DNA of 64,000 nt from Castellaniella caeni NBRC 101664 (GTDB lineage Bacteria; Pseudomonadota; Gammaproteobacteria; Burkholderiales; Burkholderiaceae_B): positions 62,001-126,000 of the forward strand of contig NZ_BCWN01000005.1 of NCBI RefSeq assembly GCF_001592225.1. Direction: 5' to 3'. Made by a program: the position numbers and the translations under genes. Numbering within the stretch: the stretch's first letter is position 1; each line of letters begins with the position of its first letter. A model generated the notes under the pieces. It was not told where the DNA came from and did no database searches. It saw only the letters and a program-made list of their open reading frames with translations. Positions 1 through 64,000 of the stretch are shown one piece after another.

Positions 1-1567
1 CGAATTGCGTGACGAAGACGATCTGGTCGGGCACTTTGAAGTCGGCGATGCCGCGCCCGCGTATCCACTTTTTGAGGTCGGCGGCACGCGGCTTGTCGCC
101 CTTGGGGATGATGAAGGCGCAGCTGCGTTCGCCCAGGTATTCGTCGGGCACGGAGACGACGGCGGCATCGAAGACCTGGGGGTGCGAGAGCAGGTGGTCT
201 TCGATTTCCTCGGCGGAGATTTTTTCGCCTGCCCGGTTGATGTGGTCGCCCGCGCGGCCCTGCACTTCGAGATAGCCCTCGGGCGTCATGCGCACGATGT
301 CGCCCGTGCGGTAGTAGCCGTCTTCGGTGAACGAGCGGGCGTTGGCTGAGGGGTTGTCGTGGTAGGCGCGGATGGTGTAGGGGCCGCGGGTGAGCAGGTG
401 CCCCGCCTGGCCGGGGGCCACCGGCTGGCCCGCGTCGTCCAGGATGAGGATTTCGTCGTCCGGGCTGATGGGGCAGCCCTGGGTGTGGATGATGCGTTCT
501 TCGGGGTCGTCGAGCCGGGTGTAGTTGACCAGCCCTTCGGCCATGCCGAAGACCTGCTGCAGCGTGGCGCCCAGCACCGGGCGTACCCGGCGGGCGATCT
601 CGGCCGACAGCTTGGCGCCGCCCACCTGGATCGTGCGCAGGCTGCTGAGATCGTGCGCGCTGCGCGGCGCCAGGTCGAGCCATTGCAGCAGCAGCGGCGG
701 CACCAGGCTGGTGACGGTGACGTGTTCGCGCTCGATCAGCGCGAAGGCTGATTCCGGGTCGGGCGAGGGGCTGAGCACGACGCGCCCGCCCGCATACAGC
801 GTGCCCAGAAAACCGGGCGAGCTCATGGGGAAGTTGTGCGCGATGGGCAGCGCGCCCAGAAAGACGGTGTCGGGCCCCAGGCCGCAGATGCGCGCCGATT
901 CGCGCAGGGTGTAGATGTAGTCGTCGTGCGTGCGCGGGATGAGCTTGGACAGCCCCGTGCTGCCGCCCGAGATTTGCAGGAAAGCCACCTGCGAACCCTG
1001 CGAGACGCTGGAGGGCAGGGCGCTGCCGTCGATGGCGTAGAGCGCGTCCAGCGGTGTGAACGGCTCGGCGTCGCCGCTGATCCAGACGTGTTCGACGGAG
1101 GGGCAGCGGGCCTGCAGTTCGGTGGCGAGCGCGCGGTAATCGAAGCCGGCGTGCGTGGCGGCGGCGACGTAGGCCCGGGCGCCCGAGCCCTTGGCGAAGT
1201 GCTCGATCTCGGTGATGCGGTGGGCGGGCAAGGCGTAGACGGGGATCAGCCCCGCGCGAAACAGGCCCATGACCGTGCCGATGAAGTCGGGGATGTTGGG
1301 CAGGTGTACCACCACGCGATCGCCGCGCTGCAGGCCGGCCTGGGCGAAGCCCGCCGCCAGCGAGGAAGCCCGGCGGTCGAGTTCGGCGTACGTCCAGCGC
1401 TGTTGGCCGCCGACCACGGCCAGTCGGTCGGGGTGGGCGGTGGCGCGCTCGCGCAGCCAGGCGCCGAAGGTTTCGTTGCGCCAATGGCCGACGGCCCGGT
1501 AGCGTTTGGCGAATTCATCCGGCCAGTGCTGGGTCGGGAGCGGTGTGCTTGAGGTCACTTTGCACAT
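1..1567 (-). CDS. entE: 2,3-dihydroxybenzoate-AMP ligase (EntE/DhbE family), 3' end outside the window
   Basis: Activates 2,3-dihydroxybenzoate as the acyl-adenylate and loads it on an aryl carrier protein, the entry step of catecholate siderophore assembly in the cytoplasm. About 522 residues are visible; the C-terminus lies beyond base 1. The adenylate-forming P-loop ([13 protein letters not shown]) is at about residues 200-212, followed by the HNFPMSSPG segment typical of aryl-acid ligases and the YRTGDIVR and [15 protein letters not shown] cores near the edge. The ATG at 1567 puts the family N-terminus ([10 protein letters not shown]) at residue 15. A Fur-box-like sequence directly abuts the start, so iron repression is expected. 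The phosphopantetheinyl transferase gene lies just upstream on the same strand. The family call is firm; the exact siderophore is unknown. Confidence 0.93.
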
Positions 1568-1585
1568 GATAATGAGAATGAGAAC
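1568..1585 (-). promoter_or_regulatory. Fur box at the entE start
   Basis: GATAATGAGAATGAGAAC reads as three head-to-tail GATAAT-like hexamers, the classical Fur recognition arrangement. It directly abuts the entE start codon, with a possible -10 (TATACT on the minus strand, near 1593-1599) just upstream. Confidence 0.7.
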
Positions 1586-1672
1586 GGTCTTAAGTATAGA
1601 AAATGTGCCGGACGTTGGTCTAGTGCCTCGTGGTTTTCGCCTGCGGGCCGACGCGCCTGGTTTCGCGGCGGT

Positions 1673-2401
1673 TCAGCGCGGCCCGTCCAGCCAGGCGTCC
1701 AGCGAGCACCGGGTCAGGCACCAGCTGGCCGTGGGCGTGGGCAGGCACAGCGCCGCGCAGTGGGCTGCCGAGTCCCAGAGCAGCCGGACGTGCCACCCGG
1801 CCACCTGGGTGGGGGCCAGCACGGCCTGCCAGCCTGGCCCTGGCGCGAAGCGCAGCTGCCCGGGTTCGAGCAGCAGGCCCAGCCCGCAGGCCTTGAGCGT
1901 GGCTTCGCGGCGCACCCACTCGGCACAGAATGCCTGTTCGCCGCTGACGTTGCTTTCTGCGCTGCCTTCTGGCTGATGGCGGTTCGGCGTGCCCGTGGCG
2001 TAGCGCCACAGCGCTGCGTTGACCGTGTCGGGACACCGCTCAACATCCACGCCCATGGGGTACGGGCCGACGGCCACCAGCACCTGGTCACCGCTGTGGG
2101 CGACATTGAAATGCCAGGCGGGATCCGCGCCCGACGTGGCGGCCAGTTGCGGCTTGCCGTGCGGGCCCGCCATCAGCGGCACCCGGGCGGGCGACAGGTT
2201 CAATCGCTGCGCCAGCAGACGGCGCGCCAGGGCGCGTCCCAGCAGGCTGCGCAACTGGTCGTGTGGCTGGCGCAAGCGGGTGATCCACCGCCACTCCGCG
2301 TCCGGCAGATCACACCGCAGGTGTTGTGCCTGCCGTGCGTCGGGCAAGCCGTGCAGCGCGACGACCCGCGTCAGAGATCCGTCGGCGGGGGCCGGGCTCA
2401 T
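1673..2401 (-). CDS. 4'-phosphopantetheinyl transferase (Sfp/Gsp type)
   Basis: Converts apo carrier domains to holo form by transferring phosphopantetheine from CoA, needed by the NRPS and aryl-carrier proteins that use the EntE product. The 242-residue length fits Sfp-type enzymes. Visible motifs are HGKPQL (81-86), FNVAHSGD (98-105), the Mg-binding GVDVE (117-121) and WVRREATLKACGLG (162-175), holding the conserved Trp, Glu and Lys. The start overlaps the end of the binding-protein gene by 4 bp (ATGA), indicating translational coupling. Position beside entE and a siderophore importer supports a dedicated siderophore role, but it might also serve fatty-acid or other carrier proteins. Confidence 0.9.
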   Translation of the reverse strand: MSPAPADGSLTRVVALHGLPDARQAQHLRCDLPDAEWRWITRLRQPHDQLRSLLGRALARRLLAQRLNLSPARVPLMAGPHGKPQLAATSGADPAWHFNVAHSGDQVLVAVGPYPMGVDVERCPDTVNAALWRYATGTPNRHQPEGSAESNVSGEQAFCAEWVRREATLKACGLGLLLEPGQLRFAPGPGWQAVLAPTQVAGWHVRLLWDSAAHCAALCLPTPTASWCLTRCSLDAWLDGPR

Positions 2402-3672
2402 GAGCCTGGCTGCAGATCGACCAGATACGTGCCTTGCAGCGGCACCGCCAGGAATTGTGTGTTGATGGCGCGCAGCATCGCGGCGGGGTCGATGTCGGCG
2501 AAGCGCTGCGGGTGTATCCAGTGGGCCAGGGCTTCGATGAAGACGACGTGCAGCGGCGAATCGTTGAAGGCGTGCCAGATGCCGTGGCTGTTGCCCGTGC
2601 GCACGGCGGGCAGGGCTTCGAGGTGGTTGGCCTGGATGACCCGCTGCAGGCTGGCGCGTGCCTGCGCTTCGCCGACGCCCGCCCCGATGGCCAGGCCGGT
2701 GGACGCGCTCGACCCGGTGCCCGTCGCCACGTAGACCTGCGGCGCGCGGGCATTGATGTATTCAAAATTGAGCTTGCCGGTGGCGCTCTTCAGCGCGTCG
2801 GCACCGATGTTGTGCCCGCCCGCGTAGCGGATCATCTCATTGAAGGTGCCTACGCCCGGCGAATTGCAGCAGTCGGTGGTGCCCGCATGGGCATGCACGA
2901 AGACGGGCGGGCGCTGCGCCTCGGGCAGGTCGGCCAGCCGCTGCGCTACGGCCTGCATGTGCTGCTCGTAGAAGCGGATGAAGGCCTCGGTCTGGGCGAC
3001 GTGGCCGATGGCCGTGCCCAGGGCGCGCAGGCTGGGCACCGTGTTTTCCAGCGGACGCATGAAGAAGTCGATGACGATGACCGGCACCTGGGCGGCTTCC
3101 AGGCGGCGGATGATGGGCGAGTCTTCAGCGCGCTGCCCCTGCGCCAGGCCGGCGAACGAGGCCGTCATCACTACCAAGTCGGGGCGCAGCGCCAGCGCGC
3201 TTTCCACCGAGAAGGAGTCTGCCGTGTGGCGGCCCACCACCGGCACCTTGGCCAGGCTGGGAAAGCGCTTCAGAGCGGCCTGGTAATCGGGGGCGAACGA
3301 GGTCTTGAATTCGTCCGACCAGCCCGCCAGAATGGCCGCCGGGTCGGGCGTGAGCAGCGACAGCACCTGGAAGTGCCGCGCCTGCGCCAGCACCACGCGG
3401 TGCGCGGGGCCTGGCAGGGTGACGGTGCGCCCCAGCACGTCCGTCACCTGGATGGGTGCGGCGCTGGCCGGGCCCGCCAGCAAGGCGGTGCAGGCAAGCA
3501 GCAGGGCCGCCAGCAGCCCGTGCGCGCGGCGCCACAGGCTTGGTTTGCAGCGCGGGCCAGGGTTGGATGGCGTCGTGGGCTGGCGCGCGTCGGTGCCGGG
3601 CAATGGGGCCAAACTGCGTCGTGAGGCCGGACGGCGTCGTGGGGCTGAAGGGTGAGCCTGGGTCGAAATCAT
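2398..3672 (-). CDS. periplasmic siderophore-binding protein of an ABC importer
   Basis: Class III periplasmic binding protein (FepB/BtuF-like) that would deliver ferric siderophore to the permease encoded upstream. A hydrophobic export signal ending in GPASA|APIQ is followed by the PIQVTDVLGRTVTLPGPAHRVV opening common to this family. The ATG at 3672 is preferred because AAGG lies 8 bp upstream; a TTG 15 bp earlier is possible. Oddly, either start leaves about 45 Arg/Pro-rich residues before the signal core, and no later ATG is available, so the long n-region may be real. It is the third gene in a permease, ATPase, binding protein, PPTase run and overlaps the PPTase start by 4 bp. Confidence 0.85.
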   Translation of the reverse strand: MISTQAHPSAPRRRPASRRSLAPLPGTDARQPTTPSNPGPRCKPSLWRRAHGLLAALLLACTALLAGPASAAPIQVTDVLGRTVTLPGPAHRVVLAQARHFQVLSLLTPDPAAILAGWSDEFKTSFAPDYQAALKRFPSLAKVPVVGRHTADSFSVESALALRPDLVVMTASFAGLAQGQRAEDSPIIRRLEAAQVPVIVIDFFMRPLENTVPSLRALGTAIGHVAQTEAFIRFYEQHMQAVAQRLADLPEAQRPPVFVHAHAGTTDCCNSPGVGTFNEMIRYAGGHNIGADALKSATGKLNFEYINARAPQVYVATGTGSSASTGLAIGAGVGEAQARASLQRVIQANHLEALPAVRTGNSHGIWHAFNDSPLHVVFIEALAHWIHPQRFADIDPAAMLRAINTQFLAVPLQGTYLVDLQPGS

Positions 3673-3699
3673 GGTGAGGCCTTGCAAGGGATGGGGCGG

Positions 3700-4482
3700 T
3701 CAGACGGCCGGGGTGCACAGGCCGTCGATCAAGACGTGGCGCAGCCCGCGCGAGCAGGTTTCCACGCGCGCATTCACTTGATACACCTGCGCCAGTGACT
3801 GCGTGGTGATGACGGTCTCCGGGCTGCCGTGACCCACCAGCTCACCTGCGCGGATCAGCAGCGTGTCGTCGCTGTGCTGCAGAGCCATGTTCAGGTCGTG
3901 CAGCACGATCATGGTGGTCAGTCCCTGGGCCTGGGTTTCGTGGCGCAGCAAGTCCATCACGTGGCATTGGTAGTTCAAATCCAGCGCCGAGAGCGGTTCG
4001 TCCAGCAGCAACAGGCGCGGGGTGCGGATGAGCGCCTGGGCCAGGCCCACCAACTGCTTTTGCCCACCCGACAGCTCGTCCAGATAGCGCATCGACAGCT
4101 GTTCGATGCCCAGCCGGGATAAAACGTCGAGAATGCGCTCTGGGCTGACGGCCTGGGCTTGGGGACTGAGGTCGGAGGCGCGTGCGGCGACCAGCACGGA
4201 TTCGAACACCCGCAGGTGCACCGAGGCGGGCAGCGATTGCGGCAGGTAGACCACCTGCTGGGCGCGGCGCTCGAACGATTGGCGGGTCAGATCTTGCCCG
4301 TCCAGCACGACCTGGCCGCCGCATTTCAGCAGCCCGGCAATGGCCTTGAGCAGGGTGGACTTGCCGCTGCCGTTGGGCCCCAGCAGCGAGACCACCCGGC
4401 CCGGGGCCAGCGGGCCGGCGTTCAGCCGGTGGATGATGGGGCGGCGGCCATAGGCCACGGAAAGATCCTGGATCTGCAGCAT
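3700..4482 (-). CDS. siderophore ABC transporter ATP-binding protein (FepC/FhuC family)
   Basis: Cytoplasmic ATPase powering ferric-siderophore import. The 260 residues carry Walker A GPNGSGKST (35-43), the Q-loop VVYLPQSLP, signature LSGGQKQ, Walker B LLLLDEP and the switch His in IVLHDLN, the standard FepC order. It lies 19 bp after the permease stop and about 27 bp before the binding-protein start, in one transcription unit. Confidence 0.92.
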   Translation of the reverse strand: MLQIQDLSVAYGRRPIIHRLNAGPLAPGRVVSLLGPNGSGKSTLLKAIAGLLKCGGQVVLDGQDLTRQSFERRAQQVVYLPQSLPASVHLRVFESVLVAARASDLSPQAQAVSPERILDVLSRLGIEQLSMRYLDELSGGQKQLVGLAQALIRTPRLLLLDEPLSALDLNYQCHVMDLLRHETQAQGLTTMIVLHDLNMALQHSDDTLLIRAGELVGHGSPETVITTQSLAQVYQVNARVETCSRGLRHVLIDGLCTPAV

Positions 4483-4501
4483 GGTCAGCGTGTGTCTGAA
4501 G

Positions 4502-5557
4502 TCATTTCACCTGCCGACGCAGGACGACGGACAAGAAGAAGGGCACGCCCACGAGCGAGGTGACGATACCTACGGGCACGATGATGCCCGGCACGATGTT
4601 CTTGGACGCGATCGAGGCGAGCGACAGGATGGTGCCGCCCACCAGGGCGCTGCCCGGCAGGTAGAAGCGGTGGTCTTCGCCAAACAGGCGCCGGGCGATG
4701 TGCGGGGCGATCAGGCCGACGAAGCCGATGATGCCCACGAACGACACGGCCAGCGCGGCCAGGATGCTGATGCGCACCAGCGCCGTGAGGCGCAGGCGCG
4801 GCACGTCGATGCCGAAGCTGGCCGCGCGGTCTTCGCCCAGGCGCAGGGCGGTGAGCTTCCAGGTGTCGCGCAGCGACAGCGGCAGCAGCACGACGATGGC
4901 CAGCAGCAGGATGCCCAGCTTGGGCCAGGACGAGCGCGCCAGGCTGCCCATCGTCCAGAAGACCAGGCCTTGCAGGGCCTCGGCGCTGGCGACGAACTGC
5001 ACCAGCGACACGGCGGCGTTGAATGAGAACACCAGCGCGATGCCGAACAGGATCAGCCCCGAGGTGCTCATGGCGCCCCAGCGGGCGACCAGGTCGAGCA
5101 TCAGGGCCGATACCAGCGCAAAGACAAAGGCGTTGGCGGCCACCATCCAGGATTGCGGCACGCCCGGCAGCGAGAGCCCCAGCACGATGGCCAACGAAGC
5201 GCCGAAGGCCGCCGCCGAGGATATCCCCAGGGTGAAGGGGCTGGCCAGCGGGTTGTTCAAAATGGTTTGCATCTCGCCGCCCGCCAGGCCCAGCGCCAGG
5301 CCCACCGACACCGCCATCAGGGCATAGGGCAGGCGGATGTCCCAGACGATGACGCGTGTGGTGGGGTCTGCGAGCGAGGGCTGGAACAGCGCGTGGCTGA
5401 GTTCGGCCCAACCCAGACCCGAGGGCCCCAGCATGAAGTCCGCCAGGATCGAGGTCAGGATGACGCATCCCAGCAAGCCCACCAGCAGCCAGCGGCGGCG
5501 CAGCAGCTGCTGGTAGTGCTGCAAGGGTGCGGGGGCGGCGGTTTGGGTGATGTCCAT
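4502..5557 (-). CDS. FecCD/BtuC-type siderophore ABC permease
   Basis: Inner-membrane permease of the importer, 351 residues, with around nine or ten hydrophobic segments. Family signatures include RLPYALMAVSVGLALGLAGGEMQ and GFVGLIAPHIARRLFGEDHR. The ATG at 5557 (MDITQT) is chosen because the first membrane segment follows about 25 residues later; the longer open frame upstream runs antisense to the esterase. Only one permease gene is present, whereas enterobactin systems have two (FepD/FepG), so a homodimer is expected as in BtuC. It is the first gene of the minus-strand operon and diverges from the esterase. Confidence 0.9.
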   Translation of the reverse strand: MDITQTAAPAPLQHYQQLLRRRWLLVGLLGCVILTSILADFMLGPSGLGWAELSHALFQPSLADPTTRVIVWDIRLPYALMAVSVGLALGLAGGEMQTILNNPLASPFTLGISSAAAFGASLAIVLGLSLPGVPQSWMVAANAFVFALVSALMLDLVARWGAMSTSGLILFGIALVFSFNAAVSLVQFVASAEALQGLVFWTMGSLARSSWPKLGILLLAIVVLLPLSLRDTWKLTALRLGEDRAASFGIDVPRLRLTALVRISILAALAVSFVGIIGFVGLIAPHIARRLFGEDHRFYLPGSALVGGTILSLASIASKNIVPGIIVPVGIVTSLVGVPFFLSVVLRRQVK

Positions 5558-5558
5558 G

Positions 5559-5578
5559 AATGAGAAACGTTTACAATT
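5559..5578. promoter_or_regulatory. putative Fur site between divergent permease and esterase genes
   Basis: The 54-bp divergent gap contains AATGAGAAACGTTTACAATT, which starts like the better Fur sites in this locus (GAATGAGAAC) and contains an AAACGTTT palindrome. It is well placed to control both transcripts. The match to the Fur consensus is only partial. Confidence 0.45.
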
Positions 5579-5611
5579 CCGCCAGTATAGAGGATCGAGA
5601 GCTGCTGCGTC

Positions 5612-6478
5612 ATGACGGCATTTTCCACCGAATTCACGCTTTCCCGGACGGATGGCCGCCCGTGCGTCGTGCGGCTGGCCGTGCCCGTCGGCCCCGTGCC
5701 GCCGGGGGGCTGGCCGGTGGCTTATGTGCTCGACCAAAGCCAGTTCGACACGATGTGCCTGACCGCAGGCCCGCACGGCTTGCCGGGCCTGCTGGTGGGC
5801 CTGGCGCCGCAGGTGCCCGCGCAGCGTGTCTGGGACTACGTGCCCTTGCGCTGGCCCGGGGCGGCGAGCCCGCCCGAGGAGGCGGCACTGGCGCCCGCCG
5901 CCCGCCCGCCCGGCTATGTGGCGCCGGGCCAGCCGCCCGCTGGCCTGTGTGCTGGCGCGGCCTGCTGGCTGCGGGTGCTCGATCGTGTCCGCGCCCGGCT
6001 GGCGGCCGATTTTCCTTTGCACCCGGCGCGCCAGGTGCTGGCGGGCCATTCGCTGGGGGCGCTGTTCGCGCTGTACGTGTTGCTGCATCGCCCTGGCACA
6101 TTTGACGGTTATGTCCTGTCCAGCCCGTCGGTCTGGTGGGGCGGCGGCTATGCCCGCCGCCTGGTGCGCCGCCGCCTGGCCTGGCTGGTGCGCCAGGGCC
6201 TGCCGTCCCTGGGTCTGGCCCTGTCGGTGGGCGAGTTCGAGCAAAGCCTGAGCCCCGAAGAGGCCGATCTGGATCCCGAGGCGCGCGCGCAACAGCTGCT
6301 CAAGCGCCAGCGCCGTGCCATGGTGGACGGGGTGGGCGCATTGGCGGCGGACTTGGCCGTCGCCCCCGGCCTGCGGCTGCGTCACACAGTATTGCCGGGC
6401 CATGTCCACCGCACCGCGCCGCAGGATGCGCTGCTGCCGGGGTGGCGCTGGCTGCTGGCGGGTGATGCTGCGAGGTGA
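5612..6478 (+). CDS. siderophore esterase-like alpha/beta hydrolase (IroE/Fes type)
   Basis: Predicted esterase of the putative-esterase (PF00756) fold, 288 residues. The nucleophile elbow GHSLG is at 145-149 (Ser147), and a late His in GHVHR (about residue 266-270) is a good catalytic His. Enzymes of this group hydrolyse catecholate siderophores to release iron after uptake. The neighbours fit that role: a divergent siderophore ABC importer on the left and a FepA-type receptor immediately downstream. No strong signal peptide is visible, suggesting cytoplasmic action. The substrate is inferred from context. Confidence 0.8.
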   Translation: MTAFSTEFTLSRTDGRPCVVRLAVPVGPVPPGGWPVAYVLDQSQFDTMCLTAGPHGLPGLLVGLAPQVPAQRVWDYVPLRWPGAASPPEEAALAPAARPPGYVAPGQPPAGLCAGAACWLRVLDRVRARLAADFPLHPARQVLAGHSLGALFALYVLLHRPGTFDGYVLSSPSVWWGGGYARRLVRRRLAWLVRQGLPSLGLALSVGEFEQSLSPEEADLDPEARAQQLLKRQRRAMVDGVGALAADLAVAPGLRLRHTVLPGHVHRTAPQDALLPGWRWLLAGDAAR

Positions 6479-6540
6479 TGCTGCGAGGCGCGTGGCCTGG
6501 TGGTGTTGCGTTGTGAAGCAGAATTGCGAATTAAGGTTGC

Positions 6541-6561
6541 GAATGAGAACAATTGTTATTT
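6541..6561 (+). promoter_or_regulatory. Fur box upstream of the TonB receptor
   Basis: GAATGAGAACAATTGTTAT resembles the Fur consensus GATAATGATAATCATTATC and lies about 65-85 bp before the receptor ATG in an AT-rich promoter. Confidence 0.65.
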
Positions 6562-6582
6562 ATATTCTTGTGAATCTTGATA

Positions 6583-6594
6583 GTTCTCATTCTC
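6583..6594 (+). promoter_or_regulatory. second Fur-like half site before the receptor
   Basis: GTTCTCATTCTC is the reverse complement of GAGAATGAGAAC, exactly part of the Fur box at the entE start, suggesting a tandem Fur-binding region on this promoter. Confidence 0.5.
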
Positions 6595-6624
6595 CAACCT
6601 CAATCCGCAACCGAAGGACGCTTC

Positions 6625-8919
6625 ATGCCGCTTTCCAACCGACCCGCCCCGGCGCTGCCCACGCTGGGGCTTTGCCTTGCTCTAGGGGTGCTGGCTCCGG
6701 CCACCCAGGCGCAGTCCACCGATTCGACGGGTGCGGACGTCACCCAGCTGGATCGCGTGGTCGTCAAGGCCGAGCAAGAGCTCAAGCAGACCCCGGGCGC
6801 GTCCACCATCACCGCCGCCGACATCCAGAAGTCGCCGCCCGCCAATGACGTGTCGGAAATCATCCGCACCATGCCGGGGGTGAACCTCACCGGTAATTCG
6901 TCCAGCGGCCAGCGCGGCAACAACCGCCAGATCGACATCCGCGGCATGGGCCCGGAAAACACCCTGATCCTGATCGACGGCAAACCGGTGTCTTCGCGCG
7001 GGTCGGTGCGCTTTGGCTGGCGCGGCGAGCGCGACACACGCGGCGATACCAACTGGGTGCCACCCGAACAGATCGAACGCATCGAAGTGCTGCGCGGCCC
7101 GGCGGCGGCGCGCTACGGCAACGGCGCCGCCGGCGGCGTGGTGAACATCATCACCAAACCCGCCTCGGACAAGCTCACCGGCTCGGTGTCGGTGTATGCC
7201 AACGCCCCCGAGCACAGCGACGAGGGCTCGACCGCCCGCACCACCTTCAGCCTGGCTGGCCCACTGTCTGACAGCCTGGATTTTCGCCTCACCGGCAGCG
7301 CCGCCAATTTCCAGGGGGATGCGTACGACATCAATGAGGGGCATCAAACTCTCAGAAAAGGGGGCAATGAAGGCACTTTCCCTGCCGGTCGCGAGGGTTT
7401 CAAGAACCGCGACATTAACGGCGTATTGAGCTGGAAACCCGCCGCTGGTCATAAGATTGATTTCGAGGCCAGCTATGGTCGTGAAGGCAACATCTATGTT
7501 GGCGATACACAGAATACTAATACCGATAAGAAAACGGGCTATGTAAAGAGTTCTCTTGGTGGGGAAACAAACCGTATCTATCGACAGGCCTATTCCATCT
7601 CTCACAATGGTGACTGGAATGCGGATACCCATACCCTTAGCTACTTGCAGTACGAACAGACACGCAACACCCGTCTTCTAGAAGGCTTGGCTGGTGGTAC
7701 GGAAGGGTTGTTTGCGGGGCAGGAGTTTGGTGATATCAATCTGCGCACGCTGACGGCTCACACCGAACTGAATCGCCGCCTGAATTGGGGCGGCATCGAC
7801 CAGATGGGTACGTTTGGGCTGGAGTGGGTGCGTCAGGATCTGGAAGACTATGCCTCTGACCTGTCGAAGCGAAATTTGTCGGGTGTGCCTGCTTTCCCGA
7901 TGGTTTATCAGCCTAAGGCGCATGCGAACATCTATTCAGTGTTCGCAGAGGACAACTTGTATGTCGGCGATCGGTGGACGGTGACACCAGGCCTGCGTTT
8001 TGACCATCATAGCCTCCAAGGTAACAATTGGAGCCCTTCGCTGAATCTGTCCTATCTAGTCAACGAACAATGGACGGTCAAGGCTGGTATCGCCCGGGCC
8101 TACAAGGCACCTAATCTTTACCAAAGTAATTCCGGCTATGTGCTCTATAGCGCAGGCAATGGCTGCTGGGGCAACCCGCCGGGAGGCCCTGATGGCTGCT
8201 TCCTGATGGGCAACTCCGATTTGAAGGCAGAGACCAGCATCAACAAGGAATTGGGGGTTGAATTTCGCAGCCCTGATGGCTTGGGTGCCAGCTTGACCTA
8301 TTTTCACAATGATTATCGCGATAAGATCGAGGCGGGGCGTACGCCTGTAGGCTCTTTCATGGGGATCAGCGGTAATCCGCCTGCGTTGCATACGCAAAAT
8401 ATTTTCCAATGGGAAAACATCCCCCGTGCCGTCGTACAGGGCATCGAGGGCAACCTGACTTGGCCCTTCGCTCAAGACTGGCTGTGGTCGACCAACTTCA
8501 CCTATATGATCGAGTCGAAGAACAAGGAGACCGGCGAACATCTGTCCACCATCCCCGAGTACACGATCAACAGCGCGCTGGATTGGTCTGTGACGTCGGC
8601 TTGGTCACTGCGCGCCAAGGCGACGGTCTATGGCGAACAGGAAGGGCCGAAGTATGACTACTACGGCCAGCCCTTGACGGGCAGCGCCACGGACAAAGTT
8701 CCGCCTTATGCCTTGTTCGGCCTGAGCACACAGTACAAGGTCAACAAGCATCTGCGTGTGACGGCGGGCGTCGATAACGTATTCGACAAGCGCATCTTCC
8801 GCCGGGGCAATGCGATTGGCGTCAATATCGGTACTGGTAATGATATCTACGGCGCGGGCGCCTACACCTACAACCAGCCCGGCCGCCTCTTCTTCATGGA
8901 AGTGACCAGCTCGTTCTGA
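6625..8919 (+). CDS. TonB-dependent ferric catecholate receptor (FepA/BfeA/PirA family)
   Basis: Outer-membrane receptor for ferric enterobactin-like catecholates, 764 residues. A signal peptide ends near ATQAQ; a TonB-box-like DRVVV segment follows, then a plug domain with RQIDIRGMGPENTLILIDGKPV and IERIEVLRGPAAARYGNGAAGGVVNI, and a barrel ending in an aromatic-rich strand (FFMEVTSSF) with terminal Phe. The ATG at 6625 has GAAGGA about 7 bp upstream; an upstream TTG in frame lacks support. The barrel-coding part from about 7.33 kb onward is clearly AT-richer than the plug-coding part, suggesting recombinational exchange. Fur-like boxes precede it and a terminator follows. Confidence 0.93.
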   Translation: MPLSNRPAPALPTLGLCLALGVLAPATQAQSTDSTGADVTQLDRVVVKAEQELKQTPGASTITAADIQKSPPANDVSEIIRTMPGVNLTGNSSSGQRGNNRQIDIRGMGPENTLILIDGKPVSSRGSVRFGWRGERDTRGDTNWVPPEQIERIEVLRGPAAARYGNGAAGGVVNIITKPASDKLTGSVSVYANAPEHSDEGSTARTTFSLAGPLSDSLDFRLTGSAANFQGDAYDINEGHQTLRKGGNEGTFPAGREGFKNRDINGVLSWKPAAGHKIDFEASYGREGNIYVGDTQNTNTDKKTGYVKSSLGGETNRIYRQAYSISHNGDWNADTHTLSYLQYEQTRNTRLLEGLAGGTEGLFAGQEFGDINLRTLTAHTELNRRLNWGGIDQMGTFGLEWVRQDLEDYASDLSKRNLSGVPAFPMVYQPKAHANIYSVFAEDNLYVGDRWTVTPGLRFDHHSLQGNNWSPSLNLSYLVNEQWTVKAGIARAYKAPNLYQSNSGYVLYSAGNGCWGNPPGGPDGCFLMGNSDLKAETSINKELGVEFRSPDGLGASLTYFHNDYRDKIEAGRTPVGSFMGISGNPPALHTQNIFQWENIPRAVVQGIEGNLTWPFAQDWLWSTNFTYMIESKNKETGEHLSTIPEYTINSALDWSVTSAWSLRAKATVYGEQEGPKYDYYGQPLTGSATDKVPPYALFGLSTQYKVNKHLRVTAGVDNVFDKRIFRRGNAIGVNIGTGNDIYGAGAYTYNQPGRLFFMEVTSSF

Positions 8920-8943
8920 TTGATCTGTCGCTGTGAAAAGTTC

Positions 8944-8981
8944 GTCCCATGTCCCCTTTTCCCAAGAGGCATGGGACTTTT
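8944..8981 (+). terminator. rho-independent terminator after the receptor gene
   Basis: Inverted arms GTCCCATG (8944-8951) and CATGGGAC (8970-8977) followed by TTTTA, 25 bp after the receptor stop codon. Confidence 0.75.
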
Positions 8982-9039
8982 ACCATGGGGCGTATCACGT
9001 GCGTGTCCAAGACGATCGTGGTCTTGCCAGGCACCCTGA

Positions 9040-9058
9040 ATGTAATTACAATTTACAT
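9040..9058 (+). promoter_or_regulatory. palindromic operator of the brnTA operon
   Basis: ATGTAATTACAATTTACAT holds a perfect 10-bp palindrome TGTAATTACA (9041-9050) and a wider inverted repeat ATGTAA-N7-TTACAT. It ends two bases before the GTG start of brnT. BrnA-type antitoxins autoregulate their operons, so this is the likely binding site. Confidence 0.6.
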
Positions 9059-9060
9059 GA

Positions 9061-9378
9061 GTGCAGCGTCCTGTGGAAATCGAATATGATCCTGCCAAAA
9101 ATATTCGGAACATCGCTGACCGCGGCTTGTCGTTCGAGCGTGTGCGAGACCTGGACTGGAATAAGACGCTGGTCATCCAGGATAGGTGCAAGGACTATGC
9201 GGAGCCGCGCTTCCAGGCGCTGGGGCCGATACAAGGGCGCCTGCATGTGGTGATTTTTACGGTCAGGGGCGTGGCATTGCGTGTCATCAGTTTGCGTAAA
9301 GCCAATGTGCGTGAGGTGGCTCAATATGAAAAAACCGGATCCCGAATTATCCGATGCCGACAACCCGGAATGGAGTGA
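9061..9378 (+). CDS. brnT: BrnT-family toxin (type II toxin-antitoxin)
   Basis: RelE-fold ribonuclease toxin of the BrnT family. The opening IEYDPAKNIRNIADRGLSFERV and the downstream YAEPRFQALGPIQGRLHVVIFTVRG and LRVISLRKANVREVAQYE blocks follow the family pattern. Length is 105 residues. The start is a GTG at 9061; no ATG gives the family N-terminus. It overlaps brnA by 53 bp, the usual toxin-first arrangement. The C-terminal tail past QYEKTG is a little longer than in typical BrnT. Confidence 0.88.
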   Translation: MQRPVEIEYDPAKNIRNIADRGLSFERVRDLDWNKTLVIQDRCKDYAEPRFQALGPIQGRLHVVIFTVRGVALRVISLRKANVREVAQYEKTGSRIIRCRQPGME

Positions 9379-9601
9379 TGCGGATTTCGCGCGGGCGCGG
9401 CCTGCCGCCGAAGTGCTGCCGGTCGCCTTGCACGAGAAATTGGGCATACGCCGTCGAGGCCCGCAAAAGGCGCCCGTCAAAAAGCTGATCACGATCCGCT
9501 TGTCGCCTGAGGTCGTTGACGGCTTTCGAGCGTCGGGGCCGGGTTGGCAAGCGCGGGTGGATGCCGTGCTGAAGACTTGGCTGAAGACGCATCGCGCCTA
9601 G
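9326..9601 (+). CDS. brnA: BrnA-family antitoxin
   Basis: Antitoxin partner of BrnT, 91 residues. The N-terminal acidic segment (MKKPDPELSDADNPEW) should wrap the toxin, and the C-terminal RLSPEVVDGFRASGPGWQARVDAVLKTWL is the ribbon-helix-helix DNA-binding part with the hallmark GWQARVDAVL. The ATG at 9326 lies inside brnT. Its TAG stop overlaps the stop of the convergent RAYT-like gene by three bases. Confidence 0.88.
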   Translation: MKKPDPELSDADNPEWSDADFARARPAAEVLPVALHEKLGIRRRGPQKAPVKKLITIRLSPEVVDGFRASGPGWQARVDAVLKTWLKTHRA

Positions 9602-10296
9602 GTCGTTTTCCTTGGCCGTCCCCGAGGTGCCGGGCTGACGCGCCGCGACGCCAGGCGCCCCAGGTGCGATAGAAAAATCTTTTCCCCCAGGGCCCACTGA
9701 CCGAGCAGGGCCGCTTCGATCTGCCGCCCTTGTGATTCGGGCAGGCCGTCGGTCAGGCGCTTGCGCCAGGCGGCCTGGCGCGCAAACGGCGTGTCGCCTT
9801 CGCGCCAGTAGTCGGGATGGTCGCGCAGCATGCCCGATGCCGCGTCGTGCCCGGACGGCGTCAGGCCCGTGTGTTCGTTGGCCGACGACCAGGGCCACTG
9901 GGTCGCCAGCGATACCTGGCCCGTAGCGACGGCCAGCGACTCGACCCAGATCATGGCGGGCAGCACCCAGCGGCCCGGTTCCAGCAGGGCATTGTGATAG
10001 CGGCCCGCGTACACCCGGGCGCGCAGCAGCCCTGAGCCCATGCGCCGCCCCAGGGCCTGCATCAGGCGGGGCAGGGCCTGGTCATCGCCGGGTGTGACCA
10101 GCAGGGTGATGCGGTCGGGCAAAACGGCCCAGGCGTGAACCGATACGGGCGCGCGCGCCGCTTCGGCCAGCCAGCCGGCGATCGTGTCCAGCGCTTCCGC
10201 GGGCGCGGGCGCGTCGGCGGGCGCCAGGGGCCGGGCAAGCCGGGCTTGCACCAGTTGTGGAACGCGGGGAGCATACAGGCGAGACAGACGGGCCAT
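9598..10296 (-). CDS. RAYT (REP-associated tyrosine transposase)-like protein, catalytic motifs lost
   Basis: The 232-residue protein follows the RAYT/IS200-like (Y1 transposase) layout: MARLSRLYAP opening, a core ending in MQALGRRM, WPWSSANEHTG, a GDTPFARQAAWRKRL segment and the Arg-rich tail PRGRPRK. The HUH position, normally NHVHLL, reads DRITLL (61-66), so both His are missing. The block that normally carries the catalytic Tyr (RYIELNPVRAG) reads IWVESLAVATG. The protein therefore looks like an intact, uninterrupted pseudoenzyme that may only bind DNA. It is convergent with brnA and shares an intergenic region with the fatty-acid operon promoter. Confidence 0.7.
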   Translation of the reverse strand: MARLSRLYAPRVPQLVQARLARPLAPADAPAPAEALDTIAGWLAEAARAPVSVHAWAVLPDRITLLVTPGDDQALPRLMQALGRRMGSGLLRARVYAGRYHNALLEPGRWVLPAMIWVESLAVATGQVSLATQWPWSSANEHTGLTPSGHDAASGMLRDHPDYWREGDTPFARQAAWRKRLTDGLPESQGRQIEAALLGQWALGEKIFLSHLGRLASRRVSPAPRGRPRKTT

Positions 10297-10362
10297 GGGG
10301 GTATCTTGCAGCCGCCTTGAGGCGGCACAGGCGTCAAGAACCTGAAATTATAGAGAACGAAT

Positions 10363-10388
10363 AAAATTCAAACGATCGTTTGAATTTT
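10363..10388. promoter_or_regulatory. 26-bp perfect palindrome, putative TetR-type (PsrA/FadP-like) operator
   Basis: The core TTCAAACGATCGTTTGAA is extended by AAAA/TTTT on the sides to a perfect 26-bp palindrome. It lies between the divergent RAYT-like gene and the beta-oxidation operon, about 150 bp upstream of the latter's start. The same 16-bp core occurs at 26819-26834. TetR-family regulators of fatty-acid degradation in proteobacteria bind CAAAC-N-GTTTG palindromes; the regulator itself is not in the window. Confidence 0.7.
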
Positions 10389-10539
10389 GGCTGCAAATCA
10401 GCGACAATCAGAAGATCGGCTTTCGGTAAGGGATCGGAGGATGCCCGGAACCAGAGGATGCCTGGAGTACCCGGCTTCCGGGGCCGACACAGCAAGCCCC
10501 CATCCGGGATCTGCCATCATTGTGAGAGGACACCATATC

Positions 10540-12963
10540 ATGCAAACCAGTCAGTCCGCCCCCCTGTTCATCCGCCGCGTGGCGGTGTGCGGCGCCGGGG
10601 TCATGGGCGCGCAGATTGCCGCCCATTGTGTCAACGCCGGCGTGCCGGTGGTACTGTTCGACTTGGCCAAAGACGACGGCAAGGGCGGCAAGAACGCCAT
10701 CGTGCAGCGCGCCATCGCGCAGCTGAAGAAACTGAACCCCGCGCCGCTGGGCGTGACCAAGCTGGCCGAACTCATCACCCCGGCCAACTACGACGAAGAC
10801 CTGCACCTGCTGGCCGATTGCGACGTGGTCATCGAAGCCATCGCCGAACGGCTGGACTGGAAGCGCGACCTCTATCACAAGCTGGCTCCGGCCCTGAACC
10901 CGCACGCCATTGTGGCCAGCAATACCTCGGGCCTGTCGATCACGTCCTTGTCCGAGGCCCTGCCCGAAACCCTGCGCCACCGCTTCTGCGGTGTGCACTT
11001 CTTCAACCCGCCGCGCTACATGCCGCTGGTGGAACTCATCCCCACCGCCGCCACCGAACCGGCCCTGCTCGATCACCTCGAAACCTTCCTGGTCTCGCAG
11101 CTGGGCAAGGGCGTCGTGCGCGCCAAAGACACCCCCAATTTCATCGGCAACCGCATCGGCGTGTTTGGCATTCTGTCGGTGTTCCACCATACGCAGGCTT
11201 TCGATCTGCCCTACGAACTGGTGGATGATCTCACCGGCACGCGCCTGGGCCGGGCCAAGTCGGGCACGTTTCGCACGGCCGACGTCGTGGGCCTGGACAC
11301 CCTGGCGCACGTCATCAACACCATGCAGGAACAGCTGCCGGGCGACCCCTTCCACGCGCACTTCACCATCCCGCCCGTGCTGGCGGCCCTGATCGAAAAA
11401 GGCGCCCTGGGGCAAAAGACCAAGGCCGGCTTCTTCAAGAAGGAAGGCAAGAAGATTCTGCGCCTCGACCCCAAGGCGGGCGAGTACGTGCCCTCCGGCG
11501 AGAAGGCCGACGATGAAGTCAAGGACATCCTCAAAGAGCGCGATCCCGCCGCCCGCCTGCAGGCCTTGCACGATTCCGACCACCCGCAAGCCCAGTTTGT
11601 CTGGGCGGTGCTGCGCGATACCTTCCACTACAGCGCGGTGCACCTGGGTGAGATCGCCGACAGCGCCCGTGAACTGGATCAGGCCATGAAGTGGGGCTTT
11701 GGCCACAGCTTCGGGCCGTTTGAAATCTGGCAGGCCGCCGGCTGGCAGCGGGTGGCGGGCTGGATCAACGAAGACATTGCCGCGGGCAAGACGCTGTCGT
11801 CCGCGCCGTTACCCGCCTGGGTCACCAGCGGCCCGGTGTGGGACAAACAGGCGGTGCACACGCCCGAAGGCTCGTTCAGCCCGGCGCAAAACGCCTATGT
11901 GCCGCGCAGTACGCTGGCCGTCTATCAGCGCCAGATCGGCGCGCCGCGCCTGGTGGGCGAAGGCCCGGCCATCCAGCCCAAGGTCGTGTTCGAGAACGAC
12001 GCCGTGCTGTGCTGGACGCTGCCCGCGCCGCACCCGCAGGATGTGCTCATCACGTCTTTCAAGACCAAGATGCACACACTCAGCCCGGACGTGGTGCGCG
12101 GTGTCTTGCACGCCGTCGATCTGGCCGAACAAGGTTACAAGGCCATGGTCATCGGCCAGCTCGAAGACCCGTTCTCGGCCGGGGCCGACCTCAAGGCCAT
12201 GCTGCCCGCCTTCATGACGGGTGGCGTCAAGGCCGTCGAGCCCATCCAGAAAGAAATGCAGGACATGGTGCTGCGCCTGCGCTATGCCCAGGTGCCGGTG
12301 GTGGCCGCCGTGGCGGGCCTTGCGCTGGGCGGTGGCTGCGAGCTGTCGGTGCATTGCGCCCGTCGCGTCGCCCATCTCGAAACCTACATCGGCCTGGTCG
12401 AAGTAGGCATCGGCCTGGTGCCGGGTGCGGGCGGCATGACCTACAGCGCGCGCCGCGCCGCGGAAATCCAGGCGCAGTCGGCGCCGGACGCTCCGCTGCT
12501 GGCCTACGTGAAGAATTTCGTGCTGTCCGTGGCCACGGCCCGCGTGTCCAAGTCGGCGCTCGAAGCGCGTGAAATCGGCTACCTGCGCGATTCCGACCCC
12601 ATCGTCATGAACCGTCACGAACTGCTGTACGTGGCCGTGCGCGAGGCCGCCAACCTGGCCGAGCAGGGCTACCGTCCACCGCTGGCGGCGCGTTTCCCGG
12701 TGGCCGGGCGCGACGCCATCGCCACCCTGCGCGCGCAGCTGGTGAACATGCTCGTGGGCGGCTACATCAGCGAGTACGACTTCCACATCGGCCTGGAAGT
12801 GGCCACGGCCATCTGCGGCGGGGACGTCGATCCCAACAGTCTGGTGGATGAAGCCTGGATGCTCAAGCTCGAGCGCCAGGCCTTCCTGAGCCTGCTCGCC
12901 AATCCCAAGACTCAAGAGCGTATTGCCGGGCTGCTGCAAACCGGCAAGCCCGTGCGCAATTAA
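10540..12963 (+). CDS. 3-hydroxyacyl-CoA dehydrogenase / enoyl-CoA hydratase (FadN/FadB-like)
   Basis: Bifunctional beta-oxidation enzyme of 807 residues in which the NAD-binding dehydrogenase comes first (GAGVMG at 18-23, VVIEAIAERLDWKRDL, ASNTSGLSI, HFFNPPRYMPLVE, IGNRIG) and the crotonase domain last (ALGGGCELSVHCARRVA, EVGIGLVPGAGG). This order matches FadN of Bacillus and the reverse of E. coli FadB. The ATG at 10540 is preceded by GAGAGGA; an upstream in-frame extension lacks homology. It lies 11 bp ahead of the thiolase gene and forms one operon with it behind the 26-bp palindrome. Confidence 0.92.
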   Translation: MQTSQSAPLFIRRVAVCGAGVMGAQIAAHCVNAGVPVVLFDLAKDDGKGGKNAIVQRAIAQLKKLNPAPLGVTKLAELITPANYDEDLHLLADCDVVIEAIAERLDWKRDLYHKLAPALNPHAIVASNTSGLSITSLSEALPETLRHRFCGVHFFNPPRYMPLVELIPTAATEPALLDHLETFLVSQLGKGVVRAKDTPNFIGNRIGVFGILSVFHHTQAFDLPYELVDDLTGTRLGRAKSGTFRTADVVGLDTLAHVINTMQEQLPGDPFHAHFTIPPVLAALIEKGALGQKTKAGFFKKEGKKILRLDPKAGEYVPSGEKADDEVKDILKERDPAARLQALHDSDHPQAQFVWAVLRDTFHYSAVHLGEIADSARELDQAMKWGFGHSFGPFEIWQAAGWQRVAGWINEDIAAGKTLSSAPLPAWVTSGPVWDKQAVHTPEGSFSPAQNAYVPRSTLAVYQRQIGAPRLVGEGPAIQPKVVFENDAVLCWTLPAPHPQDVLITSFKTKMHTLSPDVVRGVLHAVDLAEQGYKAMVIGQLEDPFSAGADLKAMLPAFMTGGVKAVEPIQKEMQDMVLRLRYAQVPVVAAVAGLALGGGCELSVHCARRVAHLETYIGLVEVGIGLVPGAGGMTYSARRAAEIQAQSAPDAPLLAYVKNFVLSVATARVSKSALEAREIGYLRDSDPIVMNRHELLYVAVREAANLAEQGYRPPLAARFPVAGRDAIATLRAQLVNMLVGGYISEYDFHIGLEVATAICGGDVDPNSLVDEAWMLKLERQAFLSLLANPKTQERIAGLLQTGKPVRN

Positions 12964-12974
12964 GGAGACATTCG

Positions 12975-14171
12975 ATGACTGCTCTGCAACAAGCTTATAT
13001 CGTCGCGGCGACCCGCACGCCCATTGGCAAGGCCCCGCGCGGCATGTATTCCCACACCCGGCCCGACGACCTGCTGGCCAAGGCCATTCGTGGCGTGCTG
13101 GCCCAGGCGCCCACGCTCGACCCGGCGGCCATTGAAGACGCCATCGTCGGTTGCGCCATCCCCGAAGGCCCGCAGGGGCTGAACGTGGCACGCATCGGCG
13201 CGCTGCTGGCGGGGTTGCCGCAGTCCGTGGCCGGGGTCACGGTCAATCGCTTCTGCGCCTCGGGCCTTACTGCCGTGGCCATGGCCGCCGACCGCATTCG
13301 CGTGGGCGAGGCCGACGTCATGCTGGCCTGCGGCACCGAGTCCATGAGCCTGGTGCCCACCATGGGCATCAACACCTCGTTCAGCCCCGACGTGTACCTG
13401 AACGACGAAAACATCGGCATTGCCTACGGCATGGGGTCTACCGCCGAACAGGTGGCCAATCGCTGGGATATCTCCCGCGAAGACCAGGACGCCTTTGCCC
13501 TGCGCTCGCACCAGCGTGCGCTGGCCGCCCAGAAGTCGGGCGAATTCACCGACGAGATGCTGCCGGTGGAGATCGTGCGCCGCGTGCCTGACCTCGCCAC
13601 GGGCGAAGTGCGCGAAACCCGTCATACCGTCGCCCTGGACGAAGGCCCGCGCGCCGATACCAGCCTGGAAGTGCTGTCGCGTCTGCGCCCCGTGTTCGCC
13701 GCCAAGGGCAGTGTGACGGCGGGCAACAGCTCGCAGACTTCGGACGGGGCGGGCGCCCTGCTGGTGGTGTCCGAGCGCGCCCTGAAAGCGCACAACCTCA
13801 CGCCGCTGGCGCGCTTTGTGTCCTTTGCCGTGCGCGGCGTGCCGCCCGACATCATGGGGATCGGCCCGAAAGAGGCGATTCCGGCCGTGCTGAAGAAGGC
13901 GGGCCTGACGCTTGATCAGATGGGCTGGATCGAGCTGAACGAAGCCTTTGCCGCGCAGTCGCTGGCCGTCATCCGCGACCTGGGGCTGAACGAAGAGGTG
14001 GTCAACCCCATGGGCGGCGCCATTGCCCTGGGCCACCCCCTGGGGGCCACGGGCGCCATCCGCTCGGCCACCACTATCCACGCCATGCGCCGCCACAATC
14101 TGCAGTACGGCATGGTGACCATGTGCGTGGGCACCGGCATGGGGGCCGCGGGCATTTACGAGCGCTGCTGA
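12975..14171 (+). CDS. acetyl-CoA C-acyltransferase (FadA-type thiolase)
   Basis: Thiolytic last step of beta-oxidation, 398 residues. The acyl-accepting Cys94 is in NRFCASGLTAVAMA; the downstream LNEAFAAQ, GGAIALGHPLGATGA (catalytic His) and CVGTGMGAAG (catalytic Cys) motifs are intact. An AAGGAG ribosome site precedes the ATG. The partner dehydrogenase/hydratase lies directly upstream, so the pair probably forms a fatty-acid oxidation complex. Confidence 0.95.
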   Translation: MTALQQAYIVAATRTPIGKAPRGMYSHTRPDDLLAKAIRGVLAQAPTLDPAAIEDAIVGCAIPEGPQGLNVARIGALLAGLPQSVAGVTVNRFCASGLTAVAMAADRIRVGEADVMLACGTESMSLVPTMGINTSFSPDVYLNDENIGIAYGMGSTAEQVANRWDISREDQDAFALRSHQRALAAQKSGEFTDEMLPVEIVRRVPDLATGEVRETRHTVALDEGPRADTSLEVLSRLRPVFAAKGSVTAGNSSQTSDGAGALLVVSERALKAHNLTPLARFVSFAVRGVPPDIMGIGPKEAIPAVLKKAGLTLDQMGWIELNEAFAAQSLAVIRDLGLNEEVVNPMGGAIALGHPLGATGAIRSATTIHAMRRHNLQYGMVTMCVGTGMGAAGIYERC

Positions 14172-14181
14172 TACGCGGCGT

Positions 14182-14207
14182 ATCCGGCCAGGGTCATCTG
14201 GCCGGAT
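14182..14207 (+). terminator. hairpin after the thiolase gene
   Basis: ATCCGGCCA (14182-14190) and TGGCCGGAT (14199-14207) form a 9-bp stem 10 bp after the stop codon, followed by GCTTCTTCG. The T-run is poor, but a second hairpin follows. Confidence 0.5.
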
Positions 14208-14232
14208 GCTTCTTCGCCTGATGACTGATTGA

Positions 14233-14258
14233 AATACGGCACCTTCGGGTGCCGTATT
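14233..14258 (+). terminator. second hairpin terminator between thiolase and pgi
   Basis: AATACGGCACC (14233-14243), loop TTCG, GGTGCCGTATT (14248-14258): an 11-bp perfect stem with a stabilising tetraloop. Together with the preceding hairpin it would separate the fatty-acid operon from pgi. Confidence 0.6.
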
Positions 14259-14314
14259 GCGTATCACAGTGGCGCCGCAGAAAATGGCGGCTCGCTTCCT
14301 CTTATACTTTCGCC

Positions 14315-15955
14315 ATGTCCAATGCTCCTTCTCGTTTCCTGGTCACCGCGCGCGCGCCGCTGACTGAACTGCCTGCGTGGAAGCGCTTCGTGGTGGCGGC
14401 GCAAACCTGTGCGGCGCGCGCCGATGAGCTCGACCTCATCGAGGCGCCAGGGCTGGTGCTGGATGCCAGCGGCCAGCGACATGCGCCCGAGTTGCTCGCT
14501 GCCGGAGAGGCCCTGCTCGAAGCCCGGGGGTTTGCCGAGCAGCGCCAGCGCCTGCTGGCGGGCGACGAGGTCAACGTGACCGAGCATCGTGCCGCCTGGC
14601 ATACGATTCTGCGCGCGCCCACGGCCCCGACTGACGTCCAGGCCGAACGCGAGCGCATGGATGCCTGGGTGCGCCGCGCCGACGCCGAGCGCCGCTGGCG
14701 CCACATCGTCCACGTCGGCATCGGTGGTTCCGATTGGGGTGTGCGGCTGGCCGTGTCCGCCTTTGGGTATGCGGGCACCTGGCGTGACGTGCGTTTCGTG
14801 GCCAACATCGATGGCCATGCCATCGAGGGCGGGCTCGCCGGGCTTGATCCGCGCGACACTCTCGTCGTGCTGGTCTCCAAGTCGTTCACCACGTCCGAAA
14901 CCCTGGAAAACGGCGCCCGGGCACGCGAATGGCTGGTCGCGGCAGGGCTCGATCCCGCCGACCACCTGGTGGCCGTCACGGCGCGCCCTGAACGCGCGCG
15001 TGCCTGGGGCATTCCAGAGGCGCAGATCTTCCGTCTCTGGGACTGGGTGGGTGGACGTTTTTCCATCTGGTCGGCGGTCAGCCTCACCACGGCGCTGTCG
15101 GTGGGGTCGGACGTGCTGGCGGGGCTGCGCATGGGGGCGGCGGCCATGGATGCGCACTTTGCCCAGGCACCCCTGCTGGCCAACGCGCCCGTGCGCATGG
15201 CGCTGGCGGGCATCGTCAACCGCAGCATTCTGGGCCATGGCTCCCTGAACATTGCGCCCTACGATTCGCGCCTGGCCAATCTGGTGCCGTATGTGCAGCA
15301 GCTGGACATGGAATCCCTGGGCAAGTCAGTCGATCTGGCCGGGCGGCCCGTGGGCGTGCCCACCGGCCCCGCCGTCTGGGGCATGCCGGGCACGGATGCG
15401 CAACACACGTTTTTTCAGTGGATGCACCAAGGCAGCGATGGCGCGCCGGTGGATTTCATCCTCTGCAGCCAGGCGGATCATCACTGGGCTTCGCACCACC
15501 GGCAGCTGCTGGCCAATTGCCTGGCCCAGCGCGAGGCGCTGATGCGCGGCAAGACGCTGGCGCAGGCGCGCGCCGAATGCCTGGCCGAGGGCCTGACGCC
15601 CGAGCAGGCCGACTGGCTGGCGCCGCACCGCGTGCATCCGGGGGGGCGCCCCAATCATTTGATCGTACTGCCCCGCTTGTCACCGTATTCGCTGGGGGCC
15701 TTGCTGGCGCTCTATGAGCACCGGGTCTTCACCCAGGGTGTCATCTGGGGCATCGACCCCTTCGATCAGTGGGGGGTGGAATACGGCAAGGTGCTGGCGC
15801 GCGGCATCGCGCAGGCGCTGCAGCCGGTGGCCAGCGAAGCCCGTTGGGACAGCGCGCTGGATACGGTGGCGCAGACTGCCGCCACGCGTCCTGCCGATCG
15901 TCCGAGTGACCACGACGCCTCTACCTGTCACTGGATCGCGCAGCTGCGCGGTTGA
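14315..15955 (+). CDS. pgi: glucose-6-phosphate isomerase
   Basis: Interconverts glucose-6-phosphate and fructose-6-phosphate. At 546 residues it matches long-form proteobacterial Pgi. Family blocks are VGIGGSDWG, LVSKSFTTSETLEN, VGGRFSIWSAVSL, GTDAQHTFFQWMHQGS, the His-containing SHHRQLLANCLAQ, GGRPNHLIV and the C-terminal QWGVEYGKVLA with the conserved Lys. The segment normally written WGEPGT, whose Glu is the proton-transfer base in the rabbit and E. coli enzymes, reads WGMPGT here. The ATG at 14315 gives the family start. It is flanked by terminators on both sides, so it is probably monocistronic. Confidence 0.93.
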   Translation: MSNAPSRFLVTARAPLTELPAWKRFVVAAQTCAARADELDLIEAPGLVLDASGQRHAPELLAAGEALLEARGFAEQRQRLLAGDEVNVTEHRAAWHTILRAPTAPTDVQAERERMDAWVRRADAERRWRHIVHVGIGGSDWGVRLAVSAFGYAGTWRDVRFVANIDGHAIEGGLAGLDPRDTLVVLVSKSFTTSETLENGARAREWLVAAGLDPADHLVAVTARPERARAWGIPEAQIFRLWDWVGGRFSIWSAVSLTTALSVGSDVLAGLRMGAAAMDAHFAQAPLLANAPVRMALAGIVNRSILGHGSLNIAPYDSRLANLVPYVQQLDMESLGKSVDLAGRPVGVPTGPAVWGMPGTDAQHTFFQWMHQGSDGAPVDFILCSQADHHWASHHRQLLANCLAQREALMRGKTLAQARAECLAEGLTPEQADWLAPHRVHPGGRPNHLIVLPRLSPYSLGALLALYEHRVFTQGVIWGIDPFDQWGVEYGKVLARGIAQALQPVASEARWDSALDTVAQTAATRPADRPSDHDASTCHWIAQLRG

Positions 15956-16022
15956 TGAATCAGCTGGATGTGGCGGTGGCGCGATCCGGTAAAGCGCGGG
16001 CTTGAAGTCATCCTGAAATGAA

Positions 16023-16053
16023 AAAGCCATCGTCTGGGCGTGACGATGGCTTT
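16023..16053. terminator. bidirectional terminator between pgi and the AGCS symporter
   Basis: AAAGCCATCGT (16023-16033) and ACGATGGCTTT (16043-16053) form an 11-bp stem. The minus-strand reading is followed by GGCTTTTTCATTT, a good U-tract for the symporter transcript; the plus-strand side ends in CTTT for pgi. Confidence 0.8.
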
Positions 16054-16091
16054 GCGCGCCCCTCGCCGATGCGGCGAGGGATTGGGGTGGC

Positions 16092-17468
16092 TTACTTGCC
16101 TTGCAGGCTCAGTTCACCGGCCTCGGCGCGGTTCTTGAAGTAGTCGCGTGTCAGCTTGACGATGACCGGGCTGAGCAGGATCAGGGACACCAGGTTGGGC
16201 AGGGCCATCAGGCCGTTGAGGGTGTCGGCCATGAGCCAGGCGAAGTCCAGTTGCGTGATGGCGCCAAAGGGGATGGCAATCACCCAGATGACGCGGTAGG
16301 GCACGGTGGACTTCGTGCCCAGCAGGAACTCCCAGCACTTCTCGCCGTAGTAGCTCCAGCCCAGGATGGTGGTGAAGGCGAAGATCACGAGCGCGATGGT
16401 GAGGATGATGCCGCCCATGCCGGGCATGGATACCTCAAAGGCCATGGCCGAGAGTTCGGCGCCGCTCTTGCCGCTGCTCCAGACCCCCGAGCAGACGATC
16501 GCCAGCCCGGTGATGCTGCAGATGATGAGGGTGTCGATGAACGTGCCCATCATGCCGATCAGGCCCGACTCAACCGCGTTGCTGGTCGTGCCGGCGGCCT
16601 GGGCGATCCCGGCCGAACCCAGGCCCGCCTCGTTCGAGAAGATGCCGCGGGCGACACCGAAGCGGATGGCGGCCATGACGGCGGCGCCGGCAAAGCCACC
16701 CGTGGCGGCGATGGGCGAGAAAGCGTGGGTGAAGATGAGGTCGAGCGCTTCGGGGATGCGATCGACGTTGACGGCCAGCACGACCAGGCCGGCCAGCACG
16801 TAGGCCACGCACATGAAGGGCACCAGCGAGGCGGCCACGACGCCGATGCGCTTGATGCCGCCGAGGATCACCAGGCCGATCAGGATCATGGTGACCACGC
16901 CAGTCACCCAGCCGGGCACGTGGAAGGTGGCTTCCAGCGCCTGGGCCATGCTGTTGACCTGCACCATGTTGCCGATGCCAAAGCCGGCCAGGCCGCCGAA
17001 GATGGCGAAGGCGAAGCCCAGCCACAGCCACTTGCGGCCCAGGCCGTTCTTGATGGCGTACATGGGGCCGCCGGCGTGTTCGCCGCGCTTGTCTTTTTCG
17101 CGGAAATGAACGGCAACGACCACTTCGCAGTATTTGGTGGCCATGCCGACCAGCGCCGTGCACCACATCCAGAACAGGGCGCCCGGGCCGCCGACGGCGA
17201 TGGCGGTGGCGACCCCGGCAATATTGCCGGTGCCGACGGTGGCGGCCAGGCAGGTCATCAGGGCTTCAAAGGGGCTGATTTCCCCGGTGGCGGCGTCGCC
17301 GCGGTGGCGCCCGCGCCAGATCATGGCAAAGCCGGTGCCGATGCGGCGCAGCGGCATGAACCGCAGCAGCAGCATCAGGAAAAATCCTGTGCCCAGAATC
17401 AGCACCAGCATGGGTGGGCCCCAGACCAGGCCGTTGACGTCGTTGACGAGTGTGGTGAGGAATTCCAA
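16092..17468 (-). CDS. alanine/glycine:cation symporter (AGCS family)
   Basis: Sodium-coupled small-amino-acid importer of the inner membrane, 458 residues with about ten or eleven hydrophobic segments. Signature blocks are VWGPPMLVLILGTGFF near the N-terminus, TVGTGNIAGVATAIAVGGPGA, the EHAGGPMYAI loop and RGIFSNEAGLGSAGIA. The start is a TTG at 17468 with GGGAG about 8 bp upstream; this puts VWGPPM at the family-typical position and no ATG fits. Upstream lies an inverted repeat TTTCAGCTGAAA (17520-17531) that may be an operator. Transported substrate is inferred from the family. Confidence 0.9.
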   Translation of the reverse strand: MEFLTTLVNDVNGLVWGPPMLVLILGTGFFLMLLLRFMPLRRIGTGFAMIWRGRHRGDAATGEISPFEALMTCLAATVGTGNIAGVATAIAVGGPGALFWMWCTALVGMATKYCEVVVAVHFREKDKRGEHAGGPMYAIKNGLGRKWLWLGFAFAIFGGLAGFGIGNMVQVNSMAQALEATFHVPGWVTGVVTMILIGLVILGGIKRIGVVAASLVPFMCVAYVLAGLVVLAVNVDRIPEALDLIFTHAFSPIAATGGFAGAAVMAAIRFGVARGIFSNEAGLGSAGIAQAAGTTSNAVESGLIGMMGTFIDTLIICSITGLAIVCSGVWSSGKSGAELSAMAFEVSMPGMGGIILTIALVIFAFTTILGWSYYGEKCWEFLLGTKSTVPYRVIWVIAIPFGAITQLDFAWLMADTLNGLMALPNLVSLILLSPVIVKLTRDYFKNRAEAGELSLQGK

Positions 17469-17734
17469 AGGGTGTCTCCCGCTTCCTGATATAAATTGGC
17501 CGCCATGCTACCACCATGGTTTCAGCTGAAATCCCTGAAATTTGGAAGAAACCAGCAATAATTTCCAAAAAACACACGATCAGACCGTAAGCAAGGGTAA
17601 TCCCTAGCGTAATTTTGCGACTACCGCGCGGCGTGCGGCCTTCGTATCCTGCTGCCTGACAGACGAATTCATAACCGGACGCGTCGACCGCCCTGTTGTC
17701 CAGGGCGTGTCGCGTCAACCACAGGAGAACCGAG

Positions 17735-18502
17735 ATGCGGGAACGAATCGATTGTGCCTTGCTGGCACCGGGGCATGCCGATTGGGCCATGGCGCTGGAT
17801 GGCCGCTATCTGGGTGGGCGCCTGCAGCTGCATGGCGTGCAGACCGCGGGGGCGCCGCCAGAGCGCGTGCTGGATGACCCGGCCTTGGCCCGCGGGCGCT
17901 ACGATGCGGCGCTGGCGTATGCCGACGGTGCCACGCTGTCGGCTTGGCGGCGGGCGCTCGCCGCCCGTGCGGGCACGCTGCCTGCGGTGCTGCTGATCTA
18001 TGCCGTGGGCCTCAAGGCGCAGGCGATCCACGACCTCATCTCGCTGGGTGCCACCGATTTCGTCCAGGCGCCGTTTTGTCCCGAAGAACTGCGCGCGCGG
18101 CTGGAACACGCGCTCGACCGCCTGGCTCCCGTCAGCCTGGCCGAGCCCGCGCCCCGCTACGGCGCCGGGGGCGCGTGCGCGGCGCCCGGCATGCCCGTCC
18201 TGCCCGCCGAGGCCGCGTTGTGCGCATCCATTCTCAGCCGCTCCGGGGGCGAACTCGAGGCCTATGCCGTGGCCGTGGCCTTGCAGCGGGCCACCTCGCG
18301 CGATTCTTTCCGCGCCGCCAAGAGCCAGGTGGTGGCGCGCTTTGAACAAGCCTACATCCGCGCGGCGCTGGGGCGCCATGGCGGCAACATCACCTTGGCG
18401 GCCCGCACGGCACAGAAGCACCGTCGGGCTTTCTGGGCGCTGATGCGCAAGCACGATATCGACCCGGGCCCGTATCGGGTCGATCCGGGCGATGCCGGGT
18501 AA
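17735..18502 (+). CDS. pseudo-receiver / Fis-type HTH regulator
   Basis: A 255-residue protein with an N-terminal CheY-like region (about 1-130; LISLGATDFVQAPFCPEELRARLEHAL resembles the last part of a receiver) and a C-terminal Fis-type helix-turn-helix (SQVVARFEQAYIRAALGRHGGNITLAARTAQKHRRAFWALMRKH). There is no sigma-54 AAA+ module. The receiver looks non-phosphorylatable: the Lys of the usual KPF motif is replaced (QAPF) and no DLxxP-type acceptor Asp is evident. The ATG at 17735 follows AGGAG by 7 bp. No sensor kinase is adjacent; it diverges from the AGCS symporter and precedes hemE. Targets are unknown. Confidence 0.7.
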   Translation: MRERIDCALLAPGHADWAMALDGRYLGGRLQLHGVQTAGAPPERVLDDPALARGRYDAALAYADGATLSAWRRALAARAGTLPAVLLIYAVGLKAQAIHDLISLGATDFVQAPFCPEELRARLEHALDRLAPVSLAEPAPRYGAGGACAAPGMPVLPAEAALCASILSRSGGELEAYAVAVALQRATSRDSFRAAKSQVVARFEQAYIRAALGRHGGNITLAARTAQKHRRAFWALMRKHDIDPGPYRVDPGDAG

Positions 18503-18574
18503 AATCCAGGGTCACTCTCTTGATAAGCCGATGCCCGCCCCGAAACGGCTGGGCATCCTACGGGATAATCCGAC

Positions 18575-19642
18575 GTGACTCAGCTGAAAAACGATGTGTT
18601 CCTGCGCGCCCTGATGCGTGAGCCTGTTCCCTACACGCCCATCTGGATGATGCGCCAGGCAGGCCGCTACTTGCCCGAATACAACCAGACGCGGGCGCAG
18701 GCCGGGTCGTTTCTCGGCCTTGCGCAAAACCCCGAATACGCCTGCGAGGTCACCTTGCAGCCCCTGCGCCGTTTTGCCCTGGATGCCGCCATCCTGTTCT
18801 CCGATATTCTCACCGTACCCGACGCCATGGGCCTGGGGCTGCAGTTCGTGACGGGCGAAGGGCCGCGCTTCGAGCGGCCCCTGCGCGACGAAGCCGCGAT
18901 CGCCGCCCTGCGGGCACCCGATCTCGACCGCTTGCGCTACGTCTTCGACGCCGTGTCGCTCGTCCGCCGCGAGCTCGACGGCAGCGTGCCGCTCATCGGC
19001 TTTTCGGGCAGCCCCTGGACACTGGCCTGCTACATGGTCGAAGGGCAGGGCAGCAGCGACTACCGGCAGATCAAGACGCTGCTGTATCAACGCCCCGACC
19101 TGCTGCACCGCATTCTCGGCCTCAACGCGCAGGCCGTGGCGGCTTATCTCAATGCCCAGATTCAGGCGGGCGCCCAGGCCGTCATGGTGTTCGACAGCTG
19201 GGGCGGTGTCCTCGCCGACGGCCTGTTCCAGCAGTTTTCTCTGGATTACACGCGGCAGGTCGTGGCCGGCCTGCAGCGTGAGCACGAAGGGCGGCGCGTG
19301 CCCGTCATCGTCTTCACCAAGGGCGGCGGGCAGTGGGTCGAAGCCATCGCCCAAAGCGGTTGCGACGCGGTGGGCCTCGACTGGACGGCCAACCTTGCCG
19401 CCGCGCGCCAGCGCGTGAACGACCGGGTGGCTTTGCAGGGCAATCTCGACCCCATGGCCTTGTTTGGCGGAGACGCCGCCATCCGGGCCGAAGCGCGCCG
19501 CGTCCTGGCTGATTTCGGGCCGGTGGGCCAGGGGGGGCACGTTTTCAACCTGGGGCATGGCATCTCGCAATTCACGCCACCCGAGGCCGTGGTTTCCCTG
19601 GTCGATGAAGTGCATACCGCCAGCCGGGCGTATCACGGCTGA
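18575..19642 (+). CDS. hemE: uroporphyrinogen decarboxylase
   Basis: Removes four acetate carboxyls from uroporphyrinogen III to give coproporphyrinogen III in haem biosynthesis. The 355 residues are full length and include [13 protein letters not shown] with the conserved Arg, [13 protein letters not shown] with the catalytic Asp, [23 protein letters not shown] and the C-terminal FNLGHGI. The GTG at 18575 is used as start; no ATG is near. Two mutually exclusive hairpins lie in the short leader before it. A strong terminator follows the stop. Confidence 0.96.
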
Positions 19643-19647
19643 GACAG

Positions 19648-19678
19648 CGCCCCGCCTGCCTTGCCGGGCGGGGCGTTT
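19648..19678 (+). terminator. rho-independent terminator of hemE
   Basis: CGCCCCGCC (19648-19656) and GGCGGGGCG (19667-19675) form a 9-bp GC stem followed by TTT, starting 6 bp after the hemE stop. Confidence 0.75.
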
Positions 19679-19689
19679 GAATGTTGTGC

Positions 19690-19873
19690 TTATGCACAAT
19701 CGCGTGAACAGGCCGGTTTCGGGCGATGTCTTCTGAACAAATCTTGAATGACAACATAAATCATTGATTTATATAGAAAATACATCGTATTTTGAAGTTG
19801 TCCCCAGTGCTGGAGGCGCCCCGGCTGTATACGGCCCTCCTTTGTACCTTCCTTCTCCACAAAGTTATCCACA
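19690..19873 (+). promoter_or_regulatory. DnaA boxes and AT-rich segment between hemE and priA
   Basis: Two exact TTATNCACA DnaA boxes occur, TTATGCACA at 19690-19698 and TTATCCACA at 19865-19873, plus a one-mismatch box TTCTCCACA at 19853-19861. Between them is a strongly AT-rich run (about 19733-19797) in an otherwise GC-rich region. The arrangement could be a priA promoter under DnaA control or an origin-like element. Confidence 0.5.
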
Positions 19874-19890
19874 GGTTGCGCCATTGCCTC

Positions 19891-22008
19891 ATGTCTGACC
19901 CTGTCTATCTGGCCGTTGCGCTGGATGTTCCCCTGCCTGGTCTGTTCGACTACGCGCATGACGTGCCTGTGGCGCCAGGCGTGCGCGTGCGGGTCATGTT
20001 TGGCCGCCGGGCCATGATCGGCATGGTGTGGGCGGTGCGCCAGCAGCCCCAGGTGGCGCCTGACAAGGTGCGCGCGATCGAATCGGTGCTCGACGACTTG
20101 CCGCCCCTGCCGGACGACTGGCTGCGGCTGGCCGGATTCGCGGCGCGCTACTATCACCACCCGCTGGGCGAAGTGGTGCTGCCGGCCCTGCCGCCTTCGT
20201 TGCGCAAGCCCTCGGCCTACACGGGGGCGCGCTCGGCGGGCGGCCCCGTCTGCCGGGCGGACAGGCGGCCCGGCGGCAGGCAGCCCCGGCACGCCGCCTC
20301 GGCACCCGGGACAGTAGCGGGCGCCGAGGCGGCGGTTGGCTCGCCAGACGCGGCGCGCGGCCAGGCGCCCCAGCTCACCGCGCATCAGCAGGCCGCCCTG
20401 GCCCGCCTGCAGACCCTGCTGTCAGGCGGGCATGGCGTGGCCTTGCTGCATGGCGTCACGGGCAGCGGCAAGACCGAGCTGTATCTGCGGCTGGCGCAGC
20501 AGGTGCTGGCCCAGGGGCGGCAAGTGCTGCTGCTGGTGCCCGAGATCAACCTCACGCCGCAGCTCGAGCAGGTGGTGCGAGACCGCCTCATGCCGGATGC
20601 GGCGGCGGGCGCACCTGGCCTGGCCATCATGCACAGCCGCCTCTCCGAGGGCGACCGGCTGCGCGCCTGGCTGCGCGTCAGCCGGGGCGAGGCCAGCCTC
20701 TTGCTGGGCACCCGCCTGGCCCTCATGACGCCCATGCCCCGCCTGGGGCTCATCGTGGTCGATGAAGAGCACGACGCGTCCTATAAACAGCAGGATGGTC
20801 TGCGCTATTCGGCGCGCGACCTCGCCATCTGGCGCGGGCACGATCTGGGCATCCCCGTGGTGCTCGGGTCGGCTACCCCCTCGCTGGAAACCTGGCGTCA
20901 CGCCCAGGAAGGCGACTATCAGTACGTCAGCCTGCCCGAGCGGGCCCAGACCCAGCCGCTGCCCGACATCCGCCTGGTCGATACCCGCCGCGCGCAGCTC
21001 GAACAAGGCTTCACGCCCCAGTTGCTGCAGGCGCTTGAAGCGCGCCTGCGGCAGGGTGAACAAAGCCTGGTCTTCATCAACCGCCGCGGCTATGCGCCCG
21101 TGCTGCGCTGTCCGTCCTGCGGCTGGGTCAGCCAGTGCCGACAGTGCACGGCGCATACCGTCGTGCACCGCGCGTCGGGCCGTCGGGCCGTGCTGCAATG
21201 CCACCACTGCGGCGACACCCAGCCGGTGCCGCGCGCCTGTCCCGATTGCGGCGATCAAGACCTTCAGCCCATGGGGCGTGGCACGCAGCGGGTCGAAGAA
21301 TTCCTGGCCGAACATTTTCCCCAGGCGCGCATCGTGCGCATCGATGCGGACGCAACGCGGCGCAAGGGCAGCGCCGAAGCCTTGTTCGCCCAGGTGCATG
21401 CGGGCGAGGCCGACATTCTGGTCGGCACGCAGATGGTTTCCAAGGGGCACGACTTCGCGGGGCTGGGCCTGGTGGGGGTGCTCAATGCCGACGCGGCCCT
21501 GTTCGCCCAGGATTTCCGCGCGCCCGAGCGCCTGTTTGCTCAACTGATGCAGGTGGCCGGACGGGCCGGGCGGCGGGCCGCGGGTGCCCAGGTGCTGGTG
21601 CAGACCGATTATCCCGACCAGGCGGTCTATCAGGCTTTGTGCCGCCATGATTATTCGGGCTTTGCGCAGGCCTCCCTGGCCGAGCGACAGGATCTGGGCC
21701 TGCCGCCGTTTTCCAGCCAGGCGCTGCTGACGGCGCAGGCGCCGCGCCTGGCCGACGCCCTCGATTTTCTGCTCGCGGTGCGGGACTGCGCCGCGTCCCT
21801 GCCCGAGGCGGCGGGCGTGCGGCTGTATGATGCCGTACCCCTGCGCGTGGTGCGGGTGGCCCGGGTCGAACGGGCCCAGCTGCTGCTCGAGTCCACCCGT
21901 CGCCCGGCCCTGCACCGGCTGCTGAACGCCCTGCTGCCCCGGCTCGACGCGCTGGCGGGCAGCGCGGCGCTACGCTGGGGCATCGAGGTCGATCCCCAGG
22001 ATATCTGA
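19891..22008 (+). CDS. priA: primosomal replication restart helicase PriA
   Basis: 3'-5' helicase that recognises abandoned forks and reloads DnaB. The 705-residue product has an N-terminal fork-binding domain, Walker A GVTGSGKTEL, DEEHD box, the paired-Cys zinc module (LRCPSCGWVSQCRQCT ... CHHCG ... CPDCG) and VGTQMVSKGHDF in the second RecA lobe. The ATG at 19891 (MSDPVYLAVALDVPL) fits family N-termini; the upstream in-frame ATG region is not homologous. An Ala/Gly/Arg-rich linker (about residues 110-155) replaces part of the usual spacer before the helicase core. rep starts 4 bp after its stop. Confidence 0.96.
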   Translation: MSDPVYLAVALDVPLPGLFDYAHDVPVAPGVRVRVMFGRRAMIGMVWAVRQQPQVAPDKVRAIESVLDDLPPLPDDWLRLAGFAARYYHHPLGEVVLPALPPSLRKPSAYTGARSAGGPVCRADRRPGGRQPRHAASAPGTVAGAEAAVGSPDAARGQAPQLTAHQQAALARLQTLLSGGHGVALLHGVTGSGKTELYLRLAQQVLAQGRQVLLLVPEINLTPQLEQVVRDRLMPDAAAGAPGLAIMHSRLSEGDRLRAWLRVSRGEASLLLGTRLALMTPMPRLGLIVVDEEHDASYKQQDGLRYSARDLAIWRGHDLGIPVVLGSATPSLETWRHAQEGDYQYVSLPERAQTQPLPDIRLVDTRRAQLEQGFTPQLLQALEARLRQGEQSLVFINRRGYAPVLRCPSCGWVSQCRQCTAHTVVHRASGRRAVLQCHHCGDTQPVPRACPDCGDQDLQPMGRGTQRVEEFLAEHFPQARIVRIDADATRRKGSAEALFAQVHAGEADILVGTQMVSKGHDFAGLGLVGVLNADAALFAQDFRAPERLFAQLMQVAGRAGRRAAGAQVLVQTDYPDQAVYQALCRHDYSGFAQASLAERQDLGLPPFSSQALLTAQAPRLADALDFLLAVRDCAASLPEAAGVRLYDAVPLRVVRVARVERAQLLLESTRRPALHRLLNALLPRLDALAGSAALRWGIEVDPQDI

Positions 22009-22011
22009 TTC

Positions 22012-24270
22012 ATGAACACGCCTTTCGCCGCCGGCTTGCCGCCCGGTTCCACCTTGCCCGCCGGCTTGAACGCCCGCCAGCGCGAGGCGGTACTGTATCT
22101 CGATGGGCCATGCCTCGTGCTGGCAGGGGCGGGCAGCGGCAAGACGCGCGTCATCACGCAAAAAATGGCCTACCTGCTGCGCGAGTGTGGCTACCAGGCA
22201 CGCCACGTGGTGGCGCTGACCTTCACCAACAAGGCGGCGCGCGAGATGAACGAGCGCGTGCGCACCCTGGTCGATCCGCGCCTGCTGCGCGGCCTGACCG
22301 TGGGCACTTTTCACTCGTTGGGTCTGCGCTTTCTGCGTGAGGAATATGCGCGGCTGGGCCTGAAGCGCGGCTTTTCCATCCTGGACGCGACCGATGCGCA
22401 AGGCATCGTCCAGGAACTGCTCGCCACGACCGACCGGGCCCGCCTGCGGGCGGTGCAGCAAACCATCTCTTTGTGGAAAAATGCCCTGCTCGATCCGGAC
22501 GCCGCCGCGCGCGTGGCCCTGGGGCCGGACGAATCCGAAGCCGTGCGGGTGTACCGCAGCTACGAGGCCACCCTGCGGGCCTATCAGTCGGTCGATTTCG
22601 ATGACCTCATCCGCCTGCCGGCCCAGCTGTTGGCCCGCGACGAGGAAACCCGCGCCCGCTGGCAGGCCCGCGTGCAATATCTGCTGGTGGACGAATACCA
22701 GGACACCAACGCCTGCCAGTACCAGCTGGTGCGCATGCTGTGCGGCGAACGCGCCCAGCTGACGGCGGTGGGTGACGACGATCAGGCCATCTACGCCTGG
22801 CGTGGGGCCACGGTGGAAAACCTGGCCCAGCTCGAACACGATTACCCAGCCCTGCGTCTCATCAAGCTGGAACAGAACTACCGCTCGGTGCAGCGCATCT
22901 TGCAGGCGGCCAACCAGGTCATCAGCCACAATCCGAAGACCTTCGACAAGACTCTGTGGTCCGAGCTGGGCGTGGGCGAACCCATCGGCGTGATGGCGAT
23001 GGATTCCGACCTGATCGAGGCCGAATCCATCGCCATGCGGCTGTCGGCGGCGCGCTTCGAGCGCCAGGCGCAGTGGAAGGATTTTGCCGTGCTGTACCGT
23101 GGCAACCACCAGGCGCGGGTGATGGAGCAGGCGCTGCGTACCTTGCGCATCCCATACACCGTGTCGGGCGGGCAAAGTTTTTTCGACAAGGCCGAGGTGC
23201 GCGATGTGCTGGCCTGGCTGCGCCTGATCGCCAACGAGGACGAAGACCCGGCCTTCATCCGGGCGGCCACGACGCCGCGCCGAGGGATCGGCCAGGGCAC
23301 TTTGCAGGCCCTCGGGGCCGAGGCCGCGCGGCGTAACGTCTCTTTGTATGCGGTCGCCGCCGAGGTCACCGAGGCCGTTTTGCCCGCGGCGCGCCAGCGC
23401 GAAATCCTGCGCGATTTCGTGCGCCTGATCCAGCACTTCCAGGTGCGTGCGGCGCAGCGCAACGGGGCGGCGGTGCTGCCGCTGCCCACGGCCCAGGTGC
23501 AGGGCGATTTGCTGGGCTTCGACCCCGATCCGCCCGCGCCGGGGACGGATCCGGCGCACGAGCTGGGCGCGCTGCGGGCTGCGTTGGCCGACGCGGGCGG
23601 CGCAACGCCTGCCGCACCGCCGGGGGCGGCCGCCGGGCCGGTGGGCGCCGATGGCCTGCAGCACGATCACGCGGGCCGGGTGCTCGACGATCTGTTGTCC
23701 GTCGTGGACTACGAACGCTATCTGTACGACCAGTTCGACGAGCGCCAAGCCCAGGCGCGCTGGGGCAACGTGCTGGAACTCATCGACTGGCTCAAGCGCA
23801 AGGCCGATGAGGACGACCTCACCGTGCTCGAGCTGGTGCAGCACGTGGCGCTGGTCACCATGCTCGAACGCTCGGACGACGAAGAACCCGACGCCGTCAA
23901 GCTGTCCACGCTGCACGCTTCCAAGGGGCTGGAGTTTCCCCACGTCTACCTGATCGGGGTGGAAGAAGGCCTGCTGCCGCACCGGGGGGGCGACGAGGAC
24001 GGCGACGTGAGCGAGGCCGCCGTGGCGGCGCGCGTGCGGCGCATCCAGGAAGAGCGCCGCCTGATGTACGTGGGGATCACGCGCGCCCAGCGCACCTTGC
24101 AGATCAGCTGGTGCCGCAAGCGCCGACGGGGCCGCGAGGACACGGTGTGCGAGCCCTCGCGCTTCATCGCCGAGATGGGCCTGCAGGCCGAGGCTCCGCG
24201 ATCCACCGAAGCGGCGGATCACGATCCCGACCGCACCCTCAGCCGCTTGAAAGATCTCCTCGGACGCTGA
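22012..24270 (+). CDS. rep: ATP-dependent DNA helicase Rep (UvrD/Rep superfamily 1A)
   Basis: 3'-5' DNA translocase that helps forks past obstacles. The 752 residues include motif I AGAGSGKTRVI, Ia TFTNKAAREMNERV, II LVDEYQDTN, III GDDDQAIYAWRGA, IV LEQNYRS, V LSTLHASKGLEF and VI EERRLMYVGITRAQ. The tail WCRKRRRGRE ... CEPSRFIAEM is closer to Rep than to UvrD. An insertion rich in Ala, Pro and Gly (about 495-550) lies between helicase lobes. It sits 4 bp after priA, giving a replication-restart pair likely cotranscribed. Confidence 0.9.
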   Translation: MNTPFAAGLPPGSTLPAGLNARQREAVLYLDGPCLVLAGAGSGKTRVITQKMAYLLRECGYQARHVVALTFTNKAAREMNERVRTLVDPRLLRGLTVGTFHSLGLRFLREEYARLGLKRGFSILDATDAQGIVQELLATTDRARLRAVQQTISLWKNALLDPDAAARVALGPDESEAVRVYRSYEATLRAYQSVDFDDLIRLPAQLLARDEETRARWQARVQYLLVDEYQDTNACQYQLVRMLCGERAQLTAVGDDDQAIYAWRGATVENLAQLEHDYPALRLIKLEQNYRSVQRILQAANQVISHNPKTFDKTLWSELGVGEPIGVMAMDSDLIEAESIAMRLSAARFERQAQWKDFAVLYRGNHQARVMEQALRTLRIPYTVSGGQSFFDKAEVRDVLAWLRLIANEDEDPAFIRAATTPRRGIGQGTLQALGAEAARRNVSLYAVAAEVTEAVLPAARQREILRDFVRLIQHFQVRAAQRNGAAVLPLPTAQVQGDLLGFDPDPPAPGTDPAHELGALRAALADAGGATPAAPPGAAAGPVGADGLQHDHAGRVLDDLLSVVDYERYLYDQFDERQAQARWGNVLELIDWLKRKADEDDLTVLELVQHVALVTMLERSDDEEPDAVKLSTLHASKGLEFPHVYLIGVEEGLLPHRGGDEDGDVSEAAVAARVRRIQEERRLMYVGITRAQRTLQISWCRKRRRGREDTVCEPSRFIAEMGLQAEAPRSTEAADHDPDRTLSRLKDLLGR

Positions 24271-24295
24271 GCGCGTCGGGTGCAATATAGTGCTG

Positions 24296-24358
24296 CCGCA
24301 CCGCACCGCACCGCACCGCACCGCACCGCACCGCACCGCACCGCACCGTGTTGTGTTG
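24296..24358. repeat. pentanucleotide microsatellite (CCGCA)12
   Basis: Twelve uninterrupted CCGCA units (24296-24355) plus a partial CCG, 26 bp after the rep stop. It is intergenic, between rep and the convergent small gene. Confidence 0.95.
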
Positions 24359-24419
24359 CGTTGTGATGTGCGCTGCCACGTGTCGTCGCAGTCAGCTTGC
24401 GCCTGGCCGGACAAAAGAA

Positions 24420-24449
24420 AGGGCCTTGCCGCGTTTGCGGCAAGGCCCT
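24420..24449 (-). terminator. strong terminator of the small gene at 24492-24719
   Basis: AGGGCCTTGCCGC (24420-24432), loop GTTT, GCGGCAAGGCCCT (24437-24449): a 13-bp perfect stem. On the minus strand it is followed by TTCTTTTGT. Confidence 0.85.
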
Positions 24450-24491
24450 GAGCGCGCGCCCCGGCCCAGAGGCCGGGAGCTTTTGCACCGA

Positions 24492-24719
24492 TTACCAGTA
24501 CAGGCGCTTGTACAGCATGTTGCGGGCGCGCACCTCGACTTGGGCGTTGATGGTGCTGGCGATACCGCGGCCCACTGCCTTGGCGGCGCGACGCAGGCCA
24601 TGCCCGATCTTCTTCAAGCCCTTGCCGATCGACAAAGGTTGCGATTCGTTCAGAATCGAATGGGCATAAGCGCGTTCAAGCGCATCAGACAGCAGGTTGG
24701 GTGTTTGTACGTAGTTCAC
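24492..24719 (-). CDS. small cationic protein of unknown function (75 aa)
   Basis: Unrecognised 75-residue protein, rich in Lys/Arg with a central GKGLKKIGHGLRRAAKAVGRG stretch that would form a cationic amphipathic helix, and ending in ARNMLYKRLYW. It has no signal peptide or obvious membrane span. It starts at a GTG (24719) with AGGAG 7 bp upstream and is followed by a very strong terminator, so expression as an independent unit is well supported. The promoter area carries duplicated GGGTAAACCCTA elements. No function is claimed. Confidence 0.7.
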   Translation of the reverse strand: MNYVQTPNLLSDALERAYAHSILNESQPLSIGKGLKKIGHGLRRAAKAVGRGIASTINAQVEVRARNMLYKRLYW

Positions 24720-24764
24720 GACTGACTCCTGTTTCAGAAGCTGCAGATTTCAACAAGGTCAGTA

Positions 24765-24802
24765 TAGGGTAAACCCTAGAATAAAGATAGGGGTAAACCC
24801 TA
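24765..24802 (-). promoter_or_regulatory. duplicated GGGTAAACCCTA operator-like element
   Basis: TAGGGTAAACCCTA (24765-24778, a 6-bp inverted repeat with 2-bp spacer) and TAGGGGTAAACCCTA (24788-24802) are direct repeats 24 bp apart. A TATACT -10-like hexamer (minus strand, 24761-24766) overlaps the first copy, upstream of the small gene's start. Confidence 0.5.
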
Positions 24803-24890
24803 ATATCCCATGGGGGTGCCGTTTTATTGGAAAAACGGGCTGAAAGTGTGGTGAAAAGGCCCACAGGGCGGTCGGGCGAGGGGATGATGC

Positions 24891-24943
<53 letters not shown>

Positions 24944-25028
24944 CCGGGCGCGGTGCCCGATGTGGGACTTGCCGTGTGGCTGGTTTTGCCAGATCGGGGG
25001 CGGGACGCCGCACCGCCCCCGGCCTGGA

Positions 25029-25763
25029 TCAGGCGCTCTTGCGGGCGAAGAACTGGCGAAAGGCCGCCTGCGCCTCGGCGGACTTCAGGCGCTCGAAGAA
25101 CGCCTGGGCCTCGGTGTCGAGCACCTGGTGGATGGTGTCGCGCTCGGGGGCCCGCAGCAAGGTCTTGCTGGCCCGGACGGCCTGGATGGGCTGGGCGGCC
25201 AGGGCCTGGGCGCAGGCGCGGGCGGCGGCCAGCGGGTCGTCGGTGATCTCGCTGAGCAGCTGGCCGGCCAGGGCCTCGTCGGCGTCGAAGGGCTGGGCCT
25301 GCAGCAGCCAGCGGGCCGCGCGGCGCGCACCCGCCAGGCGCGGCAGCAGGTAGCTGGAGGCGCCTTCCGGGCACAGCCCGAGCGACACGAACGGCAGGCG
25401 GAAAACGGCGCTGCGGTCGGCGTAGACGAAGTCGCAGTGCGCCAGCAGGGTGACGCCCACGCCCACGGCCTGGCCTTGCACGGCGGCGATCACCGGGACG
25501 TTCACCGAGGCCAGGGTGTGCAGAAAGGCGATCGAGCCCACGTCCTGGGTGCTTTGCGGCATCTGGAACTCGGCCAGGTCGTTGCCCGCCGTGAAATGCC
25601 CGCCCGCGCCCGAGAGGATCACCGCCGCGCAGCCGACGTCGGCGTCCGCCGCCCGCAAGGCCTGCTCGATGTCCCGGTACATGGCGTCGGTCAGGGCGTT
25701 GCGGCGCTCGGGGCGGTCGATGAGGATTTCGAGGATGGGGCCGTGCTGTTCGAGGCGGATCAT
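25029..25763 (-). CDS. enoyl-CoA hydratase/isomerase family protein
   Basis: Crotonase-fold protein of 244 residues acting on a CoA thioester. The oxyanion-hole segment HFTAGNDLAEF and the second block GQAVGVGVTLLAHCDFVYA are present, and FVSLGLCPEGASSYLLPRLAG follows, where Glu may be the single catalytic acid as in isomerases. The start overlaps the NPD stop (ATGA), so the two are translationally coupled. The operon promoter carries the same palindrome core as the fadN-like operon, tying it to fatty-acid or acyl-CoA metabolism. Precise substrate unknown. Confidence 0.88.
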   Translation of the reverse strand: MIRLEQHGPILEILIDRPERRNALTDAMYRDIEQALRAADADVGCAAVILSGAGGHFTAGNDLAEFQMPQSTQDVGSIAFLHTLASVNVPVIAAVQGQAVGVGVTLLAHCDFVYADRSAVFRLPFVSLGLCPEGASSYLLPRLAGARRAARWLLQAQPFDADEALAGQLLSEITDDPLAAARACAQALAAQPIQAVRASKTLLRAPERDTIHQVLDTEAQAFFERLKSAEAQAAFRQFFARKSA

Positions 25764-26737
25764 GCGCAGGTCTCCGTGGCGAAGTGGTCGCGCACCGCAA
25801 GCAGCGCCTGTTGATATTCGTCGCGCAGGCGCGCCACGATGGCGGCGGTGGGCAGCACGCCGTCGATGTTGCCGACGCCCTGGCCGGCCCCCCAGATGTC
25901 GCGCCAGGCCTTCTTGCTGTCGCTGCCGAAGTTTGTGCCGTGGGCGCTGGGCAGGTTGTCTGGATCCAGGCCGATGTTGCGCACGCAGGGTTTCAGATAA
26001 TTGCCCGGGATGCCGGTGAAATAGGGCGTGTAGACGATGTCGGCAGCGGCGGTATCGACGATCATCTGCTTGTATTCAGGCTGGGCATTGGCCTCGGTGC
26101 TGGCAATGAAGCGCGTGCCCACGTAGGCGAAATCGGCGCCCATGGCGCGGGCGGCCAGCACGTCCTGGCCACGGCTGATGGCACCCGACAGGCAGATGGG
26201 GCCGTCGAAGATGCGCCGCACTTCGCCCAGCAGGGCAAAGGGCGAGAGCGTGCCCGCGTGGCCGCCGGCCCCGGCGCACACCAGGATCAGGCCGTCCACG
26301 CCGGCTTCGATGGCTTTTTGCGCGTGGCGCAGGGTGGTGACGTCGTGAAACACCTTGCCGCCCCAGCCGTGCACGGCATCCACCACCTGATTGGGCGCCC
26401 GCAGGCTGGTGATGATGAGCGGCACCCGGTGCCGGGCGCAGACTTCGAGGTCGTGCTGCAGCCGGTCGTTGGACTGGTGGATGATGTGGTTGATGGCGTA
26501 GGGGGGAACCGGGCGATCCGGCTCGGCGGCGCGCAGGGCGGCGAGGCCGTCTTCGATCTGGCTGAGCCATGCGTCGAGTTTTTCCTGCGGGCGGGCGTTG
26601 AGCGCCGGCATCGAGCCGATGATGCCGCTGGCGCATTGCGCCACGACCAGCTCGGGGTTGGATACGATGAACATCGGGGCTGCCATGACGGGCAGGCTCA
26701 TGGACTGATGCAGTTCAGTCACTAAAGGGTGGGGCAT
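25760..26737 (-). CDS. nitronate monooxygenase family flavoprotein (NPD-like)
   Basis: FMN-dependent TIM-barrel protein of the 2-nitropropane dioxygenase/nitronate monooxygenase family, 325 residues. Visible blocks are LPVMAAPMFIVSNPELVVAQ at the N-terminus, GVDGLILVCAGAGGHAG, ICLSGAISRGQDVLAARAMGADFAYVGTRF and the GAGQGVGNIDGV tail. The ATG at 26737 is preceded by GGGAG; an upstream extension is unsupported. Many members annotated this way act in unknown reactions; linkage to an enoyl-CoA hydratase under a fatty-acid-type operator argues for acyl-CoA-related redox rather than nitronate detoxification. Confidence 0.85.
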   Translation of the reverse strand: MPHPLVTELHQSMSLPVMAAPMFIVSNPELVVAQCASGIIGSMPALNARPQEKLDAWLSQIEDGLAALRAAEPDRPVPPYAINHIIHQSNDRLQHDLEVCARHRVPLIITSLRAPNQVVDAVHGWGGKVFHDVTTLRHAQKAIEAGVDGLILVCAGAGGHAGTLSPFALLGEVRRIFDGPICLSGAISRGQDVLAARAMGADFAYVGTRFIASTEANAQPEYKQMIVDTAAADIVYTPYFTGIPGNYLKPCVRNIGLDPDNLPSAHGTNFGSDSKKAWRDIWGAGQGVGNIDGVLPTAAIVARLRDEYQQALLAVRDHFATETCA

Positions 26738-26818
26738 AGGGTGTCTCCCGCAAGTGGTGGTTGCCTTGTGTGGCAGCCGGAGCAGTCCGGGCGCGCCAGG
26801 CAATCTCGTCATTCTAAA

Positions 26819-26834
26819 TCAAACGATCGTTTGA
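26819..26834. promoter_or_regulatory. second copy of the TetR-type palindrome
   Basis: TCAAACGATCGTTTGA, identical to the core of the 26-bp palindrome at 10363-10388, lies 82 bp upstream of the NPD start. Finding it in front of two acyl-CoA operons 16 kb apart supports a shared regulator. Confidence 0.7.
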
Positions 26835-26850
26835 ATCAGCATGAAAAAAA

Positions 26851-26879
26851 GCCCCTCGAACGCTTGAGCGTTGAGGGGC
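26851..26879 (-). terminator. terminator of the cytochrome c gene
   Basis: Nested stems GCCCCTC/GAGGGGC (26851-26857, 26873-26879) and AACGCT/AGCGTT with loop TG. On the minus strand seven T residues follow. Confidence 0.85.
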
Positions 26880-26894
26880 CCTGGATGCTGCCGA

Positions 26895-27818
26895 TTATTT
26901 GGCGGCACTGACCATGTATTCGATGGCGGCCTTCAGTTCGGCGTCGGTGGCTTGCGAGCCGCCACGCGGCGGCATGGCGCCCACGCCCGAGATGGCTTTT
27001 TTCAGCATGGTATCGAGCCCGGTCTTGATGAAGGGATCCCAGGAGGCCTTGTCGCCGAACTTGGGCGCGCCCGCCACACCGACGGAGTGGCAGGTGATGC
27101 AGACGGATTCGTACAGTTTTTTGCCCACGGCGTTGTCAGCCGAGTTGCCGGCGGCAGCGGGGGCGGTTTCGGCCTTGGCAACCTTTTGTTCAGCGGGCTT
27201 TTCAGCGGCCTTGGCGGCGGGCTGGGCCGTCGGCTTTTGTTCTGCCGACTTGGCGGCGGGCGCAGCTGCGGCAGGCGCTGCCTGGGCTGCGGCACCGCCG
27301 GCGGGTTCTTTGGGCTCGGGGAAGTTGGCGCCCGAGTGGTTGGTCATGTAGGCCACGGCGCGCGCGACTTCAAAGTCGTCGAGCGAGGCATTGCCCCCCT
27401 TGGGCGGCATGGCGCCGATGCCGTGAATGGCGTTCTTGAGCAGGTCGTCGAAGCCCTGCTTGATGAACGGCGCCCAGGCTTCTTTGCTGCCGAACTTGGG
27501 CGCACCGGCCACGCCCGTGCCGTGACAGGCGGAACAGGTGGACTGGAAGACTTGTTCGCCCGTCTTGAAGACCTTGGGCGCGTTGGCGTCTTCGATCTTG
27601 AACCCGGCCACGGGCTGGATGCGCTTGGCGATGGCTTCTTCGGTCTGGCTGTCCGAGCCATACCCCGTGCGGATGGACGAGCCCACCAGGTTGACCAGCA
27701 GGATGATGACCGCGATGGGAATCAGGAAGGCCAGGACGACAGTGAGCAGCAGCTGCTTGGGGGTCTTGATGGGGCTTTCGTGCCCGTGCGCGGTGTCGTC
27801 GGGTTCGGGGAGACTCAT
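26895..27818 (-). CDS. membrane-anchored di-haem cytochrome c (c5-like)
   Basis: Respiratory electron carrier of 307 residues. One N-terminal membrane anchor (about 22-46, LLLTVVLAFLIPIAVIILLV) places two homologous cytochrome domains in the periplasm. Each has a CxxCH haem site (CSACH about 94, CITCH about 235) and a distal Met in GIGAMPPKGG or GVGAMPPRGG. The domains are joined by an Ala/Pro/Lys linker of about 75 residues. The duplication is visible in the shared GVAGAPKFG ... W.PFIK.G.D..L..AI.G.GAMPP pattern. Flanked by its own terminator, it is probably monocistronic. Confidence 0.93.
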   Translation of the reverse strand: MSLPEPDDTAHGHESPIKTPKQLLLTVVLAFLIPIAVIILLVNLVGSSIRTGYGSDSQTEEAIAKRIQPVAGFKIEDANAPKVFKTGEQVFQSTCSACHGTGVAGAPKFGSKEAWAPFIKQGFDDLLKNAIHGIGAMPPKGGNASLDDFEVARAVAYMTNHSGANFPEPKEPAGGAAAQAAPAAAAPAAKSAEQKPTAQPAAKAAEKPAEQKVAKAETAPAAAGNSADNAVGKKLYESVCITCHSVGVAGAPKFGDKASWDPFIKTGLDTMLKKAISGVGAMPPRGGSQATDAELKAAIEYMVSAAK

Positions 27819-28022
27819 GATGGTTTCCTGGGAGAATGGTATTCGGCAATAGGCCCGTGGCCGGTGTTTTGGGCGCCCGGCTGACGTGTGTTACAGGCCT
27901 CAACGTTTCAATTATAGCGACAGGCCCCAGGCACTGCAGGGCTGGGATAAACCCGCTACAATGACGGGCCCGCGTATTGCAACGATATGCGGCGTACGTC
28001 GGCTGCCAGGCCGACCAGCAAA

Positions 28023-28097
28023 GCGCCTGTAGTTCAATGGATAGAATAGGAGTTTCCGAAGCTTCTGATACAGGTTCGATTCCTGTCGGGCGCGCCA
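28023..28097 (+). tRNA. tRNA-Arg (anticodon CCG)
   Basis: 75-nt cloverleaf: acceptor GCGCCTG/CGGGCGC, D-stem GTTC/GAAT, anticodon stem GGAGT/GCTTC with loop TTCCGAA (anticodon CCG), T-arm ACAGG-TTCGATT-CCTGT, discriminator G and encoded CCA. A -10-like TACAAT lies at 27957-27962. It is the likely attachment site of the element relic that follows, since an integrase fragment abuts its 3' end. Confidence 0.93.
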
Positions 28098-28452
28098 TCT
28101 GGCATGAGACATAGGCCGGGTTCATACTGACCATCAGGCACATCGTGGCGTAGGTGTGGCGGGTTTGCCGGGCATCCCGGTGCCGGATGCCCAGAGCTTT
28201 CAGCGTCGGGCGCCACACGATATCCATGGGTGCCGATGTGTCAGTGAAACGCTCCTCCGTGACTGGGTTCAGAAAAACGTGCCCACCAGCCAGGAATGAG
28301 TGCGCCTTCTGCCTGGTGATGGCCTGTTGCGCCCGCGTCAGCAAGCTGATGTCGCGGACGGTGTGCGTCTTGGTGTCCTTGTCGGTGGCGCGCACGCGGG
28401 CGCGCTCGATCACTCCTCGTGAGATCCCCAGCGTTTGCCTTGCAGGCTGCAT
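28098..28452 (-). pseudogene. tyrosine recombinase (phage-type integrase) fragment
   Basis: The minus-strand frame encodes an internal part of a phage-type integrase: KTHTVRDISLLTRAQQAITRQ, a PVTEERF segment, IVWRPTLKALGIRHRDARQTRHTYATM with the catalytic RHTYAT box (HxxR) and NPAYVSCQM. The N-terminal arm-binding part is missing and homology stops at the tRNA 3' end, before the catalytic Tyr. The open frame continues across the tRNA only by chance. It is a decayed integrase from an element once inserted at tRNA-Arg. Confidence 0.8.
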
Positions 28453-28568
28453 AACGGGTCTTATGTCATCTTGATAAGACTCGCAGCAAAAGCCTTCTTA
28501 ATATTTACCTAGTAATTATCTGATAAGCTATAACTATCCATCGGACATATCCAGGAGGGTATCTCACC

Positions 28569-29036
28569 ATGAACCAGACCATCGACACGGCCACGGCACG
28601 GCGCATGGCCGAAGCGGGAACCATCCGGGGCGTCTCCATCATCGGTCAGCCTGGAGGCTGGAGTGTGATGCTGAAAACGGGCCTGCTGGAAAAGCCCCTG
28701 GGCTCGCAGAAGCAGGACAAGCCGCGCACCTGGCGCAGCCTAGACACCCTCACCGAATACCTGCGCAAGGATCTGTCCATCGTGCGCATTGACGGGATCG
28801 ACGCCACGCACCACAGCAACGCTGACGTGAACCGGCCAGGTCGGCCTGATGCGGCCGCACGGATGAAACGCGCCCATGAAGCCGCTGCCTATGATGCGTG
28901 GTTCCGTGCCCAGGTGGACGCCGGCATCAAGGAGGCCGACGACCCGGCCACGCAATGGGTCAGCCATGAAGAATCCATGGCCCGCATGCACAAGCATTTG
29001 GATCAGTTGGAAGCCCGCGCCAAGGGCAAGCATTGA
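28569..29036 (+). CDS. antitoxin-like protein upstream of a ParE-type toxin
   Basis: 155-residue protein. The C-terminal 60 residues (EAAAYDAWFRAQVDAGIKEADDP ... HEESMARMHKHLDQL) match the PaaA2/ParD-like antitoxin pattern seen before ParE-family toxins. The N-terminal 90 residues contain WRSLDTLTEYLRKDLSIVRIDGIDAT, of unknown function, and may be a DNA-binding or accessory part. AGGAGGG precedes the ATG. The stop overlaps the toxin's TTG start. It is preceded by an AT-rich promoter with GATAAG repeats and is part of the element relic. Confidence 0.7.
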   Translation: MNQTIDTATARRMAEAGTIRGVSIIGQPGGWSVMLKTGLLEKPLGSQKQDKPRTWRSLDTLTEYLRKDLSIVRIDGIDATHHSNADVNRPGRPDAAARMKRAHEAAAYDAWFRAQVDAGIKEADDPATQWVSHEESMARMHKHLDQLEARAKGKH

Positions 29037-29341
29037 GAATCGAATGGCTGCCCCTGGCCGATGCCACGCGGGACGCTCAACTGACCTACATAGCACAGGA
29101 CAGCATCCAAGCGGCGCGGGATGTCGCCGCACAGATCGAGCGCCAGACCGGCCAGCTTGCGCAGTTTCCAGAGCTGGGGCGGCCAGGACGGCGGCGCGGC
29201 ACCCGTGAGCTGGTGGTCAGCCGCACGTCGCTGGTAGTGGTCTACCGAGTGCGGCCCAGGCTGGCCAGGATCGAAGTTATCCGCGTGCTGCACTCGTCGC
29301 AGCAGTGGCCACCAAGCGATGTTGTGTCGGGAAATGAATGA
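29033..29341 (+). CDS. RelE/ParE-family toxin
   Basis: 102-residue RelE/ParE-fold toxin: IEWLPLADATRDAQLTYIAQDSIQAARDVAAQIERQTGQLAQFPELGRPGRRRGTRELVV and VVYRVRPRLARIEVIRVLHSSQQWP are the classical blocks. ParE members poison gyrase and RelE members cleave mRNA; this sequence resembles ParE more. Translation would start at a TTG overlapping the antitoxin stop, tight coupling typical of these operons. Confidence 0.85.
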   Translation: MRIEWLPLADATRDAQLTYIAQDSIQAARDVAAQIERQTGQLAQFPELGRPGRRRGTRELVVSRTSLVVVYRVRPRLARIEVIRVLHSSQQWPPSDVVSGNE

Positions 29342-29342
29342 C

Positions 29343-29597
29343 ATGAGTGTGACACCATCGGAATCAATCGGCCAGCCGCCGCGCGGCAAGTTCGGGCATG
29401 TGATCCGCGTGGGCGATGAGGTGGTCGTCACCGCAAAATCGCATGGCCGATGCGGCCAGATCGGAGAGTATGCCGGCCTCGCGGACTCCCCGGTCGTCCA
29501 AAAGTACAGGATCTGCGTGGATGACGATATCTTCACGGTTCATCAGCCCCCGTCAACCGGGTCAAGGACGAGCGCGAGCGCATCCTGGCCCAAATGA
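29343..29597 (+). CDS. hypothetical protein (84 aa), possibly truncated
   Basis: Starts 1 bp after the toxin stop. The first 60 residues (KFGHVIRVGDEVVVTAKSHGRCGQIGEY ... YRICVDDDIFTVHQ) look like a small beta-rich, KOW-like domain and have coding character. The last 15 residues run into the serine-recombinase remnant in another frame, so the natural C-terminus may be lost. No function is recognised. Confidence 0.4.
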   Translation: MSVTPSESIGQPPRGKFGHVIRVGDEVVVTAKSHGRCGQIGEYAGLADSPVVQKYRICVDDDIFTVHQPPSTGSRTSASASWPK

Positions 29598-29858
29598 CAG
29601 AAGCACACCGTGAAACGCCGTCGGCCCGGCATGTGGTTCCGAAGCAGGTAGCCTTCGCCTGCGACCGTATGCAGGCCATGCTGATGGATCGCGACAAGGG
29701 CTATGGCAAGCAGTTATTGCGCTTGCTCGTGAAAAAGATTCGGGTCAAGGCCTGTGGCATCAAGATCACCGGCAGAACTGGCGACCTAGAGGGTGTCATC
29801 GAGGAACTGAATGCGGGCGGTGGGCTGAAAGTGCCCCCCTTGCCCTACCTGGCGCACC
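29549..29858 (+). pseudogene. C-terminal remnant of a large serine recombinase
   Basis: In frame, PVNRVKDERERILAQMTEAH begins a coiled-coil-like segment, followed by FACDRMQAMLMDRDKGYGKQLLRLLVKKIRV and a tail ending near LKVPPLPYLA. This is the pattern of the C-terminal end of large serine recombinases. The catalytic resolvase domain and zinc-ribbon are absent upstream, where an unrelated frame lies. It is most likely a leftover of a second mobile element. Confidence 0.55.
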
Positions 29859-29863
29859 AGTTG

Positions 29864-30544
29864 TCATGTGGACGCAGCGAGCCGCAGAGCCGCTTTCCGT
29901 GCTGCGATTGCTTCCCGTTGCCGCGCTTCTGCTAGCCAATCCTCTTGGGTGTAAACGTAGCCTGGAAATTCAGCTGCCAGGGTCGTTTTGCGCAGCATCA
30001 ATTGCTTGCAGAGCGTCAGGACGTTGGAGAGTTCGGCTTCGCTGCGAATTTCCATTGGTACTGTCAGCGTCACCCCCATGGCCCACCACAGACGTTCTAT
30101 TTTGAATACTGGGCGTACATTGAAGTCGATGCCTTGCTCTACCAAATGCTTTCTGGCTGCTTCGAGCTTGTCGTAGTAGGCTCGCTGTTCCGCCGAGGGC
30201 GCACGGCTCGTTGTGCTGACAAGGCGCTTTCTGGATCGGCCCACCTTTTTGTAATTTTTTGTCCCGCCTTCGAGCAACCAGTTATCGTCTGGAGAGTCTC
30301 CGGCGGTTTCCCGCGCCCGATCCTCGATTTCGTCTTGGTATTGCATCCGTGGGTGTGTCCACCAGACGATAACGCGGCGTCCATTCAAGATGAAACCTCC
30401 ATCATCCCACCAGGATAGGTCATCGACCTCCATATCGGTGTAGGCGTGCGGGATGAAGAGGCCACGGCAACCAAGTCTCCATTGGTGGTTGCGATGATAT
30501 TGCCGTTGGTGGCGAGTCATCCGCTCAAGACGTTCGTTTTTCAT
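29864..30544 (-). CDS. hypothetical protein (226 aa) of the element relic
   Basis: Unrecognised soluble protein rich in Trp and Arg (CRGLFIPHAYTDMEVDDLSWWDDGGFILNGRRVIVWWTHPRMQYQDE), with a charged C-terminal helix (TQEDWLAEARQREAIAARKAAL). It starts 14 bp after the HicB-like gene on the same strand, so they may be cotranscribed. Lower GC than the chromosomal genes around it. Accessory-element origin is inferred from position. Confidence 0.55.
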   Translation of the reverse strand: MKNERLERMTRHQRQYHRNHQWRLGCRGLFIPHAYTDMEVDDLSWWDDGGFILNGRRVIVWWTHPRMQYQDEIEDRARETAGDSPDDNWLLEGGTKNYKKVGRSRKRLVSTTSRAPSAEQRAYYDKLEAARKHLVEQGIDFNVRPVFKIERLWWAMGVTLTVPMEIRSEAELSNVLTLCKQLMLRKTTLAAEFPGYVYTQEDWLAEARQREAIAARKAALRLAAST

Positions 30545-30558
30545 CTTCGGGCTCGGGT

Positions 30559-30921
30559 CTATTCGATACTCAACACCAGGCGCTTTCCCAGAACCCGTGC
30601 CGCCCGGTCCAGCGTTTTCAGGCTTGGCCAGTGACGGGCGTCTTCCAGGCGCTTTGCCTGGGGCCAACTGGTTTCCAGTGCCCTGGCGAGATCTGCCACG
30701 CTGCGATCACCACGCGCGGCACGCAAGAGCAGTGCTCCCTGCGTTTTTGCGTCTGGGGCGATGTAATGGGCGTCTGCCACGTCGTGGCTGGGCTCTGGTA
30801 CGTCCTGTCCTTCGGCCAGGCGCCCGTCCAACGTGAGCGTGAGTACTTCTGCCGCGTTGAAAAGTGCCTCCTCCAGTGAGTCACCTTCGGTGAAGGCCTC
30901 GTCGAGATCCACGAATTGCAC
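30559..30921 (-). CDS. HicB-type antitoxin with C-terminal HTH, no HicA partner, 5' end uncertain
   Basis: The start of the visible protein (VDLDEAFTEGDSLEEALFNAAEVLTLTLDGRLAEGQDVPEPS) is the HicB fold from its second strand on, and the C-terminal part (DRSVADLARALETSWPQAKRLEDARHWPSLKTLDRAARVLGKRLVL) is the XRE-like DNA-binding domain found in HicB antitoxins. The usual first 10-12 residues are encoded upstream in frame but without a clear ATG; a GTG at 30921 gives the product listed. No hicA is adjacent. The region upstream is a rearrangement scar, so the gene may be 5'-truncated. Confidence 0.65.
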   Translation of the reverse strand: MQFVDLDEAFTEGDSLEEALFNAAEVLTLTLDGRLAEGQDVPEPSHDVADAHYIAPDAKTQGALLLRAARGDRSVADLARALETSWPQAKRLEDARHWPSLKTLDRAARVLGKRLVLSIE

Positions 30922-30976
30922 GCAGAACCCGCCGGTATCAAAAGCAGTAAGTGCGTTGCGCAGCCTGCCGGGTGCG

Positions 30977-31020
30977 TCAAGGAGGCCGACGGCCCGGCGG
31001 CGCGAGATGTCGCCGCGCAG
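30977..31020 (+). pseudogene. fused remnant of a second copy of the ParE toxin-antitoxin module
   Basis: 30977-30998 matches 28927-28948 (antitoxin gene, one mismatch), and 30998-31020 matches 29112-29134 (toxin gene, two mismatches). The two pieces are joined directly, as if a divergent copy of the module had lost about 160 internal bases and both ends. Confidence 0.7.
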
Positions 31021-31067
31021 CGGTGGCCACTACGCAGCGCTGTCTCTGAAAACGGCTGACCTCCGGC

Positions 31068-32153
31068 TTACCGGACGAGCTGCAGCAGCCGGGTGATGGG
31101 GATTCCCGGTGTCCGGTGACCGTTGCGGCCGATCATGTCTTCATTGGCGACCAGCGAGTTCAGCACGGCCTCTTCGACCGCCTGGGCCACGGCCGTGAAG
31201 AATGGATCCATGTGCGACCATGGAATGAACGTGAGCTGTTCGTATCCAGGGGCCGTCCCCATTCGACTGCTCAGGGCGCCTTCGTTGGCAGTGGAGAACG
31301 CAATGAAGAGGTCGCCCGAAAAGTGCGATCCCGATGTACCCGTACGGGCCAGTCCGACGGGAATGCGTTTTGCGAGGGATCGGCACTGCAGGGGCAGCAG
31401 GGGGGCATCGGTGGCAACGACAGCAATGACTGAACCCGCGCCTTCCGTGAGCCAGTCGGTGTCTCTCATCGGGTTGTCGTCGAGCATTTGGCGGCCCACC
31501 GGGTGGCCCGCGACGACCAGTTCTTCACGACCGCCGAAATTCGACTGCAGAAAGACCCCTACGGTATATGTCCTGTCGCCGTATGGTACGAGGCGTGAAC
31601 TGGTGCCCGAGCCCCCTTTGTAGCCGTAGCAGTTCATGCCCGTGCCACCCCCCACCGAGCCCTCAGCCAGAGAGCCGGATCGAGCTGCCTCGATGGCCTG
31701 AACCGCGTGCTCCGGACGTACGTGCAGGCCATTCATGTCGTTCAAATAGCCGTCCCAGGTCTCGCCGACGATCGGCAGCAACCAGTCGCGGGCAATCGCC
31801 GGGTGATGCTCACAAGCGTAGCGGATGACGCCCTCGTGCACGGCGCCTACTGCGTGTGTGTTGGTAATCATGATGGGCATGTTCACCGAGCCGGATTCGT
31901 CCACCCAGGCGCGTCCCGTCATTTCGCCATTGCCGTTGAAGACGTAGCTGGCGGCGGCGCAAGGTACGCCGATCTTGGCCGCGCCACGGGGCAGGATTGC
32001 GGTGACGCCGGTGCGGATGTGATCCCCTTCGAACAAAGTGGTGTAACCCACGTCCACACCCGACACATCGGTGATGGCATTGAAGGGGCCGGGTTGACCG
32101 TCGAGCGGGATGCCCAGGGTGCGGGCGCGTGGGCGGGTGTTTTCGGTAGTCAT
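31068..32153 (-). CDS. P1-family aminopeptidase (DmpA/BapA type)
   Basis: Self-processing N-terminal-nucleophile hydrolase, 361 residues. The autoproteolysis and catalytic site is GGSGTSSR (cleavage between Gly and Ser in DmpA of Ochrobactrum; Ser becomes the nucleophile), preceded by VGGGTGMNCYGYKGG. The N-terminal TDVSGVDVGYTTL and NTHAVGAVHEGVI are family blocks. DmpA and BapA relatives release N-terminal D-amino, L-amino or beta-amino acids. The ATG at 32153 has AGGAG 7 bp upstream. It lies 22 bp after an APC permease and beside beta-alanine catabolic genes, suggesting beta-aminopeptidase activity; this is inferred. Confidence 0.88.
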   Translation of the reverse strand: MTTENTRPRARTLGIPLDGQPGPFNAITDVSGVDVGYTTLFEGDHIRTGVTAILPRGAAKIGVPCAAASYVFNGNGEMTGRAWVDESGSVNMPIMITNTHAVGAVHEGVIRYACEHHPAIARDWLLPIVGETWDGYLNDMNGLHVRPEHAVQAIEAARSGSLAEGSVGGGTGMNCYGYKGGSGTSSRLVPYGDRTYTVGVFLQSNFGGREELVVAGHPVGRQMLDDNPMRDTDWLTEGAGSVIAVVATDAPLLPLQCRSLAKRIPVGLARTGTSGSHFSGDLFIAFSTANEGALSSRMGTAPGYEQLTFIPWSHMDPFFTAVAQAVEEAVLNSLVANEDMIGRNGHRTPGIPITRLLQLVR

Positions 32154-32175
32154 GTCGTTCTCCTGTCTCTGAGGG

Positions 32176-33642
32176 TCAGTCAATTTCGATTTCGGCCAGC
32201 TTGCGGTATTTGTCTGGCGCGAACCACTTGATCATGTAGCCCGCAATCAGCCCACCGAAGAAAAACAGTGGTGTGGCGCCGATGAATATCCAGTTCACGG
32301 CGCCTTCCAGCCCCGAGACGATAGAGAAGTTGGAGATGATCAGGTAGACGCCGATGAACAGGCCCAGTGCGCCCAGCGCCGGGGCGACGATGACGCGCCA
32401 CTTGCTGAAATGGTGAGAGACGCGCGTGAAGTATCCCACGGAGGCGAGCGATGCTACCCCCTGTGCGAAGACGACGCCGACGACCCCGCACGAATAGGCC
32501 CAGATGGACGTCTGGGTAAAGGGGTCGAGCCCAAAGACCAGGCTGATCACGGTAGCAATGCCAGCGATGGCGGTGATCAGCAGGGAAGCGTGGTGCGGCG
32601 ATTGCATTTCATGGTGCGTATGGCTCAGGATTCTGGGCAACAGCCCTTCGCGTCCCATGGCGTAGAAGTAGCGTGCGCAAGCGTTGTGAAAGGAGAAAGC
32701 GCAGGCGAACCAGCTGGTGACAATCAGAATGTGCATGATGACCACGGCGGTACGACCCAGGTACTGGTGGGCGGCGTCGAAGGCCAGGTCGGCACCGAAG
32801 TCGCTGCCGTTGACGATCTTCAGCAGGCCGTCCGCGCCGAAAGCGACGACCAGAATCCACATCAGAAAGGCATACAGCACGGCCAAAAAGGCGACTGCCA
32901 GGAAGGTGGCGCGTGCGACGCTCTTATCGGGGTCTTTGGCTTCTTCCGCGTAGATGACGGTGCCCTCGAAGCCCACGTAGGATCCAAAACCCACGATGAA
33001 CAGGCTGCCTGCGCCGTGGGCGAAGAACACGTGTTCGGGGGCAAATGGCGTCCAAATGACCTGTGCCGGGCCGACTTGAATGAGCACGGCGATTGCCAGC
33101 ACCACCATGAGCGTGATTTCGCAGGTCAGCAGCACGGCAATGACCTTGGCGCCGATGTCCACGTTGCGGTAGCCCAATGCGCCGGCGATGGCGATGCCCA
33201 CCAAAGCGTAGACGCCCCAAGAGATGTCCACGCCAAGAAGATCGCGGCCCGACTGTGCGGCGTAGAAGCCCAGCCAGGTGAAGAAGGCGATCGTGAGGAC
33301 GGCATACGAGAAGGTGGCGACGGATGCGATACCTACGCCGATGGGCTTGCCCAGGCCTTTTGCGGCGTAGGCATAAAACGCGCCCGCATTCTTGACGTGG
33401 TGGGACATCGCGGTGAGGCCCAGCGAGAAGAGGATCAGTGTGATGCCGGCAAACAGCATCGCGCCGGGTGCGCCGATGCCGCCGAAGTGGTAGAAGATGC
33501 CGCTATTGACGATGACGGTCAGCGGTGCCGCGGCCGAGACGACAAGAAAGAAGATGGCGAAAGTGCCCAGCCGGTTGCGTGCCAGTTTGGTGGACGGGGC
33601 GGGCGTCGTTGCGGCGCGCGTGACGATAGTTTGAGATGTCAT
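32176..33642 (-). CDS. APC-superfamily amino acid permease
   Basis: Inner-membrane transporter of 488 residues with about twelve hydrophobic segments. The N-terminal FLVVSAAAPLTVIVNSGIFYHFGGIGAPGAML and the GFEGTVIYAEEAKDPDKSVARA block (consensus loop of APC permeases) are clear. GGAG lies 9 bp before the ATG. First gene of a likely two-gene operon with the DmpA-type aminopeptidase. The substrate may be a beta-alanine peptide or amino acid, from context. Confidence 0.88.
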   Translation of the reverse strand: MTSQTIVTRAATTPAPSTKLARNRLGTFAIFFLVVSAAAPLTVIVNSGIFYHFGGIGAPGAMLFAGITLILFSLGLTAMSHHVKNAGAFYAYAAKGLGKPIGVGIASVATFSYAVLTIAFFTWLGFYAAQSGRDLLGVDISWGVYALVGIAIAGALGYRNVDIGAKVIAVLLTCEITLMVVLAIAVLIQVGPAQVIWTPFAPEHVFFAHGAGSLFIVGFGSYVGFEGTVIYAEEAKDPDKSVARATFLAVAFLAVLYAFLMWILVVAFGADGLLKIVNGSDFGADLAFDAAHQYLGRTAVVIMHILIVTSWFACAFSFHNACARYFYAMGREGLLPRILSHTHHEMQSPHHASLLITAIAGIATVISLVFGLDPFTQTSIWAYSCGVVGVVFAQGVASLASVGYFTRVSHHFSKWRVIVAPALGALGLFIGVYLIISNFSIVSGLEGAVNWIFIGATPLFFFGGLIAGYMIKWFAPDKYRKLAEIEID

Positions 33643-34136
33643 TTCCGGGTGCTCCGACGTGCGCGGGAAACCCGCGCTCTGTGAGTTTCACGATTGACGG
33701 ACGAGTCGGTGCCAACGCGTGGCGTGCCGCCTTGCATTTGCTTGTTTGGTTCGAGCCAGGGTGGTCAGTGGCAATCGTGGGTTCAGGCAGGCTGGCGGAA
33801 AGATGCCTGGCGATGCCTGGAGCGCACCATGCGTCGAGGACGGACATCCGAGGGCGTCCTGACTTATCTTGTGGGGCTGCTGCAAATAGCCCGATATGGG
33901 CCGTCGGGCTTTTATCGCAGCAATCGTGATGACATTGTGGCTGCCTTTCTGTGAAGGCGTAGACCGGCAATTCGAGTGATAGAACATCTCCTGTCTCCGG
34001 TGGGATGACGGTGCCAGGCCTTCGAGGGTTCGCAGGCATGGTTCGTCGGGAATGTGTCGCGTATGTCTGGTGTGTTTCAAGGACTCCCGGTGGTCTGAAT
34101 TCAGGCAGCCACGCCAGGCCGCCTGATGTGGCTGCC
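33643..34136. other. 494-bp intergenic region between mmsA and the permease
   Basis: No credible gene. It contains the mmsA terminator at its right end, a second terminator-like hairpin at 33888-33914, and presumably the permease promoter on the minus strand. Short plus-strand frames here show no domain and no ribosome site. Confidence 0.6.
33888..33914. terminator. terminator-like hairpin upstream of the permease
   Basis: AGCCCGA (33888-33894) and TCGGGCT (33904-33910) followed by TTTAT on the plus strand. It stands alone in the intergenic region, so it could end an unannotated short transcript. Confidence 0.5.
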
Positions 34137-34137
34137 T
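34103..34137 (-). terminator. terminator of mmsA overlapping its stop codon
   Basis: AGGCAGCCAC (34103-34112) and GTGGCTGCCT (34128-34137) form a 10-bp stem whose right arm touches the mmsA stop codon. Confidence 0.6.
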
Positions 34138-35651
34138 CAGCTGTTGGTGGGGAACATGAATTCGGCCCCCTTGGCGGTACTGTCCGGCCAGCGTTGCATG
34201 ATCGATTTCTGGTGTGTGTAGAAGCGCACACCTTCTTCTCCGTAGACATGCATGTCGCCAAAGAGGCTTTGCTTCCAGCCGCCGAAGCCGTGGAAGGCCA
34301 TGGGCACGGGAATGGGTACGTTGATGCCGATCATGCCGATTTGCGTGCGTCGCGCGAATTCACGGGCCGCATGGCCGTCGCGGGTGAAGCAGGCGGCGGC
34401 ATTGCCGAAGGGATGTTCGCTGATGATGCGAATGGCTGTTTCGATGTCTTTTGCGCGCACGCAGGAAAGTACCGGGCCGAAGATTTCTTCTTCGTAGATG
34501 CGCATGCCTGGTTCGACATGGTCGAATAGGCATCCGCCCAGGAAGAACCCTTCTTCGTAGCCCCGCACCTTCAGGCCGCGTCCGTCAACGACCAGTTGGG
34601 CGCCTTCTTGTACGCCGATATCCAGATAGTTCTGAATGCGTTCGAGGGCCTCGCGGGTGACGATGGGGCCCATTTCGGCGGATGCATCCATCCCGTGCGA
34701 GATTTTGAGGGATTTCGCGTGCTGGGCGAGGACAGGCATCAATTTTTCGGCGGCATCTCCTACCAGGACGCCGACCGAGACGGCCATGCAGCGCTCGCCC
34801 GCCGATCCGTAGGCTGAACCGATCAGCGCATTGGCGGCTTGTTCCATGTCGGCGTCGGGCATGACGACCATGTGGTTCTTGGCCCCGCCCAGCGCCTGTA
34901 CACGCTTGCCATGCTTGGCGGCGCCTTCGTAGATGGCGCGCGCGATGGGCGTGGAGCCCACGAAGCTGATGGCGCTGACGTCGGGATGGACCACCAGGGC
35001 ATCGACGGCTGTCTTGTCGCCCTGTACGACATTGAAGACCCCGTCGGGCAGGCCTGCCTCTTTGAGGAGTTCGGCCATGCGCAGCGTGACCGACGGGTCG
35101 CGCGGGCTGGGCTTGAGGATGAAACAGTTGCCAGTAGCCAGCGCGATGGGGAACATCCAGCATGGCACCATGGCGGGGAAGTTGAACGGCGTGATGCCCG
35201 CCACGACGCCGAGCGGCTGGCGTACCGTCCAGTTGTCCATGCCCGTGGCGATCTCTTCGGTGTAGTCGCCCTTGAGCAACTGCGGGATGCCGCAGGCAAA
35301 TTCGACGACCTCGATGCCGCGAAAGAGTTCACCCTTGGCGTCGCTGAACACTTTGCCATGTTCCGCCGTGATCATGGCGGCCAGCTCGTCCTGGTGCGCG
35401 TTGAGCAATTCGAGGAAACGAAACAGCACCCGCGCCCGTTTGGGGCTGGGTGTGTTGGCCCAGCCCGGGAAAGCTTTGCGGGCGGATTGCACTGCGGCGT
35501 CCACGTCGGCAGCTTCAGCCAACCGCAGCTGACGGGCCGCTTTGCCTAGCGCCGGGTCATAGACTGCCTGCGTGTGCGTGCCGACACCCGCAGTGCGTTG
35601 TCCGTGGATGAAATGAACGACCTCGGCTGTATCGGTAAATGCCTGAATCAT
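34137..35651 (-). CDS. mmsA: CoA-acylating methylmalonate-semialdehyde dehydrogenase
   Basis: Converts malonate semialdehyde or methylmalonate semialdehyde plus CoA and NAD to acetyl-CoA or propionyl-CoA with loss of CO2. The 504 residues show [50 protein letters not shown] (the family's variant of the usual Glu motif) and the nucleophile in [11 protein letters not shown]. The ATG at 35651 gives MIQAFTDT; the longer frame upstream is antisense to the aminotransferase. It lies 37 bp downstream of the aminotransferase and is followed by a terminator, so the two form an operon for beta-alanine breakdown. Confidence 0.95.
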
Positions 35652-35688
35652 AGAGAAGTGTCCTGTTGAAATCGGCGAAGTGGATGGG

Positions 35689-37020
35689 TCAATCGACGGT
35701 GCCCAGTACCTCGGCGATCGTTTCGAAGATTTGTGCGATCTGATTCTCTGTGATGATGAGCGGCGGCGAGATGGCGATGGTGTCGCCCGTGTAGCGTACA
35801 AGCACTCCTTTGTCGAAGCACTTGTTGAAGACCTCCGCGGCCCGTGCGCCCGGTTTACCTGTTCTCGGGCTGAGTTCGATGCCGCCCACCAAGCCCAGAT
35901 TGCGAACGTCGATGACGTGCGGCTTGCCCTTGAGGGCGTGTGCGGCGTCTTCAAAGGCCTTGGACAGTTCTTTGGCGCGGTTGAACAGGTCTTCGTCGTG
36001 GTAGACGCCCAGTGTTGAAAGGATGGCTGCCGTCGCCATCGGATGTGCGGAGAACGTGTAGCCGTGGAAGAATTCGATGCCGCCGGGGCTGGCATCGACG
36101 ATGGCGTCGTAGATTTCGCGGCGTACGGCCACGCCGCCCGCGGGCACCGCAGCGTTGCATACGCCTTTGGCGAAGGTGATGATATCGGGCCTGACCCCGA
36201 AATATTCGCTGGCGGTCGCTGCGCCCAGCCGCCCAAAGCCGGTAATCACTTCATCGAAGATCAGCAAAATGCCGTGTTTCTCGGTGATGGCGCGCAGCCG
36301 CTCGAGATAGCCCTTGGGTGGCAGCAGAACGCCGGTGGAGCCGGCCAGCGGTTCGACGATGACGGCGGCAATGTTGGAGGCGTCGTGCAGCGCGATGATG
36401 CCTTCCAGCGCGTTGGCGAAATGCTCGCCACCCCAGGCTGGCTGGCCGTGCGAGAAGGCGTTGTGTTCGATGTCGTGGGTATGCGGCAGGTGATCGACGC
36501 CGGGCAGTAGTACCGGCGAGAAGACGGTGCGATTGTGTGAAATACCACCCACCGAGATGCCCCCGAAACCGACGCCGTGGTAGCCCCGTTCGCGGCCGAT
36601 CAGGCGTGTGCGCTGGCCTTCGCCGCGGGCACGGTGGTAGGCCAGTGCGATCTTGAGCGCCGTGTCCACAGATTCCGATCCGGAATTCGTGAAGAAGATG
36701 CGATCCATGCCCTGGGGCATCAGTGCGGCAACGGCGCTGGCGGCGCGGAAGGAGTCTTCGTGGCCGATGTTGAAGCTGGACGCATAGTCCAGTTTCTCGA
36801 CCTGACGGCGGAGTGCGTCAACAATGGGCTTGCGCGCGTGCCCGGCGTTGACGCACCACAGGCCGGCCGTGCCGTCGAGAATCTGGTGGCCATCGGTGGC
36901 GGTGTAATACATGTCTTTGGCCGAAGCCAGCAGTCGAGGGTGTGCCTTGAACTGGCGGTTGGCCGTGAAAGGCATCCACAGGTGGGATAAATCCAGTGTG
37001 GTTGCAGAATCAGAACCCAT
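35689..37020 (-). CDS. omega-amino acid:pyruvate aminotransferase (beta-alanine type)
   Basis: Class III PLP aminotransferase, 443 residues. The N-terminal [20 protein letters not shown] is the hallmark of beta-alanine/omega-amino acid:pyruvate transaminases. [38 protein letters not shown] (cofactor Asp) and [16 protein letters not shown] (PLP Lys) follow. It would convert beta-alanine to malonate semialdehyde, the substrate of the mmsA product encoded next. The divergent MocR-type regulator probably controls it. Homologues are called BauA or OapT; the substrate range is inferred. Confidence 0.9.
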
Positions 37021-37113
37021 GATGTGACCTCACGAAGAAAGAACCAGATGGTGATGTTTATTCTGGTTTTTTGATTCCGCAAAAGACATACACGGTGCCA
37101 GGATGGGGCCATC

Positions 37114-37148
37114 ACTGTATTGGCTGCATCGAACCAACTGTATTGGTT
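37114..37148. promoter_or_regulatory. direct and inverted repeats, likely MocR operator
   Basis: ACTGTATTGG occurs twice, 37114-37123 and 37137-37146, 23 bp apart. The second copy is inside an inverted repeat AACCAA-CTGTA-TTGGTT (37132-37148). The site lies between the divergent aminotransferase and MocR genes, about 70-100 bp from each start. MocR/GabR regulators typically bind such direct repeats. Confidence 0.6.
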
Positions 37149-37214
37149 GGTGTGGCTTGACATTCGCCCGGCTGGCTGCTGTGCTGGTACAGATTCCCCT
37201 CGGGCCCGAAACTC

Positions 37215-38636
37215 ATGATTCTATTTTCTCCCGTTCGCCATTCGCCGGATGGCCTTACTTTGGCGGATCAGGCCGTCAATGCCATCGAGCAGGCCATCGA
37301 GGCGCGTGTTCTACGTCCTGGGATGACGATGCCCTCGATTCGTCGGTTTGCCCGCGACCATCAGCTATCCACCTTTACGGTTCAGGTTGCCTACAGCCGA
37401 CTGGTGGCGCGTGGGTTCTTGCAGGCTCGTCCCGGTGCCGAGTATCGGGTGGTACGCCCGGGTTCCGGGCCGGAACGGCCTGTGTCAACGGTCTGGGAAG
37501 CCCCTCGGGTGGGGCCTGCGTGGCTGCTGTCCGATGTCTTTGCCGATCATTCCATTGCCATCAAAGCGGGCTGCGGATGGTTGCCGCCCGATTGGCACAA
37601 TGAAACCGGGCTGCAGCATGCCTTGCGTCAACTGGCGCGTGTACCGGTGGGGCAGATGGCGTCCTACGGACACCCCCTGGGGTATCGTCCGCTGCGCGAG
37701 GATGTGGTGCGCTATCTGAACGGTTATGGCGTGGAGGCCGATGTCGAACAGGTCCTGTTGACACACGGGGCCACGCAGGCGCTGGACATCGTCACTCGAA
37801 CCGTACTCAGGCCCGGGGAGCACGTGGCGGTGGAGGTGCCCTGCTATGCCAACTTGTTGCAGATCCTGGTACTTAACGGGATCGTGGTACACGGTGTGCC
37901 GCGGATGGCCGATGGCTTGCACGAGGCGACGCTTCAGCAGTTGGCGGCGGCATATCCTTTGCGCGCGGTCTTTGTCACGTCGGTGCTGCAAAATCCCACG
38001 GGTACAAGTTTCTCCATGGCGGGCGCCTTCCGCCTGTTGCAGTGGGCTGAACGCCACGATCTGATCGTTGTCGAGGACGATGTTTCGCGCGAACTGCTGC
38101 TCGAACCCGCCCCGCTGCTGACGGCGTTGGCCAGCACGCGGCGCGTGGTTTATGTATCGGGGTTTGCCAAGAGTGTCATGCCATCCCTGCGGGTAGGCTA
38201 TTTGGTGGGCGATGAAGATCTGGTACGCCGCTGTGCGCAAACGAAGATGTCACTCGGCCTGACGTCGGCTGAAATCATGGAACGTACCGTGCATCAGGTG
38301 CTGCGTGATGGGCGGCAGGGCGCCTATCTGCGCGATGTGCGTGCGCGGCTTGGCCGGGCGCACGACCAGGTCTGCCAGCAGCTGCACGAGGCTCGTTTCG
38401 AGGTGAGTCACGAGCCGGGGGCGGGGCTTTTTCTGTGGGCGCGCCCAGGCGTGCCCATCCGTACCCCGGGCGGTGCGGTAGGCCTGGCCGCCGAGGCGCT
38501 GCAGCGGAGTATCTGGCTGGCACCGGGGGCGTATTTTTACCCTGATGGGCGTGATGAGGGCTGGTTCAGATTCAACGTGGCGTATTCGGCCAGCCCTACG
38601 CTCTGGAAATTCTTTGCCGATGCCGGGCTGACGTAG
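37215..38636 (+). CDS. MocR/GabR-type PLP-binding transcriptional regulator
   Basis: 473 residues: an N-terminal GntR winged helix (AVNAIEQAIEARVLRPGMTMPSIRRFARDHQLSTFTVQVAYSRLVARGFL) followed by a fold-type I aminotransferase-like effector domain. The latter keeps the PLP-Lys context YVSGFAKSVMPSLRVGYLVG, LTHGATQALDIV, and VFVTSVLQNPTGTSFS, so PLP or an external aldimine probably serves as signal. It is divergent from the aminotransferase-mmsA operon with a repeat operator between them, so it is the likely beta-alanine-responsive regulator of that operon. Confidence 0.9.
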   Translation: MILFSPVRHSPDGLTLADQAVNAIEQAIEARVLRPGMTMPSIRRFARDHQLSTFTVQVAYSRLVARGFLQARPGAEYRVVRPGSGPERPVSTVWEAPRVGPAWLLSDVFADHSIAIKAGCGWLPPDWHNETGLQHALRQLARVPVGQMASYGHPLGYRPLREDVVRYLNGYGVEADVEQVLLTHGATQALDIVTRTVLRPGEHVAVEVPCYANLLQILVLNGIVVHGVPRMADGLHEATLQQLAAAYPLRAVFVTSVLQNPTGTSFSMAGAFRLLQWAERHDLIVVEDDVSRELLLEPAPLLTALASTRRVVYVSGFAKSVMPSLRVGYLVGDEDLVRRCAQTKMSLGLTSAEIMERTVHQVLRDGRQGAYLRDVRARLGRAHDQVCQQLHEARFEVSHEPGAGLFLWARPGVPIRTPGGAVGLAAEALQRSIWLAPGAYFYPDGRDEGWFRFNVAYSASPTLWKFFADAGLT

Positions 38637-38692
38637 CCGACTGGCTGAGCTTTTGCCAAGGTACGGGGCGTGGTCTGGACGGAGCGTTTGCT

Positions 38693-40252
38693 TTACTTTA
38701 AAGCCGCATGAAAGCGTGCCACATAGTCTTCAAAGCTTTCGGTGTCGGAGGCCTCGAGTGCTGCTTGTTCGGCCAGCGAGGCGTGTGCCGCCTGGTCGAA
38801 GGCGGCCAGCGTGTCGGCGGGCAGGCCGCGGGCCTGCAAGGCCGCCCAGTGGGCCTGGCTCTGGGCGAGCGTCCAGTCGTGAAATTCTTGGCCGCTGTCG
38901 CGCAGGGCGGCCAGCAGACGGGCCGACGGGGTTGCGGCGGGGTCGGCCACCTTGGCGCGCTGGGCGTCCAGGGCCGCTCTGTGGTGCGGGTCGTCCGTGT
39001 GCTGGTCGAGCAGGGCGGCGTAGGGGGCAATGTCCGCCAAAATTTGCCCGGCCCAGTCGCTCAGGCTGACGGGCTGGCCGTCGTGGCTGAGCATCAGGCC
39101 CGGCTTGCGCCCTTCGCGCGCCACCAGGGCAAAGTTGCCCTGGCTTTCTTGACAGGTGCCGGGGGCCGGGAACAGGGGGCTGTCTTCCAGCGCGCAGTAC
39201 AGCAGGAAGGCGTCCAGGAAACGGCTGGTGTCCACGGCGATGCCGGCGGGTTCCCAGGGGTCGATGTCCATGCAGCGCACTTCGATGTACTGGATGCCGC
39301 GCTGGTGCAAGATGGTGTTGGGCCGCTCGCAGCGCTTGGCCGTCTGTTTGGGACGGATGGTGGCGTAGTACTCGTTTTCGATCTGCAGGATGTTGGTGTT
39401 GAGCTGGATGCGCTGGCCGTCGCGGTGGGTGCCGATGGTTTCGTAGGCGGGCCAGGGGGTGGTGACGGCGGCGTGGATGCGGGCCGTGAAGGTGTCCAGG
39501 TCGTTGTAGCAGAGATGCAGCTCGGATTGCGTGGGGTTCTTGTAGCCCAGATCGCTCATGCGCAGGCTGGTGGCCCAGGGCAGGCAGTAGGTGTCCGGGC
39601 TCAGGCGGGTGAGCTGGGCCTCGAAGCCGACGTGCTGCAAAAAGCTGCGCGATACCGCGGGCGAGGCACCAAACAGGTACATCAGCAGCCACGAATGGCG
39701 CATGAAGTTGCGGATGAGCCCCATATAGCCCGTGTTGCGCCGCTCTTTTTCGGTTTCTCCGGCGGCGAGGAAATCCCAGGCGGCGTCGGGCAGCGAGAAG
39801 TTGTAATGCACCCCCGCGATGCACTGCATGACCTTGCCGTAGCGCCAGGCCAGGCCCAGGCGGTAGACGTGCTTGAGCATGCCGCTGTTCGACGTGCCGT
39901 ACCAGGCCACGGGGATGTCCGCTTCGGCGGGCAGGTGGGCGGGCATGGACTGGTTCCAGACGGCTTCGCCGGGGTTGCGCAGGGCGACGAAGGTGTGGAT
40001 GTCCGTCAGCTGGCGGATGAGCGCATCGGGCGAGCCCAGCGGGCTGGTGATGAGTTCGAGCAGCGATTCGGAATAATCGGTGGTGATGTGCGGGTTGGTG
40101 AGCGCCGCCCCCAGGCTGGCGGGGTGGGGTGTATGCACCAGCGTGCCGCCGCTATCGACCCTCAGCCCCTCTTTTTCGATGCCGCGCTGGATGCTGCGCA
40201 GCAGCTCGGGGTGCGCGGCCAATTGGGCGCGCCGGTCGGAGGCCAGGGTCAT
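38693..40252 (-). CDS. gshA: glutamate-cysteine ligase
   Basis: First step of glutathione synthesis, ATP-dependent coupling of Glu gamma-carboxyl to Cys. The 519 residues match the E. coli-type GshA: GIEKEGLRV, TTDYSESLLELIT, WNQSMPAHLP, IAGVHYNFSLPD, NFMRHSWLLMYLFGASPA and YIEVRCMDIDPWEPAGI. The start at 40252 gives MTLASDRRAQL. It is tail-to-tail with the MocR gene. A low-complexity Ala-rich C-terminus is normal for the family in this group. Confidence 0.95.
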   Translation of the reverse strand: MTLASDRRAQLAAHPELLRSIQRGIEKEGLRVDSGGTLVHTPHPASLGAALTNPHITTDYSESLLELITSPLGSPDALIRQLTDIHTFVALRNPGEAVWNQSMPAHLPAEADIPVAWYGTSNSGMLKHVYRLGLAWRYGKVMQCIAGVHYNFSLPDAAWDFLAAGETEKERRNTGYMGLIRNFMRHSWLLMYLFGASPAVSRSFLQHVGFEAQLTRLSPDTYCLPWATSLRMSDLGYKNPTQSELHLCYNDLDTFTARIHAAVTTPWPAYETIGTHRDGQRIQLNTNILQIENEYYATIRPKQTAKRCERPNTILHQRGIQYIEVRCMDIDPWEPAGIAVDTSRFLDAFLLYCALEDSPLFPAPGTCQESQGNFALVAREGRKPGLMLSHDGQPVSLSDWAGQILADIAPYAALLDQHTDDPHHRAALDAQRAKVADPAATPSARLLAALRDSGQEFHDWTLAQSQAHWAALQARGLPADTLAAFDQAAHASLAEQAALEASDTESFEDYVARFHAALK

Positions 40253-40288
40253 GATAATCGGTACTGAGTTGGTCTGAATACGCCGATT

Positions 40289-40546
40289 TTAGCCGAGGCG
40301 CGCCTGCCGTACGTCCGCTGATGTCAGGCTGGTGCGCGGGATTTGACTCAGGTTGAGAATGTTGCGCTGCAGGGCCGCCATGATGGCCGCCTGGCGGTTG
40401 TGCACGCCGAGCTTGCCGCAGAGGTTGGCAATGTGGAAATTGGCGGTGCGCTCGGTGATGCCCAGAATACGGCCCATCTCCCAGCTGGTTTTCCCCTGCG
40501 ATGCCCAGTACAGGCACTCTTTCTCGCGAGCGGTCAGGTTCGGCAT
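40289..40546 (-). CDS. minimal LuxR-type HTH protein (GerE domain only)
   Basis: 85-residue protein made almost entirely of a LuxR/GerE helix-turn-helix (LTAREKECLYWASQGKTSWEMGRILGITERTANFHIANLCGKLGVHNRQAAIMAAL) with a 23-residue tail. There is no autoinducer or receiver domain. The ATG at 40546 is preferred for the GGGAAG 8 bp upstream; an ATG 15 bp earlier is an alternative. The HTH most resembles that of autoinducer-type LuxR proteins. An inverted repeat lies upstream. Confidence 0.8.
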   Translation of the reverse strand: MPNLTAREKECLYWASQGKTSWEMGRILGITERTANFHIANLCGKLGVHNRQAAIMAALQRNILNLSQIPRTSLTSADVRQARLG

Positions 40547-40591
40547 GATTGTCTTCCCCATTGAGACGTTATTGTTGGTTACTGCGCGCTT

Positions 40592-40612
40592 TTGTGATCG
40601 AATGTATCACAA
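40592..40612 (-). promoter_or_regulatory. inverted repeat upstream of the LuxR-type gene
   Basis: TTGTGAT-N7-ATCACAA lies 46 bp upstream of the LuxR-type start. It resembles lux-box style or CRP-like dyads, but the spacing differs from the CRP consensus. It may be an autoregulatory site. Confidence 0.45.
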
Positions 40613-40681
40613 GGTCTGTAAATGCATACGCGCTGGGCAGGATGCTTTTGTCCACTTCTCTTGACTTGCCTCAAGCCTCGG

Positions 40682-40728
40682 GCCCGCCACGGCCAGGACT
40701 TCTGTCAGCTTGGCCGCGGGCTTTGTTT
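40682..40728 (+). terminator. terminator-like hairpin between the LuxR-type gene and metX
   Basis: Nested arms GCCCG/CGGGC and GGCCA/TGGCC (40682-40695 with 40711-40721) followed by TTTGTTT on the plus strand. There is no plus-strand gene immediately upstream. Confidence 0.4.
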
Positions 40729-40770
40729 CCGCTATGGCGGTGGCCTCGCGGCCAAGGCGTGGCGGCGGTG

Positions 40771-40798
40771 TTCGATGCGGGAATCACGGTGCTAGAAT
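40771..40798 (+). promoter_or_regulatory. putative promoter of the metX operon
   Basis: TTCGAT (40771-40776), 16-bp spacer, TAGAAT (40793-40798). Transcription would begin a few bases before the riboswitch aptamer at 40809. Confidence 0.5.
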
Positions 40799-40808
40799 GA
40801 CTGCAGAA

Positions 40809-40864
40809 ATCGCGCCGATTTGCCTGATCCGCTTGCGGGCGCGCCATAAATCCAGCTAAAGAGG
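40809..40864 (+). ncRNA. SAM-II riboswitch
   Basis: The segment matches the compact SAM-II aptamer in order: TCGCGC, GATTT, a variable loop, TTGC, GGCGCG, ATAAA, then AGCTAAAGAGG. The first stem is TCGCGCC with GGCGCG, and the loop GATTT/AGCTAAA elements form the conserved pseudoknot. The 3' end contains the AGAGG ribosome site 5 bp before the metX ATG, so S-adenosylmethionine binding should block translation initiation. SAM-II is best known from alphaproteobacterial methionine genes; here it precedes metX, the expected target. Confidence 0.85.
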
Positions 40865-40868
40865 TTCC

Positions 40869-42119
40869 ATGACCCCCGTTGCCTTTTCTTCGCCTTCCGT
40901 TTCCGATGTCACGCCCGCTCAGTCGGCGCGCCCGCCCGTGCCCACGGGCAGCGTGGGTTACGTGACGCCCCAATTTCTCGCTTTCGACGAGCCGCTCACC
41001 TTGTCCAGCGGCCAGGTGCTGTCGTCCTATACGCTGGCGGTCGAAACCTACGGCACGCTCAATGCCCAGTGCAGCAATGCCGTGCTGGTGTGCCATGCTC
41101 TCAATGCCTCGCATCACGTGGCGGGCATGGACGCCGACGATCCCGACCAGATCGGCTGGTGGGACAACATGGTGGGCCCGGGCAAGGCCGTGGACACCGA
41201 CCGCTTCTTCGTCATCGGGGTGAACAACCTGGGCTCGTGTTTTGGTTCCACCGGGCCCACGACGCTCAATCCGGCCACCGGCGAGCCTTGGGGGGCGGCG
41301 TTTCCGCTGCTCACTGTCGAAGACTGGGTGCATGCCCAGGCGCGGGTGGCCGACCACTTTGGCATCCAGCGCTTTGCCGCCGTCATGGGCGGTTCGCTGG
41401 GCGGCATGCAGGCGCTCAGCTGGGCCATCACCTGCCCCGAGCGGGTGGGTGACTGCATCGTCGTCGCCAGCACGGCGCGGCTGACGGCGCAGAACATCGC
41501 CTTCAACGAAGTGGCGCGGCGCGCCATTCTCACCGACCCCGATTTCCACGACGGCGATTACTACGCGCACGGCGTCGTGCCGACGCACGGCCTGTCGGTG
41601 GCGCGCATGGTGGGCCACATCACCTATCAGTCCGACGAGGTGATGGCTTCTAAATTTGGCCGAGCCCAGCGGGCGCCCAACGCCAACGGCGACTACCGCT
41701 ACAACTACGACGTCGAATTCGAGGTCGAGTCCTATCTGCGCTATCAGGGCGAGAAGTTCTCGCGCTATTTCGATGCCAACACCTATCTGCTGCTGACGCG
41801 CGCGCTGGATTACTTCGATCCGGCGCGGGCCACGGGGGGCGATCTGGCGCGCGCCCTGGCGCCAACGCAGGCGCGGTTCTTATTGGTGTCATTTTCCACC
41901 GACTGGCGCTTCGCCCCCGAACACTCGCGGGAGATCGTCCAGGCGCTGCTCAAGAACCAACGCGAAGTCACCTACGCCGAGATCGACGCGCCGCACGGGC
42001 ACGACGCTTTTCTGCTGGGCGACCCGCGCTACCACGCCATCGTCCAGGGCTACTACGACCAGATCGCCAGCCGCCTGGGCCTGGGCGCGCGGCAAAGCAC
42101 CACAGGAGTCCTCGCATGA
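40869..42119 (+). CDS. metX: homoserine O-acyltransferase
   Basis: Acylates homoserine at the start of methionine biosynthesis; whether it uses acetyl-CoA or succinyl-CoA cannot be decided by eye. The 416-residue alpha/beta hydrolase fold has [26 protein letters not shown], the nucleophile elbow [23 protein letters not shown] (catalytic Asp region) and [10 protein letters not shown] (catalytic His). A SAM-II riboswitch controls the ribosome site. metW overlaps its stop by 4 bp (ATGA). Confidence 0.95.
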
Positions 42120-42781
42120 ATCAGACAGTCGCCAGCGGGCGTGTGCTGATGCAGCCGCCCGGTACGGCCGAGCAGACCGAGGCCTCACCGCGCATCGACT
42201 TGCTGCGTATCGCCCAGTGGATCAAGCCTGGCAGCCGCGTGCTCGATCTTGGCTGCGCGGACGGCTATCTGCTGTCGTACCTGCAGCGCACGCGTCAGGT
42301 GCAGGGGGCCGGGGTCGAACTCAACGACGATCAGGTCATTGCCGCCGTGCGCCGCGGGGTGCGGGTGATCCAGCAAAACCTCGAAGAAGGTCTGGCGCTG
42401 TTCGACGACCAGCAGTTCGATACCGTGGTGCTGTCGCAGACGTTGCAGTCCATGCACCACACCGAACACATCCTGCAAGAGATGGCCCGGGTGGCGCGCT
42501 ATGGCATCGTGTCGTTTCCCAATTTCGGCTACTGGCCGCATGGCTGGTCGATCCTGCGTGGGCGCATGCCGGTCAACGACCAGATGCCGTATCAGTGGTA
42601 CGACACCCCCAACATTCACTTGTGCACGCTGACCGATTTTCAGCGGCTGGCCGCCCAGCTGCGGCTGCGCATCACCGATCTGGCCACGTTTCGCGGCAGC
42701 CACGAAATCAAGTATCTGCGCAGTTGGCGCAGCATGCTGGCGCTGTATCGCTTTGAATCCCCGGTGGGTCGGCATCCGTGA
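42116..42781 (+). CDS. metW: methionine biosynthesis protein MetW
   Basis: Methyltransferase-like protein required with MetX for homoserine acylation in several proteobacteria. The 221 residues contain [16 protein letters not shown] (SAM-binding motif I form), [35 protein letters not shown] and [22 protein letters not shown], the MetW signature. Its ATG overlaps the metX stop, and its stop overlaps the GTG of the following permease, so all three are probably translated from one mRNA. Confidence 0.95.
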
Positions 42782-44013
42782 ACGACGGCTGGCGCGTCTA
42801 TGGGCGCCGACGGGTGGCTCCGTTGCTGGTGCTGGGGTTTGCCAGCGGCTTGCCGCTGGCGCTCACCTCGGGCACCTTGCAGGCCTGGGCCACGGTCGAG
42901 CAAGTCTCGCTGCAAAGCATCGGCTTTCTCACGCTGGCGGGCACCGCCTATACGCTCAAGTTCCTGTGGGCGCCGCTCATCGACCGCTTCACGCCCCCGC
43001 TGCTGGGGCGCCGCCGCGGCTGGATGCTGCTCACCCAATTGCTGCTGGCGTTGTCCATCGCCGCCATGGGGCTGTTTTCACCGGGCACGCAGCTGCAGAC
43101 CCTGGCCTTGCTGGCCGTTTGGGTGGCTTTCCTGTCGGCCACCCAGGACATCGCGTTCGACGCCTACAGCACCGATGTGCTGCGCCATGAAGAACGCGCC
43201 GCCGGGGCCGCCCTGAAAGTGATGGGCTACCGTCTGGCGATGGTGGTGTCGGGCGGGCTCGCGCTCATCATCGCCGACCAGTGGCTGGGCTGGGGAGGCA
43301 TGTACCTGCTGATGGGCGGGCTCATGGCCCTGGCGGCGCTGGCCACCTTCTGGGCCCCCGAGCCCGAACACAGCGTGCAGGCGCCGCGCAGCCTGCAGCT
43401 GGCCGTGGTCGAGCCGCTCAAAGAATTCTTTGGCCGACCCGGTGCCTGGACGATTCTGCTGCTGATCGTGCTCTACAAGCTGGGAGACGCCTTTGCCGGG
43501 GCGCTGTCCACCACATTTTTGCTGCGCGGGGCGGGCTTTGACGTGACCGAGGTCGGCATGGTCAACAAGGTGTTCGGCTTGGTGGCCACGATCCTTGGCG
43601 CGCTGGCGGGCGGCGGCCTGATGACGCGCCTGGGCTTGTATCGCGCCCTGATGCTGTTTGGCGTCTGCCAGGCGGTTTCCAACCTGGGCTACTGGATGCT
43701 GGCGGTCACGCCGCCCCATCTGGCTTCGATGGCGGCGGTGGTCGCCGTCGAAAACCTCTGCGGCGGGCTGGGGACGGCCGCCTTCGTGGCGCTGTTGATG
43801 GCCTTGTGCCGCCAGCAGTTTTCCGCCACGCAGTTCGCGCTGCTGTCGGCGCTGTCGGCGGTGGGGCGAACCTACCTGGCCGGGCCGCTCACCCCGGTCT
43901 TGGTCGAGCATTTCGACTGGTCGGTGTTTTTCCTCATGACGGTGCTGATTGCCCTGCCGGGCCTGGTGCTGCTGTGGCTCAAGCGCGGCCTCATCCGCGC
44001 GCTGGACGTATAG
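42778..44013 (+). CDS. ampG: AmpG-family muropeptide permease
   Basis: Major-facilitator permease of 411 residues and about twelve membrane segments that imports anhydro-muropeptides for cell-wall recycling. Signature parts are VLGFASGLPLALTSGTLQAW, FLWAPLIDRF, LGRRRGWMLLTQ, SATQDIAFDAYSTDVL and GMVNKVFGLVATILGALAGG. It starts at a GTG overlapping the metW stop (GTGA). Placement behind metXW is unexpected functionally, but the overlap points to cotranscription under the same riboswitch. Confidence 0.88.
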   Translation: MNDGWRVYGRRRVAPLLVLGFASGLPLALTSGTLQAWATVEQVSLQSIGFLTLAGTAYTLKFLWAPLIDRFTPPLLGRRRGWMLLTQLLLALSIAAMGLFSPGTQLQTLALLAVWVAFLSATQDIAFDAYSTDVLRHEERAAGAALKVMGYRLAMVVSGGLALIIADQWLGWGGMYLLMGGLMALAALATFWAPEPEHSVQAPRSLQLAVVEPLKEFFGRPGAWTILLLIVLYKLGDAFAGALSTTFLLRGAGFDVTEVGMVNKVFGLVATILGALAGGGLMTRLGLYRALMLFGVCQAVSNLGYWMLAVTPPHLASMAAVVAVENLCGGLGTAAFVALLMALCRQQFSATQFALLSALSAVGRTYLAGPLTPVLVEHFDWSVFFLMTVLIALPGLVLLWLKRGLIRALDV

Positions 44014-44066
44014 CAATCCCGGCGCAAAGCCGCCGCGTCCGCTTGTCGCCAGCGTATTCAGAGGTT

Positions 44067-44097
44067 CCATAGGGCCTATGGCAATCGCGTGATTGCC
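44067..44097 (+). promoter_or_regulatory. adjacent palindrome and hairpin upstream of the YfeH-like gene
   Basis: CCATAGGGCCTATGG (44067-44081) is a 15-bp palindrome. It abuts the hairpin GGCAATC-GCGT-GATTGCC (44080-44097). These could terminate ampG transcripts or form an operator for the next gene. Confidence 0.4.
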
Positions 44098-44177
44098 GGC
44101 ATTCCCCCGAGTGCGCTATGGTTTAGGGCTGCCCGGCGGGGCGTCTGCCGCGCCTGGAAACATAAGGTTTTGCGTTC

Positions 44178-45203
44178 ATGATCTCCAAGTTGCGTTTGTT
44201 GCTCGACCGTTTCACCCTGATCCTGGTTGCCGTGGTGGCGGCGGCGACGCTGCTGCCCGCGCATGGCGTCGGGGCTGTTTTCTTCAAGAACCTGACGACG
44301 GCGGCCATTGCACTGCTGTTCTTCCTGCATGGCGCCAAGCTGTCGCGCGAGGCGATCATCGCCGGGGCTACGCACTGGCGCCTGCACGGGGTCATCTTCA
44401 TCTGGACGTTTGTCATCTTCCCCCTCATTGGCTGGGCGCTGCGGCCTGTCCTGGTGCCGCTGCTGGGCGAGCACCTGTACGTGGGGGTGATGTATCTGTG
44501 CGTGCTGCCGGGCACCGTGCAGTCCGCCATTGCTTTTACCTCGATCGGGCGGGGCAATGTGCCTGCCGCCGTGTGTGCCGCCTCGGCGTCCAGCATCATC
44601 GGCATCGTCGTCACGCCCCTGCTGCTGCAGCTCCTGCTGGAGACCGACACGTCCGCGCTCGACAGCAGTTCGCTGCTGCAATCCATCGTGCACATTGGCG
44701 AGCAGATTTTCCTGCCCTTCGTGGCGGGCCACCTGATGCGTCCCCTCGTCGGGCGCTGGATGGACGGCCACCGCACCCTGGTGCGGGCCGTGGATCAAAG
44801 CTCGATTCTGTTGGTGGTGTACACGGCGTTCAGCGAGTCGGTGATCGCCGGGCTCTGGAACCAGGTGGATCCCCTGTCGCTGGGCCTGCTCGTCGTCACC
44901 TGCTGCGTGCTGTTGGCGATCGTGCTGGTGCTCAACACCTGGTCTACCCGCAAGCTGGGCTTTTCACGGGCCGACGAGGTGACCATCGTATTCTGCGGCT
45001 CGAAAAAGAGCATGGCCACCGGCGTGCCGATGGCTGGCGTGCTGTTCAGCGCCGGGGCCATCGGGCCGGTGCTCTTGCCGCTGATGATCTTTCACCAGAT
45101 TCAGTTGATGGTGTGCGCGGTACTGGCGCAAAACTACCAGCGCCATGCGCCGCCCGAGCCCGGGCATCGGCATGCCCATGAAAAAGGCCGCCTTCCTGCT
45201 TGA
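44178..45203 (+). CDS. bile acid:sodium symporter-like transporter (YfeH family)
   Basis: Inner-membrane protein of 341 residues with about nine or ten hydrophobic segments, matching the YfeH/SBF-like family. Conserved parts are FFLHGAKLSREAI, YVGVMYLCVLPGTVQSAIAFTSIGRGN, FLPFVAGHLMRP and VFCGSKKSMATGVPMAG. Substrate is unknown in most bacteria. A terminator overlaps the final codons, where the charged tail HRHAHEKGRLPA is encoded, so the C-terminus is constrained by the RNA hairpin. Confidence 0.85.
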   Translation: MISKLRLLLDRFTLILVAVVAAATLLPAHGVGAVFFKNLTTAAIALLFFLHGAKLSREAIIAGATHWRLHGVIFIWTFVIFPLIGWALRPVLVPLLGEHLYVGVMYLCVLPGTVQSAIAFTSIGRGNVPAAVCAASASSIIGIVVTPLLLQLLLETDTSALDSSSLLQSIVHIGEQIFLPFVAGHLMRPLVGRWMDGHRTLVRAVDQSSILLVVYTAFSESVIAGLWNQVDPLSLGLLVVTCCVLLAIVLVLNTWSTRKLGFSRADEVTIVFCGSKKSMATGVPMAGVLFSAGAIGPVLLPLMIFHQIQLMVCAVLAQNYQRHAPPEPGHRHAHEKGRLPA

Positions 45204-45213
45204 AAGCGGCCTT
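45184..45213 (+). terminator. terminator overlapping the YfeH-like stop codon
   Basis: AAGGCCGC (45184-45191) and GCGGCCTT (45206-45213) followed by GTTGCTTCTT. The loop contains the TGA stop codon. Confidence 0.6.
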
Positions 45214-45288
45214 GTTGCTTCTTGCCGACGAGGACGTCGGCGCAAGCCTGCCTGACACGTGCCGACTGCGCCATTTGGGCGCGCCGTT

Positions 45289-45492
45289 TTATGCCGTGGT
45301 ATGCAGCTGCGTGCCCACCATGCCGCTGGTGGCCAGCTGAGGCACGCTGGGCACCGAGTTGACCAGGCTGAGGATGGTGTTGGATTGGCCATCCAGCACC
45401 TTGCGCAGCAGCGTGTTTTGACCTTCTTGCATTTGCGCGTAGTTTTGCAGACCCGTGGCGGCGCCAACCAGGCTTTCAACGGAATCGGACAT
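45289..45492 (-). CDS. YjfB-type putative motility protein (67 aa)
   Basis: 67-residue protein with the YjfB pattern: a short N-terminal helix (MSDSVESLVGAATGLQNYAQMQEGQNTLLRKVLDGQSNTILSLVNSVP) and a tail ending in HTTA, as in family members that end near VNTTA. GGAG lies a few bases before the ATG and a good promoter is upstream. No flagellar genes are nearby; the motility link is from the family name only. Confidence 0.7.
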   Translation of the reverse strand: MSDSVESLVGAATGLQNYAQMQEGQNTLLRKVLDGQSNTILSLVNSVPSVPQLATSGMVGTQLHTTA

Positions 45493-45551
45493 GTGGGCTC
45501 CGGTGTGGTGAATGGATGTCAGTATGACGATATTGTTTGATTGTAGGACAA

Positions 45552-45580
45552 ATCATGTCTTGTGCGCATGAAAGTGTCAA
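45552..45580 (-). promoter_or_regulatory. sigma-70 promoter of the YjfB-like gene
   Basis: On the minus strand TTGACA (45575-45580), 17-bp spacer, CATGAT (45552-45557), about 60 bp before the start codon. Confidence 0.65.
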
Positions 45581-45621
45581 TGCCGCCCGCCGTTTGTGCT
45601 GCGGGTTCTGGTTCTGTTGCT

Positions 45622-46422
45622 CTATCGCGGCCCGGCGTATTCGTAGTCGATCGTCAGTGGCGCGTGGTCGCTGAAGCGCTCGTCTTTGTAGATGGCGGCG
45701 GCGCGGGCCAGGGCGGCGATGCCGGGGGTGGCCACGTGGTAGTCGATGCGCCAGCCGACGTTCTTCGCCCAGGCCTGCCCACGGTTGCTCCACCAGGTGT
45801 AGGCCTCGCCGGTGGTGTCGGGGTGCAGACGGCGGTAGACGTCCACCCAGCCGTGTTCGTCGAATATCTTCGTCATCCAGGCGCGCTCTTCGGGCAAAAA
45901 GCCGCTGTTCTTCAGGTTGCCCTTCCAGTTTTTCAGGTCGATTTCGTGGTGTGCGATGTTCCAGTCGCCGCAGATGACGAACTCGCGGCCTGTTGCCTTG
46001 TGCTCTTGCATGAGCCCGTCGAGCCAGCTTTCGTAGTGATCCAGGAAGCGGTACTTGGCCGTCTGCCGTTCGTCGCCGCTCGACCCCGAGGGCAGGTAGG
46101 CGCTGATGACGGTCAGGCCCGGCCAGTCGGCTCGCAGGATGCGGCCTTCGGCGTCGAACTCGGGGCAGCCCATGCCGCTCGTGATCTGGTCGGCGGGGTG
46201 GCGCAGGTACAGCCCCACGCCGCTATAGCCCTTTTTCTCGGCGTGATGAAAGTGCCCGGTATAGCCGTCGGGATGGCGCATTTCGTCGCTCAGATCCGAA
46301 TCCTGGATTTTGATTTCCTGCATGCAGACGACATCGGGGGCTTGTGCCTTCAACCAGTCTGCCAGACCCTTGCGAAAGGCCGCGCGGATGCCATTGACGT
46401 TCAGTGAGGTAATGCGTAACAC
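45622..46422 (-). CDS. xth: exodeoxyribonuclease III / AP endonuclease
   Basis: DNA-repair nuclease of the EEP superfamily, 266 residues. Motifs: LNVNGIRAAFRKGL, CMQEIKIQ (metal Glu), GYSGVGLY, SAYLPSG, VICGDWNIAHHEIDL (Asp/Asn), ERAWM, WRIDYHV and the catalytic SDHAPL. The start is a GTG at 46422 with GGAG 8 bp upstream, giving the family opening LRITSLNVNG; the longer open frame above it is out of homology. Confidence 0.94.
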   Translation of the reverse strand: MLRITSLNVNGIRAAFRKGLADWLKAQAPDVVCMQEIKIQDSDLSDEMRHPDGYTGHFHHAEKKGYSGVGLYLRHPADQITSGMGCPEFDAEGRILRADWPGLTVISAYLPSGSSGDERQTAKYRFLDHYESWLDGLMQEHKATGREFVICGDWNIAHHEIDLKNWKGNLKNSGFLPEERAWMTKIFDEHGWVDVYRRLHPDTTGEAYTWWSNRGQAWAKNVGWRIDYHVATPGIAALARAAAIYKDERFSDHAPLTIDYEYAGPR

Positions 46423-46474
46423 GGTGACTCCAAGAGGTTCGGTGGGTGCTGGTCGGGCGCGGCCGATGCACGCG

Positions 46475-47338
46475 TCAGACAGCCAGGTCGAGCGGCAGAT
46501 CGGAGATGTCCTTGAGCCGCTTGCCCTCCACCATGATGGCGAGCAGCTCTGCGGCATCGTCCATGCCCAGGGTGGTGACGGCATCTTGCAGTTCGTGCAA
46601 CGCGAAGTGGTAGACGCAATCGATGTCGCCGGTGCCCAGGGCGATGGAAGCCAGACGGTTGGGTGTGGGTTCTGCCGTGACGACGGCAATGTGCGGCAGA
46701 TGCCCTTTGCGGTTGCGGATCAGGTTCAGCGCCTCTGAGCGCGAGTTTTGCGCGCGGTCGCTGCGAATCGTCCATTTGCAGGAAATGCTGGCGTGCAGCA
46801 ACGGCTTGCCGCCGCTGCGCGCCCGCAAGCTGGCATGGCGTGCCGTGCTGTCATCCACCAGCATATAGGGCGTGTTGATCCGGTTGTCGGGCTCGGGGCT
46901 GCGAACGACGACGATGTCGGGGGTAATGGTGTAGTCGCTGCCCAGCGCAGCAGCGAGCTCCGCGTCCGCCTTGGCCGCCCGGTCGAGAGCGACCAGGTGG
47001 GCATATTGTTCATAGCGGGCGATCTCCAGGCGGTTGCGCCCGGATACTTGGTGGATGTCCCAGGTGCCTGGGCGCAAGTGCCCCAGGAGAGGGAAAGTGT
47101 CTTGTACGAAGCGGGCGCAAATGCTTTCGAATTGATCCCCGGCGGTCTGCCCCGCGCTGCGTTCGCCAATGGTTTCGGCCTTGAGCCGTTCGGCAATGCC
47201 CAGGGCGATGGCTTTGCTGGCCTTGCTGCTGCTGTCGGCGTTGCTGACGACCCCCATTTGATTGATGGTCAGGATGGAGTCCAGCAGCCGACTGTGAAAA
47301 GCCTGGCGCGCGGTCAGGAAGTGGGCTCTGTCTGACAT
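46475..47338 (-). CDS. NgoMIV-family type II restriction endonuclease
   Basis: 287-residue endonuclease of the NgoMIV family, which cuts GCCGGC. The active-site residues fall almost exactly where NgoMIV has them: Glu71 (in GDQFESICARF), Asp141 (ITPDIVVV) and Ser186-x-Lys188 (ISCKWTIRSD). The KGHLPHIAVVTAEPTPNRLASIALGTGDIDCVYHFAL stretch is also characteristic. Its ATG overlaps the methyltransferase stop by one base, so methylation enzyme and endonuclease are translated from one message, methyltransferase first. Recognition sequence is inferred. Confidence 0.85.
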   Translation of the reverse strand: MSDRAHFLTARQAFHSRLLDSILTINQMGVVSNADSSSKASKAIALGIAERLKAETIGERSAGQTAGDQFESICARFVQDTFPLLGHLRPGTWDIHQVSGRNRLEIARYEQYAHLVALDRAAKADAELAAALGSDYTITPDIVVVRSPEPDNRINTPYMLVDDSTARHASLRARSGGKPLLHASISCKWTIRSDRAQNSRSEALNLIRNRKGHLPHIAVVTAEPTPNRLASIALGTGDIDCVYHFALHELQDAVTTLGMDDAAELLAIMVEGKRLKDISDLPLDLAV

Positions 47339-48309
47339 CAGGCCACCTTGAAGATGCGCTTTGCCGCCAGTGCCGTCGCGATTTGCCGGGCGACCGCCGT
47401 CGCCACCGGCGGGGGGAAGGCATTGCCGATCTGGCGGTAGGCTGCCGTCTTGCGCCCGAAAATCTGCCAGTCATCCGGAAAGCCCTGGATGCGGGCCGTC
47501 ATGCGGGGCGTCAGGCGCGGCATGCCGACGAAGTCCGGCGGGGGGGCCTCGTCCCACAAACCCATGCCATCGACGCCCAGCGCCGCCCAGGCGCGCTTGG
47601 CACGCGTGGGGCCGAGATCAGGGCCACCGTGCTTTTTCGAGCCGCCCACCAGCGTAGGGGCGATCGCGGCCGCTTGTTCGCGCCAGCGGTCGGCGCCCCG
47701 CCAGCCGCGTGCCGCCATCAGATCGTGCAGTAGCGCACCCACGGTAGGTGGTTCGGTGCCCAGCGGGTCGGGCCAGTGGAAGTGGTCGGCCAGGTCTTTG
47801 CGGATGCCCACGAAAATGACGCGTGGCCGCAGTTGCGAGACGCCGTAGTCAGAGGCGTTGTGCAGGCGCCAGCCGGGGACGTAGCCCAGCTTTTTGAGCT
47901 GCTTTTCAACCTTTTCCCGGTAATCCACGAAGACCGCGTCAAGCAGGCCCCGCACGTTTTCGAGCATGACGGCCTGGGGGCGGATTTCGTCGACCAGCCG
48001 GACAGCTTCTGGAAACAGGTCACGTTCGTCTTCCGCCCCCAACTGCTTGCCGGCCTTGGAGAAGGGGGGGCAGGGGACGCCGCCTGCGACCAGATCGACG
48101 CCCTTGTAGGCGCGCCCATCAAATGCCTTGACATCGCCTTCGATGACGTTCCAGTCGGGGCGGTTGAGCCGCAGGGTTTTGCAGGCGGGGGGTTCGATCT
48201 CGACCAGTGCCGAGTGACCGAACCCGCCACGTTCAAGCCCCAACGCCTGTCCGCCCGCGCCGGCGCAGATCTCGATGGACGTGAATCGGGTGGCGGGGGC
48301 GTGGTTCAT
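47338..48309 (-). CDS. DNA (cytosine-5) methyltransferase of the NgoMIV-like system
   Basis: C5 methyltransferase, 323 residues. Motif I FTSIEICAGAGGQALGLE, motif IV VAGGVPCPPFSKAGKQLG with catalytic Cys80, motif VI ENVRGLL, motif VIII QLRPRVIFVGIR, and the C-terminal motifs IX/X (MTARIQGFPDDWQIFG, QIGNAFPPPVA). It would protect the sites cut by the endonuclease encoded immediately downstream. The ATG at 48309 begins 10 residues before motif I; the upstream extension is unsupported. No vsr repair gene or controller protein is adjacent. Confidence 0.93.
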   Translation of the reverse strand: MNHAPATRFTSIEICAGAGGQALGLERGGFGHSALVEIEPPACKTLRLNRPDWNVIEGDVKAFDGRAYKGVDLVAGGVPCPPFSKAGKQLGAEDERDLFPEAVRLVDEIRPQAVMLENVRGLLDAVFVDYREKVEKQLKKLGYVPGWRLHNASDYGVSQLRPRVIFVGIRKDLADHFHWPDPLGTEPPTVGALLHDLMAARGWRGADRWREQAAAIAPTLVGGSKKHGGPDLGPTRAKRAWAALGVDGMGLWDEAPPPDFVGMPRLTPRMTARIQGFPDDWQIFGRKTAAYRQIGNAFPPPVATAVARQIATALAAKRIFKVA

Positions 48310-48428
48310 GGTCTGTGGTCTTGCTGTCAGGCTGGGCGGGTAGTGAGTGTGCCAACAGCACACCAGGGACGGCGGCGCTTGGCGTGCGGCCCGCTGTCAT
48401 GATACGCGATCCCGGGGGTGGGGCGGCA

Positions 48429-49226
48429 TCAGCCAAATTTGAAACTGGAGATGGTGAGCCCGCCCGAGCCTTCGGTTTCGTGGTGGAAACAGGTGGCGGT
48501 GTCGCCGCCGGCGGCCCCGGCGGCAATGAACAGGGGCACCAGGTGATCTTCCATGGGGTGCGCCGCGCGGGATGCCGGGGCGTCTTCCCAGTATTTCAGG
48601 CGCCGCTGGCGTTCGTCCGCGGCGGTGCCGACCAGGGTTTCCTGCAGCCAGGCGTCGAACTGCGCCGATGGGGCGCGGCCTGCCGGGCCGAACATCCGCA
48701 GGTTGTGGTAGCTGAGGCCGCTGCCGATGATGAGGATGTTCTCGTCGCGCAGCGGCTGCAGCGCCGCGCCCAGCGCGTGGTGCCAGGCGGGGTCGAAACC
48801 GGCTTCGATGGAAAGCTGCACCATGGGCACCTGGGCCAGCGGATACATGACGAAGGCGGGCACGAAGGCGCCGTGGTCATAGCCGCGCCGGGTGTCTTCC
48901 GCCACCGGGATGCTTTTGGCGTCCAGCAGGGCCTGTACGCGGGCGGCCAGGCGCGGCGAGCCGGGGGCCGTGTAGTGGATGTCGTAGGTGTCGGCGGGAA
49001 AGCCGTGGTAGTCGTACACCATGCCGGGCTGTGGATGGCCGGATACCTTGACCTGGCCGCGCGTGATCCAGTGCGCCGAAATCATCAGGATGGCGCGCGG
49101 GGCTTGCGGCAGCGCGGCCGGGATGCCCTGCAGGGCGGCGCTCAGCGCGGCGTAATTGGTTTTGGCCGTCGGCATCCAGGGCCAGGGGCCGCCGCCATGG
49201 GAAACGAAATAAACAGGTTGGCGCAT
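48429..49226 (-). CDS. LigB-type extradiol dioxygenase (YgiD/DODA family)
   Basis: 265-residue class III extradiol dioxygenase-like protein similar to E. coli YgiD (4,5-DOPA dioxygenase). Likely metal ligands are the His in SHGGGPWPW, in YDHGAFVP and in HLVPLFIAAGAAG; ILMISAHW and LSYHNLRM are further family blocks. The start at 49226 (MRQPVYFVSHGGG) fits the family; upstream frame is not homologous. Physiological substrate unknown. It is divergent from pyrE. Confidence 0.88.
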   Translation of the reverse strand: MRQPVYFVSHGGGPWPWMPTAKTNYAALSAALQGIPAALPQAPRAILMISAHWITRGQVKVSGHPQPGMVYDYHGFPADTYDIHYTAPGSPRLAARVQALLDAKSIPVAEDTRRGYDHGAFVPAFVMYPLAQVPMVQLSIEAGFDPAWHHALGAALQPLRDENILIIGSGLSYHNLRMFGPAGRAPSAQFDAWLQETLVGTAADERQRRLKYWEDAPASRAAHPMEDHLVPLFIAAGAAGGDTATCFHHETEGSGGLTISSFKFG

Positions 49227-49457
49227 GTGGTGGGTCAAGAAGAAAAGTTGATCTGATGCTTGTGGAATGATAGACGGCTGTGTGCTGAAATGCACGGCGC
49301 CAGATAAGGGCAGGATGTCGGCCCTGGGGTCTGTGCGCGGGTGGGGCTCGCGGGACGCCGGAACGTCACTGCCGGGGGGCGGCCGTCGCCCTGGACGCTG
49401 GACGCGGGTACTGTCCGTGGATATGCCCGATAATGTCGGTTTTCCAGATTTCGAGAC

Positions 49458-50132
49458 ATGACCATGCCCGGCAGCCACGCCCAGTCCTTCGTCCGTTTCG
49501 CCCTCGAACAGGGCGTCTTGCGGTTCGGCGAGTTCAAGACCAAGTCTGGCCGCCTGAGCCCTTACTTCTTCAACGCCGGTCTATTCAACGACGGTGCCAG
49601 CGTGGGCCGCCTGGGGCACTTCTACGCCCAGGCCCTGGTGGACGCCGGCCTGTCCTTCGACATGCTGTTTGGCCCGGCCTACAAGGGTATTCCCCTGGCC
49701 ACGGCCACCGCCGTGTCGCTCGCCGTCGAGCCCGCCCTGTCCGGCCGCCTGGTGCCCTTTGCCTTCAACCGCAAAGAAGCCAAGGATCACGGCGAGGGCG
49801 GCGTGCTGGTGGGGGCGCCGCTGCAGGGGCGCGTGGTCATCATCGATGATGTGATCACTGCGGGCACGTCGGTGCGCGAATCGGTGTCGCTGATTCGCGC
49901 CGCCGGGGCGCAGCCCGCCGCCGTGCTGATCGCGCTCGACCGCATGGAGCGCGCGGGTGCCGAAGGCGCGCTGTCCGCGCACTCGGCGGTGCAGGATGTC
50001 GAACAGACGTACGGCATTCCGGTCATCAGCATCGCATCGCTGACGGACATCATGGCGCTGCTGGCAGGCGACGCCGCCCTGGCCGACTATCGTGACGCCG
50101 TGGCGGCATACCGCGCCCGGTACGGGATCTGA
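49458..50132 (+). CDS. pyrE: orotate phosphoribosyltransferase
   Basis: Forms orotidine monophosphate from orotate and PRPP in pyrimidine synthesis. The 224 residues include [21 protein letters not shown], the PYKG-like [19 protein letters not shown] and the PRPP loop [18 protein letters not shown] second ATG two codons later is an alternative start. Monocistronic, convergent with gatB. Confidence 0.96.
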
Positions 50133-50151
50133 CGCGGTTGCCTGAGAACGA

Positions 50152-51609
50152 TCAGCCGTCCAGCTTTTGCTTGAGAACGGTGTTCACCTGTTGCGGGTTG
50201 GCTTTGCCGCGGGCCGCCTTCATCACCTGGCCCACCAGCGAATTGAACGCCTTCTGCTTGCCTGCCCGGTATTCTTCGACGATGGCCGGGTTGGCCGCCA
50301 GCACGGTGTCGATCATCGTTTCGATTGCCCCTGTGTCGCTGATCTGGCGCAGGCCCTTGGCCTCGATGATGGCGTCCGCATCGCCGCCGGATTCGCCCGC
50401 CCACATCGCCGCGAACACGTCGCGCGCGATCTTCGTCGAAATCGTGCCGTCCAGGATGCGGGCGATCAGCGCCGCCAGCTGCGCGGGCGACACGGGCGAG
50501 CGATCGATTTCCAGCCCGTCGCGGTTCAGGGCCGCCGACAGCTCGCCCAGAATCCAGTTGGCCGCCTGCTTGGCCTGATCGGCGGGCAAGGCGGCGGCTG
50601 CTTCCTCGAAGTAAGCCGCGACACCGCGATGCAGCGTCAGCTGCGCGGCGTCGTATGCCGACAAGCCCATGGCGGACTCGAAGCGTGCGCGCTTGGCCGC
50701 CGGTAGTTCGGGCATGGCCGCGCGCACCTGCTCGATCCATTCGGGCGACACCACGAGCGGTGGCAGGTCGGGGTCGGGGAAATACCGATAATCGTCCGAG
50801 TCTTCTTTGGTGCGCATGGCGCGGGTTTCGTCTTTGTCCGGGTCGTAGAGCCGCGTTTGCTGCACGACCTTGCCGCCATCTTCGATGAGCTCGATCTGGC
50901 GCCGGATTTCGTACTGAATGGCGCGTTCCATGAAGCGGAAAGAGTTGAGGTTCTTGATCTCGCAGCGCGTGCCGAATTCGGCCTGGCCGCGCGGGCGCAC
51001 CGACACGTTGGCGTCGCAGCGGAAAGAACCTTCTTGCATGTTGCCGTCGCAGATGCCCAGCCAGACCACCAGGCCGTGCAGCGTGCGGGCGTAGGCCACC
51101 GCCTCGGCGGCCGAGCGCATTTCGGGCTCGGTGACGATTTCGAGCAGCGGCGTGCCTGCGCGGTTGAGGTCGATGCCGCTGGACGATTCGCCGTGCGGCC
51201 CGGTGTAGTGCTCGTGCAGCGACTTGCCCGCGTCTTCTTCCAGGTGCGCGCGTGTGAGGTTGATGGTGTGTTCTTCCTCGCCCACGAAAAACGTCAGCTG
51301 GCCGCCCACCACGATGGGCAGTTCGAACTGGCTGATCTGGTAGTTTTTGGGCAGATCGGGATAGAAGTAGTTTTTGCGCGCGAACACCGAGCGCTGGGCC
51401 ACGGTTGCGCCGATGGCCAGGCCGAACTGGATGGCGCGCTCGACGGCGCCTTTGTTCATCGCCGGCAGCGAGCCCGGCAGCGCCATGTCCACGGCATTGG
51501 CCTGCGTGTTGGGTTCGGCGCCGAAACGTGTGCTGCTGCGCGAAAAAATCTTTGACTGTGTAGACAGCTGGGCGTGGGTTTCCAGCCCGATGACGACTTC
51601 CCAATCCAT
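50152..51609 (-). CDS. gatB: Asp-tRNA(Asn)/Glu-tRNA(Gln) amidotransferase subunit B
   Basis: tRNA-binding and kinase-type subunit of GatCAB, which amidates misacylated Asp-tRNA(Asn) or Glu-tRNA(Gln). 485 residues: [91 protein letters not shown] and the C-terminal YqeY-like tail ([33 protein letters not shown]). The ATG at 51609 overlaps the gatA stop by one base. Order is gatC-gatA-gatB. Confidence 0.97.
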
Positions 51610-53141
51610 TATGCGTGTTCCGGTGTGCGTTGATGCCAGTCGGTGACCTGCTGGTAACGGTCGGCCAGGGCCAGCAGGCGGCCCTCGTCGAAATAGCGCC
51701 CGACGATCTGCAGGCCGATGGGCAGGTGTCCCGATTCGCCGCCAAAGCCGCAGGGAATCGACATGCCGGGCAGCCCCGCCAGGCTGACGCCCAGCGTGTA
51801 GATGTCGCCCAGCCAGTCGGCGATGGGGTCGTGGCGGTTGTCGCCGATGCGCCGCGCCACCGTGGGCGTGACCGGCCCCATGATGACGTCGCAATCTTGC
51901 GCGAGTGCGCGTTGAAAGTCATCGACGATCATGCGCCGCACGCGCTGCGCCTGCAGATAGTAGGCGTCGTAATAGCCGTGCGACAGCACGTAGGTGCCCA
52001 CCAGGATGCGGCGGCGGACTTCGTCGCCAAAGCCCTCGGCGCGCGAGCGGCTGGTCATGTCGGCGAGGTCGGTGTAGTGCTCGGCCCGGTGGCCGTAGCG
52101 CACCCCGTCGTAGCGCGACAGGTTGCTGGAGGCCTCGGCGGGCGCGATGACGTAATAGGCCGGGATGGCGAGCCGGGTGCGCGGCAGCGAGATATCGACG
52201 CGCGTGGCACCCAGCGCCACGAAGGCCTGGATGGCGGCCTCGACTGCCGTGCCGACGTCGGGGGCCAGGCCCTCGTTGAAGAATTCGCGCGGTACGCCGA
52301 TGCGCAGCCCCTTGAGCGGCTGCTGGCCTGCCGCCGCAAAGGCGCCCTGGGCCGCGGCGTAGTCGCCCTGGATGCGCCCGGCGGCATTGGGCCGCCCGTC
52401 GCAGGATTCGAGGCTGGTGGAGTCTTGCGGATCGAAGCCGCTCATGGCGTCGAGCAGTGGCACCAGGTCTTGCGCGCTGCGCGCCAGCGGGCCGGCCTGA
52501 TCGAGGCTGGAGGCGTAGGCGATGATGCCGTAGCGCGAGATCGTGCCATAGGTGGGCTTGATGCCGCTGACGCCGCAATAGGCGGCGGGCTGGCGCACCG
52601 AGCCGCCAGTGTCGGTGCCCGTGGCGCCCAGCACCAGGCCGGCGGCGACGGCCGCGGCGGAGCCGCCCGACGAGCCGCCGGGAATGCGTTCGGCGTCCCA
52701 GGGGTTGCTGACCGGGCCGAAGGCCGAGTTTTCATTGCCCGAGCCCATGGCGAATTCGTCGCAGCTGAGCTTGCCCAGCGACACCGTGCCCGCCGCTCGC
52801 AGGTGGCTGACCACCGTGGCATCGAATGGGCTGACGTAGTTGGCCAGCATGCGGCTGGCCGCCGTGGTGCGCCAGCCCTGGGTGACGAAAAGGTCTTTGT
52901 GGGCGATGGGGATGCCCGTCAGCGGCCCCGCCTGACCGCTGGCCAGGGCCGCATCGGCCGCCTGGGCCTGGGCCAGGGTGAGCGCGTCGTCGATGTGCAG
53001 GAAGACGTGGGGGTCGCGGTACTGGCGCGCGGCTTGCAGCGCGTCGCGGGCCAGTTCGGTGGCGCTCAGCCGACGTTCGCGCAGGGCGTCGCCCAGAGCC
53101 TGGATGCTGTGGAATTCTGAAAGCTGGGTCATGGGTGTCAT
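51609..53141 (-). CDS. gatA: Asp-tRNA(Asn)/Glu-tRNA(Gln) amidotransferase subunit A
   Basis: Glutaminase subunit that provides ammonia, 510 residues of the amidase-signature family. The catalytic triad is visible: Lys in [10 protein letters not shown], cis-Ser in [14 protein letters not shown], nucleophile Ser in [15 protein letters not shown]. The start at 53141 overlaps the gatC stop (ATGA); MTQL three codons later is an alternative. The open frame extends far upstream but only over gatC in another frame. Confidence 0.97.
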
Positions 53142-53446
53142 TCGATGACGGTGGGCACGAGAAACAGCCCCTGGTGGGGCGCCGGGGCATTGCGCAGGCA
53201 GGCGTCGCGCTGTTCGGGCGACTGGGCCGGGTCGGCGACGTCGTCGCGCAGGCGCAGGGCGATGGCCTGGTGCGCGGCCAGCGGGTGCGCCATGGGTTCG
53301 ATACCCGTGGTATCGACCGCCTGCAACTCTTCGATGAGGTCGAGGATGCGGTCGAGCTCTTGCTGCGCGCGGGATTGGTCGGTGGAATCGAGCCGCAGGC
53401 CCGAAAGCCGTGCGAGCCGGGTGATGTCCTGTTCGGTGAGTGCCAT
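53138..53446 (-). CDS. gatC: Asp-tRNA(Asn)/Glu-tRNA(Gln) amidotransferase subunit C
   Basis: Small scaffold subunit of GatCAB, 102 residues. [54 protein letters not shown] and the C-terminal [10 protein letters not shown] are standard. First gene of the gatCAB operon, divergent from mreB. Confidence 0.95.
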
Positions 53447-53641
53447 GTTGCTGTGCCGAAGGGGTTGCCATCGTCTGGCAGCCAGATGAGTGTGTGCGGA
53501 TGTGTCCGCAGGCGTTGAAAGCGGGGGATTTGCAAAACTTTACCCCGTATTTCGCGCCTGTCCTCTGGGGATTATAAGTTATCATTACCGATTCCATGCG
53601 GCTTTCCCGGCTTGTGCCGCTGTGCTGGTGGTCTCTCGTAG

Positions 53642-54739
<1,098 letters not shown>

Positions 54740-54765
54740 TCGGGTGGGCTTGGCCGCTGTCCGTC

Positions 54766-55650
54766 ATGCGTGAACCCGAAACGCTCAGGCTGTTCAAGCG
54801 CGGGCCCAGCGTCGAGGTGCGCCTGGTGCTGCTGCTGGCCCTGTGTCTGGCGCTGATCGTGACGGACGCGCACTGGCCGGTGCTCACACCCGTGCGCCAG
54901 TCGCTGTCGCTGGCCATCTACCCCTTCCAGCGCGTGGTGCTGGCGCCGCGCGACGCGCTGGAATACATGGACAGCTGGTCGCATGCCGCCACCCTGGCGC
55001 GCGAAGAACAAGACGCCCTGCGCCGCCAGCAAATCGAGATGGCTCAGCTGGTCACCCATTCGGCGCAGCTCACCACCGAAAACGAACAGCTGCGGCGGCT
55101 GCTCAACGTGTCCGAATCCATTTCGCAGCAGTCCGTCGCGGTCGAGGTCTTTTACGTCCCGCCCAATGCCTTCAGTCACCGCCTGGTGTTCAACAAGGGG
55201 TCGCGGGCGGGCATCGAGGCGGGCATGCCGGTGATCGACGAAGGCGGGGTGGTCGGGCAGATCATCCACGTCACGCCCTTCACCTCCGAGGCGGCGCTGC
55301 TCATCGACGACCAGGTGTCCATCCCGGTGCAGGTGCTGCGCAACGGCCTGCGTCTGATCGCCTTTGGCAGCGACGAGGTGGGCAAGCTCGAAGTGCGCTA
55401 TCTCACGGCCAACATGGACGTGCGGGCGGGCGACACGCTGGTCACCAGCGGTATCGGCGGCCTGTTTCCGGCGGGCCTGTCGGTGGGGCGGGTCGAGAAG
55501 GTCGATCGCGACCCGGGCACCGGCTTTGCCATGGCCGTGGCCGAACCCTTGTCGCACCCCGAACGCTACCGCCATTTCCTGGTGCTGAAGGTCGATGTGT
55601 CCAAGGTGCCCAAACCCGAGGAGATCGAGCATGCCCTTGGTGACAACTAG
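54766..55650 (+). CDS. mreC: rod shape-determining protein MreC
   Basis: Periplasmic scaffold of the elongasome, 294 residues: one N-terminal membrane span (VRLVLLLALCLALIVTDAHW), a coiled coil (LAREEQDALRRQQIEMAQLVTHSAQLTTENEQLRRLL) and the beta-barrel region (NKGSRAGIEAGMPVIDEGGVVGQIIHV ... VTSGIGGLFPAGLSVGRV). It starts 26 bp after mreB and overlaps mreD by 20 bp. Confidence 0.96.
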   Translation: MREPETLRLFKRGPSVEVRLVLLLALCLALIVTDAHWPVLTPVRQSLSLAIYPFQRVVLAPRDALEYMDSWSHAATLAREEQDALRRQQIEMAQLVTHSAQLTTENEQLRRLLNVSESISQQSVAVEVFYVPPNAFSHRLVFNKGSRAGIEAGMPVIDEGGVVGQIIHVTPFTSEAALLIDDQVSIPVQVLRNGLRLIAFGSDEVGKLEVRYLTANMDVRAGDTLVTSGIGGLFPAGLSVGRVEKVDRDPGTGFAMAVAEPLSHPERYRHFLVLKVDVSKVPKPEEIEHALGDN

Positions 55651-56197
55651 GCGGCCCGCCGGGGGCTCTTCGCTGATGTCCCTGCAGCCCGTGGACGCCA
55701 GCCCTTTCCAGCGGCCTTCGTCGGCCTGGCTGGTGTGGGGCTCGCTCATCCTGGTGTGGATGGCGTCCCTGCTGCCCTGGCGACTCTGGAGCCCGGTGCC
55801 TGACGTGCTGCTGCTGGTGCTGTGCTTCTGGTGCCTGCACGAATCCGATCGCGTCGGCCTGCTCACCGCCTTCATCTTCGGCCTGCTGATGGACGTGCAC
55901 GATTCCGGCCTGCTGGGCCTGCATGCCCTGTGCTACGTGCTCAGCACCTACGGGGTCTTGCGCCTGCAGCGGCGCCTGGAGCACTTCAACGTCTGGGTGC
56001 AGACCTTTCACGTGGTGCCCGTGCTGGTGTTCGCCGCCCTGGTGTCACGCCTGTTCGGCGCCTGGCTCAATGGCGAGTGGGTGGGCTGGGACTGGCTCTG
56101 GTCGGCCCTCATCACCGGGGTGCTCTGGCCGCTGGCCGACATCCTTTTGCTGCTGCCCCAGCGTCGGCTCGATGGCGACGACGTGGGCGTCGTCTGA
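55631..56197 (+). CDS. mreD: rod shape-determining protein MreD
   Basis: Membrane partner of MreC, 188 residues with about five or six hydrophobic segments; VPDVLLLVLCFWCLHESDRVGLLTAFIFGLLMDVHDSGLLGLHALCYVLSTY is the family core. The ATG at 55631 lies inside mreC. A later ATG at 55676 would give a shorter form. Followed 9 bp later by mrdA. Confidence 0.93.
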   Translation: MPLVTTRRPAGGSSLMSLQPVDASPFQRPSSAWLVWGSLILVWMASLLPWRLWSPVPDVLLLVLCFWCLHESDRVGLLTAFIFGLLMDVHDSGLLGLHALCYVLSTYGVLRLQRRLEHFNVWVQTFHVVPVLVFAALVSRLFGAWLNGEWVGWDWLWSALITGVLWPLADILLLLPQRRLDGDDVGVV

Positions 56198-56206
56198 CAG
56201 CCCGCC

Positions 56207-58276
56207 ATGTTCGAGTTTCGCAAGACCAGCCAGCGCCAGCGCCAGACGGTATCCCTGCGCGCCTGGGTGGCGGGGCTGTTCGCCCTGGTCTGCCTGCTGC
56301 TGCTGGTGGGGCGCCTGTGGTATCTGCAGGTGGTGCGCTACGACAATCTGTCGGCGCGCGCCGACCAGAACCGCATCACCATCGTGCCGATTCCGCCGCG
56401 ACGTGGCCAGATCACCGACCGCCACGGGCGGGTGCTGGCCACCAATCAGCGCGATTACACGCTGCTGGTCACGCGCGCCCAGGTGCAGGGCAAGGTCGAG
56501 GACATGCTCGATCGCCTGCGCGAGCTGGTCTACATCAGCGAGGCCGATCAGCGCAAATTCTTGCGGCTCTACCAGCAAAGCGGGCGCTACGCCCCGGTGC
56601 TGCTGCGCAACAACCTCAACGACATCGAGGCGTCGTGGTTTGCCGTGCACGCCTTCGAGTTTCCCGGCGTCAGCCTGCAGGCCCGCTGGGTGCGTGCGTA
56701 CCCGGAACGCGAGTCGGCGGCCCACGTCCTGGGCTTCGTGGGGCGCATCTCCGAATCCGACGAGCAGCACCTCGAAGACACGGGGCAGGAAGGCAATTAC
56801 CGTGGCACCCTGGTCATGGGCAAGAAGGGCATCGAAAAGACCTGGGAGAAGGCGCTGCATGGCCGCACGGGGGTCGAAGAGCTGGAAGTCACCGCCACCG
56901 GGCGCCCGGTGCGCGAACTCAGCCGCACCGACCCGATTCCGGGCTCCAACCTCGAACTGTCTCTTGACGAAGGACTGCAGCAGCTGGCCGAGGCCCAGTT
57001 CGCCGGGCGCCGGGGGGCCTTGGTGGCGATTGCGCCGCACACCGGCGAGGTGCTGGCCTTCGTCTCCTCGCCCTCCTTCGATCCCAACCTGTTCGTCGAT
57101 GGCATCGACGTCGAGAACTGGCGCAAGCTGAACGACTCGCCCGACCATCCGCTCATCAACCGCCCCTTGTACGGCACGTACCCGATCGGCTCCACCTACA
57201 AGCCCTTCGTTGCCCTGGCAGCGCTGGAAATGGGGTTGCGCGGGCCGCAGGACATGATTCCCGATCCGGGGTATTTCGAGCTGGCGGGGCAGAAGTTCCG
57301 CAACGCGGGTGGGGCGGTCTACGGGCCCACCAATCTGCACAAGGCGCTGATGGTCTCGTCGGACACCTACTTTTTTTCGCTGGGGGCGATCATGGACGTG
57401 GACGCCCTGCACGACTTCAGCAAGCAGTTCGGCTTCGGGCAGATCACCGGCATCGACCTGGACGGCGAGCGCCGCGGCGTACTGCCTTCGCGCGAATGGA
57501 AGCGCCAGGCCTATAAAAAGCCCTCGCAGCAGCACTGGTTTCGCGGCGAGACCGTCTCGGTGACGGTGGGCCAGGGCTACAACGCCTTCACCCTGCTGCA
57601 GCTGGCGCAGGCCACCGCCGTGCTGGCCAATGACGGCGTGTACATGAAGCCGCACCTGGTGCGGCGCATCATCGACCCCTTGACAGGACGCTTCACGTAC
57701 CCGGTGGTGGGCCCGCAGTACACCATTCCGCTCAAGCCGGCCAACCTGAAAGTGGTGCAGGACGCCATGGTGGATGTGATCCGCAAGGGCACTGCGCGGC
57801 GGGCCTTCGAGGGGGCGGCCTACCAGGCGGCGGGCAAGACGGGCACCGCCCAGGTCTACAGCTTGCGTGGTGCCAAGTACAAGGCGCATGCCGTGGACGA
57901 GCGACTGCGCGATCACGCCCTGTTCATGGCCTATGCGCCAGTGGACGACCCGCAGATCGCCGTGGCGCTGATCGTGGAGAACGGCGGCTGGGGCGCCTCG
58001 GTGGCCGCCCCGATTGCGCGGACAGTCTTTGATTACTGGCTGGCCCCGGCGCGGGTGGCCGAGCGCAGGCAACGGCTGCAGTCCGAGCACGAGTCGCGCC
58101 GGGTGGCGAATCCCGTCCCCAGCCCCGGCGCGGGGAACCCCCCGGTGGTCAATCCGGCGCTGCGTGAAGGGCCGGACGCCGCGCCGGCCCCCGAGGACGA
58201 GGGCGTGCCCGAACCCGCTCCCTTGCCGGATGCCGAGACGCCGCCCGAAGACGGCGCCCAGGAGGAATCGCAATGA
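56207..58276 (+). CDS. mrdA: penicillin-binding protein 2 (peptidoglycan DD-transpeptidase)
   Basis: Elongation-specific class B PBP, 689 residues. One membrane span (AGLFALVCLLLLVGRLWYLQ), pedestal domain, then the transpeptidase with the acylated Ser in GSTYKPF, the SxD-type motif in SSDTYFF and KTGTAQ. The C-terminal 65 residues are Pro/Glu/Ala-rich and presumably disordered. Its stop overlaps the rodA start by 4 bp. Confidence 0.97.
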   Translation: MFEFRKTSQRQRQTVSLRAWVAGLFALVCLLLLVGRLWYLQVVRYDNLSARADQNRITIVPIPPRRGQITDRHGRVLATNQRDYTLLVTRAQVQGKVEDMLDRLRELVYISEADQRKFLRLYQQSGRYAPVLLRNNLNDIEASWFAVHAFEFPGVSLQARWVRAYPERESAAHVLGFVGRISESDEQHLEDTGQEGNYRGTLVMGKKGIEKTWEKALHGRTGVEELEVTATGRPVRELSRTDPIPGSNLELSLDEGLQQLAEAQFAGRRGALVAIAPHTGEVLAFVSSPSFDPNLFVDGIDVENWRKLNDSPDHPLINRPLYGTYPIGSTYKPFVALAALEMGLRGPQDMIPDPGYFELAGQKFRNAGGAVYGPTNLHKALMVSSDTYFFSLGAIMDVDALHDFSKQFGFGQITGIDLDGERRGVLPSREWKRQAYKKPSQQHWFRGETVSVTVGQGYNAFTLLQLAQATAVLANDGVYMKPHLVRRIIDPLTGRFTYPVVGPQYTIPLKPANLKVVQDAMVDVIRKGTARRAFEGAAYQAAGKTGTAQVYSLRGAKYKAHAVDERLRDHALFMAYAPVDDPQIAVALIVENGGWGASVAAPIARTVFDYWLAPARVAERRQRLQSEHESRRVANPVPSPGAGNPPVVNPALREGPDAAPAPEDEGVPEPAPLPDAETPPEDGAQEESQ

Positions 58277-59418
58277 AAATCCTTGTGCTGGTGGCCCGCC
58301 GGATGCTGGCGGTGCTCGATTGGCCGCTGCTGATCCTGCTGGTCGTGATGGCGCTGGTGGGCATGGCCACCATGCATTCGGCGGTGGGCAACACCGACTG
58401 GCGCTTTGCCGACCAGCTGCGCAATTTCCTCATCGCCTTCGCCGTGATGTGGGCCGTGGCGCTGATGCGCCCGGGCCTGATCATGAAGTCGGCGCCTTAC
58501 TTCTACGTGGGCGGCGTGGCCTTGCTGCTGGCCGTGACGCTGTTCGGCGTCACCAGCAAGGGCGCCACGCGCTGGCTCGATCTCGGTTTTGGCCGCATTC
58601 AGCCTTCGGAAATGATGAAGATCGCGGTGCCGCTGATGCTGGCCTGGTATTTCCAGCGCCAGGCCAGCACCCGCTTTCGCCTGCGCGACTTCCTGCTGGC
58701 CAGCGCGCTGCTGCTGGTGCCCGCGGGGCTCATCATCGAGCAGCCCGACCTCGGTACGGCCCTGCTGGTGCTGGCCTCGGGCTTTTGCGTCATCTACTTT
58801 GCCGGTTTCCCCTTCAAGCTGCTGGTGCCCGTGGTGCTGGTGGCCGCCGTCAGTCTGGGGACTCTGGTGTCCTACGAAGACCAGATCTGCCAGCCGGACG
58901 TGGACTGGGTGGTACTGCACGACTACCAGAAGTACCGCGTCTGTGTGCTGCTCAATCCGGGCTCCGACCCCCTGGGCAAGGGCTTCCATACCATCCAGTC
59001 GATGATCGCCGTGGGCTCGGGCGGGGTCTACGGCAAGGGCTACATGCAGGGTACGCAGACGCACCTGGACTTCATTCCCGAACGCACCACCGACTTCATT
59101 TTCGCGGTGTTCGCCGAGGAATTCGGACTCTATGGCGGGGTGACTTTGCTGTTCCTGTACGCCCTGATCGTCCTGCGCGGGTTGACCATCACCGTGCGGG
59201 CGCCCACGCAGTTCGGCCGCCTGCTGGGCGGGGCCATGTCCATGATGATGTTCGTCTATGTGTTCGTGAACATCGGCATGGTCACGGGCGTGCTGCCCGT
59301 GGTCGGGGTGCCGCTGCCCTTCATGAGCTATGGCGGCACGGCTCTCATGACGCTGGGCATCGCCTGCGGGCTGCTGATGAGTATCGGGGCGCACCAGCCC
59401 AAGACGCGCAGCGGCTGA
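58273..59418 (+). CDS. rodA: rod shape-determining SEDS glycosyltransferase RodA
   Basis: Peptidoglycan polymerase partner of PBP2, 381 residues and about ten membrane segments. GATRWLDLGFGRIQPSEMMKIA, IIEQPDLGTALLVLASG, FIPERTTDFIFAVFAEEFG (catalytic Asp region in the WxxExTDFIF-type motif) and LPFMSYGGTALMTLG are conserved. ATG overlaps the mrdA stop. Last gene of the cluster and convergent with mutY. Confidence 0.97.
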   Translation: MKILVLVARRMLAVLDWPLLILLVVMALVGMATMHSAVGNTDWRFADQLRNFLIAFAVMWAVALMRPGLIMKSAPYFYVGGVALLLAVTLFGVTSKGATRWLDLGFGRIQPSEMMKIAVPLMLAWYFQRQASTRFRLRDFLLASALLLVPAGLIIEQPDLGTALLVLASGFCVIYFAGFPFKLLVPVVLVAAVSLGTLVSYEDQICQPDVDWVVLHDYQKYRVCVLLNPGSDPLGKGFHTIQSMIAVGSGGVYGKGYMQGTQTHLDFIPERTTDFIFAVFAEEFGLYGGVTLLFLYALIVLRGLTITVRAPTQFGRLLGGAMSMMMFVYVFVNIGMVTGVLPVVGVPLPFMSYGGTALMTLGIACGLLMSIGAHQPKTRSG

Positions 59419-59441
59419 GGCTGGCCGCGACGGCGGTGTTT

Positions 59442-60596
59442 TCAGGCAGGCGGGTGCGGGTAGAGCCCGTCCAGCAGCCGCGCCACCGGCGCTGGCATGC
59501 CCAGCCCGGACAAGGCGTCCAGGGCCGTCCAGGCCGATTGCCCCACCGATGGCGGCAGCAACGCCGGATTGGGCTTGGCGCGGCGGGCAGCGCCGCTTTC
59601 GGCCACGGTTGCGTGCGGCGCGGGCAGCAGGTTCGCGGCCTGGCGCGACAGGCCCGGCAATGTCACGCGCAGGGGCTGGATGAGCAGGCGAAAGTGTGTG
59701 AAGACGTGTTCGAACGCGGCCAGCGTCTCGATGGCCGCCGCGTGCGGTGCGGCCAGTTCGCGGCAGGCGGCTTCCAGGGCGGCGCGGTCGGCGAAAACCG
59801 GCAGTGCCCACAGCCCGCCCCAGATGCCCTGTGCCGGGCGGCGCTGCAGCCACAGCCGACCGTCGGATTCCAGAATCAGCAAACAGCAGCTGTGGCGCGG
59901 CTGGCTAGGGCGGCTTCTAGGCGTGGGCAGGCTGTCTTGCAGGCCCAGGCGCCGCGCCGCGCAGTCGTGGCGCAGCGGGCAGTGTTCGCAGTCGGGGTGG
60001 CTGCGCGTGCAGATCGTGGCACCCAGATCCATTTGCCCTTGGGTGTAGGCCCGCATATCCAGATCGGCGGGCGCCGCGTCCAGCCAGGCCTGTGCGTGCC
60101 GCCACAGCGTCTGCATCAGGCGTGTCGAACCGGTGTCGCCCTCCAGCGCCAGGTAGCGCGCCAGCACCCGACGCACATTGCCGTCGAGGATGGGCGCGCG
60201 CTCGCCGAAGGCAAAGGCGGCGATGGCGGCGGCGGTCGAGCGCCCAATGCCGGGCAGCTCGGCCAGGGCGGTGCTGCCGCGCGGAAAGCGGCCCTGCCAG
60301 GTGTCGCGGATCACCTGGGCGCAGCGGTGCAGGTTGCGCGCCCGGGCGTAATAGCCCAGTCCGGCCCAGGCCTGCAGCACGTCGTCGGCGGGGGCGTCGG
60401 CCAAGGCGAGGACGTCGGGAAAGCGCGCCAGGAAGCGTTCGTAGTAGGGAATGACGGTACTGGCCTGCGTCTGTTGCAGCATGATCTCCGAAAGCCAGAT
60501 TCGGTAGGGGTCGGTGCTGCCCTGCCAGGGAAGATCGTGCCGCCCGGCCTGTTTCTGCCAGACGGCGATGCGGGATGCGGGGTCGGGCAGGGACAT
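59442..60596 (-). CDS. mutY: A/G-specific adenine DNA glycosylase
   Basis: Removes A mispaired with 8-oxoG, 384 residues. PWQGSTDPYRIWLSEIMLQQTQASTV contains the catalytic Glu, ELPGIGRSTAAAIAAFAFGERAPILDGNVRRVLAR is the helix-hairpin-helix with catalytic Asp, and CTRSHPDCEHCPLRHDC supplies the four Cys of the iron-sulfur cluster. A C-terminal NUDIX-like domain follows. The ATG at 60596 overlaps the ftsX stop by one base, coupling DNA repair to ftsEX transcription. Confidence 0.96.
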   Translation of the reverse strand: MSLPDPASRIAVWQKQAGRHDLPWQGSTDPYRIWLSEIMLQQTQASTVIPYYERFLARFPDVLALADAPADDVLQAWAGLGYYARARNLHRCAQVIRDTWQGRFPRGSTALAELPGIGRSTAAAIAAFAFGERAPILDGNVRRVLARYLALEGDTGSTRLMQTLWRHAQAWLDAAPADLDMRAYTQGQMDLGATICTRSHPDCEHCPLRHDCAARRLGLQDSLPTPRSRPSQPRHSCCLLILESDGRLWLQRRPAQGIWGGLWALPVFADRAALEAACRELAAPHAAAIETLAAFEHVFTHFRLLIQPLRVTLPGLSRQAANLLPAPHATVAESGAARRAKPNPALLPPSVGQSAWTALDALSGLGMPAPVARLLDGLYPHPPA

Positions 60597-61504
60597 CAGA
60601 ACTGGGTGTGGTGCGTGACGGAGAGCCGCGCCGCGACCGCCCCCAGGATGATGACGAGCAGGCCGGACAGCAGCAGGTCGGGCGTGGCGGGCAGCTGCAT
60701 GGCCCATTCGATGCCGTAGCTTTGGGCAAAGCGCCCCAGCAGCGTGTTCAGCGGTGCCATCGCCAGCCAGGCCAGCAGCAGGGCCAGCAGGCTGGCGGCG
60801 AGGCCGGTGAGCGCCCCCAGGTACAGAAAGGGTCGGCGCACGAACGACTCGGTGGCCCCCACGAGGCGCGCCACGGCGATCTCGTCGCGCTGGGTGAGCG
60901 CCTGCAGGCGCACGGTATTGAAGACCGTGGCCAGCACGACGACGATCACCGCGACGGCCAGCAGGCCCAGGCCCACCCGGACGAAGGAAAGCAGCGATTC
61001 GAGGCGCCGCACCCATTCGCTGTCCAGCTGCACGTGATCGACGCCGGGCCACGTGCGCCAGGTCTCGGCCAGGGACTGCGCGACCTGCGCCGGGGTGTCG
61101 GAATCGTGCAGCGTGACGATGATGGCGTCGGGCAGGGGGTTGTCGGCGAGGGCGTCCAGGGCCTGGGCCCAGGCCGGGTCGGCGCGCAGTTGCCGCAGGG
61201 CCTGGTCGCGCGGGAGCAGGTGTGCGTCGGCCAGTTTGTCGCCTGCTTGCGCGCGCAGTTTTCCGATCAGCGCCTGTTGTTGGGGAGCTGTGGTGCCGGG
61301 GGTGAGAAACAGGGTGAGTTCCGGGGCAACCGCCAGCTGGCGTGCCAGCGGCTGGCTGGACTGCAGCACGGCGGCCCCGAGAATGGGCACGGCCAGCATC
61401 AGCGCGATGACCACGATGTTGGCCAGGGACGAAAAAGGGTGCAGGCGCAGGCGGCGCAGGGCCACACGCAGGGCATAACGGTGGTGGCGCAGCCAGGTTC
61501 TCAT
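60596..61504 (-). CDS. ftsX: cell division protein FtsX
   Basis: Membrane subunit of the FtsEX complex that activates septal peptidoglycan hydrolases, 302 residues. One N-terminal span (FSSLANIVVIALMLAVPILGAAV), a periplasmic loop of about 110 residues, then three spans; TVFNTVRLQALTQRDEIAVARLVGATESFVRRPFLY is the family signature. Overlaps ftsE by 4 bp. Confidence 0.95.
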   Translation of the reverse strand: MRTWLRHHRYALRVALRRLRLHPFSSLANIVVIALMLAVPILGAAVLQSSQPLARQLAVAPELTLFLTPGTTAPQQQALIGKLRAQAGDKLADAHLLPRDQALRQLRADPAWAQALDALADNPLPDAIIVTLHDSDTPAQVAQSLAETWRTWPGVDHVQLDSEWVRRLESLLSFVRVGLGLLAVAVIVVVLATVFNTVRLQALTQRDEIAVARLVGATESFVRRPFLYLGALTGLAASLLALLLAWLAMAPLNTLLGRFAQSYGIEWAMQLPATPDLLLSGLLVIILGAVAARLSVTHHTQF

Positions 61505-62172
61505 GCCGCAACCCCCTTGAAATCGGTGAAGCGTCCGGCGTCGATGTGCAGGGTGCGCTGGGCGTAGCGGGCCATGAGCGCCGTGTCGTGCGAGGCGATG
61601 AGGGTGGTGACGCCCACCTGGTTGAAGTCGCGGAAGACGTCCATGATGTGCGTGGCGCTGTCGTGGTCGAGGTTGGCGGTGGGCTCGTCGGCAATCAGGA
61701 TGGCCGGACGCCCGACGATGGCCCGGGCGATGGCCAGGCGCTGCTGTTCGCCGCCCGACAGTTCGATGGGCCAGAGGGTTTCCTTGCCGCGCAGGCCGAC
61801 TTTCTCGAGCGCCGCGCGGGCGCGCGTGCCGGCGATGGCCGGGTCGAGGCCCTGCACGGCCAGGGGCAGCAGCACGTTGTCCAGGGCGTGGCGGTCGAAC
61901 AGCAGGTGGGCGTCTTGCAAAATGAGGCCGACGGTGCGGCGCAGGTAGGGCAGGGTGCGCGGCGACAGGCGGTCGATACGGTGCTTGTTGACGGTGACCG
62001 AGCCGCGGCTGGCGGGTTCGAGCCCGCCGACGAGCTTGAGCAGGGTGGATTTCCCGGCCCCCGAGGGGCCGGAGACGAAGATGAACTCGCCCGGGTCGAT
62101 ATGGAAATTGACGTCGGCCAGGATGTTGCGGCCGCGTCCGTACGATTTGAAGACGTGCTGAAATTCAATCAT
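61501..62172 (-). CDS. ftsE: cell division ATP-binding protein FtsE
   Basis: ATPase of FtsEX, 223 residues. MIEFQHVFKSYGRGRNILADV start, Walker A VSGPSGAGKSTLL, signature LSGGEQQRLAIARAIV, Walker B LIADEPTANLD and switch ASHDTALM. The ATG at 62172 is the family start; upstream extension rejected. First gene of ftsE-ftsX-mutY; ftsY is not adjacent, unlike in E. coli. Confidence 0.96.
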   Translation of the reverse strand: MIEFQHVFKSYGRGRNILADVNFHIDPGEFIFVSGPSGAGKSTLLKLVGGLEPASRGSVTVNKHRIDRLSPRTLPYLRRTVGLILQDAHLLFDRHALDNVLLPLAVQGLDPAIAGTRARAALEKVGLRGKETLWPIELSGGEQQRLAIARAIVGRPAILIADEPTANLDHDSATHIMDVFRDFNQVGVTTLIASHDTALMARYAQRTLHIDAGRFTDFKGVAA

Positions 62173-62530
62173 GGGATGCCTGCGGGTCGATCCGGGTGTG
62201 TGTCCCTCTGGTGCTCCGCTCGGTTGATGCTCGTGCTTGAATTCGATGGCTGCACAGCCCCTGCTGCGTTGCAACCGAACGGGACACCAGGTGCCAAGAT
62301 TGTATGCCGAGCCCGGTGCGTGGGGCGAGCCGGGAGGCGCTGTCGGGGCATCCAGGGACTGGCTGGGCCCCGAGGGCGCTGCCGGGGCGTGGGCGGCCCC
62401 TGGTTCGGCTACAAGGGTTTACATTTTTACCGCGCCATCCTGCTACGCTATTCTTCCTTTTGCTTGTTGATGCTTCAAGTTTAAGCAAACGGTTCACCAG
62501 GCAGGTTTTGCCGAATTCAGGAGAACAATC
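62173..62530. other. 358-bp intergenic region between ftsE and the lipoprotein gene
   Basis: Divergent promoters of ftsE and the lipoprotein gene are expected here. GC-rich on the ftsE side; the last 110 bp are AT-richer (TTTACATTTTTACC near 62418) and probably hold the lipoprotein promoter. No gene is seen. Confidence 0.6.
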
Positions 62531-63187
62531 ATGATAGCTACTCGGGGTCTTGTTCGCAGCGTGACGGTGGTCAGCTGCCTGGCTTTGTTGTCGGCGTGCG
62601 CCAATATGTCTCCGCAGGGACAGCATACTGCCGTGGGGGCGGGGGCCGGCGCGGCACTTGGCGCGGGGCTGGGGGCGCTCATCGGCGACAGCAGCCAGTC
62701 GGCCCTGATCGGCGCGGGGATCGGCTCGGTGGTGGGCGGCGTGGTGGGCTACAACTGGAAGGGGATCAAGCAGGACGTGGAAAAATCCGGCGCATCCGAT
62801 CTGGGGGTGGCGGTGATCGAAATGCCGGACGGCACGCTGAAGGTGAACATCCCCAGCAATGTGTCGTTCGATACGAACAAATCGGCGCTCAAACCAGCGC
62901 TGCTGCCGGTGCTCGACAGTGTGGCGCGGGCTCTGAACCAGCATCCCGAGCTGCGGGCGAAGGCTATCGGTTATACCGATTCCACGGGCACGGATGCCAT
63001 CAATATTCCGCTGTCGCAACGGCGCGCGGCGGCGGTCACGCAGTACCTGGCGGGCCAGGGGGTGGCAGCCACGCGGCTGACCTCCGAAGGCCAGGGGGCG
63101 GCCAATCCGGTGGGTGACAACAGCACGACCGAGGGTCGGGCGCTGAACCGCCGGGTTGAATTGTTTCTGTATGCGGTGAAGCAGTAG
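62531..63187 (+). CDS. OmpA-domain lipoprotein with glycine zipper (YiaD-like)
   Basis: Outer-membrane lipoprotein of 218 residues. A lipoprotein signal ends in LLSAC (Cys about 22). A glycine-zipper segment follows (GAGAGAALGAGLGALIGD ... GAGIGSVVGGVVGY), then a C-terminal OmpA-like peptidoglycan-binding domain (NVSFDTNKSALKPALLPVLDSVARAL ... GYTDSTGTDAINIPLSQRRAAAVTQYL ... NRRVELFL) with conserved Asp and Arg. AGGAG lies 8 bp before the ATG. Likely tethers outer membrane to peptidoglycan. Confidence 0.92.
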   Translation: MIATRGLVRSVTVVSCLALLSACANMSPQGQHTAVGAGAGAALGAGLGALIGDSSQSALIGAGIGSVVGGVVGYNWKGIKQDVEKSGASDLGVAVIEMPDGTLKVNIPSNVSFDTNKSALKPALLPVLDSVARALNQHPELRAKAIGYTDSTGTDAINIPLSQRRAAAVTQYLAGQGVAATRLTSEGQGAANPVGDNSTTEGRALNRRVELFLYAVKQ

Positions 63188-63283
63188 AAGGTTCCGTCTC
63201 TGTTTATGGGCAGCGGCTCTCGAACTCTCGCAGCTGGGTTCTTGAGGCGCCCTGGGCAGGCACGCTCCCTCTGCCGACCGTGA

Positions 63284-63408
63284 CTGGCGGCCCTTCGGGC
63301 TTCCCGCATCTTCCTCGTCCGGCCGGGCGTCGCCCTATATCGTCCCTGCGGGCCGATCGAGGGCGCCGACTGCCCCCGGCCTCCCTTCGGAAGCCTGCGG
63401 CGCCAGTC
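63284..63408 (+). repeat. 125-bp inverted repeat, left copy
   Basis: From CTGGCGGCCCTTCGGGCTTC to CGGCGCCAGTC. It matches the reverse complement of 63756-63880 across its whole length with a limited number of substitutions; the 40-bp centre around CCCTATATCGTCCCTGCGGG is identical. Confidence 0.9.
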
Positions 63409-63577
63409 AATGTCGGCGCCGGGAGCATGCCAACCCAGGGCTTGGCGTATCTTGGCGCATTCTTATGTTGAGACAGAGACAGCGTCGAGGCGGGTGCTGA
63501 AGCAGGTGTCGGCATCGAAGCGGGCTTGGTGCCGAGCGGTGGTGCCGAGCGCGTTTGGCGTCGAAGCAGATTCGGCA

Positions 63578-63679
63578 CAAAGGCGAACCCAGCACAAAGG
63601 TGATCCCAACGCAAAGGTGATCCCAACACAGAGTCAGCCCCCACACAAGGGCAGCCTCCACACAAAGGCAGCCACAGCA
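63578..63679 (+). repeat. six 17-bp tandem repeats
   Basis: Units at 63578, 63595, 63612, 63629, 63646 and 63663, for example CAAAGGTGATCCCAACG and CAAAGGTGATCCCAACA. All are exactly 17 bp with decaying similarity from left to right. The unit length is not a multiple of three, so it is unlikely to be a coding repeat. Confidence 0.85.
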
Positions 63680-63723
63680 CCCAAGCGGGCTCGACGGCTG
63701 CCTTGGCATGTTGCAGGCCCCGG

Positions 63724-63913
63724 CGGGGTTGTGTCAGGTGGCGCAGCGACCATCCGACTGGCGCCGGATGCTACCGAAGGGAGGGTGGGGGCAGTCGGCG
63801 CCCTCGATCGGCCCGCAGGGACGATATAGGGCGACGCCCACCCGGACGAGGTAGATCCGGGAAGCCCGAAGGGCCGCCAGGAGTGTGTCGCTGCGCCACC
63901 TGACACAACCCCG
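63724..63913. mobile_element. MITE-like element with 27-bp inverted termini enclosing the right 125-bp copy
   Basis: 63724-63750 (GTTGTGTCAGGTGGCGCAGC core) and 63887-63913 are perfect 27-bp inverted repeats. They enclose the right copy of the 125-bp repeat. The whole is 190 bp and has no coding capacity, like a miniature inverted-repeat element. No clear target-site duplication is visible, so the mobile-element reading is tentative. Confidence 0.45.
63756..63880 (-). repeat. 125-bp inverted repeat, right copy
   Basis: Reverse-complement partner of 63284-63408, 347 bp away from it. Confidence 0.9.
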
Positions 63914-63985
63914 TCGGCGCACCAAGACAACCCTCTCAGCGCACCAAGACACCCCCCCTCAGCGCAGCAAACGACACCGATGTTC
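63914..63985 (+). repeat. degenerate 22-24-bp tandem repeats at the window edge
   Basis: GCGCACCAAGACAACCCTC, then GCGCACCAAGACACCCCCC, then GCGCAGCAAACGACAC: three consecutive decaying units. Confidence 0.6.
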
Positions 63986-64000
63986 CCGGAGAATCGTTCA

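Follow-up and report, generated by a model that had tools for sequence, protein, structure and literature searches.

The gap between a gene of the OmpA family and thiC in the 64,000-nucleotide stretch of DNA analysed here (the window) is filled by two convergent units of a patchy, widespread family of hairpin-forming intergenic DNA repeats. The repeat is probably a non-autonomous dispersed hairpin element, tolerated mostly 3' of genes, in which template switching during replication homogenises the arms and inverts the spacer. The pattern of stem evolution is well supported; template switching is the mechanism that we infer.

The unit pair and its family

Both the 125-nt inverted pair and the 6 x 17-bp array between its arms, as given in the preliminary description, are real. 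The arms (63284-63408 and 63756-63880) are 93% complementary across a gap of 347 nt, and TRF resolves the array into two adjoining 17-bp arrays of about three units each (63576-63630 and 63622-63673), which lie without strand in the spacer at 63576-63673. Two features can be added to that account, namely a 22-bp array at 63905-63970 and, around each 125-nt unit, an outer inverted repeat of its own with arms of 34-41 nt. In unit 1, on the plus strand, the locus-specific 5' outer arm (63249-63289) and the 3' outer arm (63401-63441) are 80% complementary and surround a core at 63284-63408, matched by the covariance model at 63286-63404. In unit 2, on the minus strand, the 3' outer arm (63717-63750) and the 5' outer arm (63887-63920) are 94% complementary, and the core at 63756-63880 is matched at 63760-63878. 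With an outer inverted repeat around it, each unit therefore folds into a single long hairpin of about 190-205 nt. A GTTCTTGA box read in the sequence (63238-63245, plus strand) adjoins unit 1 on its outer, 5' side, and similar boxes adjoin several relatives; the 22-bp array, three units on the minus strand, lies on the outer side of unit 2 and overlaps its arm, as it also does in the copies of a related genome, G727. The upstream gene (62531-63187, plus strand; Pfam OmpA, E 1.1e-18) has its stop codon 61 bases before the first outer arm, and the convergent thiC ends at 63998-64000 on the minus strand and continues past the window (ORF; Pfam ThiC_Rad_SAM, E 7.7e-183), so that the pair occupies the space between gene ends at 63187 and 63998.

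The fold prediction proposed in the preliminary description gave, with the units folded as DNA, minimum free energies of -69.9 (z -6.1) and -85.6 (z -9.1) kcal/mol for the two copies, and none of 200 shuffles was as stable for either; RNA folds of the strands tried have a similar shape. The hairpins are not due to chance, since no shuffle is as stable and since other genomes contain homologues whose stems covary.

The suggestion of a repeat family proved right. Rather than the single strain-restricted copy that would have pointed to a one-off duplication, there are multiple copies in many genomes: by DNA search the unit was found at five places in its own genome and in 9 of 10 genomes of the genus, and the covariance model R1, built from 22 sequences, finds it in its own genome (six copies), throughout the genus (10/10 genomes), in the family (40/268 genomes, 19/43 genera) and in the order (23/150 genomes). 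Five family genomes (G650, G709, G710, G727 and G730) each have at least 12 R1 matches, 12 being as many candidates as were scored in each. A looser pattern with 73 positives among 398 genomes was dropped for counts because its reversed control also matched in many. At three loci from other families (L097, L098, L117) a TTACTTTCTTTTGC...AAAGAAAGTAAC-type palindrome lies ahead of the unit. Elsewhere in the window, a SAM_alpha riboswitch at 40802-40880 (plus strand) scores 37.7 bits, barely above its gathering score of 36.

Pairing and co-change of the stems

In the genus alignment of 22 cores, double compensatory changes occur in 23 of 32 pairs, and the 704 cells comprise 682 Watson-Crick pairs, 22 mismatches and no G-U pair, with 119 double vs 0 single standard-pair changes. 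The control was RNase P RNA from 26 genomes within the same order, handled identically: G-U fills 199 of its 2308 cells with content, and single changes number 111 vs 360 double ones. Fisher p is 2.6e-24 for G-U and 1.2e-12 for single changes, values that, like the order-level one below, are only a guide because the cells are not independent. At the level of the order, in an alignment of 38 sequences fitted to the covariance model, double changes occur in 29/32 pairs and 92.6% of cells are paired, a value reached in 0/500 shuffles and compared with at most 52.2% for slid partners; G-U accounts for about 26 of 1134 cells (p 3.7e-14 vs RNase P). As G-U is absent from the genus cores and G-T is a mismatch in DNA, stem pairing looks to be maintained at the DNA level. 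The structured RNA envisaged in the preliminary description is thus disfavoured, by the contrast of 0/704 with 199/2308 and by the Rfam search, in which nothing within 63200-64000 matched, either at gathering score or at E values up to 1.

The outer arms are largely locus-specific, since each matches its own partner far better than the arms of other elements: across 44 genus elements, own-arm complementarity has a mean of 23.1 vs 7.0 between elements, and 41/44 lie above the 95th percentile of the null (10). The 23 cross-scores of at least 14 comprise 15 between orthologous junctions, five between copies within one genome and three others. Younger copies in G727 share their arms, and so do G650 copies of the same subtype, of which there are two; the G727 arms include paired multi-base variants such as GAAGCTCAG/CTGAGCTTC vs GCAGGTCAG/CTGACCTGC. 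Taken with the locus specificity seen in the genus, this suggests that the element arrives with common arms, which then drift in concert. In 16 pairwise orthologue comparisons, 86 pairs underwent double Watson-Crick changes, but 22 turned into G-U and 107 into mismatches; correction between arms is thus incomplete, although alignment error contributes to these numbers. A regular expression meant to split the cores into modules matched 0/44.

Mobility, inversion in place and proposed template switching

Of the G727 matches (at least 12), 11 were read and are near-identical copies. By eye, they follow a composite plan of array, unit A, spacer, reversed unit B and array, in which the first array consists of 11-21-bp units such as TTCTTATGACGTTGTC in one to about nine copies and the last of reverse-strand units of the GTTCTTGCGAAAGTCGGGTGTG type; unit B, which was recognised by eye and has no R1 match, is absent from one of the 11 copies (L226). 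In a 20-kb stretch of G727 with three copies, two have no counterpart where the orthologous junctions lie in G725 and G726; in G728 one of these junctions is likewise empty, and a long hairpin of another kind occupies the second. The near-identical copies and the orthologous empty sites show recent mobility of the element in at least one relative. No target duplication was readable at the empty sites of G725, G726 and G728, which are too diverged, and no terminal repeat, parent transposon or transposase was identified. A 7-kb "autonomous element" considered in G004 (C57:295133/302070) looks like ordinary-sized ORFs between two separate single copies.

The window pair has the plan of the G727 composites in an older state, with GTTCTTGA at unit 1 and the 22-bp array over the unit 2 arm. 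At the ompA-thiC junction, compared by eye, both units are present in G006 and one in G005, and the junctions of G001, G002 and G008 are only about 16 to 57 bases long and have no unit; in G004, G007 and G009 the neighbour is a different one. The same junction with two, one or no units therefore records gain or loss of the element at a fixed place. Other hairpins were noticed by eye in, beside or in place of such elements. One with long arms and a different core occupies the site of a G727 element in G728 (L271; G728:C11:284700-285950), and several hairpin families may therefore share junctions. A second family with the tip CCTCAGG and a shared CTCATCC side is seemingly nested at different points inside two elements, one in G008 (L160:2569-2770) and one in G004 (L100, about 600-730), and the stem of this second family shows paired differences between them; a small hairpin repeat, CGGATTA...TAATCCG, flanks both outer sides of the G727 composite at 19208 (L237).

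Beside yidC (Pfam), 197 bases are inverted between G005 and G006 at 98.0% identity, within surroundings that are collinear and 94.9% identical over 3149 bases; G002 has the same orientation as G005. The arm pairs of this element include 32 unchanged, two changed on both sides and none changed on one side, with nine lost to gaps in the whole comparison. A second flip separates G002 from G003 (L154/L156) and a third locus separates G005/G006 from G001/G002/G003, so that both orientations occur at three loci with collinear flanks; among orthologue pairs with flanks of at least 94% identity, 2/8 are flipped. Short inverted segments may have been placed the wrong way round in draft assemblies, although the G006 assembly consists of a single contig. 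The "recombination substrate" of the preliminary description holds in the sense that an identical change can occur in both arms and that the element has been flipped in place between related species. The ompA-thiC element (L087/L145) differs by 17% between G005 and G006, whereas its flanks differ by about 1.5%, a disparity that calls for exchange between copies and not template switching alone; the G005 element has modules resembling, by eye, other G005 copies, and such exchange at this junction is suggested.

The arrangement of units within pairs is nearly constant. Close pairs (up to 1200 bases apart) in genus and order, from 10 genomes, are plus then minus in 23/23 cases, and four of five further ones among the family matches listed have the same order, which makes 27/28 convergent, a count that is not of independent events as some pairs are copies of one another; the exception among those listed, in G726, is minus then minus at 891 bases. 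This near-constancy argues against free flipping, which would randomise pairs, and convergent pairs are either recent or required to be convergent.

Template switching between inverted repeats has been described in yeast as a source of arm homogenisation and spacer inversion (PMC8604942) and has been proposed for RNA stems (PMC8794818); the combination of homogenised arms and inverted spacers found here is the signature described in yeast (PMC8604942). Under the preferred reading, the full form would be two convergent hairpin units, with many copies being single units, and each unit would comprise an array of short tandem repeats, in many cases accompanied by a GTTCTTG-type box, then an outer arm, the structured core and the second outer arm. 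The near-identical copies and empty sites show that the element spread as a whole, by a putative moving enzyme, and its stems would drift after insertion. Template switching within the hairpin, the presumed cause of the co-change and inversion observed, would copy changes from arm to arm and sometimes invert the spacer, so that an old copy would end with its own paired arms in either orientation. The element would persist chiefly 3' of genes, in many cases between two convergent ones, and its hairpins might also act on transcript ends there.

Alternative explanations and known systems

Of the other explanations, the one that survives best, though we consider it unlikely, is a structured-DNA recombination site, at which a dedicated recombinase or HUH-type transposase would move and flip a folded single strand. 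Integron integrases act in this way on attC sites, and RAYTs on REPs. The Watson-Crick-only covariation in the genus, the inversions in place, the recent amplification and the near-constant convergence of pairs would all agree with it, as would a tip motif, AACTCG-hairpin-CTCARACAG, found in distant bacteria. The pattern RAACTCG-GCCTTCGGC-CTCARACAG occurs at 21 places, in Sulfuricella, Azoarcus, Rhodoferax, Deefgea, Pontibacterium, Motiliproteus and Arenicella and in MAGs labelled Nitrospirae, Acidobacteria and, in one case, Lachnospiraceae, labels that in MAGs can be wrong. At 11/21 of these sites the flanking stem scores above the 95th percentile of a null made from mismatched combinations, which related members raise; however, the tip motif was the search pattern itself. 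Unpaired columns and loops, moreover, were no better conserved than stems when this was sought. Phage and plasmid records gave no match at the level of distant blastn, and viral contigs searched with the OmpA protein yielded nothing; IMGVR_UViG_2881247448_000001 (L195) is the only viral contig that exactly matches the degenerate tip pattern.

Searches for a partner enzyme among Y1_Tnp and Y2_Tnp domains also speak against a recombination site. RAYT-type Y1_Tnp is absent from the own genome, present in 2/10 genus genomes and not enriched with the element in the order (16/23 element-bearing genomes vs 78/127 others, p 0.49, assuming that two samples of 150 genomes are identical, as their handles suggest). 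IS91-type Y2_Tnp is likewise absent from the own genome and occurs in 29/150 genomes of the order, among them three of the 23 that bear the element (G054, G071, G131); a Y2 transposase could be supplied from outside. No partner enzyme of the RAYT or IS91 type was found in this way. A truncated IS200-like ORF that adjoins one element (L058; labelled partly by eye) was taken as chance. A bolder version, which we find a shade more doubtful, is a new class of mobile element present in several phyla, in which a novel recombinase would recognise, move and flip the folded single strand and the convergent pair would form the ends.

Less probable again is an RNA element, either a 3' UTR structure or a bidirectional terminator or stabiliser for the transcripts of convergent genes. 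It would account for the position of the repeats: the 37 genus elements, counting each composite or single copy as one, lie at 17 convergent, 15 tandem and two divergent junctions (three unclassified), and 49 gene junctions of the window comprise 10 convergent, 28 tandem and 11 divergent. The preference for convergent genes (17/34 vs 10/49, p 0.008), with fewer elements at divergent junctions (2/34 vs 11/49, p 0.06), is a tendency only, because the gene caller was home-made, orthologues were counted separately, and some orthologues are classed differently through calls that look wrong. The tendency also fits tolerance of the element 3' of genes. A further point in favour is that 63150-64000 of the window has no T-tailed terminator-like site, and that T-tailed hairpins present in G728, G726 and (by eye) G725 are not seen at one G727 junction; a terminator scan nevertheless gave two weak sites at that G727 junction (shuffles mean 1.0) and missed the hairpin seen by eye in G725. 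The genus alignment without G-U, the negative Rfam search and single elements that face either way at the same locus argue against an RNA element; the hairpins may have some influence on transcript ends. Least probable is that the repeats are functionless old palindromes whose pairing is kept by mutation bias only, which would suit the drifting arms, the 3/44 elements with arms no better than the null, the patchy distribution and the loops no better conserved than stems, but not a core that is recognisable across families with 29/32 pairs covarying, nor the 27/28 convergent pairs.

The family amounts to a natural repeated experiment on the evolution of bacterial hairpins, with paired stem changes, hardly any G-U intermediates and spacer inversions, and its many loci make the template-switching account of compensatory change directly testable. 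It also cautions against taking covariation by itself as proof of a functional RNA. The repeat is, in addition, unannotated and gives rise to spurious reading frames.

No description of a convergent double-hairpin repeat architecture was found in the open-licence full texts searched. The repeat is MITE-like and ERIC-like in life style, being dispersed and non-coding with recent near-identical copies (G727, G650). ERIC is a structured intergenic repeat of similar length with no gene of its own, to which the present family is likened by description; we know of no locus-specific arms or convergent composite in ERIC, and by description this sets the two apart. Integron attC sites, folded single-stranded DNA with conserved unpaired parts, offer a further likeness, again by description. 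REPs often occur in inverted pairs. As palindromic extragenic repeats, REPs and REPINs resemble the present family, but their units are given as 20-40 bp (PMC3733652), whereas the cores here are 117-134 nt and carry arms in addition; the own genome has 0 Y1_Tnp matches, unlike a RAYT-associated system, and 0 Y2 transposases, unlike the source of an IS91-type derivative. Among other intergenic families, Bor-1 of Bordetella bronchiseptica is 117 bp long (PMC2267715), and ERIC and similar intergenic palindromes are named in the account of the Beta-proteobacterial repeat element, BRE (PMC3110155). BRE is described there as a GC-rich, mostly intergenic repeat of betaproteobacteria, including Azoarcus and Rhodoferax, with mobile-element features and a copy number that varies at a locus. 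In these respects it is like the present family, and BRE of Bordetella is a possible relative, compared by description only; its copies of about 75-91 bp are arranged in tandem in the same orientation (PMC3110155), in contrast to the close pairs here, nearly all of them convergent. The closest likeness in process is to template switching, with which the family shares arm homogenisation, spacer inversion and compensatory double changes, and which has been described for yeast genes and RNA genes (PMC8604942, PMC8794818), whereas here it would act on a dispersed bacterial repeat.
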